Assembly: GCA_017381015.1 (NCBI GenBank)
Contig: JAFOCV010000065.1
Coordinates: 1-34,924 of the forward strand
Direction: 5' to 3'
DNA length: 34,924 bases
Source: Bacteroidaceae bacterium
GTDB taxonomy: Bacteria > Bacteroidota > Bacteroidia > Bacteroidales > Bacteroidaceae
Position numbers and translations under genes: made by a program. Shown here piece after piece: positions 1 through 34,924 of this stretch. Below the pieces are notes generated by a model that ran no database searches, was not told the origin of the DNA, and saw only the letters and a list, made by a program, of their open reading frames with translations. Positions within the stretch are counted from its first letter, which is position 1. The number at the start of each line of letters is the position of its first letter.

Positions 1-253
1 GGACAGTTTGCTGGCGCAATGCTTTTGTAACTGACTCTCCCCCTGAGACAGGTGGGAGTACCCCGAAGGGGGGAGGGGGTGGATAAAACCAGTGGAGAGC
101 GGAATGGTTAAAGGTTAGTGATTGAAGTTAAATCCCCCCCTCCGTCGCTACGCTCCTTACCCAGCGTTAAACTGGAGAGTTTAACCCTCTTCGCCCACCT
201 GCTCAGGGGGACAGTTGCTGGCGCAGTGTTTACGTTACCGACTCTATCCCTAA
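1..253. repeat. GC-rich inverted-repeat element with flanking direct repeat
   Basis: No gene is visible in the first 352 bases. Two arms form an inverted repeat: 39-56 (C-rich, CCCCCTGAGACAGGTGGG) and 194-210 (CCCACCTGCTCAGGGGG). A second level of repetition is direct: about 45 bases from position 1 (GGACAGTTTGCTGGCGCAAT and onward) recur in diverged form from 209, a period of 208 bases, so the element probably continues to the left of the window. The word GACTCTCCCCC at 33-43 also occurs, inverted, in the repeat pair between menB and menC near 3918. It resembles a non-coding palindromic intergenic element; no open frame fills it. Confidence 0.6.
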
Positions 254-290
254 CTTAGAGCGACTAAAAGTACAGATATCATATACAAGT

Positions 291-318
291 AGAGCAGTGG
301 GGGATTCCTCACTGCTCT
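291..318 (-). terminator. Hairpin downstream of the DUF6261-like gene
   Basis: AGAGCAGTG at 291-299 and CACTGCTCT at 310-318 form a perfect 9-bp stem with a 10-base loop, 34 bases beyond the stop of the minus-strand gene. There is no clear T-run on either side, so it may be a transcript-end stabiliser rather than a classical intrinsic terminator. Confidence 0.5.
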
Positions 319-352
319 GTTCTTAAATAACAATAATGATATTAATCAATGA

Positions 353-1156
353 CTATGCGCTGGTTTCGGGAGTGCTTCCACTTTCGGTAGTCTCTGGTGT
401 GTCTGGAGTCTCTGGCTCGGTGGGGGCTTCCTTCTTGTTTTCGCTGCGTGTGGCACGAGATTTGAAGTTGGCCTTTTGGTGAGCGATGATGGTGTTGATG
501 TGACGGATAAATTGGGCGTAGCGCTCTTCGTTGTATATCATGTACAGGGCGTTGATGCTGCTTGTCAGGTTGTTATAGGCCTCTTCGGCAGCTTGGCGGC
601 TAGTTGTACTCCATCCCTTTTTGTATTTGGCGCGATTGCTTATTTGGCTTTTTTGTGTGAGTTTGTATTCTTGCAGGGCAGTTCTCAGTGCTTCTATCCA
701 TGGCTGTAGGTCGAGCGTTTGAAATGTCTGTTCGCCCTGTTTTTCCATTTCGTTCAGTATGCGGTCTATGTTGGTGTGCCTGCTGGCGATGGACTTGTTG
801 TAGAATCCGCCAAACTTGTCTATGATGTGCTGCACGGGTTCTGCCATCGTGCGCTTTTCCTCGCTGGGGTACAGTATCAGGCTCTGCACCATCAATACCA
901 TGCCGCTGTATAGTTTCTTTATCTGGTTGTCTATCTCCTTCATTACGGCAGTTTCCTCGCTACTGCGCCTTTGTCTCAAAGCACAACTGTATTCGTCCAT
1001 GGCCGTCTGAAAGTCGTTTACCACTTTGGCTTCCATCTCGCCTGTGAGTAATTTGTTTATTTGCCCGTTCACCTCGAGAAAGAATCCGAACTCTTCCATA
1101 TTTCTGAATCTATCCATGGCAAATGCTTCTATCTTCATCATGTGTGTTTCCTCCAT
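353..1156 (-). CDS. DUF6261-like helical protein of unknown function
   Basis: A 267-residue soluble protein with no signal peptide or membrane segment, predicted mostly helical and rich in Glu, Lys, Gln and Arg. The N-terminal pattern MKIEAFAMDRFRNMEEFGFF resembles the start of DUF6261 proteins common in Bacteroides and Prevotella, whose function I do not know. The last ~30 residues are a low-complexity Pro/Thr/Glu/Ser tail, probably disordered. Three in-frame ATGs lie close together (1156, 1141, 1138); by similarity to the family the true start may be 1141 or 1138. It stands alone: 608 bases of repeat-rich DNA separate it from menE. The family call is from memory of sequence style and is moderate; that it is a real gene is more certain. 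Confidence 0.6.
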   Translation of the reverse strand: MEETHMMKIEAFAMDRFRNMEEFGFFLEVNGQINKLLTGEMEAKVVNDFQTAMDEYSCALRQRRSSEETAVMKEIDNQIKKLYSGMVLMVQSLILYPSEEKRTMAEPVQHIIDKFGGFYNKSIASRHTNIDRILNEMEKQGEQTFQTLDLQPWIEALRTALQEYKLTQKSQISNRAKYKKGWSTTSRQAAEEAYNNLTSSINALYMIYNEERYAQFIRHINTIIAHQKANFKSRATRSENKKEAPTEPETPDTPETTESGSTPETSA

Positions 1157-1199
1157 TTTTTATTGTCTGTCAAAGGTGTTTTTAGTCCAAAATATGGTG

Positions 1200-1207
1200 T
1201 AAAGGTA
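1200..1207 (-). promoter_or_regulatory. Possible -7 element for the DUF6261-like gene
   Basis: On the minus strand this reads TACCTTTA, one base off the Bacteroidetes -7 consensus TAnnTTTG, about 45-60 bases before the possible start codons. No TTTG is seen at the expected -33 position, so support is weak. Confidence 0.25.
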
Positions 1208-1356
1208 TTATTTTTTTGAAAGAATGATGCTTCTAGACGTAAAAAACAGTTGAAAAGACCCTCTTCTAGTCCTTCTATAAATGATTTACAACCCCAAAAA
1301 GGTGTTTTTAAGGCCAAAAATTTAGTTTTATACCCGTCCGCGCCAACCGAAGATAG

Positions 1357-1540
1357 GATATTCATGAATATCTATATTTCGGTCGCGCCCGAACATAGAA
1401 TATTTGCAAATATTTATATTTCGGTTGTACCCGAAACAATGATATTTATAAATATGCAATATTCGTTTCTAACCGAAAGTATAATATTTGTAAATATGCA
1501 TATTTCGTTTACGCCCGAAGGTATGATATTCATGAATATC
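1357..1540. repeat. Five 42-bp units, each carrying an AT-rich palindrome
   Basis: Units start at 1357, 1399, 1441, 1483 and 1525, exactly 42 bases apart. Each opens with a palindrome of 14-16 bases: GATATTCATGAATATC, AATATTTGCAAATATT, ATATTTATAAATAT, a nearly palindromic ATATTTGTAAATAT, then the first form again. Between them are spaced inverted words such as TTTCGG-N5-CCCGAA. Where the left half of the AT palindrome changes C to T, the right half changes G to A, so symmetry is kept. A plus-strand frame stays open across the array because 42 is a multiple of 3, but the paired changes argue for structure, not protein. Confidence 0.8.
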
Positions 1541-1576
1541 GTTGTTTCGGGTGACAAGTTTGGTTATTTTTTCTTT

Positions 1577-1752
1577 GTAGAAGGGCTGAAGTGTGGTTCG
1601 GACAGTTGTTTTCGGGTTAAAGAAGTGTTGAAGTGTGGTTCGGACAGTTCTTTTTGGGTTTAAGAAGTGCTGAAATGTGGTTCGGATAAGTGTTTTCGGG
1701 TTTAAGAAGTGTTGAAATGTGGTTCGGATAAGTGTTTTTGGGCTTAAGAAGA
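1577..1752. repeat. Four 42-bp direct repeats ending just before menE
   Basis: The word TGTGGTTCGG recurs at 1592, 1634, 1676 and 1718, a 42-base period; the rest of the unit (roughly GAAGTGTTGAA, TGTGGTTCGGA, then AGTGTTTTCGGGTTTAA) is conserved with a few substitutions. The unit differs from the palindromic array immediately to its left though the period is the same. It lies directly downstream of the menE stop on the minus strand, so it may be transcribed as the 3' end of the men mRNA. Together the two arrays fill most of the 608-base gap from 1157 to 1763. Confidence 0.75.
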
Positions 1753-1763
1753 GGTAAAAATGG

Positions 1764-2735
1764 CTATTGATAGTTCTCCGCTATTTTGTGAGCTAGTGCT
1801 CGGTCGGGTTTTCCATTAGCAGTGAGTGGAAGTTGTGGTACATGCACGACATGTCGGGGCAACCAATAGCGAGCGGTGGATATGTGAGTGGGGGGAGTGA
1901 GAGAATCAATGTCCAGAGCATCGGTGCAGAGATAGACGAGCGCTTGTCCCAGGCGAGCATCGGTGCGATAGGTTACTACCACATTGTCTATGCCCAATGA
2001 GTGAAGCCAATGCTCCACTTCCTCTATCTGAATCTTGATGCCGCCGGAACAAACAGTATTGTCGCGACGGCCGATGATTTGGAATTTGTTATCTTCGATG
2101 AAGCGCACAATATCGTTGGTGACCAACGTGTCTGTACAAAGCGCAGGAGCATGTATGATGAGACAATCGTTGGCATCCTGTTCCAGCGTGATGCCGGGGA
2201 GAGGAGAGTAATAGTCTTCAGATATAGGGCGCAAGGCAATATGGCTAAGTGTCTCGGTCATACCATAACTGCTCCAGATATTGATGGGCAGTTGGCGCAA
2301 CTCCGCTTCCAATGTATCAGGTATTGCACCACCACCAATGATGAGGTGCTTGATGCGAAGCAAACGCTCACGCTCAAGAGGAACTTGCAATGAATTGTAG
2401 ACCTGCAAGGGAACCATGGCAGCAAGGTCAATGCTCTTGACTTCGTCTGATAAGAGTGCGAGCGGATGACCGCTGGGTTCAACCTCGATGAGATGAAGAT
2501 TTCTTTCCAGGGCACGCACCACCATCATCTTGCCAGCGATAAAGTCCAGAGGCATGCATAATAGGGCATTACCCCCAGTCTCGATGCCTAGGAAGTCGCA
2601 CGTCATTCGAGCACTGGCACGCATGCGCGACTTCTCCACCAGTATCCGCTTTGGAGTACCAGTACTGCCACTCGTGTGCACCTCGAGTGTAGGTAGTTCG
2701 TTGTTCCACTCGGAAAGAAAGTCCTCCAGCGTCAT
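1764..2735 (-). CDS. menE: o-succinylbenzoate--CoA ligase (MenE)
   Basis: Adenylate-forming ligase that activates o-succinylbenzoate with ATP and joins it to CoA in menaquinone synthesis. Residues 21-31 carry the phosphate-binding loop TSGSTGTPKRI. SSYGMTET in the middle matches the second ANL core motif, and NGKPDR near the C-terminus holds the expected catalytic lysine. At 323 residues it is short for the ANL superfamily but in the range of Bacteroidales MenE, which has a reduced N-terminal part. I chose the ATG at 2735 because its ATGA overlaps the menC stop, the usual sign of translational coupling; a longer frame from 2759 would only add a glycine-rich stretch inside menC. Last gene of the men cluster. 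Confidence 0.9.
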   Translation of the reverse strand: MTLEDFLSEWNNELPTLEVHTSGSTGTPKRILVEKSRMRASARMTCDFLGIETGGNALLCMPLDFIAGKMMVVRALERNLHLIEVEPSGHPLALLSDEVKSIDLAAMVPLQVYNSLQVPLERERLLRIKHLIIGGGAIPDTLEAELRQLPINIWSSYGMTETLSHIALRPISEDYYSPLPGITLEQDANDCLIIHAPALCTDTLVTNDIVRFIEDNKFQIIGRRDNTVCSGGIKIQIEEVEHWLHSLGIDNVVVTYRTDARLGQALVYLCTDALDIDSLTPPTHISTARYWLPRHVVHVPQLPLTANGKPDRALAHKIAENYQ

Positions 2736-3790
2736 ACCTCCTCCACCAATGCACGCCACATCTTGGAACCACGTAGCTCCATGTCCATTTCTATGTTGTC
2801 CGTGTAAAGCAAACCAGTGCCCAATCCCTGTGGCATGGTAATTTTAGGACCGTAAACGCGAGCTGCCAACAGTGCCACGTTGCGCAAACCAATGTTGCTT
2901 TCCAAGGCACTGGTCATCCAAGAGGATATGCCACGCTTTTGGGCTTCGCTCACCCATTCGATAGAGCCCGTGATACCTCCGTGCAGGGTAGGTTTGATGA
3001 CGATGTATTGCGGACGGATGGTGTCCAGCATAAGACGTTTCTCTTCCAACGAGTTCACACCGATGAGTTCTTCGTCAAGAGCAATGCCAACAAACTTTTC
3101 TCCACGTCCTCTTGCCTCCTCTTGCAATTGGCACAGGTGCGCCATTTCCTTCCATTGATAAGGCGCAATGGGTTGCTCTATGGAGTGAATATCATATTGA
3201 GCCAACTGGGCAATCTTCTCTTCTGCCTCCTTGGGCTGCCAGGCACCATTGGCATCCACACGCAACTCCAGCGTATCGCTACTGAAGCGTGAGCGCACGG
3301 TGCTGATGAGGCGCAATTCCTCTTTCCAGTCGATGGCACCAATCTTCAACTTGATGCAACGGAAGCCCTGGCGCAGTTTCTCCTTTACCTGAGCCAACAT
3401 CTCGTCGTATGAAGCCATCCACACCAGTCCGTTCATAGGTATACCCACTTCGGAATGAGCAAAGGGAGTATCATACAGGAGAGGGTTCTGCTGATAGTCG
3501 TACATGGCCGACTCGAGAGCAAAGAGTAGGGCAGGGTAGGGGCGCAACGTCTCTGTGTAATTGTCGCTCTGCAGGGCCTGCTCTATCAGTCTTGCCACAT
3601 CAGACATACGGGTGTAAGCATCACGGTCGGCACTGAGGTCGGGCAATGGAGCACACTCGCCAAGACCTATGCGTCTGCCCTCTTCATCTCGTATGGTGAT
3701 GATGATGGCATCGTGGGTAAGATATTCTCCACGGCTGGTGCGTGCAGGTTTGCGAAAGTGCAGAGTGCGGTGAGATAAGGAAATGTTCAT
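2732..3790 (-). CDS. menC: o-succinylbenzoate synthase (MenC)
   Basis: Enolase-superfamily enzyme that dehydrates SHCHC to o-succinylbenzoate. The 352 residues show the whole active site: the general acid/base pair in KLK at 147-149, the metal ligands in RVDAN (D179), SIEQP (E205) and LDEE (D239), and the opposite-face lysine in VIKPT (K266). An N-terminal capping domain (about 1-110) precedes the barrel. The stop overlaps the menE start (ATGA). Upstream of it, 132 bases containing a GC-rich hairpin pair separate it from menB, whereas menD-menB and menC-menE overlap; an insertion has probably opened the menB-menC junction. Cytoplasmic. Confidence 0.93.
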   Translation of the reverse strand: MNISLSHRTLHFRKPARTSRGEYLTHDAIIITIRDEEGRRIGLGECAPLPDLSADRDAYTRMSDVARLIEQALQSDNYTETLRPYPALLFALESAMYDYQQNPLLYDTPFAHSEVGIPMNGLVWMASYDEMLAQVKEKLRQGFRCIKLKIGAIDWKEELRLISTVRSRFSSDTLELRVDANGAWQPKEAEEKIAQLAQYDIHSIEQPIAPYQWKEMAHLCQLQEEARGRGEKFVGIALDEELIGVNSLEEKRLMLDTIRPQYIVIKPTLHGGITGSIEWVSEAQKRGISSWMTSALESNIGLRNVALLAARVYGPKITMPQGLGTGLLYTDNIEMDMELRGSKMWRALVEEV

Positions 3791-3797
3791 AATAGTA

Positions 3798-3918
3798 ACC
3801 CCTCCCCCTCATCCCCTCTCTGGTGAGGGGAGTATAATGTTTAGGAGGGTGTTTATTAAAATTATTGATTAGCGGATGTAACTACTCCCCTCGCTTGTAG
3901 AGGGGCTGGGGGAGAGTC
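3798..3918. repeat. Inverted pair of GC-rich hairpins between menB and menC
   Basis: The left arm, 3798-3834, and the right arm, 3883-3918, are inverted copies of one ~36-base sequence. Each arm contains CCCCTC...GAGGGG, able to form its own hairpin, and ends inward with GAGGGGAGTA. The outer part is CTCCCCC-rich. About 48 AT-rich bases without coding capacity lie between the arms. The layout (two hairpin-containing arms facing each other) is the same as that of the 518-bp DUF559 element near 9406-9923, with a different sequence. It looks like a small non-autonomous element or the remains of a larger one. Confidence 0.65.
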
Positions 3919-3922
3919 TGTT

Positions 3923-4777
3923 TTATGGAATATATGTGTCGCCCCATTCAGGTTTGCGTTTTTCCAGGAAGGCCTTGCCACCCTCCTGAGCCTCGTCGCA
4001 GAAATAATAAAGCATGGTGGCATCGCCAGCCAATTCCTGTATGCCAGCCTGTCCGTCCAACTCGGCATTCAAGCCACGCTTGATCATGCGCAAGGCAATG
4101 GGCGAATGCTGCATCATCTGCTCTGCCCATTCGATGGTGGTATCTTCCAATTGGTCGTGAGGCACTACCTTGTTGACAAGCCCCATATCCAGTGCTTCCT
4201 GAGCGGTGTATAGTTTGCAGAGGAACCATATCTCGCGAGCCTTCTTCTGACCAACCACACGAGCCAGATAGCTGGAACCGAAACCGGCATCGAAGCTACC
4301 CACCTTGGGACCGGTTTGTCCAAACTTGGCATTCTCTGCAGCAATGGTGAGGTCGCACACCACGTGCAAGACATGACCACCACCAACAGCAAAACCATTG
4401 ACCATGGCAATCACAGGCTTGGGGATGGAGCGAATCTGCTTCTGCACGTCAAGCACAGAAAGATGAGGCACGCCGTCTTCGCCAATGTATCCACCACGAC
4501 CCTTTACGTTCATGTCGCCACCGGCACAGAAGGCATTGGTGCGCATCCATTCCTCCTCTGTCTGTCCCTCCTTGCGAGGAGAATCCGCACCAGTAAGGAT
4601 GACTACTCTGACCGTGCTCGACTCGCGACAATAGCGCATGGCATCGCTCAGTTCCCATGTGGTCAGGGGAGTGAAGGCATTTCTTACGTGTGGACGATTG
4701 ATGGTGATACGTGCTATACCATTCCATTCATCAAGGAGAATCTCTCGATACTCCTTTACAGATTTCCATTGTCTCAT
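3923..4777 (-). CDS. menB: 1,4-dihydroxy-2-naphthoyl-CoA synthase (MenB)
   Basis: Crotonase-fold enzyme that closes the second ring of the naphthoquinone from o-succinylbenzoyl-CoA. The 284 residues are nearly the usual length. CAGGD, with the following glycines, and GFAVGGGH form the oxyanion-hole segments. [14 protein letters not shown] is the strongly conserved MenB signature and includes the Q-x-G of the bicarbonate-dependent type I enzymes (E. coli-like). [16 protein letters not shown] and the C-terminal [10 protein letters not shown] block also match. The ATG at 4777 overlaps the menD stop as ATGA, implying coupled translation. After its stop comes a short hairpin-pair element, then menC. 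Confidence 0.95.
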
Positions 4778-6306
4778 ATTATTTCCAGTATGCTAGTTTC
4801 TTGTGAGTTGATAAATTCTTTCAGATTCTCCTTGCCCTGCATGTATCGGATGCCGTGCAAGTTGGCCACATGCTTGGCCGAGAGAGTGTGCTTGCCAGTG
4901 ATGGCCTCTATGCTGAGAGGAGTTTCACTGGGTAGGGGTAGGGTGTTGAAAATGCTTCCGCCGCCGTCATTGAAGAGCAGTATGTGCAGATTGGATGGGA
5001 GTGCCTTTTGCCAAAGAGCATTCTGATCGTAAAAGAATGCAAGGTCGCCAATGACAACGAATACGGGTTGGCTGGTCATTACCATAGCATATCCCACGGC
5101 GGTGGAGAGGGTGCCTTCGATACCATTGATGCCACGATTGCAAAGGGTGCTCTCGCAGGGCTGATTGCTAGCCAACTGTGCCAGACGAACAGACGAACTA
5201 TTTGCCAGCACAAGGGCAGCATGGTCGGGTAATAGTTGGTATAGATTGTTGAGAATATCTATGCGACCATCCTCTGCCTTCTGCTCCTTTTGGGGCAGTT
5301 CAAGTGGGTAGATTTCAGTAGTTGCGTAGGTATAAAATACATCAAGGAAGGTATCGATGCTAGCCTGGATGGCCATAGTTTGCTGACAAAACAAGTCGGC
5401 GATTGTACCATCCTCGCTTACGTGCCAGTGCTCCTTGAGATGGCGCTGACGCAGGTATTGCTTCAGTTCCTTGTTGATAATATGTCCGCCCAAGGTAATC
5501 ACGTGGTCAATGCCCTCCAACTTTGTCCAATCAATGGTAGAAGCATTGCAATAGAGATTGAGAGGGAGATTGCTCAGATTCTCGGCAACGATATTGAATT
5601 TGCTGGCAATGCGCTCAAGTTTTTGCTTGGAAGGCGTTCTGTGTTCAGACAATTGGCCAATGACGATAAGCGTGTTTCTTCCATGGAAAGGCTCGATAGC
5701 ATACTTGTATTCTTGTTTGCTCGTGTCCAGAACCTCAAAGTTGGCATAACGTATGATTCTTGCCTGGGGAAGGGAGGTGGCCCTGAAATCGTAAATGGGT
5801 TCCTCCAGGGGAATGTTGATATGCACAGGTCCTTGAGGCATCCTTTTGTAAGCAGTGATGCAAACCTCGTTGAGCAAACGATTGGCATGCCATAGATTGT
5901 CGGAGGGAAGATTGACAGACATCTTCACCATCTGCCCAAGAGCATCGGGTTGAGGCATGGTTTGTCCGTCCATCTGATTTATCCAGGCAGCAGGACGGTC
6001 GGCAGAGATGAACACCAGAGGAATGTGCTGATAGTAAGCCTCGCAAGCAGCAGGGTACAGATTGGCAAGAGCCGAACCACTGGTGACCACTACGGCCGTG
6101 GGCAGATTGGTGGCCAATGCTATACCGATGGCCATGAAACCAGCGCTGCGCTCATCGGTGGCGGTGTATGTGTAGAAATCCTCTATCTGGCAGATGCTAT
6201 GCACTATGCCTGCATTGCGACTACCAGGGCAAAGCACATAATTGAGCACTCCTTGCTCGCGGAGTACGGCCAGGGTTTCCAGTATGATGTTGTTAGAGCT
6301 GAGCAT
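4774..6306 (-). CDS. menD: SEPHCHC synthase (MenD)
   Basis: Thiamine-diphosphate enzyme that condenses isochorismate with the succinyl semialdehyde unit from 2-oxoglutarate, the first committed step of menaquinone synthesis. CPGSRNAG (26-33) and ATDERSAGF (49-57, with the cofactor-activating glutamate E52) mark the pyrimidine-binding domain; a less conserved middle domain follows; [13 protein letters not shown] and FNDGGGSIF near the C-terminus are the diphosphate/Mg-binding part. At 510 residues it is somewhat shorter than the ~556 of E. coli, mainly in the middle and the tail, with no motif lost. Starts 59 bases after menF and overlaps menB by ATGA. No menH-like hydrolase is in the cluster. 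Confidence 0.93.
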
Positions 6307-6365
6307 GCTGTTGTCTTTTCCTTTTTCTTAGAAATTATATGGTTACAGACTCATTAATGCACTTG

Positions 6366-7484
6366 TCAGGTGAATGCTTCGCGCAGGGTTTCCAACTTCT
6401 TCTTTACCTCTTCCTTCTCTTCGTAGAAGTTACTGTTTCGGGTAAGACCACCGCCTGCAAAGAATAAAGCTTTGCCAGAGGGACGTATCTGGGCACAACG
6501 AATGTTGACATAGATGTTGGTTTCGGCGCGAAGGTTGAGAGGGCCGAGGAAACCGCCATAGTACATACGTTTGTTGCGCTCGAAGAGTCGGATATAATTC
6601 CATGCCTCCATCTTGGGCAATCCGCACAAGGCAGGTGTTGGATGAAGCAAATTAAGTATGTGCAGGGGCGATGTGGCCTTGGGGAGATGGAAAGTATAGT
6701 CGGTGCGCAAGTGGAAGAGATGACCAGCCTTTGAGGTGTATGGTCCCTGACGAGTGATGCGAGCTCCAAGACTTTGCAACTGGCCCTCGATATAGTCAGA
6801 AACCACCCTTTGCTCATGAACATTCTTGTCGCTCCATTCGCCACTCTCCCATGTTCTGGTACCAGCCAATGCCATCGTGTGCCACTTCATTCCATAACCC
6901 TCAAGAAGGAGTTCGGGCGTGCAACCAAACCATCTGCCACCCTTGCGAGTGTATACCAGATACACCATCGAGTTGGGGAACTGCTCAGAGGCGCGAATGA
7001 ACACCTCGTCTTCATGGTCGGCACCCTCCCAATCTTTCAATTGCGAGAAGGAGAGAACCAGTTTCTGATAATTCTCTCTGTCCAATTGGTACTTGAATGT
7101 GCGGAATGCTACCTCGTATCCTTCGTGCTCGTCGATGGAAGCATCCCTGTCTTCCACCACGATGGAAGACAAGACTATGCGCTTCTTTTTCTTGTTCAGA
7201 GCCTCCACTTCAAGATTGATGAGCTTCCATCCGCTTACGGCTATGTCGGGCTTGATGAGCAGAGTGGGCATCTTGCTCGTCTCCACAAAGGGGGCAAAGA
7301 TAAAACCGGAAGGCTCATTGTTGGCACCATAATGGTTGGTGGCTTCTTGATAGTTTTTCAAATCCAAAACCTGAGCCTCACCATCGGTTTGTAGTACCAG
7401 ATGAGGCTCCTTCTCGCCAGGAAATCTGTATAGGGCAAATTCCAAACCGCTATCGAGCAGTTTTCTTACACTTTTTTGGTTCAC
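6366..7484 (-). CDS. menF: Isochorismate synthase (MenF-type)
   Basis: Chorismate-utilising enzyme that converts chorismate to isochorismate for menaquinone. The C-terminal two thirds carry the family blocks in order: GCTPELLLE, MALAGTR, KNVHEQRVVSDYIEGQL, HPTPALCGLPK, ERNKRMYYGGFLG, YVNIRCAQI and FAGGGLTRNSNFYEEKEE with Mg-binding glutamates. At 372 residues the N-terminal region is shorter than that of E. coli MenF (~430), which is usual for Bacteroidales. By motif alone it could be another chorismate-binding enzyme (EntC or a salicylate synthase), but its place as first gene before menD settles the role. A TAnnTTTG element lies about 50 bases upstream. Confidence 0.9.
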   Translation of the reverse strand: MNQKSVRKLLDSGLEFALYRFPGEKEPHLVLQTDGEAQVLDLKNYQEATNHYGANNEPSGFIFAPFVETSKMPTLLIKPDIAVSGWKLINLEVEALNKKKKRIVLSSIVVEDRDASIDEHEGYEVAFRTFKYQLDRENYQKLVLSFSQLKDWEGADHEDEVFIRASEQFPNSMVYLVYTRKGGRWFGCTPELLLEGYGMKWHTMALAGTRTWESGEWSDKNVHEQRVVSDYIEGQLQSLGARITRQGPYTSKAGHLFHLRTDYTFHLPKATSPLHILNLLHPTPALCGLPKMEAWNYIRLFERNKRMYYGGFLGPLNLRAETNIYVNIRCAQIRPSGKALFFAGGGLTRNSNFYEEKEEVKKKLETLREAFT

Positions 7485-7534
7485 CTACGATGCTTTATAT
7501 ATTAAAAAGGTATTATTAAGGTCTTAACTCAGTA

Positions 7535-7542
7535 CAAAATTA
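7535..7542 (-). promoter_or_regulatory. Candidate -7 element of the men operon promoter
   Basis: Reads TAATTTTG on the minus strand, a full match to TAnnTTTG, 50 bases before the menF ATG. The -33 region is a T-rich tract without a clear TTTG at 19-21 bases. Confidence 0.45.
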
Positions 7543-7679
7543 TACAAAAAAAATAAAATTATCTCCTCGAAGGCAGTTTTTCAACCTTTATTGCTCGGTT
7601 TTTCTCGCAAAATGAAAGAATAATGCCTCATTTTCTTGTCAAAACGTTCTGTTATTTACTTTTTGCCACAAAAATGCAC

Positions 7680-7802
7680 TTTCAAAGAGTGGGAAATGCT
7701 CTTTAGCCAAAAGAATCCTATTTTCCAGGCATCGGAAGCCCTTTCACGCATCAGAATACCACTTCCGAGCAATAGAAAATACCTTCCCGCAACGGGAGGC
7801 TC
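7680..7802. repeat. Degenerate ~20-bp repeats
   Basis: Four loosely similar units starting TTCC or TTCA and ending in an AGAA/GGAA-like stretch begin at about 7723, 7743, 7763 and 7784, and two weaker ones may precede them from 7680. The spacing of 20-21 bases is more regular than the sequence. It appears to be a decayed tandem array. Confidence 0.35.
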
Positions 7803-7868
7803 TTAGCCATTTTATTGCAGAATATTAAAAAAGACTGACAAAATGCGCACTATATGTTTTATTTTTCA

Positions 7869-7876
7869 TAACTTTG
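7869..7876 (+). promoter_or_regulatory. -7 element of the leu operon promoter
   Basis: TAACTTTG is a full match to the Bacteroidetes -7 consensus, 29 bases before the leuA ATG, which predicts a leader of about 20 bases. No good -33 TTTG is seen. Confidence 0.55.
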
Positions 7877-7904
7877 TCCACCAAATAATAAAAACAATCA
7901 ACAT

Positions 7905-9404
7905 ATGAGCGACAAATTGTATATTTTTGACACCACTTTGCGAGATGGCGAACAGGTTCCTGGGTGCCAGCTCAATACCGTCGAGAAGATTCAGGTTGCC
8001 CGTCAGTTGGAGTCTCTTGGCGTAGATGTAATCGAGGCAGGTTTCCCTGTTTCAAGCCCTGGCGACTTCAATTCTGTAATTGAAATCAGTAAGGCTGTGA
8101 CATGGCCCACCATCTGTGCCTTGACACGTGCCGTAGAAAAAGATATTGATGTAGCAGCCGAAGCATTGAAGTATGCCAAGCGAGGACGTATTCATACAGG
8201 TATAGGTACCAGCCCTTCTCATATCAAGTATAAATTCAACAGTACTCCCGAAGAAATCATCGAGCGCGCCGTAGCAGCCGTGAAATATGCAAAGCGCTAT
8301 GTGGAGGACGTGGAGTTCTATGCAGAAGATGCCGGACGTACCGACAATGAATACTTGGCACGTGTAATCGAAGCCGTGTGTAAGGCTGGTGCTACGGTGT
8401 GTAACATCCCCGATACCACTGGTTTCCGTACTCCCTATGAATATGGTGAGAAAATCAAGTTCTTGTATGAGAACGTAGATGCCTTTGCCGCAGGTAAGAG
8501 TATCCTTTCCACCCATTGCCACAACGACTTGGGTATGGCCACCGCCAATACCGTGGCAGGTGTGTTGAATGGTGCTCGTCAGGTGGAAGTAACCATCAAT
8601 GGTATTGGTGAGCGTGCTGGTAATACCAGTTTGGAAGAGGTGGCAATGATTTTCAAGACTCACCCCGACCTTGGTATTCAAACCAATATCAATACCACCA
8701 AGATATATCCCACCAGTCGCATGATCAGTAGCTTGATGAACATGCCCGTTCAGCCCAACAAGGCCATTGTGGGTAAGAATGCCTTTGCACACAGCAGCGG
8801 TATTCACCAGGATGGTGTATTGAAAAATGTAAGCACCTATGAAATCATGGATCCCAAGGAAGTGGGTATTGATGACAATGCTATCGTACTAACCGCTCGT
8901 AGTGGTCGTGCCGCCCTTCGCCATCGTCTGAGTGTGAATGGTGTGGAACTGGATGGCGAGAAGTTGGATAACATTTATCAGGAGTTCCTCAAACTTGCCG
9001 ATAAGAAGAAGGAGGTGACCGACGATGATATCCTGGTTTTGGCAGGTGCCGATCGTTCTGCATCTCACAACATCAAGTTGGATTACCTGCAGGTTACAAC
9101 TGGTAAGGGAGTGAGAAGTGTGGCAAGCGTAGGTTTGCTCATCGCCAACGAATCTTTCGAGTCAGCTGCAACGGGTAATGGTCCTGTAGATGCCGCTATT
9201 CGTGCCGTAAAGAACATCATCAAGCGCGAAATGGTGCTTAAGGAGTTCACCATTCAGGCTATCAGTAAGGGTTCGGATGATATGGGTAAGGTGCACATGC
9301 AGGTAGAGCACGATGGACGTGTCTACTACGGCTTCGGCGCCAACACAGATATCGTAACCGCATCAGTAGAAGCATATATTGACTGTATTAATAAGTTCAA
9401 ATAG
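7905..9404 (+). CDS. leuA: 2-isopropylmalate synthase (LeuA)
   Basis: First enzyme of leucine synthesis, condensing acetyl-CoA with 2-oxoisovalerate. The HMGL-like barrel begins with [16 protein letters not shown], whose R-D and E are catalytic and metal-site residues. [14 protein letters not shown] supplies the metal-binding H-x-H, and [14 protein letters not shown] closes the active-site region. The C-terminal ~140 residues form the regulatory domain that normally binds leucine for feedback inhibition. The length of 499 residues is typical of the long class. The next gene is LeuC, but a 518-bp element starts two bases after the stop codon, replacing what is normally a short gap. Confidence 0.95.
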
Positions 9405-9405
9405 G

Positions 9406-9438
9406 AGACCCACCCTAACCCTCCCTGCGAGGGAGGGG
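9406..9438 (+). repeat. Left terminal inverted repeat of the DUF559 element
   Basis: Starts AGACCCACCC and contains the hairpin CCCTCCCT-GCG-AGGGAGGG. It matches the reverse complement of 9891-9923 at nearly every position; the main differences are around the fifth to seventh base from the hairpin. Confidence 0.8.
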
Positions 9439-9444
9439 ACGTAG

Positions 9445-11307
9445 GTGTGGTGTCTATATCATAGTGTCAGTGTGAATGTAGAAGGATCTTCATTTAAAAC
9501 GGCATCTCCAGATTGGTATGAATTGCTGAAAGTATACGCTCGCAAAAATAGGAATAATCCAACTATAGCGGAAAAGGTGTTGTGGCAGCATTTGCGCAAC
9601 AAGGCTTTAGGAGTAAAATTTTTGCGCCAGCACATCATTGGAGATTATATTGTGGATTTTGTTTCACCAGAATCAATGTTGATTATAGAGGTTGATGGAG
9701 CATATCATTCGGAACGCGAACAACAATATAACGATGAGGTAAGAGCTAATGTTTTAAAAAGAATAGGATTTTGCTTTTTGAGATTTTCTAATGAGGAAGT
9801 TTTGCATAATACACAGGATACATTAAATAAAATAAAACAACATATAGATATGAACACAAAGGAACTTAATAAGAGTGTAGGCGCAGTGTCTCCCTCCCTC
9901 GCAGGGAGGGATGGGGTGGGTCTTACCCTCTTCGATAAAATTTGGGATGCTCACGTAGTGCAAAACGTGGAGGATGGCCCAACACAATTGTACATTGACC
10001 GTTTGTATTGCCACGAGGTAACTACACCTCAGGCTTTCGATACATTGAGAGATAAGAATATCAGAGTGTTCCGTCCCGAACAGGTGGTGGCTATGCCCGA
10101 CCATAATACTCCTAGCGACCAGCAGGAACGTATCGACGACCCCATCGGACGCAAGCAGGTGGAAACTCTTGCCAAGAACTGTGCAGAGTTTGGTATTCGC
10201 CACTTTGCCATGGGTACCAAAGACAATGGTATCATTCATGTGGTAGGTCCTGAGAAGGCTTTGTCTCTTCCCGGAATGACCATCGTTTGTGGCGACTCGC
10301 ATACATCCACCCATGGTGCTGTAGGTGCTATTGCTATGGGTATTGGCACTAGCGAGGTGGCTCAGGTTTTGGCTTCGCAAACTATTCTTCAAAGCAAGCC
10401 CAAGACCATGCGTATTAATATTGAAGGAACTTTACCCGAGGGTACCACCGCCAAAGATGTAGCTCTATACATTATGGCACAGATGACCACATCTGGCGCA
10501 ACTGGTTATGCCGTGGAATATGCCGGTTCTACTGTTCGCAATATGAGTATGGAGGGTCGCTTGACACTTTCCAACCTTTCTATCGAGATGGGTAGTCGTG
10601 CTGGCTTGATAGCTCCCGACGAGACAACTTTTGCTTACCTCAAGGATAGAGAATATGCTCCTAAGGGAGAGGCTTGGGATGAGGCTGTTGCCAAGTGGAA
10701 GCAACTTTACTCTGATGAGAATGCAGTCTTTGACAAGGAGGTAACATATCGTGCTGAGGACATTGTACCTCGTATCACCTATGGTACCAATCCTGGTGCA
10801 GGTATTGCCATAGACGAGTGCATACCCACTTTGGAGGAGATAGATGAGGCTGATCGTGGTCAGTTCCTCTCAATGTTGGAGTATATGCAATTCCAACCTG
10901 GTCAGAAGTTGGAAGGCACTCCTGTTGACTATTGCTTCTTGGGAGCATGTACCAACGGACGTATCGAGGATTTCCGTGCTTTTGCCTCTGTGGTGAAAGG
11001 CAAGAAGAAGGCCGACAATGTAGTAGCATGGCTTGTGCCCGGTTCTTGGTTGGTGCGTCAGCAGATTATCGACGAGGGAATAGACAAGATTTTGGAAGAA
11101 GCAGGCTTTGAATTGCGCTTGCCTAGTTGTTCATCTTGTTTGGCTATGAATCCCGACAAGGTTCCTACTGGTAAGTTGTCAATCTCAACCAGCAACCGTA
11201 ATTTCGTTGGACGTCAAGGTCCTGGTGCACGCACCATCCTGGCAAGCCCCTTGGTAGTAGCAGCTTCGGCTATTACTGGTGTAGTAACTGACCCTCGTAA
11301 ATTGTAA
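9445..11307 (+). CDS. leuC: 3-isopropylmalate dehydratase large subunit (LeuC), in frame behind a DUF559 endonuclease domain
   Basis: One uninterrupted frame of 620 codons. Residues ~20-134 are a DUF559 domain with [12 protein letters not shown] (D71) and IEVDGAYH (E82, D84, H88), the presumed nuclease site. Residues ~160-620 are a complete LeuC, beginning [14 protein letters not shown], with [10 protein letters not shown] and 4Fe-4S ligands C502 (GACTNGR), C562 and C565 ([10 protein letters not shown]). LeuC with LeuD isomerises 2-isopropylmalate to 3-isopropylmalate. The normal start (M-K-T-LFDK in Bacteroides from memory) is gone. LeuC may be made as a fusion from GTG 9445 or a nearby start, or start at ATG 9850 (26 extra residues) or GTG 9916, inside the repeat and preceded by AGGGAGG. 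The DUF559 part has no clear ATG start of its own. An internal start is more likely than a 620-residue fusion, but the sequence cannot decide. Confidence 0.85.
9891..9923 (+). repeat. Right terminal inverted repeat, overlapping the leuC start
   Basis: Contains CCCTCCCT-CGC-AGGGAGGG and ends GGGTGGGTCT, directly followed by ACC CTC TTC, the codons for T-L-F of LeuC. It carries an in-frame GTG at 9916, seven bases after the purine-rich AGGGAGGG, which could act as a ribosome binding site. Confidence 0.75.
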
Positions 11308-11312
11308 GAACT

Positions 11313-11927
11313 ATGGCAAAGCAGAAATTTGATATTATTCAGTCAACCTGTATCCCCATTCAGATTGACAATTGCAATACCGATTTGATTATCCCTGCTA
11401 GATATTTGGCTAGCACTACACGCGATCCTCAGTTTTTTGGTGATGCATTCATGCACGACCTTCGTTTTGATGCAGAGGGCAATCCTGTGGCTGACTTCGT
11501 AATGAATAAGCCTGAATACAGCGAGCAACCCAAGCAGGGCATTCACGAGATTATCATTGGTGGTCAGAACTGGGGTTCTGGTTCTAGTCGTGAGCATGCT
11601 GCATGGGCAATAGCTGGTTATGGTGTACGTGTGGTCATCAGTAGTTCGTTTGCTGATATTCATCGCAACAATCTGCTCAATTGTTTTGTGTTGCCAGTGA
11701 TTGTTAGCAAGGAATTCCAACAGGAACTCTTCGAAACCGTCAATGCAAATCCTCAGGCAGAGGTAAGGGTTGACGTACCCAATCAGACAGTAATCAATAT
11801 GAGCACGGGTAATAGCGAGTCGTTCGAAATTAATGGCTACAAGAAGTATTGCTTGATGAATGCCTTCGACGATATAGATTTCTTGCTGGAGAATAAGGGC
11901 AAGATAGAAGAGTGGGAAAGGAGGTAA
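11313..11927 (+). CDS. leuD: 3-isopropylmalate dehydratase small subunit (LeuD)
   Basis: Swivel-domain partner of LeuC in leucine synthesis. The 204 residues show the diagnostic NTDLIIPARYL near the N-terminus and GGQNWGSGSSREHAAWAI, the substrate-binding loop of the aconitase-family small subunit, followed by ISSSFADIHRNNLLNC. It starts 5 bases after leuC, so the pair is probably co-translated to balance subunits. Length is typical. An AAGGAGG sequence near its 3' end probably serves the next gene. Confidence 0.95.
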   Translation: MAKQKFDIIQSTCIPIQIDNCNTDLIIPARYLASTTRDPQFFGDAFMHDLRFDAEGNPVADFVMNKPEYSEQPKQGIHEIIIGGQNWGSGSSREHAAWAIAGYGVRVVISSSFADIHRNNLLNCFVLPVIVSKEFQQELFETVNANPQAEVRVDVPNQTVINMSTGNSESFEINGYKKYCLMNAFDDIDFLLENKGKIEEWERR

Positions 11928-11929
11928 GA

Positions 11930-13447
11930 ATGGTTGAAATAATGGACACCACTCTCCGTGATGGCGAACAGACAAGTGGTGTCTCCTTCATGCCTCACGA
12001 GAAGTTGATGATAGCTCGTGCTCTGCTTGAGAAGGTAGGAGTTGACCGCATTGAGGTGGCTTCAGCTCGTGTGAGCGAAGGCGAGAAGCAAGCGGTGGCT
12101 AGCATTTGCAAATGGGCAGAAAGAGCGGGCAAAATTGACCGCATTGAAGTGCTTGGTTTTTGCGATGGCAAGACATCAGTGGATTGGTTGTGTAGCACAG
12201 GTTGCCGCCATCTGAATCTTTTGTGCAAGGGTTCACGCAGACATTGCGAAGGTCAGTTGCGCAAAACCGTTGATGAGCACATCAAGGATATTCGCGATGT
12301 AGTTGCCTATGCTACTGAGCGTGGTGTCAATGTCAACGTCTATCTCGAGGACTGGTCGAATGGTATTAAGGATTCGGCTGATTATGTCTTCGCCCTGATG
12401 GATGGCTTGCAGAATAGTCCTATCGAGCGTTTTATGTTGCCCGATACCTTGGGTGTGCTTAACCCGATGCAGGTGAGCCTTTATGTTAGTCAGATGGTTG
12501 CTCGCTATCCTGAAGCACATTTCGACTTTCATGCCCATAACGATTATGACTTGGCGGTGGCCAATGTTTTTGCTGCGGCTACGGCTGGATGTAAGGGTAT
12601 TCACACGGCCGTAAATGGTTTGGGCGAACGTGCAGGTAATGCACCTTTGGCGAGCGTGCAAGCAGTACTTTCTGACCAGGCAAGTTTTGAAACCAATATT
12701 AATGAAGAACAGTTGGGAGAGATATCCCGTCTGGTGGAGACATGTTCGGGCATAATAGTGCCACCCAACAAACCCATCGTGGGCGAGAATGTCTTCACTC
12801 AGGTGGCAGGTGTGCATGCCGATGGCGACAACAAGGCAGGTCTTTACATGAATGACCTTTTGCCAGAACGCTTTGCCCGTAAGCGAGAGTATGCTCTTGG
12901 TAAGACGTCAGGTAAGGCAAACATACTGAAGAACCTGGAGGAACTAGGTCTCGAACTCAGTAGCGAGGAAACTAAATTGGTTACTGAACGCATAATTGAA
13001 CTGGGCGACAAGAAGGAAATCGTTACTCAGGAAGATTTGCCATTCATTGTATCGGATGTGGTAAGACACGCATCTGCCGATGAGGATGTTCGCCTTCTCT
13101 CCTACGTGGTAACTACGGCTTACGGCTTAAAGCCAATGGCAAGCCTTCGCCTTGAACTACATGGAAAGACCTACGAGGAACAAGCTACGGGCGATGGTCA
13201 GTTTGATGCTTTCGTGAGAGCGATAAGACATATCTATAGAGAAAAACTGGGTAGAGAATTCCCCTGGTTGGTCAACTATACCGTTGGTATTCCTCCAGGT
13301 GGACGTACCGATGCCTTGGTACAGACGGTTATCACATGGGATTGGCAAGACAGAGTGTTGCGCACTCGTGGCTTGGATGCCGACCAGATGGGAGCCGCTA
13401 TCAAGGCAGTAATAAAGATGTTAAATTTGATTGAAAAAGATTACTAG
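11930..13447 (+). CDS. Second LeuA-family synthase, candidate (R)-citramalate synthase
   Basis: HMGL-like acyltransferase of 505 residues with [15 protein letters not shown] at the start, [12 protein letters not shown] (the metal-binding H-x-H), [15 protein letters not shown] and a C-terminal LeuA-type allosteric domain ([10 protein letters not shown] onward). It is clearly diverged from the LeuA of the same operon. Since one copy already makes isopropylmalate and LeuBCD also act on citramalate derivatives, the likely role is condensing pyruvate with acetyl-CoA to citramalate, an isoleucine route without threonine deaminase. The alternatives are a leucine-insensitive isopropylmalate synthase or a homocitrate synthase-like enzyme; motifs alone cannot separate these. 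I chose ATG 11930, with AAGGAGG upstream, over the GTG at 11912, which overlaps leuD. Confidence 0.8.
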
Positions 13448-13451
13448 AAAT

Positions 13452-14531
13452 ATGAAACTAAAGATTGCAGTACTTCCGGGCGATGGTATTGGCCCTGAAA
13501 TTATGGAACAAGGCGTAGCTGTATGTAGTGCCGTGGCTGAGAAGTTTGGTCATGAGGTGAGCTATGAAACAGCCCTTTGTGGTGCTCATGCTATTGACGA
13601 GGTGGGCGACCCTTTCCCTGAAGAAACTTTCCAGGTATGTGAGCAAGCCGATGCGGTGCTTTTTGCTAGCGTAGGTGATCCAAAGTTTGATAATGATCCA
13701 ACTGCTAAGGTACGCCCCGAGCAGGGTCTTTTGGCTATGCGCAAGAAGTTGGGCCTTTATGCAAATATTCGCCCCGTCGAGACTTTTGATTGTTTGATAC
13801 ACAAGTCTCCCTTGAAGGACGAGATAGTACGTGGAGCCGACTTTATCTGTATTCGTGAACTGACAGGTGGTATGTATTTTGGTAAGAAGCAAGAACCCAC
13901 AATCAATGCTGATGGTGTGGAGGAAGCTTTGGATACCAATTATTATACACGTCCAGAGGTGGAGCGCATCCTACATGTAGCATATCAGTATGCACGTCAG
14001 CGTCGCAATCACCTTACCGTTGTGGACAAGGCCAATGTGCTTGCCTCTAGTCGTTTGTGGCGCAAGGTGGCTCAGGAGATAGCTCCTCAGTATCCCGATG
14101 TGGAAACCGACTATATGTATGTGGACAATGCTGCTATGCGCATGATTCAGGACCCCAAGTTCTTTGATGTGATGGTGACAGAGAATACCTTTGGTGATAT
14201 CCTTACCGACGAAGGTTCTGTGATTACCGGTTCTATGGGTCTTTTGCCAAGTGCAAGTACAGGTACCAGCACTCCTGTATTTGAGCCCATTCATGGTTCT
14301 TGGCCACAGGGCAAGGGCTTGAACATTGCTAATCCTTTGGCACAGATTCTTTCTGTGGCAATGCTATACGAATACTTCAATCTAAAGGAAGAGGGTGCTC
14401 TTATCCGCGAGGCGGTAAATGCAAGTTTGGCAGCTAATGTGCGCACACCAGAGATTCAGGTGGAAGGTGCTCCCAAGTATGGCACACGTGAAGTAGGTCA
14501 ATGGATTGTTGACTACATCGCGAAGAAATAA
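13452..14531 (+). CDS. leuB: 3-isopropylmalate dehydrogenase (LeuB)
   Basis: NAD-dependent beta-decarboxylating dehydrogenase, the third step of leucine synthesis, and able in this operon to serve citramalate-derived substrates too. The 359 residues contain [11 protein letters not shown] at the N-terminus, [12 protein letters not shown], the [15 protein letters not shown] segment with catalytic lysine, and the metal-binding aspartates in [30 protein letters not shown] precedes the cofactor loop. ATG 13452 lies 4 bases after the preceding stop. A TTG start at 13431 would lie inside the preceding gene and is not needed. Last gene of the operon, followed by a strong terminator. Confidence 0.95.
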
Positions 14532-14570
14532 TAAGGCAGAAAAGAAGTAAAGTCGTTCATATGTTGTTTT

Positions 14571-14616
14571 CCCCTTGTCGTAAAAGCTTTTGGCAAAGAC
14601 GGCAAGGGGATTTTTT
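14571..14616 (+). terminator. Intrinsic terminator of the leu operon
   Basis: CCCCTTGTCGT (14571-14581) pairs with ACGGCAAGGGG (14599-14609) with one mismatch, and six T follow. Placed 39 bases after leuB. Confidence 0.88.
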
Positions 14617-14689
14617 GTTTTCAATCCTAGTACCCCTGCTGCTCGCCAAGGTTCTTGGTCTAGCTGGGAAAATGATATTTGGCAAAAAT

Positions 14690-15018
14690 GGCCATATTCA
14701 GCCATCGGAGGTGTCTGGCGGAGTAAAAATGGCCATATTCAGCCATCGGAGGTGTCTGGCGGAGTAAAAATGGCCATATTCAGCCATCGGAGGTGTCTGG
14801 CGGAGTAAAAATGGTCATATTCAGCCATCGGAGGCGTCTGGCGGAGTGAAAATGGTCATATTCAGCCATCGGAGGCGTCTGGCGGAGTGAAAATGGCCAT
14901 ATTCAGCCATCGGAGGTGTCTGGCGGAGTGAAAATGGTCATATTTGGTCCATCGGAGGTGTCTGACGGAGTGAAAATGGTCATATTCGGTCCATTGGAGA
15001 TGTCTGAAACGGTGAAGA
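14690..15018. repeat. 41-bp tandem array, about eight units
   Basis: Units begin with ATGGCCATATTC or ATGGTCATATTC at about 14690, 14731, 14772, 14813, 14854, 14895, 14936 and 14978; the period is 41 bases with one 42-base unit near the end. Each contains a short inverted pair (ATGGC...GCCAT) and the conserved block CATCGGAGGTGTCTGGCGGAG. Units 1-3 are almost identical and divergence grows toward the right end. Because 41 is not a multiple of 3 no frame runs through it. It sits between the convergent leuB and murF genes and fills most of the 548-base gap 14532-15079. Confidence 0.9.
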
Positions 15019-15079
15019 TGAGAGTTTTTTTCAATAAAGTTTAATCCATTAACACAATAATCATTATGGCTGTTAAGTA

Positions 15080-16378
15080 TTACAGTATCTCGGGTAATTG
15101 GAAGAGTTTGGTACCGTTGCTTCCCTTGATGAGGATTGTGCGGCTGCAGATGGGGGAGTGGGAGAGATGTTCCTTGACCTGCTCTACATTCTCGAAGACG
15201 ATGTGCGGAGTTGTGAGAGCATCACGATTGGTGCTGGCAAAGTTGGTGCCCACGAGCCATATCTCGTCCAAAGGAAGAGTGCAAAGAATGTCTATGATGC
15301 GTTGATGCTCCTGAAGGCTTTCGTTGCCCAGTTCTCTCATCTCACCAAGGATAGCCATTTTCTTGTTGGCTTCCATCAGACGGAAATTCTCCAGAGCTGC
15401 CGCCATGCTTGTGGGGTTGGCATTATAGGCATCAACAATGAGTTGGTTGCGCTCGGTTTTTCTGAATTCACTACGGTTGTTGCGAGGGATATAATTCTCT
15501 AAGGCATGATTGATATCGGTGGGTGATACATCGAAGTGAAGTCCTACGCTGATGGCAGAAAGTACGTTGGGCAGATTGTATGCACCGATGAGGTTTGTCT
15601 GCACGTCATACCAGATGTTCTCCGTTTCGCAATACCACGATACACAAAGCATAGGGCTGCAACTCAGCACTTTGCCCTTGACATAAGGCACAACCTTGAT
15701 GTTGTGTTTCTTGGCCATTTCGGAGAGGTTTTCGTCAGTAGTATTGAGGAAGGCAAAACAGTTGCGAGAGGCAAGGTCGTTGTATAATTCGCCCTTCGTC
15801 TTCTTGACACCCTCAAAAGAACCAAAGCCCTCCAAGTGGGCACGACCAACGTTGGTGATAAGTCCACAATCGGCCTTTACCATCTGGCATAGGAAAGCTA
15901 TCTCGCCAGGGTGATTTGCACCAGTTTCCACCACGGCTATCTCGTGCTCCTTGCGAAGGCGAAGCAGAGTTCTGGGTACGCCAATGTGATTATTGAGATT
16001 ACCTTCAGTGAACAGGGTATTGTACTTCTCTGATAATACGGCCGAGAGCAATTCCTTGGTGGTAGTTTTACCATTGGTACCCGTAATCTGTATCACGGGG
16101 ATATTGCATTGCTGACGATGATGAGCGGCAAGGTTTTGCATGGAGGTTAGCACATCGTCTACGAGGATATATCTCTCATCTCCTGCTGGCACGATGTCAG
16201 CTCTATCCACCACCGCCATAGCGCATCCTTTCTCCAATGCCATGGGGGCATAAACATTGCCATCAAAGTTCTCTCCCTTGAGCGCAAAAAAGATACTGCC
16301 TTCTGGACAATTACGACTATCTGTTGTAACCTCTGGATGTGCCAAAAATGCACGATATAGTACTTCTGTCTGATTCAT
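15080..16378 (-). CDS. murF: UDP-N-acetylmuramoyl-tripeptide--D-alanyl-D-alanine ligase (MurF)
   Basis: Cytoplasmic Mur ligase that adds D-Ala-D-Ala to the UDP-MurNAc-tripeptide, the last soluble step of the peptidoglycan precursor. The N-terminal domain (about 1-90) has TTDSRNCPEGSIFFALKGENFDG, typical of MurE/MurF substrate binding. The ATP loop GTNGKTT is at 100-106; VVETGANHPGEI carries the catalytic/metal glutamate region; DAYNANPTSM, a MurF hallmark, begins the C-terminal domain. At 432 residues it is of normal length. It is divergently arranged with folP, and its 3' end faces the 41-bp array. Confidence 0.94.
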   Translation of the reverse strand: MNQTEVLYRAFLAHPEVTTDSRNCPEGSIFFALKGENFDGNVYAPMALEKGCAMAVVDRADIVPAGDERYILVDDVLTSMQNLAAHHRQQCNIPVIQITGTNGKTTTKELLSAVLSEKYNTLFTEGNLNNHIGVPRTLLRLRKEHEIAVVETGANHPGEIAFLCQMVKADCGLITNVGRAHLEGFGSFEGVKKTKGELYNDLASRNCFAFLNTTDENLSEMAKKHNIKVVPYVKGKVLSCSPMLCVSWYCETENIWYDVQTNLIGAYNLPNVLSAISVGLHFDVSPTDINHALENYIPRNNRSEFRKTERNQLIVDAYNANPTSMAAALENFRLMEANKKMAILGEMRELGNESLQEHQRIIDILCTLPLDEIWLVGTNFASTNRDALTTPHIVFENVEQVKEHLSHSPICSRTILIKGSNGTKLFQLPEIL

Positions 16379-16406
16379 TGTTTTTGCTAAATGGACTTTA
16401 CAAATG

Positions 16407-16414
16407 CAAAGTTA
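16407..16414 (-). promoter_or_regulatory. -7 element of the murF promoter
   Basis: Reads TAACTTTG on the minus strand, a full consensus match 29 bases before the murF ATG; no clear TTTG at -33. Confidence 0.5.
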
Positions 16415-16445
16415 TAAAAAAAGTTAAAATTAATTCTATCGTTTC

Positions 16446-16476
16446 TTTGTTTTTCCCTCGCTTCTTCGTACCTTTG
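16446..16476 (+). promoter_or_regulatory. folP-cdaA promoter with near-consensus -33 and -7
   Basis: TTTG at 16446-16449 and TACCTTTG at 16469-16476 are separated by exactly 19 bases, the optimal spacing for the Bacteroidetes primary sigma factor. It predicts a start near 16484 and a leader of about 90 bases before folP. Confidence 0.75.
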
Positions 16477-16507
16477 AAACGCGTAATGAAATATAAGGCC
16501 ATAAAAA

Positions 16508-16530
16508 ATGAGAGAAAATCTCATGTTTTT
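16508..16530 (+). other. Small hairpin with T-run in the folP leader
   Basis: ATGAGA (16508-16513) pairs with TCTCAT (16519-16524) around a 5-base loop; A-rich bases precede it and five T follow. Weak stem; it could be a modest attenuator or chance. Confidence 0.35.
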
Positions 16531-16575
16531 GACCTTGTTTTGCAAAAAAAAGTATTTGGCAACGACGAAAAAGAA

Positions 16576-17424
16576 ATGATGAAGAATAATCCCAAAACTG
16601 TCAACATAAAGGGCAGACTTGTCTCATTGGATGAGCCTCAGGTGATGGGCATATTGAACATCACTCCCGATTCTTTTTTTGCCGATAGTCGTTGTCAGGA
16701 GGAAGAGGAGATTTTGCTAAGAATACGTCAGATACGTAGCGAGGGTGCCTATATTATTGACCTTGGTGCCTATAGCTCACGTCCTGGTGCAGCAGATATC
16801 TCTCTTCAGGAAGAACTCCGTCGCCTATTGCCCGCCGTTCGTCTGGTGCGCCAGGAATGGCCCGAGGCAATTATCAGTGTAGATACTTTCCGCTCGGAGG
16901 TTGCTCGCCAAGCCGTGGCTATGGGAGCTGATATTGTAAACGACATATCGGGTGGTGACATGGATGGTGAGATGTTTGCTACCATAGCAGAATTGGGCGT
17001 ACCTTATGTGTTGATGCACATGCAGGGAACACCACAGAATGGGTTCAAGTCTCATTACGATACGGACGTGATGTGCGAGGTGTTCAGAAGCCTGGGCGAA
17101 AAGGTGGAGGAGATGCACAAGATGGGTATAGCAGATATCATCATCGATCCTGGTTTTGGTTTTGGCAAGACATTGCAGGAGAATTATACCATGATGTCGC
17201 GTCTGAAGGAATTCCATCTTCTGGAATGTCCTCTGTTGGTGGGGATCAGTCGCAAGAGTATGATTTATCGCGTACTGGAAACCACACCCGAGCACTCGCT
17301 CAATGGTACCACCGTACTCAATACCATAGCACTGATGAATGGTGCCAATATCCTCAGAGTACACGATGTAAAGGAAGCCGTAGAAGCTATTAAAATCTAT
17401 AGACAATGCTCGATTTCGGATTAA
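16576..17424 (+). CDS. folP: Dihydropteroate synthase (FolP)
   Basis: TIM-barrel enzyme that joins p-aminobenzoate to the pterin diphosphate in folate synthesis and is the target of sulfonamides. The 282 residues carry all family blocks: MGILNITPDSFF (24-35), IDLGAYSSRPGA, ISVDTFRSEVA, VNDISGG, IIIDPGFGFGKT, LLVGISRKSMI and the C-terminal ILRVHDV. The frame is open back to 16339, but that would overlap murF and run through the promoter; I take the ATG at 16576, after the predicted transcript start. A second ATG follows at once (16579). It overlaps cdaA by 19 bases, so the two are coupled. Confidence 0.93.
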   Translation: MMKNNPKTVNIKGRLVSLDEPQVMGILNITPDSFFADSRCQEEEEILLRIRQIRSEGAYIIDLGAYSSRPGAADISLQEELRRLLPAVRLVRQEWPEAIISVDTFRSEVARQAVAMGADIVNDISGGDMDGEMFATIAELGVPYVLMHMQGTPQNGFKSHYDTDVMCEVFRSLGEKVEEMHKMGIADIIIDPGFGFGKTLQENYTMMSRLKEFHLLECPLLVGISRKSMIYRVLETTPEHSLNGTTVLNTIALMNGANILRVHDVKEAVEAIKIYRQCSISD

Positions 17425-18188
17425 AGGACTTGATAGACATATTCCTTGTAGCAATAGTATTGTTCTTGGCCTACAAGTTGATGAAGAAGTCACGCTCGGT
17501 GAACATCTTCTATGGAGTACTTGTCTTCATTAGTCTCTGGATTCTGATTAGCAAGGTACTGGAGATGAAATTGCTGGGTGGTATCCTTGACCAATTGGTA
17601 AGCGTGGGCGGTATTGCCATCATCATACTTTTCCAGGAAGAGATACGTCATTTCTTCTATACTTTGGGAACCCATGAAAGGGTAAGCAAACTGTTGCGCT
17701 TCTTCAAGCCCAAGGAAGCTACTAACCTCGACGAGGATTATCGTTACGACAGGGATACAATTATGCCCATTCTTATGGCCTGTCTTAACATGAGCAAACA
17801 GAAGACTGGTGCTCTGATAGTGATGCAAAACGACCTTCCGCTGGGAGATTTCATCAGAACTGGTGAACGCATCGAAGCTAAGATTTCCCAGCGATTGATA
17901 GAAAATATATTTTTCAAGAATTCGCCTCTGCATGATGGTGCAATGATAATATCCAGCGGACAAGTTACTGCCGCCGCGTGCATCTTGCCCATCAGTCATG
18001 ATTTGGATATTCCCAAGGAGTTTGGTCTCCGACATCGTGCAGCACGTGGAATAAGCAAGGAAACTGATGCTTTGGCCATAGTGGTGAGTGAGGAAACGGG
18101 TGGTATTACAGCCTCGTACAATAATGAATATATGCCTCATGTAGATGCTGAGCATCTGGAGAGAATCCTGATGAGGGGAAAGTTTTGA
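17406..18188 (+). CDS. cdaA: Diadenylate cyclase, membrane type (CdaA/DacA)
   Basis: Makes cyclic di-AMP from two ATP. Residues ~8-80 include three hydrophobic segments that anchor it in the inner membrane, followed by a short basic linker (KLLRFFKPK). The DAC catalytic domain has PLHDGAMII (D177-G178-A179) and GLRHRAARGIS (R209-H-R-A-A), the two signatures of the family, then VVSEETGGI. The length of 260 residues is near the norm of ~270. Overlap with folP rather than with cdaR/glmM is, as I recall, the usual Bacteroidales arrangement. A heptamer repeat begins directly at the stop codon. Confidence 0.93.
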   Translation: MLDFGLKDLIDIFLVAIVLFLAYKLMKKSRSVNIFYGVLVFISLWILISKVLEMKLLGGILDQLVSVGGIAIIILFQEEIRHFFYTLGTHERVSKLLRFFKPKEATNLDEDYRYDRDTIMPILMACLNMSKQKTGALIVMQNDLPLGDFIRTGERIEAKISQRLIENIFFKNSPLHDGAMIISSGQVTAAACILPISHDLDIPKEFGLRHRAARGISKETDALAIVVSEETGGITASYNNEYMPHVDAEHLERILMRGKF

Positions 18189-18277
18189 AAACTGAAAACG
18201 GAAAACTGAAAACGGAAAGGTGAAATCTGAAAGCGGAAATCGGAAAACTAAAATCGGAAAATGCAAATCTGATTGCT
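18187..18277. repeat. Heptamer tandem array after cdaA
   Basis: Twelve consecutive 7-base units of the form GAAAAC(T/G), later GAAATC(T/G), fill 18187-18270 and overlap the last base or two of the cdaA stop codon; a thirteenth, GATTGCT, follows. The first four alternate GAAAACT and GAAAACG exactly. The gap to pta (173 bases) holds nothing else I can identify except an AT-rich stretch likely to contain the pta promoter. Confidence 0.8.
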
Positions 18278-18361
18278 CGGACAGTTCTGATTACTCTGGA
18301 AACCCCAAATATCACCTCAATTGAATAGAAAGTTATAAACAATTTAAAAATATCTACGAAT

Positions 18362-19372
18362 ATGTCACAGTTAATGCAACAAATCATTGCTCGTGCTCAA
18401 CAGAACAAGCAACGTATCGTATTGCCTGAGAGTTTGGAAGAGCGTACATTGACCGCAGCCGACATGTCTTTGCGTGATGGCTTAGCAGAAATCATTCTTA
18501 TTGGTAATCCTGATGAAATCTTTGCGCTTGGCGAGAAGTTGGGTTTGACCAATCTGGACAAGGCTATCATCATCGATCCCGCTACCAGCGAGAAGACCGA
18601 GGAGTATGCCCAGCTTTTGTTTGAATTGCGTAAGAACAAGGGTCTTACTATCGAGAAGGCTCGTCAGTTAGTACTTGATCCCTTGTATTTCGGTTGTTTG
18701 ATTATCAAGAGTGGCGATGCTGATGGTCAGATTTCTGGTGCTCTCAGCACTACTGGCGACACTCTGCGTCCAGCTCTTCAGATTATCAAGTGTGCACCTG
18801 GTATCAGTTGCGTGAGCGGTGCTATGCTTATGATTACCGACAAGCCCGAGTATGGCGAGAATGGTGTATTGGTGATTGGCGACGTAGCCGTTACCCCCGT
18901 GCCCGATGCCAGCCAGTTGGCTCAGATTGCTGTATGTACAGCTCAGACAGCTAAGAGCGTAGCAGGTTTTGCTGATCCCCGTGTGGCTATGCTTAGCTTC
19001 AGCACCAAGGGCAGTGCAAAGCATGAGGTGGTAGACAAGGTTATCGAAGCTACACGTTTGGCTCACGAGCTAGATCCCGAATTGAAAGTTGATGGCGAGT
19101 TGCAGGCAGATGCAGCCCTAGTGCCCTCAGTAGGCGAGAAGAAGTGCCCTGGTAGCCCCATTGCAGGTCATGCCAATGTACTTATCGCTCCCTCTCTCGA
19201 GGTTGGTAATATCGGTTACAAGCTCGTTCAGCGTCTGGCTGGTGCTGATGCTATTGGCCCCATCCTTCAGGGTATTGCACGTCCTGTCAACGACTTGTCT
19301 CGTGGTTGCTCAGTGGATGATATCTACAAGATGGTAGCCATAACCGCTTGCCAGGCAATGGATGCAAAGTAA
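18362..19372 (+). CDS. pta: Phosphate acetyltransferase (Pta, short form)
   Basis: Converts acetyl-CoA and phosphate to acetyl phosphate. The 336 residues consist of the PTA_PTB catalytic domain only, without the N-terminal regulatory part of long Pta proteins. Recognisable blocks are RIVLPESLEERTL near the start, SGDADGQISGALSTTGDTLRPALQII, ISCVSGAMLMI, PVPDASQLAQIA and the C-terminal VDGELQADAALVP, LIAPSLEVGNIGYKLVQRL and GPILQGIARPVNDLSRGCS, which match short Pta proteins and not phosphate butyryltransferase. It precedes ackA by 58 bases, the classic acetate-producing pair. Confidence 0.95.
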   Translation: MSQLMQQIIARAQQNKQRIVLPESLEERTLTAADMSLRDGLAEIILIGNPDEIFALGEKLGLTNLDKAIIIDPATSEKTEEYAQLLFELRKNKGLTIEKARQLVLDPLYFGCLIIKSGDADGQISGALSTTGDTLRPALQIIKCAPGISCVSGAMLMITDKPEYGENGVLVIGDVAVTPVPDASQLAQIAVCTAQTAKSVAGFADPRVAMLSFSTKGSAKHEVVDKVIEATRLAHELDPELKVDGELQADAALVPSVGEKKCPGSPIAGHANVLIAPSLEVGNIGYKLVQRLAGADAIGPILQGIARPVNDLSRGCSVDDIYKMVAITACQAMDAK

Positions 19373-19430
19373 TATTCTTTTGATGAAGAAAAAAGACGAA
19401 TAATATTTTAAAATAGGAAAAAACAGAATT

Positions 19431-20621
19431 ATGAAGATTCTTGTATTGAACTGCGGAAGTTCATCTATCAAGTACGCTCTTTATAACATGGACGACCAGA
19501 GCGTAATTACAAGTGGAGGTATCGAGAAGATTGGTTTGCCTGATAGCTGTATCATCGTTAAGCTTAATGGTGAGAAATACAAGATGGAGCGCCCCATCGA
19601 AGAGCATACCGCTGGTGTACAGTGGATATTTGAGGTGCTTACTACTGGCGACTATGCAGTATTGAATAGCCTTGAAGAGTTGGACGCTGTGGGTCATCGT
19701 ATGGTACACGGTGGTGAGAAGTTCAATAAGTCAGTTATCCTCACTCCCGAGGTAATGGAAGCATTTACTGCTTGCAATGACTTGGCTCCTCTGCACAATC
19801 CTGCCAACATCAAAGGTGTAAATGCCGTTAGCGCCCTATTGCCCAATATTACTCAGGTGGGTGTATTTGATACAGCCTTCCATCAGACAATGCCCGATTA
19901 TGCTTATATGTACGCTCTTCCCTACGAGTTGTACGAGAAGTATGGCGTTCGTCGTTATGGCTTCCATGGTACCAGCCATCGCTACGTTTCAAAGCGTGTG
20001 TGCGACTTCCTTGGTTGCGGTGTAGAGGGCAAGAAGATCATTACCTGCCACATTGGTAATGGTGCTTCTATTGCAGCTGTCAAGGACGGCAAGTGCGTAG
20101 ACACTAGCATGGGTCTTACTCCCCTTGAGGGCTTGGTAATGGGTACTCGTAGCGGTGACGTAGATGCAGGTGCAGTGACCTTCATTATGGACAAGCTAGG
20201 TTTGGATAGCAAGGGCGTGTCTGACTTGTTGAACAAGAAGTCTGGTCTTGCAGGTATCAGCTGTCTCTCTAGCGACTATCGCGATGTAGTAGCTGCTATT
20301 GCTGAGGGTAATGACAAGTGCCGCCTGGCTAAGGATATGTACATGTATCGCATCAAGAAGTACATTGGTCAGTATGCTGCTGCTATGGGTGGTGTGGATA
20401 TCATCCTCTTCACTGGTGGTGCTGGTGAGAATCAGTGGGAAGTTCGCGAGCTGACACTTGAAGGTCTGGAGTTCATGGGTGTTAAGATGGATCACGAGAA
20501 GAATCGTGCATGCCGTGCTACAGAGGCAGTTCTTTCAGCCGACGATTCAAAGGTAACCGTATGTTGCATACCCACCGATGAGGAGTTGATGATTGCTCTC
20601 GACACTCAAGCTCTTTGCTAA
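19431..20621 (+). CDS. ackA: Acetate kinase (AckA)
   Basis: Transfers phosphate from acetyl phosphate to ADP, giving ATP and acetate in fermentation. The 396 residues carry NCGSSSIKYALY at 7-18 (phosphate-binding), GHRMVHGGEKF with the substrate arginine, GVFDTAFHQTMP with the catalytic aspartate, YGFHGTSHRYVS with the histidine involved in phosphoryl transfer, CHIGNGASIAAV, GTRSGDVDAG and FTGGAGENQWEVR. Length is standard. Transcribed with pta and followed by a clear terminator. Confidence 0.96.
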   Translation: MKILVLNCGSSSIKYALYNMDDQSVITSGGIEKIGLPDSCIIVKLNGEKYKMERPIEEHTAGVQWIFEVLTTGDYAVLNSLEELDAVGHRMVHGGEKFNKSVILTPEVMEAFTACNDLAPLHNPANIKGVNAVSALLPNITQVGVFDTAFHQTMPDYAYMYALPYELYEKYGVRRYGFHGTSHRYVSKRVCDFLGCGVEGKKIITCHIGNGASIAAVKDGKCVDTSMGLTPLEGLVMGTRSGDVDAGAVTFIMDKLGLDSKGVSDLLNKKSGLAGISCLSSDYRDVVAAIAEGNDKCRLAKDMYMYRIKKYIGQYAAAMGGVDIILFTGGAGENQWEVRELTLEGLEFMGVKMDHEKNRACRATEAVLSADDSKVTVCCIPTDEELMIALDTQALC

Positions 20622-20636
20622 TCTAATATAACCAAA

Positions 20637-20696
20637 CGGAACCGATTTCTGAGGCTGGGCATCTTTCCTCCTCAATTCGGTTCCGCTTGTTTTTTC
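20637..20696 (+). terminator. Intrinsic terminator of pta-ackA
   Basis: CGGAACCGA (20637-20645) pairs with TCGGTTCCG (20677-20685); an inner TGAGG/CCTCA pair extends the stem. A run of six or seven T follows at about 20690-20696. Confidence 0.88.
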
Positions 20697-20741
20697 TACT
20701 AAAGAAAAGTAATTTTCATCACCTAATAATATTGTTCAACC

Positions 20742-21632
20742 ATGAATTACATTATCGAAAACGAATATCTTCAGGTTACTATCGCCTCTCTGGGTGCCGA
20801 GGTAATCAGTGTTGTTGACAAGGAGACAGGCAAGCAACTATGGTGGGATGCCAACCCCGAGTATTGGGCAGGATATTCTCCCATTCTCTTCCCCGCCTGT
20901 GGTGGTTTGTGGAATGGTGAATACAAGTATCATGGCAAGACCTACAAGATGGTCAAGCACGGTTTTGTGCGCATGATGGAGTTTACTCCCGTGGGCGAGG
21001 CTCAGTACGGCAGTATGAGTTTTAGTGTGCAGGAGACAGAGGAAACCCTCCAGCAATATCCTTTTGCCTTCAATCTGACTATTACCTATACTCTTGATGG
21101 CAAGACTCTCCGTTGCAATGCCAGTGTGTCCAACCCCTCCGATACCGAGGTGCTGCATTATCAGATAGGTGGTCATCCAGCTATCATGCTGCCTGACTTT
21201 GAAAAGGGTGCCGAGGTGGTAGGTTACATGCGCCCCGAACCTCAGGATGGTATCAGCGTGGTACGTGCCAGCGAGCAGGGTTGCTTTGGCGGCGAGCGCT
21301 ATCTGGTGCCTCAGACCGAGGAAGGTCTTATCCCTATCTGCGTAGATACCTTCCACAACGAGGCTCTTATCTTTGATAAGTATCAGGTTAAGGCTATGAC
21401 CTTGCTACGCACTGATAAAGAGACAGAAATCTGTCGCATCACCCACGGCGCACCCGTATTGCTGGTATGGCAGATGACCGACCTTCTGTGCCCTTACGTA
21501 TGTGTGGAACCATGGTATGGTATGCCTGACCGTATTGGGTATAGTGTGGAGCTGGACATCCGTCCTTACTCTCAGCATGCTATGCCTGGTCAGGTGTCTG
21601 TGCACAACCTGTGGGATATCCAGTTTTGCTAA
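20742..21632 (+). CDS. Aldose 1-epimerase family protein (LacX-like)
   Basis: Galactose-mutarotase-fold protein of 296 residues. LFPACGGLWNGEYKYHGKTYKMVKHGFVR supplies the conserved arginine/histidine neighbourhood (KHGFVR), YQIGGHPAIMLP the second histidine, and VCVEPWYGMPD the catalytic glutamate. These correspond to the LacX/YeaD-like branch, not to classical GalM, so the sugar substrate is not known. No signal peptide, so cytoplasmic. It follows the pta-ackA terminator and precedes a 189-base gap with a nonamer array; no sugar operon surrounds it. Confidence 0.85.
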   Translation: MNYIIENEYLQVTIASLGAEVISVVDKETGKQLWWDANPEYWAGYSPILFPACGGLWNGEYKYHGKTYKMVKHGFVRMMEFTPVGEAQYGSMSFSVQETEETLQQYPFAFNLTITYTLDGKTLRCNASVSNPSDTEVLHYQIGGHPAIMLPDFEKGAEVVGYMRPEPQDGISVVRASEQGCFGGERYLVPQTEEGLIPICVDTFHNEALIFDKYQVKAMTLLRTDKETEICRITHGAPVLLVWQMTDLLCPYVCVEPWYGMPDRIGYSVELDIRPYSQHAMPGQVSVHNLWDIQFC

Positions 21633-21678
21633 TGTCTTTCGCTGAATAGCTAGATGTAGGTGGTGGGCAGTATCTTCC

Positions 21679-21772
21679 GAGTAATCTGAATATTCTGAGT
21701 ATTCTGAGTAATCCGAGTATTCTGAGCAGTCCGAAAATTCCGAGTAATCCGAACAATCGGAATCGGACAATC
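21679..21772. repeat. Nonamer tandem array before cstA
   Basis: Nine 9-base units of the form GAGTAATCT, GAATATTCT, GAGTATTCT, GAGTAATCC and so on fill 21679-21759, followed by a related remnant to 21772. The minus strand reads as a Ser/Asp/Tyr/Glu repeat only because the unit is a multiple of 3. It lies 50 bases before cstA, where the promoter or leader should be. Confidence 0.8.
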
Positions 21773-21821
21773 AACCGGCTCTGATGATACTGCTCATCTG
21801 CTCATCCGCTTTTATTCAACT

Positions 21822-23273
21822 ATGATTACGTTCCTTGTATGTTTGGTCGCCTTGGTGATAGCATATTTCACTTACGGCAGGTATTTGGAGAAGGTATGCG
21901 AGATTGATGCCAATAATCCCGTTCCTTCCAAGACACATTACGATGGTGTGGATTATCTTCCTCTGCCAAGATGGAAAATATTCCTCATCCAGTTGCTCAA
22001 TATAGCTGGCCTAGGTCCCATCTTTGGAGCTCTTTTAGGTGCAGCTTACGGCCCCGTGGCTTTTCTTTGGATAACCTTTGGAGGTATCTTTATTGGAGCT
22101 ATGCATGATTTTGTGGCAGGTGTTATTTCTCTGAAGATGTCGGGACTCAGCTTGCCAGAAATCATAGGTAAATACCTGGGCAATGGTACACGTTCCTTTA
22201 TGCGTGTGGCCACTCTCCTGCTGATGGTGCTGGTGGGTGCCGTCTTCATGTCGCAACCGGCCGAATTGATTGCTGCCAATATATCAATTCCTGCGCTGGA
22301 AACACCCATGTCAGAGCTCATGAGTTGGGAGGTCTTCCTTGTTCTCATGCTCATTTTACTCTATTATGTTTTGGCTACTGTTATGCCCATAGACAAGATA
22401 ATAGGTCGTTTTTACCCTATCTTTGGCATGGCTGTCCTGCTGATGGCTGTTGCCATTTTCTTTGCCTTGATACTGAATACAGATAAATACATCATACCCG
22501 AACTCACCTCGTTGCGCAACTATAATGCCAATGCGGACAAGTTTCCCATCGTGCCCATGCTGTTCATTACCATTGCATGCGGAGCCATATCCGGTTTTCA
22601 TTCCACCCAGTCGCCCGTGATGGCGCGCTGTATGACCAATGAGAAGCAGAGCCGTTCCATCTTCTACGGTGCTATGATTACGGAGAGTATCATAGCTCTC
22701 ATCTGGGCAGCTATAGCCATGGCGTTTTGGGGTGGAGCGCAGGGATTAAACGAAGCTATTGCTCAATACGGAGGTAGTGCAGCACGAATGGTAAACATTA
22801 TCTCTGCCGAGACATTGGGCAAGTACATTTCACCCTTTGTTGTGGTGGGCGTGGTGGCTTGTGCTATCACCTCGGGCGATACAGCCTTTCGTTCGGCTCG
22901 CCTGATAGCCGCAGATATGTTTGGTATTTCTCAGGCGGGACTGCTCAAGCGCGTGCTGGTGTCTTTGCCCTTGTTTATGATAGGTATGCTCATCATCTTT
23001 GCTTTGCCATTCCAGACTATCTGGAGCTACTTTGCATGGATGAATCAGTCTCTGGCGGCCATCACCCTATGGTGCATTGCCGTATATCTTCGCAAGCACG
23101 GTAAACCTCTGCTTATAGGTCTTCTGCCAGCCGTGTTCATGACCTATGTCTGCTCTTCCTACGTATTCGTATCCCCCATGTTGATGGGTATAGAAAATCG
23201 TATTCTGGCTTACCTGCTGGGCGGAATACTGACTCTGTTGATTACCGCATTGGCATATCGTAAGATAAAGTAA
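21822..23273 (+). CDS. cstA: Carbon starvation protein A family transporter (CstA)
   Basis: Inner-membrane protein of 483 residues with about 13 hydrophobic segments. VDYLPLPRWKIFLIQLLNIAGLGPIFGALLGA and GAISGFHSTQSPVMARC are CstA signatures; the latter region is thought to bind substrate. It is shorter than the ~700 residues of E. coli CstA and lacks its extended C-terminal part, which is usual for Bacteroidales members. Family members import pyruvate or peptides; which applies here cannot be told from sequence. The sulfatase gene starts 83 bases downstream, but a functional link is not evident. Confidence 0.9.
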   Translation: MITFLVCLVALVIAYFTYGRYLEKVCEIDANNPVPSKTHYDGVDYLPLPRWKIFLIQLLNIAGLGPIFGALLGAAYGPVAFLWITFGGIFIGAMHDFVAGVISLKMSGLSLPEIIGKYLGNGTRSFMRVATLLLMVLVGAVFMSQPAELIAANISIPALETPMSELMSWEVFLVLMLILLYYVLATVMPIDKIIGRFYPIFGMAVLLMAVAIFFALILNTDKYIIPELTSLRNYNANADKFPIVPMLFITIACGAISGFHSTQSPVMARCMTNEKQSRSIFYGAMITESIIALIWAAIAMAFWGGAQGLNEAIAQYGGSAARMVNIISAETLGKYISPFVVVGVVACAITSGDTAFRSARLIAADMFGISQAGLLKRVLVSLPLFMIGMLIIFALPFQTIWSYFAWMNQSLAAITLWCIAVYLRKHGKPLLIGLLPAVFMTYVCSSYVFVSPMLMGIENRILAYLLGGILTLLITALAYRKIK

Positions 23274-23356
23274 TCTGACCTTTCGTAAATCACTGAAATG
23301 GTATAGCACAATGCGAGAGTATCTTTTATTTTGATAACCTGAAATATATACATACT

Positions 23357-25573
23357 ATGACAAAAATTAGACAATTGATGATGGCGGCCATGGGCCTCTT
23401 GCCAGTGGCAGGAGGTACGGCGATGGCGCAAGGACAGTCGCAGAGAGAGGCTAGTTCTGAGTGCAGTAGGCCCAATATCATCTTCATCATGTGCGACGAT
23501 ATGGGTTATGGTGACCTTGGTTGCTATGGTCAGCAACGCATCGAAACTCCCAATCTTGACCGTATGGCCAGTCAGGGTATGCGTTTCACTCAGGCATATG
23601 CAGGTAGCCCCGTCAGTGCTCCATCGCGAGCATCGTTTATGACAGGTCAGCACACTGGTCACACCCACGTGCGTGGTAACAGAGAGTACTGGCGCTCTTC
23701 CTCCAGAGCCAACATGTATGGCAATAATGCCGACTATGCCCTCATAGGTCAGGAACCATATTTGATGAACCATAAAATCATCCCCGAGGTGATGAAGGAG
23801 GCTGGATATAATACAGGTATGTTTGGCAAGTGGGCTGGTGGTTATTATAATACCGATTACCCCAATACCTATCTGCTTGATGCCAAGGGCAATTCGGATA
23901 CCTCCAAGAGCGGACGAAGCAGTAGCGCTTCCCTGCCCAACAAGCGAGGCATTGATTGCTATTATGGTTATATATGCCAGTTCCAGGCGCATACGTATTA
24001 TCCCAATTTTCTGAATCGCTATGACCCCGAGAAGTATGGCGATGAGCACGTGGTAGTGGATGTACTGGAGGAGAATATCAAGCACAAGGCCGTCTCTACG
24101 GGTGACCGCGATTTTGAGAATCGTAGTCAATACACTAGCGACCTCATACACCAGTATGCTCTGGAGTGGATAGACCGACAGGCAGAGAAGGATGCTCCCT
24201 TCCTGGGTATCTTTACCTATACGCTCCCTCATGCCGAATTGTGGCAACCGCAGGACTCGCTCGTGGCCAAGTATAAGGAGAAGTTTAAAGGCCAGGATGG
24301 TGGCACCTGGGGCGGAGAATTTGCTTCATGGTACTATCGTGCTCCCAACAGACGTGCACAATTTGCCGCTATGATTAGCCGCCTGGATGCTCAGGTGGGC
24401 GAAATCTTTGAGAAACTGGAAGAGAAGGGCATTGCCGACAATACTCTGGTCATCTTTACCTCAGATAATGGTCCTCATACCGAGGGTGGTGCCGACCCCA
24501 CATGGTTCAATAGCAATGGAGGTTTGCAGGGTACCAAGCGTCAGACTCACGAGGGTGGTGTGCGAGTGCCTTTCATAGCAAAGGGGCCTGGAGTGCCTGC
24601 AGGTGTGGTGAACGACCATCAGTTGGCATTCTACGATATTATGCCCACCCTGCTCGATTATGCCGGACAAGACGGAAGTGCATATAGTTTGAAGTCAAGT
24701 ACTGACGAGCATTGCTATGACGGAATCTCCTTCTATAATACTCTCGTTGGCAATGATGCCGAACAGGAGAAGCACGAATTCCTCTACTGGGAGTTTCATG
24801 AAACCAATCAGGTGGCTTTGCGTATGGGCAACTGGAAATTGGTGGCAAAGAGTGGTGTTCCTGCTCTGTACGACCTCTCCCAAGACCCTCATGAGGACAA
24901 CAATATTGCAGCACAGAACCCCAAGGTACTGCGTCAGATGCTGGAGATTATTCATCAGCAGCACACAACTAGCAGCTTGTTTAATGTGACCATGCCAGAG
25001 GTACCAGAGGATGATGGCTCGGAGGTGGTTACAACCGTACAGACAGACAAGCTATATACCCTGGAATGCCAGCCCAATGACGGACACTCCGCTCGTTTCA
25101 TTTCTGACAATGCCGGGTCGCTTAACGGACAAACGGCCAAGGGTACCAAGTTCCGCTTCGAAGCAGCTCCAGCTGGTGGCTATTACATCAAAAGTACGGT
25201 TTCTGGTAAGTATATCAATGCCAATGATGCCAAGACCGACATCAGTTTTGACAACGAACCCAAATCTTCGTGGACGCTTGGCCAACTCAGTAAGAACGAT
25301 GCCTATGTGTACTTTACTATTGGTGGCAACAAGTATCTGAACAATCATCAGGGTGGTGCAGATAATATGCGTCTGCCTACACATAATCCTATAGCTCAGA
25401 ACAACAAGTGCTCCCTGTGGACCCTGCGTCAATACGCTGACCAGGAGGAAACGGGCATCACCTCCGCCTCTTCTGAGCAGGGAAGTAGGGATGGCAAGTA
25501 CTTGCAAGACCAGGAAATCGTCATCATCAAGGACAATCAGAGATATAATCTCAAGGGACAGAGACTTAAATAG
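23357..25573 (+). CDS. Secreted Ser-type sulfatase with C-terminal accessory domain
   Basis: 738 residues. A Sec signal peptide occupies ~1-25. The sulfatase domain (~38-530) has the metal ligands CDDMGYGD (D47, D48), the modification motif SAPSRASFMTG with S87 to be oxidised to formylglycine, FTSDNGPH, and GTKRQTHEGGVRVPF. Ser in place of Cys means maturation by the radical-SAM enzyme anSME, not encoded in this window. Residues ~555-690 form an extra beta-rich domain with GGYYIKSTVSGKYIN and GNKYLNNHQG, possibly carbohydrate-binding. The last ~25 residues (from about GKYLQDQEIVIIKDNQRY) resemble the tail found on many Prevotella secreted proteins. Likely acts on sulfated host glycans; the exact substrate is unknown. 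Confidence 0.88.
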   Translation: MTKIRQLMMAAMGLLPVAGGTAMAQGQSQREASSECSRPNIIFIMCDDMGYGDLGCYGQQRIETPNLDRMASQGMRFTQAYAGSPVSAPSRASFMTGQHTGHTHVRGNREYWRSSSRANMYGNNADYALIGQEPYLMNHKIIPEVMKEAGYNTGMFGKWAGGYYNTDYPNTYLLDAKGNSDTSKSGRSSSASLPNKRGIDCYYGYICQFQAHTYYPNFLNRYDPEKYGDEHVVVDVLEENIKHKAVSTGDRDFENRSQYTSDLIHQYALEWIDRQAEKDAPFLGIFTYTLPHAELWQPQDSLVAKYKEKFKGQDGGTWGGEFASWYYRAPNRRAQFAAMISRLDAQVGEIFEKLEEKGIADNTLVIFTSDNGPHTEGGADPTWFNSNGGLQGTKRQTHEGGVRVPFIAKGPGVPAGVVNDHQLAFYDIMPTLLDYAGQDGSAYSLKSSTDEHCYDGISFYNTLVGNDAEQEKHEFLYWEFHETNQVALRMGNWKLVAKSGVPALYDLSQDPHEDNNIAAQNPKVLRQMLEIIHQQHTTSSLFNVTMPEVPEDDGSEVVTTVQTDKLYTLECQPNDGHSARFISDNAGSLNGQTAKGTKFRFEAAPAGGYYIKSTVSGKYINANDAKTDISFDNEPKSSWTLGQLSKNDAYVYFTIGGNKYLNNHQGGADNMRLPTHNPIAQNNKCSLWTLRQYADQEETGITSASSEQGSRDGKYLQDQEIVIIKDNQRYNLKGQRLK

Positions 25574-25747
25574 GTCATTCCTGGGCAGTGGTTTTGAGAA
25601 AAAAACCTATGAAATCGAGGATTTTTGAATGTTTATGTATATCTGATAGCGCGCCAGCTTGCCACATAGGTAGCTTGGCGCTTGCTATGTGGGGTATTAC
25701 CACACCTCCACTACTCACCCCTTAACGCTACAATTCCTAATCATTGC
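25574..25747. other. Sulfatase 3' region with hairpin
   Basis: CCACATAG (25662-25669) pairs with CTATGTGG (25685-25692) around a 15-base loop, and AACGCTACA (25724-25732) is the exact inverse of TGTAGCGTT, the first word of the following array (25748-25756). No T-run follows either stem. No coding sequence is visible. Confidence 0.45.
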
Positions 25748-26060
25748 TGTAGCGTTACATTCTGACATTCGCAGACTGCTAATGTCCCGTTGTAGCGTTA
25801 CATCCTGACATTCGCAGACTGTTAGAGTCCCGTTGTAGCGTTACATTCTGACATTCGCAGTCTGCTAGAGTCCCGTTGTAGCGTTACATTCAGACATTCG
25901 CAGTCTGCTAGAGTCCCGTTGTAGCGTTACATTCAGACATTCGCAGTCTGTTAGAGTCCCGTTGTAGCGTTACATTCAGACATTCGCAGACTGCTAGAGT
26001 CCCGTTGTAGCGTTACATTCTGACATTCGCAGACTGCTAAGGTCCCGTTGTAGCGTTACA
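25748..26060. repeat. 43-bp tandem array, seven full units plus a partial
   Basis: TGTAGCG recurs at 25748, 25791, 25834, 25877, 25920, 25963, 26006 and 26049, always 43 bases apart. Each unit has two small inverted words, TGTA-GCGT-TACA and GCAG-A-CTGC, and varies at a handful of positions only (T or A after ATTC, A or T inside the GCAG-CTGC word, C or T after it). The last partial unit ends in GTTGTA-GCGT-TACAAC, a 6-bp stem. Lies between the convergent sulfatase and SulP genes in an 863-base gap without a gene. There are no variable spacers, so it is not CRISPR. Confidence 0.92.
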
Positions 26061-26371
26061 ACGGCTACTTTATGGTCGTGCGATATTGCCTAATAAAAGG
26101 TGCATTTTCCAGAGCATATCTTATTTGTTTGAAAATTAACCCAACTTTAACTCTTTAAATTTTGTTTTCTTGCTACATAATCGTTTAGTTTAGTTTGATG
26201 TTAGTTTTGTGTCCTACAATGGAAATTAGAATACCGAACAACACACCCCAGTTTTGAATATCAGCAACTTAATTCATTTAGGTGTTATAAAAACATGCTG
26301 AAAATTTTTGAAAAATAATTTTTAGGGTGAAACTTGGATTAATTCCCTCATTCCTACATACATAAACGAAA
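26061..26371. other. AT-rich intergenic stretch without visible feature
   Basis: Rest of the gap between the 43-bp array and the SulP terminator. I see no open frame, no consensus promoter and no strong hairpin; a small RNA cannot be excluded. Confidence 0.4.
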
Positions 26372-26404
26372 AGTAGGAGGAAACGGTTTCGTTTACCTCC
26401 TACT
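26372..26404 (-). terminator. Terminator downstream of the SulP gene
   Basis: AGTAGGAGG (26372-26380) and CCTCCTACT (26396-26404) form a perfect 9-bp stem, extended inside by AAACG/CGTTT. In the minus direction it is followed by TTTCGTTT, so it fits the end of the SulP transcript, 33 bases after the stop; it could also stop transcripts from the left. Confidence 0.8.
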
Positions 26405-26436
26405 AGATTATCTAAACTAGCCAACCAAGCTATGCT

Positions 26437-28191
26437 CTACTTCAGAATCTCCTCTGCACGGCGCAGTGCTTCGTCAATATTGTTGCAGAAGTTCTTGCTT
26501 GGCAGCACCTTATGGAACTTGGCCTTCAACAGTTGCTTCTGCACCTTGGGAGTGATACCAGCCAGTATTACCTCAGTACCATTCTCGTGGTTCATCTCAA
26601 TCAAAGTGGTCAGATTGTGGATACCCGTAGAGTCAATGAAGGGCACGCGACGCATACGGATGATTTGTACCTTGGGGCGGCTGCCACCCTTGAGCGATGA
26701 TTCCAACTCCTCAAACTTGTTGGCTATACCAAAGAAATATGGACCATTGATTTCATACACGGCACATCCTTCAGGTATGCTGAGGCATTCCTCGCTCTCC
26801 TCGCTGGGGTGAATCTCTTCCTCGATTACGGAGATTTCCGTCGTTTCCATAACACGCTTGATGAAGAGGGCACACGCTATGATGAGACCAATCTCGATGG
26901 CAATCGTGAGGTCAAAGATGACGGTAAGGAAGAAGGTTACCAATAGTACGGTGACATCGCTCTTGGGGTTCTTCATAAGACCCTTGAAGGTGCGCCATCC
27001 GCTCATGTTGTAGCTCACCACCAGCAATACGCCAGCCAGAGTGGCCATGGGGATATACTTGGCATAGGGCATGAGAACCAGCAGGATAAGTACCAGTACT
27101 ATTGCATGGATGATACCTGCAATGGGGGTGCGGCCGCCATTGTTGATGTTGGTCATAGTACGTGCAATAGCTCCAGTGGCGGGTATACCACCAAAGATGG
27201 GGGTAACCAGATTGGCAATACCCTGAGCCACCAGCTCGGTATTCGAGTCGTGACGGTCACCAATCACACCATCGGCTACGGCTGCACTCAGAAGGCTCTC
27301 GATGGCACCCAAAATGGCAATGGTGAAGGCAATGGGCAGCAGTTGCTGAATAGTAGCGAAGGTGAAGCTGGGAATGACCATCTCGGGCAATTTGGCCTGT
27401 ATATCAAAGCGGTCACCGATAGTGTCAATGCCGCCAATGCCATATACATTCTTCAGAAGCAGTACCACCAGAGTACCAAGCAGAATACCATACAGTGAAC
27501 CAGGTATCTTATTGAGCACAGGAATGCGGCGTACCGCCATAGGAGAGAAAATAATCACCAGCAGCGAGAACATAGCCACCAGGAAGTTCCATACGTTGAA
27601 CGTGCTGATGTTCTCGGCATAGCACACCCACTTGCCAATGAAATCGCCTGGAGTCTTCAGAGGAATTGCGATGGATTCGCCGTTTTCTGCAATAGCCTGC
27701 TGTGTGAGACCTAGTACATCACCTATCTGTGTGGTGAAGATGGTAACGGCAATACCTGCGGTGAAACCGATGATAATGGGGTAGGGGATGAACTTGATTA
27801 CAGCACCCAGCTTGAATAATCCCAAAGCTATAAGAATAATACCTGCCATCATGGTGGCTATGAGAAGACCCTGAAGACCATAGTCGGGGTTGCTGACAAT
27901 ACCGTAGATGATGACAATGAAGGCACCGGTAGGACCACCTATCTGCACCTTGCTGCCACCCAGAGCCGAGATGATGAAGCCGGCTACGATGGCTGTGATA
28001 ATACCCTTCTCAGGAGTGACACCACTGGCAATACCAAATGCAATGGCCAGAGGAAGGGCCACAATACCAACGATGATACCCGCCATGAGGTCCTTCATGA
28101 AACTTTCTTTGTTGTAGCCTCTTAACGAATCAAAGAGACGAGGCTTTAAGCCCAAACTTTTCATACCTTTTTTGCGTGTTTCTGCGCCCAT
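26437..28191 (-). CDS. SulP family anion transporter with STAS domain
   Basis: Inner-membrane protein of 584 residues. Residues ~25-430 hold a dozen or so hydrophobic segments of the SLC26/SulP fold; the N-terminal LMAGIIVGIVALPLAIAFGIASG and the middle GGIPATGAIARTMTNINNGGRTPIAG are family signatures. The C-terminal ~130 residues are a STAS domain with RMRRVPFIDSTGIHNL. Substrate may be sulfate, bicarbonate or dicarboxylate; sequence does not decide, and no carbonic anhydrase or sulfate gene is adjacent. I take ATG 28191 rather than a TTG at 28212, because it lies after the predicted transcript start and is followed by a basic leader. Divergent from the POT transporter gene. Confidence 0.9.
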   Translation of the reverse strand: MGAETRKKGMKSLGLKPRLFDSLRGYNKESFMKDLMAGIIVGIVALPLAIAFGIASGVTPEKGIITAIVAGFIISALGGSKVQIGGPTGAFIVIIYGIVSNPDYGLQGLLIATMMAGIILIALGLFKLGAVIKFIPYPIIIGFTAGIAVTIFTTQIGDVLGLTQQAIAENGESIAIPLKTPGDFIGKWVCYAENISTFNVWNFLVAMFSLLVIIFSPMAVRRIPVLNKIPGSLYGILLGTLVVLLLKNVYGIGGIDTIGDRFDIQAKLPEMVIPSFTFATIQQLLPIAFTIAILGAIESLLSAAVADGVIGDRHDSNTELVAQGIANLVTPIFGGIPATGAIARTMTNINNGGRTPIAGIIHAIVLVLILLVLMPYAKYIPMATLAGVLLVVSYNMSGWRTFKGLMKNPKSDVTVLLVTFFLTVIFDLTIAIEIGLIIACALFIKRVMETTEISVIEEEIHPSEESEECLSIPEGCAVYEINGPYFFGIANKFEELESSLKGGSRPKVQIIRMRRVPFIDSTGIHNLTTLIEMNHENGTEVILAGITPKVQKQLLKAKFHKVLPSKNFCNNIDEALRRAEEILK

Positions 28192-28242
28192 AGAGGTCTT
28201 TCTCCAGGGCAATTACTTAATATATTCTTCTAAAATCGGGTG

Positions 28243-28250
28243 CAAAGGTA
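28243..28250 (-). promoter_or_regulatory. -7 element of the SulP promoter
   Basis: Reads TACCTTTG on the minus strand, full consensus, about 52 bases before ATG 28191. No TTTG at the -33 position. Confidence 0.55.
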
Positions 28251-28292
28251 CGATTATTTCACGGGTCAGTTTTAATTTTGGTTAATTTTTGT

Positions 28293-28300
28293 TAACTTTG
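28293..28300 (+). promoter_or_regulatory. -7 element of the POT transporter promoter
   Basis: TAACTTTG matches the -7 consensus 58 bases before the ATG. TTTG words occur upstream, but at 12 and not 19 bases. Confidence 0.5.
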
Positions 28301-28357
28301 CCGCGAAAAAATTAATATAAATCAATTAAAATCAGTTAAACTAAACAAAAATCATTT

Positions 28358-29887
28358 ATGTTTGAAGGACAACCTAAAGGTCTTTGGGCACTAGCCCTTG
28401 CCAACACAGGTGAGCGTTTCGGCTACTACACAATGTTGGCGGTGTTTACTTTGTTTCTGCAAGCCAATTTCGGTTTTGACGAGAAGTTGACCAGTACCAT
28501 CTTCTCCACATTCCTTGGCCTAGTGTATTTCCTACCTTTGGTGGGCGGTATTTTGGCAGACAAGTTTGGTTATCACAAGATGGTGACCATCGGTATATTT
28601 ATTATGTTTGCTGGTTATGTGCTTCTTTCTTTGCCTTTGGGCAAGGATAGCGTGGCTCTTATCGCTATGGCTGCAGCTTTGGTATCTATCAGCTTGGGTA
28701 CAGGCTTGTTCAAGGGTAACTTGCAAGTAATGGTGGGTGACCTTTATAATGACCCCAAGTATGCTCAGAAGCGCGACTCTGGTTTCCAGCTCTTCTACAT
28801 GGCTATCAACGTAGGTGCTATGTTTGCTCCCACTGCAGCTATCAAGTTGATGAACTGGGCACAGACTTCGATGGGTGCTAGCGAGGCTGATTCTTATCAC
28901 TACGCTTTTGCTGTGGCTTGTGCTTCCTTGATTTTCTCTATTGCTATCTACTATGCGGGTATGTTCACCTTCCGTCATGTGATTGGTACTAAGAAAAACA
29001 CCGATAAAAAGGGCGAAAATGCACAGGTGGCTCCCGCAGACGAGCTATCTCCCGCTGAGACCAAGGAGCGTATCGTATGCTTGTGCTTGGTAATGGCTGT
29101 GGTGGTATTCTTCTGGATGGCATTCCACCAGAATGGTCTTACTCTTACATTCTTTGCTCGTGACTATACAGCTACTTCTTCATCTGGCATCGAGTCTATG
29201 ATGTTTGACGTATGGAATCTGGTAGCTGCTATCTTCATCGTATTTGGTGGTTTCTCACTGTTCCAAAGCAAGACAGCCAAGGGTAAGGGTACAGGCTTCG
29301 CTCTCATCGCTGTTGCTGCTGCTTTCCTATATTGGCAGTACACCCAGTTGCCCGAGTCTATCTCTATCAGTGCTCCCATCTTCCAGCAGTTCAATGCTTG
29401 CTTCGTAGTAATGCTTACTCCTGTTAGCATCGCTTTCTTCGGTTGGTTGGCTAAGTTGGGCAAGGAACCCAAGGCTCCCGTTAAGATTGGTTTGGGTATG
29501 TTGGTAGCTGCTGCTGCTTACGTATTGATGATTGTTGGTTGCCTTGGTTTGCCAGCTCCCGCTTATGCCGAGGATGGTAGCAACTTGCACATGGCCGATG
29601 TGACTCCCAACCTATTGGTAGGCACATACTTGGTATTGACATTTGCCGAGTTGCTATTGAGCCCCATCGGTATCTCTTTCGTATCTAAGGTTGCTCCTCC
29701 AAAGTACAAGGGTATGATGATGGGTGCATGGTTCGTTTCTACCGCTCTTGGTAACATGCTAGTGGCTATCCCTGGTTTCCTATGGGGTATGGACCTTGCA
29801 ATCGTATGGGGTGTATTGATGGTAATCTGCGTAGTAGCAGCATTGTTCATCTTCTCTATCATCAAGAAGCTCAACAAGGTTAGCTAA
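28358..29887 (+). CDS. POT/PTR family proton-coupled peptide transporter
   Basis: Inner-membrane MFS protein of 509 residues with about 12-14 hydrophobic segments. NTGERFGYYTM in the first helix is the ExxER-type proton/peptide motif (with T-G in place of the first E), and FYMAINVGAMFAP matches the PTR2 family signature FYxxINxG. The central HQNGLTLTFFARDY and the late LLLSPIGISFVSKVAPPKYKGMMMGAW segment are conserved in bacterial di/tripeptide transporters (DtpT/YdgR type). Peptide uptake fits an asaccharolytic or protein-using gut or oral anaerobe. A single gene with its own promoter and terminator. Confidence 0.92.
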   Translation: MFEGQPKGLWALALANTGERFGYYTMLAVFTLFLQANFGFDEKLTSTIFSTFLGLVYFLPLVGGILADKFGYHKMVTIGIFIMFAGYVLLSLPLGKDSVALIAMAAALVSISLGTGLFKGNLQVMVGDLYNDPKYAQKRDSGFQLFYMAINVGAMFAPTAAIKLMNWAQTSMGASEADSYHYAFAVACASLIFSIAIYYAGMFTFRHVIGTKKNTDKKGENAQVAPADELSPAETKERIVCLCLVMAVVVFFWMAFHQNGLTLTFFARDYTATSSSGIESMMFDVWNLVAAIFIVFGGFSLFQSKTAKGKGTGFALIAVAAAFLYWQYTQLPESISISAPIFQQFNACFVVMLTPVSIAFFGWLAKLGKEPKAPVKIGLGMLVAAAAYVLMIVGCLGLPAPAYAEDGSNLHMADVTPNLLVGTYLVLTFAELLLSPIGISFVSKVAPPKYKGMMMGAWFVSTALGNMLVAIPGFLWGMDLAIVWGVLMVICVVAALFIFSIIKKLNKVS

Positions 29888-29916
29888 AACAACTCTCCTT
29901 TATAAATAATGTGTAT

Positions 29917-29948
29917 AAAGGGTGTGGCCACGTGCTGCACCCTTTTTT
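29917..29948 (+). terminator. Intrinsic terminator of the POT gene
   Basis: AAAGGGTG (29917-29924) pairs with CACCCTTT (29938-29945) and T residues continue to 29948, 29 bases after the stop. Confidence 0.88.
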
Positions 29949-29996
29949 GCAATACTAGAGCTGGGAAAACTTATTATTTATTGCGAGTTTTAGGAA

Positions 29997-30036
29997 AGTG
30001 TCGTACATTTGCAGTGTAATATCTAACTATGACACT
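29997..30036 (+). promoter_or_regulatory. ABC operon promoter with candidate GntR operator
   Basis: TACATTTG at 30004-30011 is a full -7 match with ATTG 20 bases upstream. AGTGTCGTA (29997-30005) and TATGACACT (30028-30036) form an inverted repeat with one mismatch that brackets the -7 box and the expected start point, ending just before the ATG at 30037. AGTGT...ACACT half-sites are the style of YtrA-type GntR operators, and such a regulator is encoded in the same operon, so autoregulation is likely. Confidence 0.6.
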
Positions 30037-30738
30037 ATGATACGTATTGAAAACCTAACTTTCGCCTATGACAGGCATAACGCTTTGCTGGAGAACTTTT
30101 CCTTGACTTTTGAATCGGGAGGCATATATGGTCTTTTAGGCAAGAACGGCACAGGTAAGAGTACTTTGCTATATCTGATGATGGGCTTGCTTCGTCCACA
30201 GAAGGGTTGTGTGCAAATCAACGGAATCTCTCCGTCTGACAGGAATCCAGAACTTATGAGTGAGATGTTTCTCGTACCCGAGGAGTATGATTTGCCCGCT
30301 ATTCGTTTGAAGGAGTACGTCAAGTTAATCAAACCTTTCTATCCAAAGTTTTCGGAGAAACTGATGGAGGATTGTCTCTCTTGCTTTGACATGAATAGCA
30401 ATGTCAATCTTGCCGCTCTTTCTATGGGTCAGAAAAAGAAAGTGTATATGTGCCTTGCCTTGGCATCCAATACTTCCTTCCTCTTTATGGATGAGCCTAC
30501 TAACGGTTTGGATATTTTGTCCAAGAGTCAATGTCGTAAGGCTATCATTCGTGGTATGAACCCAGGGAAGACTATTATCATTGGCACGCATCAAGTGCAC
30601 GATGTGGAGCACTTGCTTGACCACGTGGTGATAATCGACCGGAATAAGGTGCTTCTGAACCAACTGGTGGGAGAAGGAGACGAACCTGTAAGTCTTGAGA
30701 AATTGTTTATTGATACACTAACCCATAGCGCACTGTAA
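30037..30738 (+). CDS. ABC transporter ATP-binding protein
   Basis: Cytoplasmic ATPase of 233 residues: Walker A GKNGTGKST (35-43), Q-loop region, a slightly changed signature LSMGQKKKVYM in place of LSGGQ, Walker B FLFMDEPTNGLD and the H-loop GTHQVHDVEH. It resembles the YtrB-like ATPases paired with YtrA regulators. I chose ATG 30037 because an earlier start at 29998 lies upstream of the predicted transcript start. The membrane partner follows after 6 bases. The exported substrate is unknown; relatives are induced by cell-wall antibiotics or move other hydrophobic compounds. Confidence 0.9.
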   Translation: MIRIENLTFAYDRHNALLENFSLTFESGGIYGLLGKNGTGKSTLLYLMMGLLRPQKGCVQINGISPSDRNPELMSEMFLVPEEYDLPAIRLKEYVKLIKPFYPKFSEKLMEDCLSCFDMNSNVNLAALSMGQKKKVYMCLALASNTSFLFMDEPTNGLDILSKSQCRKAIIRGMNPGKTIIIGTHQVHDVEHLLDHVVIIDRNKVLLNQLVGEGDEPVSLEKLFIDTLTHSAL

Positions 30739-30744
30739 TACAAT

Positions 30745-31614
30745 ATGGCACATTTTAATTTTAACCGTTTCCTTAACGTAGCTCGTTGGGATTTAAACGT
30801 CAATCGTTCCTTCTATATTAATCTTATCCTGGTGATGCTTGGAGCTACATGCTTACCAGTGCTGTTTGATTATTTGGCTCACTTTTGTGATCACGGTTTT
30901 GGGGACTGTGGACGAAGGTGTGTAGATGCCAGTTGGTCGTATAGTGAAATTAATTGTTTTAGAATTATCCACATGGTGATTGCCTTTTTGGCAGGTTGGG
31001 TGTTGGTATTTGTCTATGGATTTATCTTTCATAACCTTCGAGATAAAAGGGGGCGTGTGGCCGAGCTGACACTTCCCTCATCTAATCTTGAACGCTTCCT
31101 GTGGCATGCTTTGGTGGTGGTGGTAGGTGCTCAGATGGTATTTGTTGTTTCTATAGTGGTAGCAGATGTGCTTAATGTGATTTTATCCGGATTGGTATGT
31201 GGGCATAATGACTCTTTTTTTATTACCCGTTCCGTATTGCTAGCTGTTTATGATGATATTCCCCAAGCTTTGTTGTACGATGGTGAATCTCTTCATATAT
31301 TGCAATACATGGTTGGGCCTCTTGCTGCATTCTTGGGAATGTCTATCTATGCCTTGGGCAATGCTCTAAAGTATCGTTATAATATAGCATACACTATTTT
31401 GTTTTATATTGCAATGGCTTTTCTTCTTGGAGCATCACTTGGTGCAGTGTTTGCTATCTCTGACCAATTCAAATTTTTCGTAGATATATCATTGGGTGAA
31501 AATGAATTTAACGCTTTGTTGGTAGCAGTGTTGGTTGGCTTGATATGTTTGATATGGTGGTTGACCTATCGCTTGTATTGCAGAGCACAAATAACCTCTC
31601 CTCGTAATCGCTGA
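30745..31614 (+). CDS. Membrane partner of the ABC ATPase (putative permease)
   Basis: A 289-residue protein with about six hydrophobic segments: near 25-45, 75-100, 115-150, 195-215, 225-250 and 262-282. I recognise no family motif, but the length, topology and place between the ATPase and the GntR gene make it the transmembrane subunit. A Cys-rich loop (CDHGFGDCGRRCVD, residues ~48-61) between the first two segments, probably outside the membrane, is unusual and could form disulfides. GntR starts 4 bases downstream. Confidence 0.75.
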   Translation: MAHFNFNRFLNVARWDLNVNRSFYINLILVMLGATCLPVLFDYLAHFCDHGFGDCGRRCVDASWSYSEINCFRIIHMVIAFLAGWVLVFVYGFIFHNLRDKRGRVAELTLPSSNLERFLWHALVVVVGAQMVFVVSIVVADVLNVILSGLVCGHNDSFFITRSVLLAVYDDIPQALLYDGESLHILQYMVGPLAAFLGMSIYALGNALKYRYNIAYTILFYIAMAFLLGASLGAVFAISDQFKFFVDISLGENEFNALLVAVLVGLICLIWWLTYRLYCRAQITSPRNR

Positions 31615-31618
31615 GCCT

Positions 31619-31981
31619 ATGGAGTTTAGAAATCAAAAGGCAATATATCTGCAGATAGCTGATTATATTTGCGAAGGTATCCTCTCAGGTGAGTATCAGG
31701 AAGGCGAAAGATTACCATCTGTAAGAGACTTTGCCTCTCAGGTCGAGGTAAATGTCAATACCGTTACTCGTTCATTTGATTATCTGCAACAGAAGAATGT
31801 GGCCGTTTCTCGTAGAGGACTTGGCTTGTTTGTAGCTACAGGTGCTAGAGAGGCGGTGTATGAAATGCATCGTGAGGAATTCTTCAGTGAGCATTTACCT
31901 GAAATATTTCGCCAAATGCAAACCTTAGGCATTAGCATGGACGAGATACAGAGCAAGTTAAAAGATTTTACCAACAATTAA
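31619..31981 (+). CDS. GntR family regulator, YtrA type
   Basis: A 120-residue DNA-binding protein: the winged helix covers about 8-75 (YLQIADYICEGILSGEYQEGERLPSVRDFA then VNVNTVTRSFDYLQQKNV), followed by a short helical tail of ~45 residues with no ligand-binding domain, which defines the YtrA subfamily. Such proteins repress their own ABC-transporter operon. It is third in the operon, unusual only in that ytrA is often first, and the inverted repeat at 29997-30036 is its probable operator. Confidence 0.9.
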   Translation: MEFRNQKAIYLQIADYICEGILSGEYQEGERLPSVRDFASQVEVNVNTVTRSFDYLQQKNVAVSRRGLGLFVATGAREAVYEMHREEFFSEHLPEIFRQMQTLGISMDEIQSKLKDFTNN

Positions 31982-31996
31982 AAGAATACTTTTTCT

Positions 31997-32317
31997 ATGA
32001 TTATTACAACAACCCCCGCTATATCTGGCAAGGAGATAACGAATTATCTTGGTGTAGTTACGGGCGAAACCATCTTTGCCATCAATGCGGTTCGCGACTT
32101 TTTCGCTTCCATAAGAGACATAGTTGGTGGTCGCACCAATTCATACGAAGAGGTTCTGACCAAGGCTAGGACAGAGGCTCTCAATGAGATGCAGCATCGC
32201 GCAGAAGCCCTGGGAGCAGATGCCATAGTAGGTGTGCATATCAGTTATGAATCCCTGGGCGGCAATGCCACCATGCTGATGGTATGTTGCACGGGTACAG
32301 CGGTAAAGTTAGCATAA
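31997..32317 (+). CDS. YbjQ/UPF0145 family protein, copy 1
   Basis: A 106-residue protein starting MIITTTPAISGKEITNYLG, with GADAIVGVHISYE and MVCCTGTAV near the end, matching the YbjQ/DUF74 family (pentameric fold, sometimes labelled heavy-metal-binding). Role unknown. It lies 15 bases after the GntR gene and so is likely in the same operon. A second copy 1273 bases downstream is identical in protein except for the last residue (Ala here, Gln there). Fourteen other codons differ, all silently. Confidence 0.9.
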   Translation: MIITTTPAISGKEITNYLGVVTGETIFAINAVRDFFASIRDIVGGRTNSYEEVLTKARTEALNEMQHRAEALGADAIVGVHISYESLGGNATMLMVCCTGTAVKLA

Positions 32318-32330
32318 TTTATATTCACCT

Positions 32331-33077
32331 ATGAAGAAATTCTTGAATCTATTATCAACCATTTTTCGCTGGCTTGGCATCATCCTCGAGCGAACATGGT
32401 TCATTCTTTCTATCATCTGTTTCGTCTGCCTTTATAGGTCATGGGCAGTATCAGAAGAGTCACCAACGGATTCGGATAATTACATGCTAGCCTTTTTATC
32501 CTTATTCCCCCTCTATATCATATCAGGCATACTGCTGTTGGTTCGAAGGAAGTTTATTCAGTTCGTCTTTGCAGCTATTACCTATGTTATTCTATTTCTA
32601 TTCATGCTATTTGTTTGCTTTGCACTTCAGTCAGCTCCAACGGATTTTGCCAAATTGCATCCCATACCAGAAGGAATGGAATACCATACCCCAAGGCCAG
32701 AAAATTCAGAGCTAGCAGCCGAAGTTAATCAGTCAGACACAACCTCCTATTTGCAGATTAGAGATGGTCTTCAAGGCGGTATCTACGAATATTCATTCTT
32801 CTATCCACAATTGCCAGAAGGAACAATCTACCTACGATGTTTCGAGGCAACGAAGAACGAACCCTTGTCTGAGAGCCGCATACAGGTGCGCTCACGTCAA
32901 GAGATTAGTGCAACAACCCAATTCTCCTGTTTGGTAGAAAACAAGGAATTTGCAATCTACGAAGGAGATTGGGGAGATTGCTATGCCGCCAGAGTAGAAG
33001 TATGGTTCAAGGACAAGCAAGGCAACGAACGAAAACTACTCGAAAAGATTTACGGCGTGCAAGGCTGGATGCGATAG
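32331..33077 (+). CDS. Membrane protein of unknown function
   Basis: I do not recognise this 248-residue protein. It has three hydrophobic segments in the first ~115 residues (about 18-38, 52-70 and 78-100), then a ~135-residue soluble domain rich in Tyr, Glu and Gln, with GGIYEYSFFYPQLPEGTIYLR and EVWFKDKQGNERK, perhaps beta-structured and extracytoplasmic. It begins 13 bases after YbjQ copy 1 and sits between the two YbjQ copies, so it may have been placed there by the duplication. Confidence 0.7.
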   Translation: MKKFLNLLSTIFRWLGIILERTWFILSIICFVCLYRSWAVSEESPTDSDNYMLAFLSLFPLYIISGILLLVRRKFIQFVFAAITYVILFLFMLFVCFALQSAPTDFAKLHPIPEGMEYHTPRPENSELAAEVNQSDTTSYLQIRDGLQGGIYEYSFFYPQLPEGTIYLRCFEATKNEPLSESRIQVRSRQEISATTQFSCLVENKEFAIYEGDWGDCYAARVEVWFKDKQGNERKLLEKIYGVQGWMR

Positions 33078-33209
33078 CAACCACCGGCATCGTTTTATGT
33101 ACACACCCTCTTGACAGACAAGACTCACCTACGAGACCTGTTTGATAAGACTAATTTCAACGATGTCAAAGAACACGATTATCCTTATTTTGAAGGACTT
33201 TTTGAATAA
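33078..33209 (+). pseudogene. Possible gene remnant continuing the preceding frame
   Basis: After the TAG at 33075-33077 the same frame stays open for about 43 codons to the TAA at 33207-33209, encoding DKTHLRDLFDKTNF, then NDVKEHDYPYFEGLFE. The composition is protein-like, and there is no ATG start in this frame. It could be the end of another gene joined by deletion, or a C-terminal extension cut off by the TAG. Confidence 0.3.
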
Positions 33210-33219
33210 TTATTAACTC

Positions 33220-33237
33220 GTCCAATTTTTATTGGAC
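33220..33237. other. Perfect short hairpin before YbjQ copy 2
   Basis: GTCCAAT-TTTT-ATTGGAC, a 7-bp stem with a 4-base loop, 33 bases before the second YbjQ gene. No T-run follows; could be a weak terminator, a processing site or an operator. Confidence 0.45.
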
Positions 33238-33269
33238 ACCAATGACAATTAGAATAAAACATTATCATT

Positions 33270-33590
33270 ATGATTATTACAACAACTCCCGCTATATCTG
33301 GCAAGGAGATAACGAATTATCTTGGTGTAGTTACGGGCGAAACCATCTTTGCCATCAATGCGGTTCGCGACTTTTTTGCTTCCATAAGAGACATCGTTGG
33401 TGGTCGCACCAATTCATACGAAGAGGTTCTGACCAAGGCTAGGACAGAGGCTCTCAATGAGATGCAACATCGCGCAGAAGCCCTGGGAGCAGATGCCATT
33501 GTAGGTGTACATATCAGTTATGAATCCCTAGGCGGCAATGCCACCATGCTGATGGTATGCTGTACAGGTACGGCAGTAAAACTACAATAA
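33270..33590 (+). CDS. YbjQ/UPF0145 family protein, copy 2
   Basis: Same 106-residue protein as copy 1 at 31997, except for Gln as the last residue. Fifteen codons differ in all, fourteen of them silent, and eight of the fifteen lie in the last ten codons. Outside the gene the flanks are unrelated. This pattern means either strong selection on every residue or gene conversion of the 5' part. Pentamer formation by mixing the two products is possible but not shown. Confidence 0.9.
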   Translation: MIITTTPAISGKEITNYLGVVTGETIFAINAVRDFFASIRDIVGGRTNSYEEVLTKARTEALNEMQHRAEALGADAIVGVHISYESLGGNATMLMVCCTGTAVKLQ

Positions 33591-33659
33591 TGCTGTCAGC
33601 AATTCTTGTCCTCATACATAATTCTCAAAACCAGTCAATCAACTATTCTTTTTTATTTT

Positions 33660-34439
33660 ATGAATAAATCCGCATCAGAAATTCGCTTGGCCGCACGTAC
33701 CGCCTTGCGTGGCCATTGGGCAGAGGCTGCTATGCTAGCATTTGTTTACTTGGTGATCAATGGGACTCTTTCTCATTTGAATGTTTTGTTTTCTATCCTG
33801 CTTCTGCCTTTGGGTTGGGGATTTGCTATTACTTTTTTGAGGCACCGACGTGGTATAGATGATTCATTTAATATCCAGCACTTGTGTGATGGCTACAAAG
33901 AATTCTCTCGAATACTTCCCACCTTGTTCATGAAAGAACTATATGTCATTCTGTGGATATTGGCTTTTATGATTCCTTATGTAGTAATGTTTCTGTTCGT
34001 CGTAGTATTTATGAAGGATGTAGATTTACCTTCCATATCATCTGTCTTATCACCAGAGATATGGGAAAATGAAGAAGGTTATCCAACTCTAGCTGGCCTG
34101 ATGCTTATTTTGCTTCTGATTATTCCACCTTGTATTCCATCGTTTGTTAAATCTCTATCGTACTCCATGACAAATTATATTTTATACGAGAATGAGCAAA
34201 TGGGTACCAAGGCCATCGACCTTAGTATGAAGATGATGAACGGGCACAAGATGGAACTGTTTCTGCTCCACCTTAGCTTCATCGGTTGGGGTATTTTATC
34301 CATCCTAACTCTAGGCATAGGTTACATCTGGCTAGTTCCATATAAAAATGCTTCTCTGGCAGAGTTCTATGAATATGTAAAAACCAAGTACGACCAAAAT
34401 AATACCAATAACGATGAGTATCAAAGACTCGAACGTTAA
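33660..34439 (+). CDS. DUF975 family membrane protein
   Basis: A 259-residue inner-membrane protein. The start SASEIRLAARTALRGHW and the end block SYSMTNYILYENEQMGTKAIDLSMKMMNGHK with LSFIGWGILSILTLGIGYIWLVPY are the conserved features of DUF975, a family of unknown function with about five or six membrane segments. The frame is open from 33606, but the ATG at 33660 matches the family start. The tail is Asn/Asp-rich. Last protein gene before the rRNA operon. Confidence 0.85.
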   Translation: MNKSASEIRLAARTALRGHWAEAAMLAFVYLVINGTLSHLNVLFSILLLPLGWGFAITFLRHRRGIDDSFNIQHLCDGYKEFSRILPTLFMKELYVILWILAFMIPYVVMFLFVVVFMKDVDLPSISSVLSPEIWENEEGYPTLAGLMLILLLIIPPCIPSFVKSLSYSMTNYILYENEQMGTKAIDLSMKMMNGHKMELFLLHLSFIGWGILSILTLGIGYIWLVPYKNASLAEFYEYVKTKYDQNNTNNDEYQRLER

Positions 34440-34584
34440 ACAAGTAATCCAGTCAAGAATTACGTTTTTATCTATATTTCCAGCTCTATATTTATATAAT
34501 AAGGTGTATCTTTATATCCTCAGCCAAAATTGTGTTGTTTACACCCATTAATTTAAATTTTATTAAAAATTCTTCTCAGTTTTT
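34440..34584. other. AT-rich spacer before the rRNA promoter
   Basis: No gene, repeat or clear terminator seen. The A/T richness just upstream of the promoter may act as an UP-like element. Confidence 0.35.
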
Positions 34585-34615
34585 TTTGCTGGTTTGTGAA
34601 AAAGCTATACCTTTG
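34585..34615 (+). promoter_or_regulatory. rRNA operon promoter
   Basis: TTTG (34585-34588) and TACCTTTG (34608-34615) with 19 bases between them give a consensus Bacteroidetes promoter, followed by GCAC. Transcription should start near 34622, giving a leader of about 290 bases before the 16S gene. Confidence 0.85.
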
Positions 34616-34908
34616 CACTCGCAAAACGGGAACAACCTCCTAAGTCATGAGATGCGGAGGTGTTTTTCTTGCGCTAAAAAAGAAAGAGTTCTTTGATATA
34701 TTTTCGTAGACAGAAATTGTAGTACAAGCACTATCTAGAATAATAGATAGAGGAAATAAACTTGTCAATTCCAAGAAGAGTCAAACAAATCTCTGGTACA
34801 TTGCTAAAATATGGAAATTTTACAATTATCTGAGCAGCGAGCGCAGAATGAATTATTCATTATGCCGAGTCGCGATAGATAATCGAAAATTTTTCGCAGA
34901 AAAATTTT
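34616..34908 (+). other. 16S rRNA leader with hairpins and boxA-like site
   Basis: ACCTCC (34635-34640) pairs with GGAGGT (34656-34661) and is followed by GTTTTTCTT, terminator-like, close to the predicted start. GTTCTTTGATA (34688-34698) resembles the boxA-type antitermination site of Bacteroidetes rRNA leaders. AATGAAT-T-ATTCATT (34847-34861) is palindromic. AAAATTTTTC (34886-34895) and GAAAAATTTT (34899-34908) form a perfect 10-bp stem ending exactly where the mature 16S should begin, a likely processing feature. Confidence 0.6.
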
Positions 34909-34924
34909 ACAATGAAGAGTTTGA
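34909..34924 (+). rRNA. 16S ribosomal RNA, first bases only
   Basis: The window ends in GAAGAGTTTGA, the universally conserved 5' end of 16S rRNA (the 27F primer region follows). By alignment to the E. coli numbering, mature base 1 is about 34909. Only ~16 bases are in the window, so the species cannot be read from it. Confidence 0.9.

Follow-up and report, generated by a model that had tools for sequence, protein, structure and literature searches.

A DUF559 nuclease gene between inverted hairpin repeats at leuA-leuC as a candidate REPIN-like mobile element

Introduction

Between leuA and leuC of a Bacteroidaceae bacterium (GenBank assembly GCA_017381015.1, contig JAFOCV010000065.1) a single small nuclease gene stands between two hairpin-bearing inverted repeats, which raises the question of whether such a unit is mobile and whether its nuclease is what moves it. 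The window, by which we mean the whole stretch of DNA analysed, is 34,924 nucleotides long, and its genome is referred to below as G000. The unit is, in our judgement, probably an autonomous copy of a REPIN-like mobile element, in which a DUF559 nuclease (Vsr/EDxHD fold) would move inverted REP palindromes in the stead of a RAYT.

Structure of the unit and of its nuclease

The features of the locus are collected in Table 1. A first-pass annotation had described a 518-bp unit with hairpin-bearing inverted ends and a single DUF559 nuclease gene between them, and both points were borne out: the arms are 32 nt each, 94% complementary and separated by 454 nt, and the protein matches PF04480 with 114.2 bits (cut-off 20.6; E 3.4e-33). 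The statement that the unit exactly fills the leuA-leuC gap stands in part, since it does occupy the gap but the leuC ATG present in relatives is missing as well.

Table 1. Coordinates of the leuA-leuC unit and its neighbours in the window
Feature	Position	Strand	Remarks
leuA (2-isopropylmalate synthase)	7905..9404	+	left neighbour; name from the first-pass annotation and the sequence
Whole unit (putatively mobile)	9406..9923	.	518 bp; follows the leuA stop (9404) and precedes the first leuC codons
Left REP	9406..9437	+	inverted repeat, stem; head pointing outward; outer head AGACCCACCCTAA 9406-9418; hairpin CCCTCCCT-GCG-AGGGAGGG 9419-9437
DUF559 (PF04480) Vsr-like nuclease frame	9445..9849	+	Pfam domain ~9529-9846; no stop before leuC
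In-frame stretch	9850..9927	+	LeuC N-terminal extension if the start is ATG 9850; alternative GTG 9916 in the right REP
Right REP	9892..9923	-	inverted copy of the left REP; hairpin 9892-9910, head 9911-9923
leuC	9925..11307	+	right neighbour; element replaces usual start codon

The two hairpins are the sole C-first stems of at least 8 bp (loop of at most 6) across the 34.9-kb window, and the 19-mer hairpin, with up to three mismatches allowed, occurs at two places in it, both of them ends of the unit (shuffles expect 0). They are C-rich and also fold well as RNA; the one match to a known RNA family (E 0.76) lay far under its gathering score and was rejected. The head of the window REP reads AGACCCACCC, that of the wider consensus CCTCACCCC.

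The only open reading frame of at least 90 aa lying mainly between the ends is the DUF559 gene, and it runs on into leuC in the same frame, so that a single open frame of 620 codons spans nuclease and leuC without an intervening stop; the nearest leuC-frame starts, GTG 9916 and ATG 9850, both lie within the element. Pfam matches of the unit included no transposase family, neither Y1 nor DDE. A known defence system was also rejected, PADLOC returning weak matches only (best mREase_II, E 4.2e-06). The catalytic site proposed at first as D71/E82-x-D84/H88 corresponds to D61/E72/D74/H78 when numbered from base 9475, to which D87 is added, and is intact: D61, E72, H78 and D87 are invariant in 38 aligned rows and D74 is at least 90% conserved. 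The predicted structure has a Vsr/homing-nuclease fold and not that of a Y1 transposase; among solved folds the model comes closest to another DUF559 protein and next to the homing endonuclease I-Bth0305I, whose nuclease fold marks the EDxHD family, and a DUF559 gene is assigned to that family in the accessible part of PMC9403480.

Elsewhere in the window two near-identical ORFs of 106 aa (MIITTTPAISGKEITNYLGVVTGETIFAIN...; 31997-32317 and 33270-33590) enclose a 248-aa ORF, likely a recent short-range duplication.

Inverted repeats at DUF559 loci

A DUF559 match was found in 37 of the 61 genomes of the window's genus. When each locus was scored for an inverted repeat between its 250-bp flanks (score of at least 12), 68 of the 71 distinct genus loci passed as against 0/213 shifted windows (67/70 loci versus 1/269 shifted windows in an earlier run), and C-first palindromes stood on both sides of 59/71 loci versus 2/213 shifted windows. 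The repeats are thus associated with DUF559 genes beyond chance, which favours the reading of the first-pass annotation; it had also held that DUF559 genes without such repeats would speak against its reading, and these do occur in the genus as three exceptions among the 71.

In a wider group of the window's phylum, where 78/148 sampled genomes had a DUF559 match, only 34/66 loci passed the repeat test (0/204 shifted windows); palindromes stood on both sides in 40/66 (versus 0/204) and on at least one side in 58/66 (versus 18/204), leaving 8/66 with no C-first palindrome on either side. Named loci were taken as the best 80 of 574 confirmed relatives, spanning Chloroflexi, Proteobacteria, Nitrospirae, Planctomycetes, candidate phyla and others, and 78 were tested. 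Amongst these best loci 63/78 passed, 56/78 had palindromes on both sides and 74/78 on at least one (none on either side in 4/78), as against 4/92, 1/92 and 14/92, respectively, for the flanks of other ORFs at the same loci. From a plasmid collection 6/12 loci passed versus 3/48 shifted windows.

A strict detector brought out a common plan, a head near CCTCACCCC followed after a few nt by a CCCTCTCC-type hairpin, with heads pointing outwards in 32/71 genus loci and inwards in 32/78 of the best named loci. This strict head-plus-hairpin detector found nothing on either side in 22/71 genus, 34/66 wider-group, 4/12 plasmid-collection and 10/78 named loci, most of which were picked up by the looser tests. 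Chance or composition as the source of the flanking repeats is ruled out by shifted windows, other-ORF flanks and shuffles. With swapped flanks a score of 12 was reached in 35/280 draws, which we attribute to the REP consensus common to the loci. The PF04480 search was silent in an E. coli control although ycjD of K-12 is annotated as DUF559; either the control strain lacks ycjD or the search misses members, so a genome without a match is not proof of absence.

On cyanobacterial plasmids the domain is part of a long annotated CDS (L144) or stands upstream of a PglX gene (L139), and at L109 and L112 we read it as being in frame within restriction-modification-like genes.

Hairpin populations and their co-variation with the nuclease

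The general REP motif CCTCACCCN{2,4}CCCTCTCC occurred in 31/148 genomes (reversed control 0). It was present in 24/78 genomes with any DUF559 match versus 7/70 without (p 0.0016), and in 24/63 genomes with a match below E 1e-15 versus 7/85 others (odds ratio 6.9, p 1e-5), the genomes in both comparisons not being independent; 39 of the 63 had no such motif.

The 21-nt hairpin CCCCTCCCCTGTTAGGGAGGG (at most one mismatch) had 131 copies in 12/61 genus genomes, its reversed control never occurring. Neighbouring pairs within 200 bp were heads-out in 21/23 cases and heads-in in none, with a spacing of 40-161 bp. Five further heads-out pairs, spaced at 428-527 bp, are the DUF559 units of G003, G016, G029, G042 and G043; each unit itself supplies two copies, which makes presence alone trivial in these genomes, and the copies besides the unit number 4, 13, 27, 3 and 28, respectively. 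Among the other 56 genus genomes seven carry the hairpin, including G018 (14 copies), G041 (14) and G015 (11), which have no cognate unit; G018, a genome 80% complete, has no DUF559 match. Across 2,226 pairs from 68 genus loci, 52 shared-context pairs having been removed, REP similarity rose with DUF559 identity (Spearman 0.24, equalled by 0/1000 permutations).

G000 itself has three DUF559 genes, and both of those outside the window also lie between inverted C-rich repeats, the case at C74 being weaker. Gene-less doublets of the window-type hairpin exist as well, in the element's own orientation: at C21, C87 and C109 the hairpin with one mismatch is accompanied 108-157 bp away by a variant copy, with no gene and with the same outer ends as the window unit (the reversed control pattern has two matches in this genome). 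By eye, the sub-terminal GGACGTAGG in the left end of the window unit also stands in two of these three doublets, which look as internal-deletion derivatives would. All three adjoin members of one paralogous gene family and so are maybe not three independent insertions; paralogous copies were rejected as empty sites, their downstream flanks being too different to be clean. The C135 copy (three mismatches) forms no such doublet. The spacer of the C21 doublet (L006) contains a short tandem tract, GAGTAATCTGAGTAATC..., similar to a low-complexity ORF (SDYSEYSDCSEYSD...) at 21405-21770 on the minus strand of the window.

Insertion sites

The leuC gene was found in 56/61 genus genomes, and 30 junctions were read. 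Four carry a DUF559 unit, with differing ends; a further 24 have no interruption (5-163 bp, the leuA stop included), like the empty sites expected in related strains, and in two no leuA was found upstream. In all four units the nearest upstream leuC-frame ATG lies inside the element, 19-26 codons up. The four are not monophyletic (p-AU 0.003, the tree having been viewed before the test), so that one ancestral entry is rejected and the site has been entered, or the gene replaced there, more than once. The sequences TAAGAGACCCTCCCCCATGAAT (L108) and ATGGGGGTCTCC (L098) at leuC are possible excision scars.

A second site lies within LeuRS. Of the 25 genomes matched in the G140 family, 21 share a 72-residue interval of identical length; in the same interval G140 and G198 have an in-frame DUF559 unit of 149 residues, and at the same point G159 has a bare hairpin doublet of 27 residues, also in frame. 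The leuS of G182 (L377) carries at this site a different in-frame insert of 131 residues, with a match to MTES_1575 that is weak (E 0.021) and below cut-off, perhaps a decayed or sister nuclease. No target-site duplication was evident by eye at the LeuRS insertions, few sites being compared.

The third site is a gene that we take to be apgM-like, matched in 47/61 genomes and read at 36 loci. A DUF559 unit is fused in frame at its C-terminus in G003, G016, G042 and G043; the last of these has an additional in-frame doublet of the same hairpin within a loop, and G001 and G046 have, as read by eye, single in-frame REP-like pieces. In G055 and G060 (L435, L437) the same loop holds in-frame inserts without REP character, so this loop takes inserts in general.

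Amongst the 14 closest DUF559 pairs (at least 75% identical), three have no common flank (L038/L071, L030/L049 and L069/L077), and 11 have at least one flank in common and therefore look inherited in place.

The ycjD locus of Escherichia coli

YcjD of E. coli, annotated as DUF559, is encoded between sapF and fabI, and a ycjD query was covered to at least 80% in 3,362 of 5,426 E. coli genomes. With a permissive E limit of 10, a 54-base palindrome near ycjD was found in 5,376 genomes, the median number of places per genome being 19; it occurs in far more genomes than ycjD and hence also where ycjD is missing. The C-rich repeats beside ycjD are presumably Box C. Genomes lacking ycjD do not provide a clean empty site, since eefRABCD is reported at that place in the accessible text of PMC12817139. 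As a laboratory model, E. coli K-12 offers ycjD beside a multicopy palindrome.

Possible mechanism and alternative explanations

Comparison between genomes shows the marks of mobility: related units lie at differing places, uninterrupted sites exist elsewhere, ends and nuclease co-vary and gene-less doublets keep the same orientation. The suggestion that the DUF559 protein mobilises or copies hairpin repeats is to this extent supported; that the protein itself does the moving is what we infer. The nuclease would recognise its own hairpin pair, which would form most readily on single-stranded DNA during replication, and would cut at the hairpin feet, by which the unit may be released or copied; gene-less doublets might be released or copied in trans by the same nuclease, and the released or copied units would join new sites without evident target duplication. 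Insertions in or beside genes would be tolerated because hairpins and gene are stop-free in a suitable frame, with a start codon near the right end. Against a mobile unit count the CCCCTCCCCTGTTAGGGAGGG hairpins of G018, G041 and G015 without a cognate unit, the general REP motif in 7/85 genomes lacking a DUF559 match below E 1e-15 and its absence from 39/63 genomes with one, and heads that point outwards in the genus and mostly inwards in the best named loci, together with a pass rate of only 34/66 in the wider group, the common flanks of 11/14 closest pairs, the spread of the ycjD repeat beyond ycjD and a Caulobacter DUF559 protein that the accessible part of PMC12907096 describes as a Vsr-like nuclease working in another setting.

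The main rival is EDxHD homing, in which a free-standing DUF559 endonuclease would cut particular target sites (such as the leuS point or the junction of leuA and leuC), after which double-strand-break repair would copy in the gene together with its flanks, the hairpins serving to limit the copied tract, regulating the gene or being remnants, and not being the nuclease's substrate. The likeness of the model to I-Bth0305I, the family assignment in the accessible part of PMC9403480, the use of one LeuRS site by two DUF559 units, by a doublet alone and by another insert whose nuclease-family match is weak, the repeated and non-monophyletic occupation of leuA-leuC and the lack of a target duplication evident by eye all fit homing, which we nevertheless consider unlikely, since site-specific homing does not predict gene-less doublets of fixed orientation at many places and related units occur in unrelated contexts. 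It is also conceivable, and in our estimate decidedly improbable, that the REPs are moved by something else, be it a RAYT/Y1 transposase or some unknown enzyme of the host, DUF559 being a passenger or else a repair nuclease that was domesticated and is retained close to palindromes. G000 does have one Y1_Tnp gene, a Y1 match over the family cut-off was found in 18/61 genus genomes, some genomes are rich in REPs without a cognate DUF559, and RAYT systems with a REP-flanked nuclease gene are established (accessible parts of PMC6006769 and PMC3116915). However, DUF559 matches below E 1e-15 occur in 34 genus genomes, of which 29 show no Y1 match under E 1e-10 (hand count), all five genomes with a CCCCTCCCCTGTTAGGGAGGG unit being among the 29, and no window-type REP or C-first palindrome adjoins the Y1 gene of G000, so that a RAYT as general mover was rejected on the Y1 search of the 61 genomes and the G000 Y1 locus; nor would a passenger be expected to co-vary with the hairpin or to be enclosed by the ends at almost every locus of the genus. 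That ordinary GC-rich hairpins, such as terminators or mRNA stabilisers, flank small genes by chance and without mobility agrees with how well they fold as RNA, but is hardly credible given palindromes on both sides of 1/92 other-ORF flanks versus 56/78 best named loci, the insertions inside leuS and the apgM-like gene, the uninterrupted sites and the scattered doublets; in-frame intragenic insertions absent from relatives already contradict it.

Wider meaning

Beyond this locus, we regard it as an evenly balanced question whether DUF559 proteins are the enzymes of an unrecognised, phylum-crossing class of transposase-free mobile elements, in which a PD-(D/E)XK nuclease would mobilise paired CCTCACCCC-type palindromes and yield REPIN-like populations, which would also explain orphan families such as the C-rich ycjD repeats. 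If the DUF559 nuclease does move its own hairpins, PF04480, matched in 78/148 sampled genomes of the phylum and still labelled 'unknown function', would be a mobility enzyme, and REPIN-like repeat populations would have at least two origins, based on nucleases that are unrelated. This would account for many of the C-rich palindromes and for the peptides of PSPxGRG...GEG type encoded by them within ordinary proteins, and a small, testable nuclease-plus-hairpin system would be at hand.

Comparison with known systems

With the EDxHD homing endonucleases (I-Bth0305I) the unit shares the fold family, as modelled, a single small nuclease, both occupied and empty sites and a site in a conserved gene that is used repeatedly; unlike them it has no visible intron or intein, and it has hairpin-repeat ends and multicopy gene-less doublets. 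Rickettsia palindromic elements likewise lie in frame inside protein-coding genes. We know of no nuclease gene linked to them, whereas the doublets described here share their ends with a gene-bearing partner. IS200/IS605 elements and MITEs resemble the unit in their hairpin ends, small size, gene-less derivatives and lack of evident target duplication, and differ in that the unit has neither a Y1 nor a DDE transposase. For the Vsr mismatch endonuclease, NGO0050 (3hrl), E. coli YcjD and Caulobacter CCNA_02930, the accessible literature ties none to palindromic repeats, and in the literature searched, which excluded preprints and most subscription papers, a link between DUF559 and palindromic repeats was not found.

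A close parallel is REPIN/RAYT, for which the accessible text of PMC3116915 describes doublets with a cognate nuclease; the likeness to REP/RAYT drawn in the first-pass annotation holds for the mode of working and not for membership, the nuclease being of another fold. For RAYTs it is established that REPs flank the nuclease gene, and one RAYT subclass of the Bacteroidetes has atypical structures on its flanks (PMC6006769 and PMC3116915, accessible parts); tnpA-REP genes are also reported to contain REPs inserted in frame (PMC6006769, likewise). In the accessible part of PMC3733652 the REP tag CGTC is often altered to TGTC or CCTC, so a CCTC head alone does not exclude a REP tag (GTAG or CGTC), and the stems have A/T in their first two positions, whereas those described here are C-rich. 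The gene flanked by REPs is PF04480, PD-(D/E)XK with a Vsr-like fold, in place of the HUH/Y1 (TnpA-REP) gene, and gene-bearing units lie at differing places with uninterrupted sites elsewhere. Common to both are short headed palindromes, inverted doublets of fixed orientation (21/23 pairs heads-out, with three akin in G000), several types per genus, co-diversification and these same palindromes on either side of a nuclease gene.
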